Part shown: one piece after another, positions 1 through 10,883 of the stretch
Position numbering within the stretch: the first letter of the stretch is position 1
Layout of the letters: every line of letters starts with the position of its first letter
Source: Methanomassiliicoccales archaeon
GTDB taxonomy: Archaea; Thermoplasmatota; Thermoplasmata; Methanomassiliicoccales; UBA472
Direction: 5' to 3'
Length of the DNA: 10,883 nucleotides
NCBI GenBank assembly: GCA_013329565.1
Contig: DUJZ01000053.1
Span: 1-10,883 of the forward strand
Program-made: the position numbers and the translations under genes
The notes under the pieces: model-generated
The model's input: only the letters and a program-made list of their open reading frames with translations
The model's database searches: none
Told to the model about the DNA's origin: nothing

Positions 1-1421
1 GAGTAGACGAGGACGTACTCCTTCCCGAACTCCCCCTCCCGGACGCGTTCGGAGGGCTGCAGGTGCCCCTTCTTATCAAGTACCCCGGTGAGGAACATCT
101 GCGCCAGCAGATCTATCAGTCCGGAACCGCAGAGCCCTTTGGGGCGGGTCCTCCCGATGGTACTGTACTGTACGCCTCCCTTTAACGAAACCTTCTCGAT
201 CGCCCCGTCCCCGGCGCGCATGCCGTGGCAGACCTCGCCCCCTTCGAAGGCGGGACCGGCTGAAGCGGAGCAGGCCAGGAGCCAGTCCTTGTTGCCGAGC
301 ACGACCTCGCCGTTGGTTCCGACATCGATGAGCAGGCCGATGCCCTCGTTCCTGGCCATGCCGCTGGCCACCACGTCCGCTATGACGTCGCCGCCGACGT
401 AGCTGGCCCGTCCGGGCACCAGGTGCACCGATGCCCGGGGGTTGACGTTCAGACCTATCTCGCTGGCGTTGATGCGCGGCGAGAGATTCGTCACCGGCGT
501 ATATGGCGCGTAACGTATGCACCTGGCATCCAGGCCGAGCAGCATGTGCATCATTGTCGTATTTCCAGCCACGCTGACCGCCATTATCTCCTCGGCGCAG
601 ACCTTCCTGCCCTTGCCGACACAGACCTCGCTCGCATTGTATACCCGGGCCAGCATGTGGTTGATGGTGTCGACTATCATGAGCCGGAGGCGGTCCTGCC
701 CGTTATCCTCTCCGTACATTATGCGGGCCAGCACGTCCTCGCCGTACATCAGCTGGCGGTTGTAGTCGGAAACCTGGGAGATCATCTCTCCGGTGCTCAG
801 GTCGACCAGCTGCAGGGCGACGGTGGTCGTTCCAACGTCCACGGCCGCTCCGAAGTTGCGGGAAACGCAGTTCCAAGGCCGGACGTCCACCAGGATGTTG
901 CCGTCCAGGAACGCCGTCACCGTCCACTCCCCTTCACGGATGGTCCCGGGCAGTTCCCGGAGCAGCGACAGCGGCACGTCCAGTGCGCCAGGTTCGTACC
1001 CCAGCTGTTTGAGCAGGCGCTCCAGGTCGGCGTCGTTGTCCTGAAGGCTCGGAGGACGCAGCTTCGCGTAGACCGCTCTCACCAGAGGGGAGAGCTGCTT
1101 CAGATCGGTGCTCACTTTTCCCCCGACGATCTGCATGGGCTTGAGCTGACTTTCCTCCGGGACGAAGACGATGCAATCGCCCTTGACCTTGGAGAGGCAT
1201 GCCAATCGGTAACCGCTGCCCCATTCCTCATCGGTCATCCTGGGAGTCTTCTCGGAATCGATGTCCCCGTCCACCACCACCCGGCAGCGTCCGCAGACGC
1301 CCTTTCCGGCGCAGGCGCTGTTGACCTCCACTCCTGCGAGTATTGCCGCCTCCAGCAGGCTGGTGCCTGCCGGAACGTCGATGCTGCGGCCTTTGGGATG
1401 GAAGGTCACCTGGGGGCTCAT
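1..1421 (-). CDS. RACo-like ASKHA ferredoxin, reductive activator of corrinoid protein (3' end outside window)
   Basis: I translated the minus strand from the ATG at 1421; the frame stays open for 473 codons to the window edge, so the C-terminus is missing. Residues 1-90 form a plant-type [2Fe-2S] ferredoxin domain with Cys37, Cys43, Cys46 and Cys75 (C-x5-C-x2-C spacing). After a linker and middle domain, an ASKHA ATPase-like domain starts near 190: a DVGTTT phosphate-binding motif at 195-200, VAGNTTMMH at 284-292, a second phosphate motif DVGTNGE at 366-372, and SAGPAFEGG at 387-395. Known members of this family (RACo; domain formerly DUF4445) use ATP and an Fe-S centre to reduce inactive cob(II)amide on methyltransferase corrinoid proteins to Co(I). 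No methyltransferase or corrinoid gene is visible here, so the partner is unknown. Archaeal RamA does a similar job but carries C-terminal [4Fe-4S] clusters; this N-terminal [2Fe-2S] layout is the RACo type. The start is supported by a TATA-like box 26 nt upstream. Confidence 0.88.
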   Translation of the reverse strand, partial: MSPQVTFHPKGRSIDVPAGTSLLEAAILAGVEVNSACAGKGVCGRCRVVVDGDIDSEKTPRMTDEEWGSGYRLACLSKVKGDCIVFVPEESQLKPMQIVGGKVSTDLKQLSPLVRAVYAKLRPPSLQDNDADLERLLKQLGYEPGALDVPLSLLRELPGTIREGEWTVTAFLDGNILVDVRPWNCVSRNFGAAVDVGTTTVALQLVDLSTGEMISQVSDYNRQLMYGEDVLARIMYGEDNGQDRLRLMIVDTINHMLARVYNASEVCVGKGRKVCAEEIMAVSVAGNTTMMHMLLGLDARCIRYAPYTPVTNLSPRINASEIGLNVNPRASVHLVPGRASYVGGDVIADVVASGMARNEGIGLLIDVGTNGEVVLGNKDWLLACSASAGPAFEGGEVCHGMRAGDGAIEKVSLKGGVQYSTIGRTRPKGLCGSGLIDLLAQMFLTGVLDKKGHLQPSERVREGEFGKEYVLVY

Positions 1422-1443
1422 CCCAAGCGAATCCCTTCCTGCG

Positions 1444-1451
1444 TTAATAAA
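1444..1451 (-). promoter_or_regulatory. TATA-like box of the RACo-like gene
   Basis: On the minus strand this reads TTTATTAA. Its centre (1447.5) is 26.5 nt from the A of the ATG at 1421, the distance expected between an archaeal TATA box and the transcription start. The mRNA would therefore begin at or next to the start codon (leaderless). No Shine-Dalgarno is convincing in front of the ATG, which fits. Confidence 0.5.
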
Positions 1452-1502
1452 TGCTCTCGAGGGCCACGCATGAAAATGATTTAGGGAAAGACGACGCTCC
1501 CG

Positions 1503-2414
1503 ATGCGCATGGAGCACGGGCATCACCACCATGGCGGGTCGACCAGGATGCTCATGTACGCCCTGGCCATAACCGCCTCCTTCGCCCTGGTGGAGGTGGT
1601 GGGCGGCATCCTCAGCGGCAGCCTGGCCTTGCTGAGCGACGCCGGACACATGTTCACCGACGTGCTTGCGCTCGGCCTCAGCCTGGGAGCGGCGCTCATC
1701 GCCAACCGAGCCGCAACTGAAAGGCATACCTTCGGATTGCTGCGGGTGGAGATACTAGTGGCCTTCATCAACGGCATCGCCCTGGTCGGCATCTCGCTGC
1801 TGGTCGTGTACGAAGCCATAATGCGATTCTACGATCCGGTGGAGATCGACACCGGGGTCATGCTATTGGTGGCACTTATTGGTCTGGGAGCCAATCTGAT
1901 CGGGATGGTCCTGCTGGAGCCCGGCTCGAAGGATAACCTGAACGTTCGGGGGGCTTTCCTGCACATGATGGGCGATCTGCTCTCCTCCATCGGGGTGATC
2001 GTGGCCGCCCTGATCATACACTTCTTCTCCTGGTATGCTGCAGACCCGGTCATCAGCATCGGAATTGCGATGGTGATCATGCTTGGAGCCTACCGCCTGA
2101 TATCGCAATCCGTGTCGATCATGATGGAGGCGGTGCCTTCGCACATCGATGTGAAGGAGGTGGAGGAGACCATCAAAGCGGTGGACGGGGTCGTCGGGGT
2201 GCATGATCTGCACGTTTGGACCCTGACCTCTGGGATCTACTCGCTCAGCGGGCACGTGGTGGTGCAGGACCAGCAGGTGAGCTCCTGCTCGCGGGTGCTC
2301 AGGGAGATAGAGGAGGTGTTGGACCGCCGCTTCAGCATCGTACACACCACCATCCAGGTGGAGACCGATATCTGCCCGCTTGACAAGTATGATGTACACC
2401 GTGGAGCGCAATAG
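1503..2414 (+). CDS. Cation diffusion facilitator (CDF) family metal efflux transporter, zinc-type
   Basis: This 303-residue protein is a typical full-length CDF exporter, which swaps cytoplasmic divalent metal for protons across the membrane. The N-terminus has a His cluster (HGHHHH, 5-10). Six hydrophobic segments lie at about 16-38, 45-66, 82-104, 118-138, 152-172 and 178-200. The transport site is visible as H49-x3-D53 in TM2 (within SDAGHMFTD) and H154-x3-D158 in TM5 (within HMMGD); this paired HxxxD pattern belongs to Zn/Co/Cd exporters rather than Mn or Fe ones. Residues 205-290 form the cytoplasmic C-terminal domain with HDLHVWTLTSG at 234-244, as in CzcD and ZitB. The gene is divergent from the RACo-like gene, with 81 bp between the starts. 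A second ATG at 1509 (M3) is a possible alternative start; only a weak TATA-like stretch precedes it (near 1473-1483). No metal regulator lies next to it, so the exact metal is open. Confidence 0.93.
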   Translation: MRMEHGHHHHGGSTRMLMYALAITASFALVEVVGGILSGSLALLSDAGHMFTDVLALGLSLGAALIANRAATERHTFGLLRVEILVAFINGIALVGISLLVVYEAIMRFYDPVEIDTGVMLLVALIGLGANLIGMVLLEPGSKDNLNVRGAFLHMMGDLLSSIGVIVAALIIHFFSWYAADPVISIGIAMVIMLGAYRLISQSVSIMMEAVPSHIDVKEVEETIKAVDGVVGVHDLHVWTLTSGIYSLSGHVVVQDQQVSSCSRVLREIEEVLDRRFSIVHTTIQVETDICPLDKYDVHRGAQ

Positions 2415-2519
2415 CTACTATCGGCAGGATGCGAGAAGGCGTGCGAACCCATTTGAAAAGAAATATTACATGAATAGCTATTTCCGATAATTCTGATACA
2501 TATAGTCCTTAGGTTTAGA

Positions 2520-2527
2520 TTATATCA
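2520..2527 (+). promoter_or_regulatory. TATA box of phoU, probably leaderless
   Basis: TTATATCA lies in an AT-rich stretch of the 134-bp gap after the CDF gene. Its centre (2523.5) is 25.5 nt before the phoU ATG, so transcription should start at the start codon. The same gap holds a perfect 10-bp palindrome, AATAGCTATT (2473-2482), about 42 bp further upstream, which could be an operator but is short enough to be chance. Confidence 0.6.
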
Positions 2528-2548
2528 TATTCCTCAATCTACTCCAAC

Positions 2549-3574
2549 ATGGAGACCCGAAAGATACAGGTCACCGGTAAATCAACTTACGTCGTTTCTT
2601 TGCCGAAGAAATGGGTTAACAAGGTCAATATCAAGAACGGGGACAGCGTGGTGCTTTTTCCTTTACCTGACAACACCCTTCTCATCAACCCCCACATTGG
2701 CGAGAAGGAGCGGCCGCAGACCAAGATGGTCATAATGCTGAACACGGATGACATGGATGAGATGCTGCGACGTTTCGTAGGCGCCTATCTTGCCGGTTAC
2801 TCCGTGATCGAGTTCCGATCTCAAAAGGACATACCCATGGCCGTACGCCAACGGGTGAGGCGTATTTCTCAGTACATGATCGGCCCGCAGATCATCGATG
2901 AAAACCCAACATCCATCTCGTTCAAGGACATGCTGGACGCCAGCGATTTTTCCATGAGCAAGGCGGTGAAGCGCATGCAGCTTATCACCCTGGACATGCT
3001 CAAAGAATCAATGAAAACATTGAAGGACGGTAAGGGGCGCGGAGAGGACATGAACTTTCGTGATGATGAGGTGGATAAACTGTACTGGATGATCACGAAA
3101 CAGTATAACCGAATTCTGAGGGATGCCTTGTTCGCTGACAAACTGAACATGACCTCTCAAGAAGCCATGAGCTATCATCTCATAGCCCGATCGGTCGAGC
3201 GCATGGCTGACCATGCCCTCAAAATTAACAATAACGTCCAGGCATTGAACGGGGGCGTCGCGATCGCGAAGAACCTGGAGGAAATGGTCCAACGCATCGG
3301 TATTCTTAGCGACGAGGTTCTGAACTCGTTCTTCCGTGGGCGTTACGATCAGTCGTACGACCTGGTCTCAAAGGCTCAAGTTATCGTAGGGGATCTGGAA
3401 AAGATGAAGCGCGATCTATTGACGGAGGGCAAGGAGCCTAGGACCGTTGTTCCGCTGGCTTACATAATTGACAGCCTGGAACGCATAGCGTCATATGCTG
3501 AGGACATTGCGGAGATAAGTATCAATCATCACTTCGTCCATGAACACGACCAATCCCTGATCCAAAGCCCCTGA
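2549..3574 (+). CDS. phoU: AbrB-PhoU phosphate uptake regulator
   Basis: The protein has 341 residues and two parts. Residues 1-48 look like a SpoVT/AbrB swapped-hairpin DNA-binding domain (TGKSTYVVSLPKKWV at 9-23, then NGDSVVLFPL). The rest is a PhoU-type helical region with two repeats at about 135-230 and 240-325. Acidic metal-binding-type motifs are seen at DDEVD (172-176), ARSVERMADHALKI (213-226) and DSLERIASYAEDIAEI (308-323). The C-terminus is His-rich (NHHFVHEHD). In bacteria PhoU lacks the AbrB part and restrains the Pst transporter and the PhoR kinase. The fused form is common in archaea and suggests direct DNA binding; that role is inferred from the domain. The gene is followed by pstB on the same strand, 65 bp from the favoured pstB ATG. 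The start is supported by the AbrB domain beginning right at Met1 and by the TATA box 26 nt upstream. Confidence 0.92.
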   Translation: METRKIQVTGKSTYVVSLPKKWVNKVNIKNGDSVVLFPLPDNTLLINPHIGEKERPQTKMVIMLNTDDMDEMLRRFVGAYLAGYSVIEFRSQKDIPMAVRQRVRRISQYMIGPQIIDENPTSISFKDMLDASDFSMSKAVKRMQLITLDMLKESMKTLKDGKGRGEDMNFRDDEVDKLYWMITKQYNRILRDALFADKLNMTSQEAMSYHLIARSVERMADHALKINNNVQALNGGVAIAKNLEEMVQRIGILSDEVLNSFFRGRYDQSYDLVSKAQVIVGDLEKMKRDLLTEGKEPRTVVPLAYIIDSLERIASYAEDIAEISINHHFVHEHDQSLIQSP

Positions 3575-3609
3575 AGGGCAGACTTGCTGATCAGGCCCGA
3601 ATTTGTGAC

Positions 3610-3619
3610 CGTTCGAACG
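3610..3619 (+). repeat. Perfect 10-bp palindrome in the phoU-pstB gap
   Basis: CGTTCGAACG reads the same on both strands and sits between phoU and pstB, 21 bp before the favoured pstB ATG. A related core, GTTCGAA, occurs in the leader of pstCA (7649-7655, minus strand). It may be a regulator site or an RNA hairpin, but it is short and could be chance. Confidence 0.25.
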
Positions 3620-3639
3620 ATATTGTGTGTGAATGGACC

Positions 3640-4404
3640 ATGACCTCGTCTGATGTGAAGATAAGCGTTGAAGGGATCGATCTTTGGTATGGTGCACAAA
3701 AAACGCTCCACAATATTCACATGGCGTTTCATGAGCATCAGGTGACGGCCCTCATAGGTCCTTCTGGATGCGGCAAGTCCACCTTGTTGAGGTGCCTTAA
3801 TCGTACGAACGACCTGATACCCGATTGCAGAATCGAAGGACGGATCAGGCTGGATAACGAAGACGTCCTGTTAAAAAAAACAGATGTGCTTGCACTTCGT
3901 AGGAAGGTGGGCATGGTCTTTCAAAAGCCGAATCCCTTTCCCTTTTCGATATTCGACAATATAGCGTACGGCCCTCGGATGGCCGGGGTGAAGAACCGCC
4001 GGATCCTTGAAAATCTGGTCATCACCTCATTGAAGAATGCCGCCCTTTACGATGAGCTGAAGGACCGCATGGATGACCTGGCCGTTGACATCTCAGGCGG
4101 ACAGCAGCAGAGGTTGTGCATAGCCAGGGCGATGGCGATGGGGCCGGAAGTGCTCCTGATGGACGAGCCGTGCTCGGCATTGGACCCGATCGCCACGAGC
4201 AAGATCGAAGAGCTCGTCAAGGACCTTAAAAAAGAGTTCACGGTGATCATAGTTACGCATAACTTGCAGCAGGCGCTGCGGATTAGCGACCGTACCGGGT
4301 TCATGTATCTTGGGCGATTGGAGGAACATGGGGAGACCCCAATTCTTTTCACCGCTCCCGAAAAGCTGAGTACGTACAACTATGTGAACGGCAAGTTCGG
4401 TTGA
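3640..4404 (+). CDS. pstB: Phosphate ABC transporter ATP-binding protein PstB
   Basis: From the ATG at 3640 the protein has 254 residues, close to the usual PstB length (E. coli 257). All ABC ATPase motifs are present: Walker A GPSGCGKST (40-48), Q-loop VFQKPNPFP (93-101, with the KPNPFP typical of PstB), signature ISGGQQQR (151-158), Walker B VLLMDEP (171-177) and switch histidine His207 in THN. It should dimerise under the fused PstCA permease and drive phosphate import with ATP. A GTG at 3625 would add five residues; I prefer the ATG because PstB proteins normally start just before this first strand and no ribosome site supports the GTG. No clear TATA box or Shine-Dalgarno precedes it, so cotranscription with phoU is likely. 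It converges with pstCA, leaving only 29 bp between the stop codons. An A8 run at 3873-3880 is in frame and does not disrupt the gene. Confidence 0.96.
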   Translation: MTSSDVKISVEGIDLWYGAQKTLHNIHMAFHEHQVTALIGPSGCGKSTLLRCLNRTNDLIPDCRIEGRIRLDNEDVLLKKTDVLALRRKVGMVFQKPNPFPFSIFDNIAYGPRMAGVKNRRILENLVITSLKNAALYDELKDRMDDLAVDISGGQQQRLCIARAMAMGPEVLLMDEPCSALDPIATSKIEELVKDLKKEFTVIIVTHNLQQALRISDRTGFMYLGRLEEHGETPILFTAPEKLSTYNYVNGKFG

Positions 4405-4433
4405 CGAACATCTTGACAAGGATATTCCTCCGG

Positions 4434-7400
4434 TCAGTTAGAGGACATCTTAATGGATAATCGGCCTATCATCTTCGCAGTGATGTTCAGTATGACCACG
4501 ATGATTATCAGCACGAACGCCACCGCGTACAGCTTCTCCCCATACGCAGGTATCTTACTGACCAGGTCGTAGTACTGATAGATCATGTTCGGCATGGAAG
4601 CCGCTGGAGATAATATGGAGGAGGGCGTGATTATCAGATATCCGGCGGTGAGCAGCACGGCCGCGGTCTCTCCTATGGCCCTTCCGATCGCGATGATGAC
4701 CCCGCTGATCACACCCGATATGGAAGATGGAAGGACGACTGACCGGACCATCGCCCATTTTGTTGCCCCCAGTGCCTGGGAGGCCTCACGATATGTGTGG
4801 GGAACGGTCCTGAGCGATTCCACCGAGCTGACGAATATCAAAGGTAGCATCATGCAGGCTAAAGTCAGACCTCCGGAGATCATGGAAAATCCGAAATCCA
4901 ATATGAAAATGAACAGCATGAATCCGAATATGCCAAAAATTATCGAGGGCGTGCTGGCCAATGTGCTGGAAGCCAGCATCGATCCCTTGACCAAAAGGCC
5001 GTTCGGCCGGGCGTACTCGTTGACATAGATGGCCGACATGACGGACATCGGTACAGCGAACGCCAAGGCTATGATGACCATGCCGACCGACCCCGCCAAC
5101 GCGTTCAGGAAACCTCCCCCAGCATTTCTTCCGCTCTCGGGAAGAAGCAGATAGTCCAAGGTGATGGAGGTTCCTCCGCGCATTATTATGTCACCTATGA
5201 TATAGGCCAGGAAAGTCATCACCAGGATGACGGTCATAAGCGTTCCCAGTGTTGCCGCCCTGTCCCAGGTCCTGGCGCGGTTGGTTGGTGTGAACTCCAC
5301 CTCCCATCGATTTTTTGATGGCCCCGTTCCCCTCAGGTCCAAAGACGATAGGAGCGAACACATCTTCAGCTTAATTCCCCTGGAGCATGCCCGCCTGGAC
5401 CTTTTCCTCCTCGTTCCATTCGATAGATAGGAGAGCATTATGTTCAGGATAAGGACGAGGGCGAACAGGAGGAGGGCGACCGAGAACAGACCGTGACGGG
5501 ATTGCGGGTCGCCATAGCTCGAAGCAAACGAGGAGGCGATCACACTTGTCATCGTGCCAACCGAATCGAAGATGGACCCCGGTATCCTTGAGGATGACCC
5601 CATGATCATCAGTACGGCCATGGTCTCGCCTATTGCCCTTCCCATGCCGAGCACTATCGCGGCGAATATTCCAGACCTGGCATGCTTCAATACGACCTTC
5701 CGAGATGTCTGCCACCTCGATGCTCCGACCGCGTAGGACGCTTCTTTGATGTCATACGGGACCGCCGCTATCGAATCGTATGATAATGACAGGATTATTG
5801 GAAGAATCATTATCCCCAGTACTATCGAGGCCGTCATAATGGAGTTGGTTCCGTCGCTGTTCAGGTATAGGAAGGGAAGGAACGAGCCGAGCGTGGATGA
5901 CAAGACAGGGTACATGTGCTCGGACAGGAGCGGGCCGAAAGTAAGCCCCCCCCACAGACCATAGATAACTGACGGGATCCCCGCCAATACCTCCATCATG
6001 GATTTTATCGCCCCCCTCAACTTCCTAGGGCATTGTTCAGCCAGAAACAGGGAGCTGCCGAGGGCCAGGGGTACTGCGATCAGCAACGCGATAACGGTCG
6101 TTAGGGCGGTCCCCAGAATGAAAGCGAGCATCCCATAATGGCTCTCCGTGCCGGGAATGATGATCTGGATACCGATAAGGCCGTTTCCAGAATACGTCCT
6201 TTCTGTAACATAGGCGATCTCGATGCTGGTGGTGGTCCCGTTGAGATACAGCACCGTTTCGTTTGATAGGTCGATCAGATGAGAACCGTTTATGAGATAG
6301 GGGGTCACTCCATCGGGTAGCTCGACCGCCTTGATCAGAACGTACGGCGTGCCGGAGGATACGACCTGATAGGAACGTTTTACCGTCGAATCCGGTACCA
6401 CAGGTATGACGAGATCGTCATGCCCCTGCAGTATTTTCGTATACGTGAAATCGAACTCGAACCTGTAATTATCAAGAGCGTCTCCATCCACCATCGCTTG
6501 GACGATGATCTCGTGAGAACCCTGCACCTGAACCAGATAACCAGGTAGAAGCAGGAAGCTCAGATTGTCGCCTGGCATCAAGGTGACAGTAGCTGACATC
6601 GTCGAATAGTTCCACAGGGCGAGGTTGAGCGAAGGATGGAAACGGGAGGGATCGGCTTGGACCACCAAGGACACATCGACCTCTGATCTTCCGTTATTCT
6701 CCAAAGTGATCATCTGGTTGAACGAGTTGGATTGAACGTTGGAGATCGACCTGTGATCGAAGTCCCTGCTGAAATCGACTGCGGTGTCGGAGTCGACATG
6801 TAAATTGATCGTTCTCGACTCTGTGTTTCCACCGGTGTCCTCGGCGTCGATGAAGATGAAGTGATCACCAAGGTTTGACGGAACGACGTTAAGAACGAGG
6901 CTGACCGCCTCGCCCTGGACGAGTGAGATTATTGAACTGTTCGGAGTAACGATCAGCGTATCGTCCGAACTTGTGACCACTATCGATATGGTGTTCGATG
7001 TTGCCCCGGTATTGACGATCTGAATCGAGGTGGTCCTCGTATCGTTCAACACTGAATGGATGTCGGAATCGTTTTCGGCGAGAGAGAAGGAGAAGGGCAG
7101 AAGGGTCGTGTTCAGATAAGTGATCTCCACGATGTCGGGGTTGTGTTCAGGGAACCATTCGGTAGTGGTCAACATCTCCACAGGATCGTTTTCGATGAAT
7201 CCGTTCAACCCTTCGCTTCCGATCAGCAGGATGATGACCACCACGATGGCGATCATGCTTATCGTGGATCCCTTCAGGATTGTTTTAATTGGGCGCTCAC
7301 CGAAGAGCAGGATAGATAGAACGAGCGCCTCCAGGACCAACCCGCCGATTATCGAGATGACGATCGCGTTGATGGGTGGTGAGGCCCAGTTGAAGAATGA

Positions 7401-7640
7401 TGAGGGGTAGAGAAGTACCCCGATAATGAATACCAAGAAGAACTGCAGCTGCCAGATGAAATAGAACCATTTCACGGGCTTTTTGACAAGCCCGAGCAGC
7501 CCTATCTCACTGAACATCACCAGCATCGGCAAGAAAGGCTGGGACGAAAGGTCGGCGGAGAACGATAGAAGCAACAGGAACGAGAGGACCTGCAGGGAGA
7601 GCAGGTAAACGATGCGCCTGTCGATGGTGAGTTTTCTCAT
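4434..7640 (-). CDS. pstCA: Fused phosphate ABC transporter permease PstC-PstA with large extracellular domain
   Basis: This single 1068-residue frame contains both permeases. Hydrophobic segments at about 10-29, 36-52, 58-78 and 89-113 are extra to PstC. A fifth at 124-142 would be PstC TM1, followed by an extracellular region of about 355 residues (145-500). The PstC transmembrane core is 503-740, with the EAA loop EASYAVGASRW (633-643) and GRAIGETMAV (667-676). A basic linker (RRKRSRR, 744-750) should be cytoplasmic. PstA follows at 795-1060, with EASQALGATKW (952-962) and GRAIGETAAV (986-995). The extracellular part has at least two Ig-like beta-sandwich patterns (about 204-283 and 308-400) and eight N-x-S/T sequons, at Asn177, 199, 234, 344, 359, 451, 460 and 467. 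The protein forms the phosphate channel with PstB. PstC and PstA are usually separate proteins of about 300 residues each. The first in-frame ATG after a stop is 7640; it overlaps the stop of a short leader ORF. Confidence 0.93.
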   Translation of the reverse strand: MRKLTIDRRIVYLLSLQVLSFLLLLSFSADLSSQPFLPMLVMFSEIGLLGLVKKPVKWFYFIWQLQFFLVFIIGVLLYPSSFFNWASPPINAIVISIIGGLVLEALVLSILLFGERPIKTILKGSTISMIAIVVVIILLIGSEGLNGFIENDPVEMLTTTEWFPEHNPDIVEITYLNTTLLPFSFSLAENDSDIHSVLNDTRTTSIQIVNTGATSNTISIVVTSSDDTLIVTPNSSIISLVQGEAVSLVLNVVPSNLGDHFIFIDAEDTGGNTESRTINLHVDSDTAVDFSRDFDHRSISNVQSNSFNQMITLENNGRSEVDVSLVVQADPSRFHPSLNLALWNYSTMSATVTLMPGDNLSFLLLPGYLVQVQGSHEIIVQAMVDGDALDNYRFEFDFTYTKILQGHDDLVIPVVPDSTVKRSYQVVSSGTPYVLIKAVELPDGVTPYLINGSHLIDLSNETVLYLNGTTTSIEIAYVTERTYSGNGLIGIQIIIPGTESHYGMLAFILGTALTTVIALLIAVPLALGSSLFLAEQCPRKLRGAIKSMMEVLAGIPSVIYGLWGGLTFGPLLSEHMYPVLSSTLGSFLPFLYLNSDGTNSIMTASIVLGIMILPIILSLSYDSIAAVPYDIKEASYAVGASRWQTSRKVVLKHARSGIFAAIVLGMGRAIGETMAVLMIMGSSSRIPGSIFDSVGTMTSVIASSFASSYGDPQSRHGLFSVALLLFALVLILNIMLSYLSNGTRRKRSRRACSRGIKLKMCSLLSSLDLRGTGPSKNRWEVEFTPTNRARTWDRAATLGTLMTVILVMTFLAYIIGDIIMRGGTSITLDYLLLPESGRNAGGGFLNALAGSVGMVIIALAFAVPMSVMSAIYVNEYARPNGLLVKGSMLASSTLASTPSIIFGIFGFMLFIFILDFGFSMISGGLTLACMMLPLIFVSSVESLRTVPHTYREASQALGATKWAMVRSVVLPSSISGVISGVIIAIGRAIGETAAVLLTAGYLIITPSSILSPAASMPNMIYQYYDLVSKIPAYGEKLYAVAFVLIIIVVILNITAKMIGRLSIKMSSN

Positions 7641-7657
7641 TGCCTGACTTCGAACAT
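7637..7657 (-). CDS. Six-codon leader ORF overlapping the pstCA start
   Basis: ATG at 7657 encodes MFEVRQ and stops at TGA 7639-7637; its last bases share ATGA with the pstCA start at 7640. The TATA box centred at 7683.5 is 26.5 nt upstream of this ATG, so the mRNA should start exactly on it. pstCA itself has no Shine-Dalgarno, so translation may reach it by coupling from this mini-ORF. No peptide function is claimed; chance is possible for so short an ORF. Confidence 0.35.
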   Translation of the reverse strand: MFEVRQ

Positions 7658-7679
7658 CAGGACTTTAGTTAATGACTGC

Positions 7680-7687
7680 CTATATAG
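7680..7687 (-). promoter_or_regulatory. TATA box of pstCA
   Basis: CTATATAG (the same on both strands) lies 43.5 nt upstream of the pstCA ATG, centre to A. An archaeal start site about 26 nt downstream would fall at 7657, giving a 17-nt leader that is filled by the short ORF. pstCA thus has its own promoter, separate from pstS. Confidence 0.55.
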
Positions 7688-7738
7688 AAACAGGCCAGAC
7701 AATACTGCCGGAGATCGATAGAGGCCGGGGCTAGGAAC

Positions 7739-7761
7739 AAAAAATTAAAAAATCGGAAAAA
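7739..7761 (-). terminator. Oligo-T terminator downstream of pstS
   Basis: On the minus strand, three T runs (T5, T6, T6) follow within 23 bases, starting about 33 nt after the pstS stop. Archaeal RNA polymerase terminates at such T-rich tracts without needing a hairpin. The position, before the pstCA TATA box, supports separate pstS and pstCA transcripts. Confidence 0.65.
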
Positions 7762-7793
7762 GGTTTGAAAGGGGTTTATCGAACCTGTCCATC

Positions 7794-8807
7794 TCAGTAT
7801 ATCGACTGGGTGTAGGAGATGAACCCGGCGTCCTCGCAGAACGCTACATTGTTCTCGGCCTCGAGGATGAAGTTGATGAAGGTCTGAACCTCACCGGTCG
7901 GCTCGCCGTTGGTCAGAATGACCAGGGGCCTGGAGGCCTCGTAGCCACCATCGATGCCCATGACGCCCTTCACGATCTTCTTGGCGTCAGGAAAGACGTC
8001 ATTGAACCCGAGGTAGTCAACATCGGCGGACTCCGCCATGCCGTAGGAGGCGAAGCCGATCCTCATGTTGGTCCCGGTCATCATCGCGTCGATCATGCCC
8101 TGGTTCCCATTGACGCTCACATCGGCCGTGTTCGTGCCGAAGAACGCTTTATCGTCGAGCATCATTTCCGCAAAGCCGTCCTCGGTACCGGACTCATCGG
8201 CCCTGTCGTAGGTTACGAGGAGGACGATCGAGGTGTCAACACCGGTGTCGGGGTTGAGAGCGGTAGCGAGGTCTCCAACATCCGCTATGGTGCCCAGGTA
8301 GATGTCCTTGGCGATGACGGCGGTCAAGTTGCCGTAGTCAGCAGCATCTACACCGGCTGTGGCCAGTTCGGCGCTCAGAGCGTCGTTCATGACCATGACG
8401 ATACCGTCATAGGCGATGGTGGTCTGGACCAGGTTCGGGTAAGCCTCGATCTCGGAAGCCTTCAGAGCCCTGGAGGCCATGCCGATGTCGCACTTGTCCT
8501 GACCGATGGTCACGACACCAGCGCCGGACCCGACGTTGCTTATGCTGATCGCGTAGCTGGGGTTCTGTTCCATGTAGGCGGCAGCGGCCGGGGTCATGAA
8601 CTCGAACACGGTGGAGCTTCCGGCTATGGTGATGGTGTTGGTTATGTCCACACCTCCCATATCATCCTGCATATCCTGTTGCCATCCGGATTGCCACAGA
8701 TAGAAGCCGGACGACGCCGCTACGGCGATGAGCACCAGCATCAGGGTGGCGATGACAGGCGAGATGGCACTGACATCTTTCTTCATTTTCTTCAACATCT
8801 TTTGCAT
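7794..8807 (-). CDS. pstS: Phosphate-binding protein PstS with archaeal type IV pilin-like N-terminus
   Basis: The protein has 337 residues from the ATG at 8807. Residues about 55-335 are a PstS-type phosphate-binding domain: IAGSSTVFEF (61-70), VGSGAGVVTIGQDKCDIGMA (92-111), the phosphate-contact motif DRADESGTEDGF (201-212) and the usual C-terminal ending INFILEAENN...AGFISY. The N-terminus is not a Sec or lipoprotein signal. It is a charged stretch (KKMKKD) followed by SAISPVIATLMLVLIAVA (13-30), the signature of archaeal pilin/archaellin N-terminal domains (Pilin_N), which are cut by the prepilin peptidase PibD/FlaK on the cytoplasmic side before the hydrophobic stretch. PstS should therefore stay membrane-anchored or join a pilus-like assembly and hand phosphate to PstCA. 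Only two cysteines are present (106, 324). M4 (8798) is the better start if the mRNA is leaderless, because a TATA-like box lies 26.5 nt before it; a G-run at 8816-8820 instead favours M1. Confidence 0.93.
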   Translation of the reverse strand: MQKMLKKMKKDVSAISPVIATLMLVLIAVAASSGFYLWQSGWQQDMQDDMGGVDITNTITIAGSSTVFEFMTPAAAAYMEQNPSYAISISNVGSGAGVVTIGQDKCDIGMASRALKASEIEAYPNLVQTTIAYDGIVMVMNDALSAELATAGVDAADYGNLTAVIAKDIYLGTIADVGDLATALNPDTGVDTSIVLLVTYDRADESGTEDGFAEMMLDDKAFFGTNTADVSVNGNQGMIDAMMTGTNMRIGFASYGMAESADVDYLGFNDVFPDAKKIVKGVMGIDGGYEASRPLVILTNGEPTGEVQTFINFILEAENNVAFCEDAGFISYTQSIY

Positions 8808-8820
8808 TTTAGGTTCCCCC

Positions 8821-8828
8821 TATTTATC
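8821..8828 (-). promoter_or_regulatory. TATA-like box of pstS
   Basis: The minus strand reads GATAAATA. Its centre (8824.5) is 17.5 nt from the ATG at 8807 but 26.5 nt from the next in-frame ATG at 8798. If it is the real promoter, the message is leaderless and PstS starts at residue 4 of the long reading frame. An alternative, weaker T-rich stretch near 8915-8922 would give a leader of about 85 nt. Confidence 0.45.
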
Positions 8829-8851
8829 GCCATCACTTCACTCGGAAGATC

Positions 8852-8874
8852 ACGGGCGAGGGCCTTTAGCCCGT
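8852..8874 (-). repeat. Inverted repeat upstream of pstS
   Basis: ACGGGC (8852-8857) is matched by GCCCGT (8869-8874) around an 11-nt spacer. It lies about 65 bp upstream of the predicted pstS start site. It could be a regulator site, or an RNA hairpin if transcription starts further upstream. Confidence 0.3.
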
Positions 8875-9020
8875 AATTAGCGAGAACCGTAGCCTACTTG
8901 AGCCTTGCACAAATAGAAAAAGGGACGGGGCTTTCGCTCACTACCTCCCTAACCAACCATGAAAAAATGTATCATCCTTTCTGATTTTTCAAAACCATGC
9001 ATAGGGGCGATCAAAGGTCT

Positions 9021-9041
9021 AGAACCTGTGTGACAGGTTCT
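9021..9041 (+). promoter_or_regulatory. Perfect 21-bp palindrome, candidate operator between pstS and the secretion ATPase
   Basis: AGAACCTGT and ACAGGTTCT are perfect 9-bp inverted arms around GTG. It sits in the 284-bp divergent region, about 66 bp before the TATA-like box of the ATPase gene and about 200 bp from that of pstS. Arms of this length with a 3-nt spacer are typical of a site for a dimeric regulator. No T-run follows, which speaks against a terminator. The regulator is unknown. Confidence 0.55.
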
Positions 9042-9083
9042 GTAAATGCCTCCCGGTCCGGTCATTTTTCTACATTCCTAATG

Positions 9084-9091
9084 ATTAAATA
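9084..9091 (+). promoter_or_regulatory. TATA-like box of the secretion ATPase gene
   Basis: ATTAAATA ends directly before the first ATG (9092), too close to serve that start. Its centre (9087.5) is 25.5 nt from the in-frame ATG at 9113 (M8), so a leaderless message starting there is likely. No Shine-Dalgarno precedes either ATG. Confidence 0.45.
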
Positions 9092-10873
9092 ATGAGCCCC
9101 GCTCGTAACCTCATGGGTAACATATTGGGCGCCTTCGCCGTCCCCCTGAAGACCGTCAAGGATAAGACGGAAGGCGACCCTTTTTTTGATGTCAAGAAAA
9201 GGGACCTCTTAAGGTCCAAGCTCAAGGATCTGGAGAAGGAGATCATGGGCGAATCGGCCGTGACCGATAAGATTGCCCTGCATGAGATCATATCGTACAT
9301 GCGAAGGCAGAGGGAGAACCAGGGGACGAACATTGATCTCGCATACCCGGTTAGACCTCCCTATTCCTTTGTCGAGGTGAACTTCGACCCCCGGGAGGGA
9401 GAGTACCGCTATAATGTCAGGGAGCCTCACCTGCGTTCCGAGGACGCGCATCTCATACAGGAGATCAAGGAGAAGATGGAGGCCACCATGGACCAGGAGG
9501 AGATCCCTACCGATGATGGCAACGTATTCTGCCGATCGCCCAATATGACCTCCTTCATAAAGAGGCGCTACTTGGAGGTCCTAGACCTGTTCGACATCGG
9601 CGTGGACGCCAAACGAAATCCGGTGTATCAATATTACATAGAAAGGGACCTTATCGGATTGTCGCGGTGCGACGCCGTCCTGAACGACCCCTTCGTTGAA
9701 GATATCAGTTGCAACGGGGCTGGCTTGCCTCTTTATGTTTTTCACCGGGTTTTTGGTTCCATGAAGACGAACGTGATGTTCCCGGACGACCTGGAGCTGA
9801 ACCGTTTCGTGGTCAAACTTGCCCAGGTGTCGGGACGCCACGTCTCCATCTATCAGCCAATATTAGATGCGACGCTGTGCGACGGGAGCCGAGTGAATCT
9901 GACCCTGGGGTCGGAGGTGACCACAAAGGGATCCACCTTCACTGTGCGTAAGTTCTCCTACGACCCCATATCCCCGATCGACCTGATCAAGTTCGGTTCG
10001 GTCTCGTCCCAGCAGTTGGCGTACTTCTGGACGTTGATCGAGAACAAGAAGTCATTGCTGGTGTCCGGGGGAACGGCCAGCGGGAAGACCACCCTCATGA
10101 ACGCCCTGTGCATGTTCATCCGCCCGGAGGACAAGATCGTTTCCATAGAGGACACCCCGGAGATCCAGATAGAGCATACCAATTGGATCCAATCCGTCTC
10201 TCGTTCAGGGTACGGCATGGCCGGCAGCGGGTCGAACGCCGGGGGGGCGTCGGGGATGAGCAATCCAGGGGGTTCCACGCCAGGCTCTATCACCCTGTTC
10301 GACCTATTGATCGCCGCCCTCCGTCAGAGACCGGAGTACATCATCGTGGGGGAGGTCAGGGGGAAGGAGGCCTTCACCCTGTTCCAGGCCATTGCAGTCG
10401 GCCACGCCTCCATGGGAACTGTCCACGCCGGAGGGATTGACGAGCTGATGCATCGCATCGAGAACGAGCCCATGAACATCCCCCGGGTGCTTTTCCAGAG
10501 CCTTGACGCCGTGGCGTTCCAAGGGCAGGTGATCTACAAGGGTCGCCGGGTCCGCCGGATCAAGAGCGTCACCGAGATCCTGGAGATAGAACCGACCACC
10601 AACGATCTGATGACGAACGAGGTGTTCGCCTGGGACCCCTTCAACGACCAGTTCGAGTTCAACGGCCGGAGCTACGTGTTGGAATCGATCGCCAAAGAGA
10701 CCGGCCGCATGGCCGACCGCATACTCGAGGAGATGGGCAGAAAGAAGCGTTACCTTGACCAGATCCATAGCAGGGGCATTTCGTACTATAAGGACGTAAG
10801 CGACGCCATCGGCGCATACTATGTCGATCCAGACAACGCCTTTGAAAAGCTCGAAGGAAGGAAAAGTAATTGA
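9092..10873 (+). CDS. Archaeal type II/IV secretion system ATPase (GspE/TadA/FlaI family), pilus assembly type
   Basis: The 593-residue protein is a hexameric motor ATPase of the kind that builds archaeal pili or archaella. An N-terminal region (1-185), which I do not recognise, precedes the family N-domain (about 186-300; LNDPFVEDISCNGAG at 197-211). The RecA-like core has Walker A GGTASGKTT (326-334), Asp box SIEDTPEIQI (351-360), Walker B IIVGEVRG with Glu421 (417-424), arginine-rich ALRQRPEY (409-416) and His box GHASMGTVHAG (437-447). All catalytic residues are intact. A Gly/Ser/Asn-rich stretch of about 25 residues (373-398) is inserted between the Asp and Walker B boxes. It has no archaellum genes beside it; it is divergent from pstS, whose product has a pilin-like N-terminus, so a shared assembly system is inferred. 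The likely true start is M8 at 9113 (586 residues), from the TATA spacing. A second gene seems to begin right after the stop. Confidence 0.93.
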   Translation: MSPARNLMGNILGAFAVPLKTVKDKTEGDPFFDVKKRDLLRSKLKDLEKEIMGESAVTDKIALHEIISYMRRQRENQGTNIDLAYPVRPPYSFVEVNFDPREGEYRYNVREPHLRSEDAHLIQEIKEKMEATMDQEEIPTDDGNVFCRSPNMTSFIKRRYLEVLDLFDIGVDAKRNPVYQYYIERDLIGLSRCDAVLNDPFVEDISCNGAGLPLYVFHRVFGSMKTNVMFPDDLELNRFVVKLAQVSGRHVSIYQPILDATLCDGSRVNLTLGSEVTTKGSTFTVRKFSYDPISPIDLIKFGSVSSQQLAYFWTLIENKKSLLVSGGTASGKTTLMNALCMFIRPEDKIVSIEDTPEIQIEHTNWIQSVSRSGYGMAGSGSNAGGASGMSNPGGSTPGSITLFDLLIAALRQRPEYIIVGEVRGKEAFTLFQAIAVGHASMGTVHAGGIDELMHRIENEPMNIPRVLFQSLDAVAFQGQVIYKGRRVRRIKSVTEILEIEPTTNDLMTNEVFAWDPFNDQFEFNGRSYVLESIAKETGRMADRILEEMGRKKRYLDQIHSRGISYYKDVSDAIGAYYVDPDNAFEKLEGRKSN

Positions 10874-10883
10874 ATGATTGAGC
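10874..10883 (+). CDS. Start of a downstream gene (only first codons in window)
   Basis: ATG at 10874 directly follows the ATPase stop (TGAATG), with a purine-rich AAGGAAGGAAAAG (10854-10866) before it that can act as a ribosome site. Only Met-Ile-Glu is visible. In archaeal pilus loci the ATPase is usually followed by the membrane platform protein (TadC/FlaJ, GspF-like); that identity is a guess from context. Confidence 0.4.

Follow-up and report, generated by a model that had tools for sequence, protein, structure and literature searches.

Bindosomes are known from one studied case, the sugar uptake of Sulfolobus, and a wider use is suspected (PMC2910488, PMC4187195). The Bas system behind it—as of 2010 identified in S. 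solfataricus only (PMC2910488)—combines binding proteins carrying pilin signals with a pilus-type ATPase, a membrane platform, and pilins in Sulfolobus/Saccharolobus solfataricus (PMC4187195, PMC2910488). Such class III signals keep their hydrophobic helix on the mature protein (PMC4187195). The euryarchaeal type IV pili of clade 2 (Makarova et al. 2016) bear an ATPase, one or two TadC proteins, KaiC-like ATPases nearby, and an all-beta FlaFind-positive pilin of 250–550 aa, while a PilA-family pilin is the major subunit (PMC4858521); the words phosphate and PstS are absent from the main text of this census. Ignicoccus hospitalis bears the Iho670 fibre (PDB 5kyh, 3j1r), for which an adhesive role is described (PMC4187195). 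On the side of phosphate uptake, the bacterial Pst transporter comprises the PstS fold, PstC, PstA, PstB, and PhoU. A phosphate bindosome or a pilin-headed PstS was not found in our literature searches.

The locus described here joins these two worlds. The window—the whole stretch of DNA analyzed, 10,883 nucleotides from a Methanomassiliicoccales archaeon—carries the same Pst components as bacteria; it departs from these in having a pilin-headed PstS, a PstC–PstA fusion, and a pilus-type machine linked to the locus. This combination of a pilin-headed PstS and linked pilus-assembly genes suggests that the cells build a phosphate-gathering surface structure. The features are as follows:

2549..3574, plus strand: phoU with a MazE/AbrB-type N-terminal domain (PhoU 67 bits, MazE_antitoxin 34.8 bits, both over cut-off)
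3625..4404, plus strand: pstB (TIGR00972 371.5 bits, cut-off 343.2)
4434..7640, minus strand: fused PstC–PstA permease, 1068 aa, with an N-terminal extension of roughly 440–490 aa
7794..8807, minus strand: pstS with pilin-type head, 337 aa, N-terminus MQKMLKKMKKDVSAISPVIATLMLVLIAVAASSGFYLWQSGWQ
7812..8639, minus strand: phosphate-binding domain, PstS residues 57–332, with R202-x-D-x-SGT208
8658..8765, minus strand: pilin-like alpha-1 helix, PstS residues 15–50, from the structure model and the conserved head
8766..8807, minus strand: predicted class III leader MQKMLKKMKKDVSA, PstS residues 1–14, with I15 aligned to mature Iho670 residue 1
8808..9091, no strand: divergent intergenic region common to pstS and the ATPase gene, 284 bp
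9021..9041, no strand: perfect inverted repeat AGAACCTGT-GTG-ACAGGTTCT, candidate operator
9092..10873, plus strand: type IV filament assembly ATPase of the pst-linked clade, 593 aa, complete
10874..10883, no strand: contig end, where TadC1, TadC2, and the remaining module come in relatives

The permease passes the cut-offs of both TIGR02138 (405.3 bits, residues 499–741 corresponding to positions 57–293) and TIGR00974 (339.6 bits). The inverted repeat was rejected as a shared operator: the intergenic regions of 11 relatives hold no perfect inverted repeat with arms of at least 7. Since the window is a whole contig that ends 10 bases past the stop codon of the ATPase gene, the gene that follows is out of view.

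The window protein is a PstS-type phosphate-binding protein by fold and binding motif (PBP_like_2 83.5 bits, cut-off 27). In front of this domain, the structure model shows residues 17–50 as one continuous helix. The preliminary description had read this N-terminus as that of an archaeal pilin, and profile comparisons bear this out: the head profile matches the filament core 3j1r (E 3.6e-9) and the homologous pilin Iho670 (E 1.4e-8), with I15 falling on residue 1 of the mature pilin. Iho670 is also matched by the whole-protein PstS profile (E 5.3e-7) and by the single window PstS, whose residues 15–46 align with mature residues 1–32 (E 0.0074). Nearly the same alpha-1 sequence (VSPVIATLLLILIAVAAAVLLYTWVSG) starts the 303-residue chain of this fibre; its large domain is not recognizably phosphate-binding, because the PstS profile matches the first 29 residues only. 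Many of these PstS proteins are annotated as 'flagellin-like protein' (about 40 of 120 among the matches listed), for which a pilin-headed PstS would account.

As in Bas, the binding protein has a pilin-type (class III) signal by the homology of its head to Iho670. TIGR02537, the model of archaellin/pilin N-termini, passes its cut-off of 20 in all four PstS tested from other loci (27.0, 34.5, 33.2, and 34.7 bits), whereas the window copy stays below it at 14.1 bits. Less favorably, a strict FlaFind-like motif is found at the aligned site in only 9 of 20 headed PstS; the window copy lacks it there and has KKDV and KDVS 2–3 residues upstream. Pilin_N gave no match on the window PstS at E 0.01, nor in its own genome at E 1. 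One element of the preliminary description has to be corrected: it had seen the pilin signal in place of a Sec signal, whereas class III signals also use Sec (PMC2910488).

Might the head be a membrane anchor and nothing else? An alternative reading has the linked genes build a phosphate-starvation pilus from the pilin of the cluster, together with PilA-like pilins encoded elsewhere, PstS being a mere Pho-regulon neighbor anchored by its head. A near-invariant pilin sequence would not be required of a plain anchor, but no other part of the protein is as well conserved as the head, with a mean pairwise identity of 79% versus 44% for the binding domain (20 proteins). At the second Pst locus in the window genome, the N-terminal membrane helix is an ordinary one. 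Ten weaker matches to the PstS profile that start in or near the head also speak against this reading, as they comprise eight binding proteins with plain membrane helices, one doubtful case (G089), and one small pilin—and, thus, no further clear headed binding protein in the class. As a general anchor, the head was rejected: its 22 matches with E <0.001 in six genomes sort, by eye, into 6 PstS, 6 pilins of the cluster, and 10 further pilin-like frames, with 7 weaker matches (E 0.005–0.5) outside this sorting.

The gene divergent from pstS encodes a complete type IV pilus-type ATPase, as first described (T2SSE 112.8 bits, cut-off 24.9; profile match to PDB 2oap 471.6 bits), and falls into a distinct pst-linked clade with full support (100/100) in the tree. 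A survey of related genomes, proposed together with that description, shows the adjacency to be conserved: a headed PstS lies divergent to a clade ATPase in 26 of 27 loci readable upstream, while no PstS-like frame was found at other pilus ATPases in 53 control loci—54 loci less the clade member L156, with short flanks in some. Hence, the divergent pair is more than chance. The pair count leaves out three loci (G367/L156, L127, and L131) in which the contig breaks off where the ATPase gene starts. Across 400 genomes of the class, 23 carry both headed PstS and clade ATPase, 1 the ATPase only, 2 the headed PstS only, and 374 neither; a Fisher test on this co-occurrence ignores relatedness. The headed PstS, thus, occurs without the clade ATPase in 2 of 25 genomes, with contig ends in both, which again argues against a mere Pho-regulon neighbor.

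A linkage of two unrelated genes by chance or hitch-hiking within one lineage was already disfavored. It would fit with most loci stemming from one family (f14, which holds UBA184). However, two further carrier families belong to the window's order—its own and that of G043—and the pair is likewise found in Zod_Metabat.472 and PL25a_bin.104, where the ATPases are 50–59% identical to that of the window and the neighbors are rearranged, so that we regard such a linkage as very improbable. A binding protein for an inorganic nutrient is kept together with a full pilus-type module with its own ATPase clade across several Thermoplasmatota lineages.

Some loci deviate from this arrangement, which speaks against PstS as the substrate of the ATPase. 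In G369, about 9.6 kb of the same contig separate pstS from the ATPase gene; G254 and G314 have a frame for a membrane protein of 200–250 aa between the two. G236 bears an extra headed PstS without an adjoining ATPase, and G395 a headed PstS at a contig end with no ATPase on its upstream side. As a separate observation, three Thermoproteota pilus-ATPase loci have PhoU about 4 kb off, and no Pst genes were found there.

In the relatives, two TadC-like proteins are encoded after the ATPase, and the module further includes a beta-rich pilin, a KaiC/ArlH-like protein, and an AAA ATPase. The TadC-like gene sought after the ATPase is, hence, present in relatives, and it is from these that the linkage of a TadC/PilC platform to the ATPase is seen. 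This platform consists of two T2SSF proteins rather than a single BasF; the first of G043 scores 33.5 bits with NF053673 (cut-off 1300). The genes for the pilin, the KaiC-like protein, and the AAA ATPase stay together as a block, even where this is inverted. One long pilin gene is seen per cluster, as opposed to the three BasABC pilins, with a further small pilin near the cluster in G369. An archaellum was rejected, with 400.8 bits for the FlaI/ArlI model on the window ATPase (cut-off 550) and 23.6 bits for the ArlH model on the KaiC-like protein of G043 (cut-off 215).

In the window genome, an orthologue of the cluster pilin, 36% identical to that of G043, lies on contig C140, at whose edge a KaiC-like gene starts. 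Module TadC genes were not found on its other contigs, where the T2SSF search gave the C60 locus only. A misbinned window contig is not favored, because C140 holds the other end of the module and the base composition fits (0.55 versus 0.547–0.626 in seven other contigs, some in part only). The genome also encodes a prepilin peptidase (C126:1056-1937; Arc_PepC_II 38.7 bits, cut-off 29.9), which remains under the cut-off of Peptidase_A24 (23.4 versus 26.5 bits) and shows SDWR and GGAD by pattern.

The cluster pilin bears directly on the question of the substrate. The preliminary description had held that separate pilin genes downstream, sufficient to explain the ATPase, would speak against its reading; a dedicated pilin does lie in the cluster of the relatives, with the orthologue on C140, while the pairing with PstS stands. 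Since this gene exists, PstS is not the sole possible substrate, and the dedicated pilin could even be the only one. Several points favor the starvation pilus: the pilin of the module is an all-beta protein with a long helix, and its structural matches include archaeal filament subunits; small PilA-like pilins occur in each of the six genomes searched; ATPase/TadC loci can be served in trans by pilin genes (PMC4858521); and, the window aside, PhoU was found in 18 of 29 loci. Taken together with the conserved head, we consider this explanation rather unlikely. PstS might also be a sparse minor or tip subunit, sensing or capturing phosphate on a filament that consists mostly of other pilins. In favor of this, the cluster pilin is accompanied by one or more small PilA-like pilins in all six genomes; the PstS heads differ clearly in sequence from the small PilA heads, and we regard this variant as still less probable.

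We, thus, favor as probable that a dedicated type IV pilus-type machine puts PstS on the archaeal surface, which in function would be a phosphate bindosome. PstS would be made as a prepilin that crosses the membrane via Sec, its helix being left in the membrane, and the prepilin peptidase of the genome would cut it between A14 and I15. The linked ATPase and the two TadC-like platform proteins might then extract PstS and pack it via its alpha-1 helix, so that PstS and the dedicated beta-rich pilin would form a surface oligomer or filament. Surface PstS would gather phosphate for the PstCA–PstB transporter, presumably with a gain in uptake. In clade 2 pili, a PilA-family pilin is expected where PstS stands here. 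A more specific form of this proposal is possible but tentative: PstS could have taken over the major-pilin slot and make up most of a type IV filament, leaving a minor or initiating role to the beta-rich pilin, and the filament or surface lattice could serve as a phosphate antenna under Pho control.

How Bas-like would such a system be? The preliminary description had extended the Bas logic to phosphate; the conserved pairing and the TadC-like genes agree with this, while the ATPase does not. Its score with the BasE model NF053672 (181 bits, cut-off 1000), on which BasE orthology was rejected, lies next to those of ordinary pilus ATPases from the same genome (185 and 214 bits). With an ATPase no nearer to BasE than these are, the system could at most be bindosome-like and independent of Bas. 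It further differs from Bas in its substrate—phosphate instead of sugars—in machine genes linked to the pst locus, and in two TadC-like proteins and one long pilin in place of BasF and BasABC. If true, the conversion of a pilus machine into a collector of nutrients would have happened more than once in archaea. The idea is directly testable, since the record named Methanomassiliicoccus luminyensis—a cultured human-gut methanogen—carries the whole module.

The pairing of PstS with the pilus-type ATPase is not peculiar to the window. The preliminary description proposed surveying related genomes for conserved pstS–ATPase adjacency, and that survey bears the adjacency out: a pilin-headed PstS lies upstream of the ATPase, on the opposite strand, in 26 of 27 readable loci—the window, 22 others from an ATPase search across 400 genomes of the class, G314 (whose ATPase is partial), L119, L137 and L142—versus 0 of 53 control loci. 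The sole exception is G369, where about 9.6 kb of a shared contig separates PstS from the ATPase. G367, L127 and L131 were left out of this count, as their contigs end too early. In the control loci, which hold other pilus ATPases, a search at E 0.001 of flanks of about 0.1 to 10 kb found no frame of the PstS-like, cluster-pilin (the long β-rich pilin of the module), KaiC-like or AAA kind. In two of the 26 paired loci, membrane-protein frames of 200-250 aa that look alike separate pstS from the ATPase gene:

L110 (G254) 2980-3582, ATPase strand
L189 (G314) 757-1509, ATPase strand

The ATPase search was bimodal, with 23 matches in 22 genomes at 721–1347 bits (the window's included) and the next match at 450 bits; a cut ATPase fragment in G367 shows 66% identity. 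In a tree of 37 ATPases, the 13 sampled pst-linked members form a single group (100/100). Across the 400 genomes, 23 have both genes, one only the ATPase, two only the headed PstS and 374 neither, where the Fisher test treats genomes as unrelated and most carriers belong to one family, f14, of which UBA184 is a member. The ATPase-only genome is cut by a contig end, and the two PstS-only cases (G395 and G411) likewise lie at contig ends; the two genes were sought with unequal care, the G314 fragment being spotted only by inspecting the PstS flank. A contig labelled Woesearchaeota (L127, WJKY01000074.1) carries most of the module, its ATPase cut at the start and 62% identical to the window's. 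This ATPase falls among Thermoplasmatota in the tree; the contig is likely misbinned or mislabelled, or marks a transfer.

In the relatives, the ATPase gene is followed by genes for two T2SSF/TadC-like proteins—the preliminary description proposed looking for a TadC-like gene at this position—and then by a three-gene block encoding a pilin (about 264–397 aa), a KaiC/ArlH-like protein (about 206 aa) whose P-loop looks degenerate by eye, and an AAA ATPase (about 330–420 aa). This block stays intact yet is inverted between Methanomassiliicoccales-type and UBA184-type loci. The pilin counts against the initial proposal that the ATPase acts on PstS: a separate pilin gene, which might explain the ATPase alone, does exist downstream of it. 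The predicted structure of this pilin comprises a 47-residue helix and β domains; Foldseek places unrelated β-rich proteins with low TM on top, an archaeal pilus at rank 12 and an archaellum at rank 14 (TM by target 0.66 and 0.62). In the second TadC-like protein (L119:12717-14114, L068:6165-7595), an N-terminal stretch weakly matches Ig-like models; the scores in L119 are 20.8 bits for Big_13 and 16.8 bits for TIG, both under cut-off. Such a stretch is unusual in a platform protein.

The head itself is strongly conserved. Over residues 14–44 (window numbering), 20 PstS from ATPase loci share 79% mean pairwise identity, versus 44% in the binding domain; ordinary signal sequences usually vary more than any other part of a binding protein. 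Among 120 listed matches to the window PstS in a database of 5.8 billion proteins, 42 (the window's included) span at least 96% of the query and the remaining 78 cover 21–84%; by eye, the head is present in all 41 relatives among those long matches listed. In a PstS search of the 400 genomes, ten weaker matches start in or near the head region; eight of them have plain membrane helices, one is a doubtful case (G089) and one a small pilin (G345). The PstS of a UBA184 genome as second query gave 301 matches; of the 120 listed, about 40 are named 'flagellin-like protein', and one f14 match is labelled Candidatus Lutacidiplasma.

The head accompanies the machine rather than PstS as such, because PstS relatives without it occur and its other matches are pilins or pilin-like frames. 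The second Pst locus of the window genome, L073 (G000:C19, 1998-3777, minus strand), is conventional: its binding protein starts with a plain membrane helix, after which two phosphate-binding domains are fused. In G329, the module's own cluster also holds a second PstS-like protein, headless and 564 aa long (L194 6302-7996, G329:C130), with pstB on one side and phoU on the other. A head profile gave 22 matches at E < 0.001 in six genomes, which we classed by eye, without a Pfam scan, as PstS (6), cluster pilins (6) and further pilin-like frames (10). Small pilins bear another head type, e.g., VSPIIATILLVAITVVLAAVLY. Elsewhere in the window genome, a frame of ~1270 aa (L071, G000:C1, 3691-7503) opens with a Pilin_N head at 44.2 bits; for a pilin-like or surface protein it is unusually large.

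Taken together, we lean toward the module being a predicted bindosome-like machine for phosphate. It would work like Bas, the sugar bindosome of Sulfolobus, yet falls outside Bas membership, because BasE, BasF and the BasABC set were each tested in the module and none was recognized. For Bas, one review states that high-mass complexes with the S-layer were reported, whereas a specific appendage has not been observed (PMC4187195). A bolder reading would place PstS in the major-pilin slot of a type IV filament, the β-rich pilin being minor or initiating. In a census of archaeal pili, all-β pilins of 250–550 aa are probable minor pilins and PilA-family proteins major ones (PMC4858521). Since G369 alone, among the loci examined, was noted to have a small PilA-like gene close to the ATPase, and the PstS gene adjoins the ATPase gene, PstS might serve as major subunit, although we consider this less likely than not. 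The same census, in its passage on Methanomassiliicoccus, gives three Thermoplasmatales species without secretion ATPases (PMC4858521); in Methanomassiliicoccus luminyensis (G043), four proteins match the pilus-type ATPase. In the Thermoproteota pilus loci L158, L159 and L164, the ATPase gene is preceded by a KaiC-like gene (by eye), and about 4 kb upstream there is one resembling phoU.

The window itself, an entire contig (G000:C169) from a genome that is 83% complete, carries:

phoU, with a MazE/AbrB-type N-terminus
pstB
pstC-pstA, fused
pstS
type IV filament ATPase gene, divergent from pstS

The window genome and G043 fall in one taxonomic order; the ATPase on contig C3 of G043 is identical to a protein assigned to Methanomassiliicoccus luminyensis at NCBI, and the order is accordingly taken to be Methanomassiliicoccales. 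The window contig ends 10 bases past the ATPase stop codon. Contig C140 of the same genome holds the module's other end—a pilin orthologue and the start of the KaiC-like gene—and the module's TadC genes were not found in a search of the genome's contigs; hence, the middle of the module is probably unassembled. A prepilin peptidase gene lies on contig C126.

The fused PstC-PstA has an N-terminal extra of roughly 440–490 residues (window 6171-7640, minus strand), by eye membrane helices followed by a β-rich stretch rich in N-x-S/T sites. Fusions of similar length occur in G043 (1071 aa) and the carrier Zod_Metabat.472 (1122 aa), and the extra is possibly a docking arm for PstS. The pstS–ATPase intergenic region contains a perfect 9+9 bp inverted repeat (9021-9041), whose exact pattern arose in no shuffle, in a test built from the same sequence; loci of the UBA184 family show, by eye, a different short inverted motif. 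At the other end of the window, a RACo/AcsV-like frame (3-1727, minus strand) overlaps a divergent cation-efflux gene (1503-2414, plus strand) because its first start codon lies far upstream; its Fer2 domain starts at residue 108, and the true start therefore probably lies near 1410.
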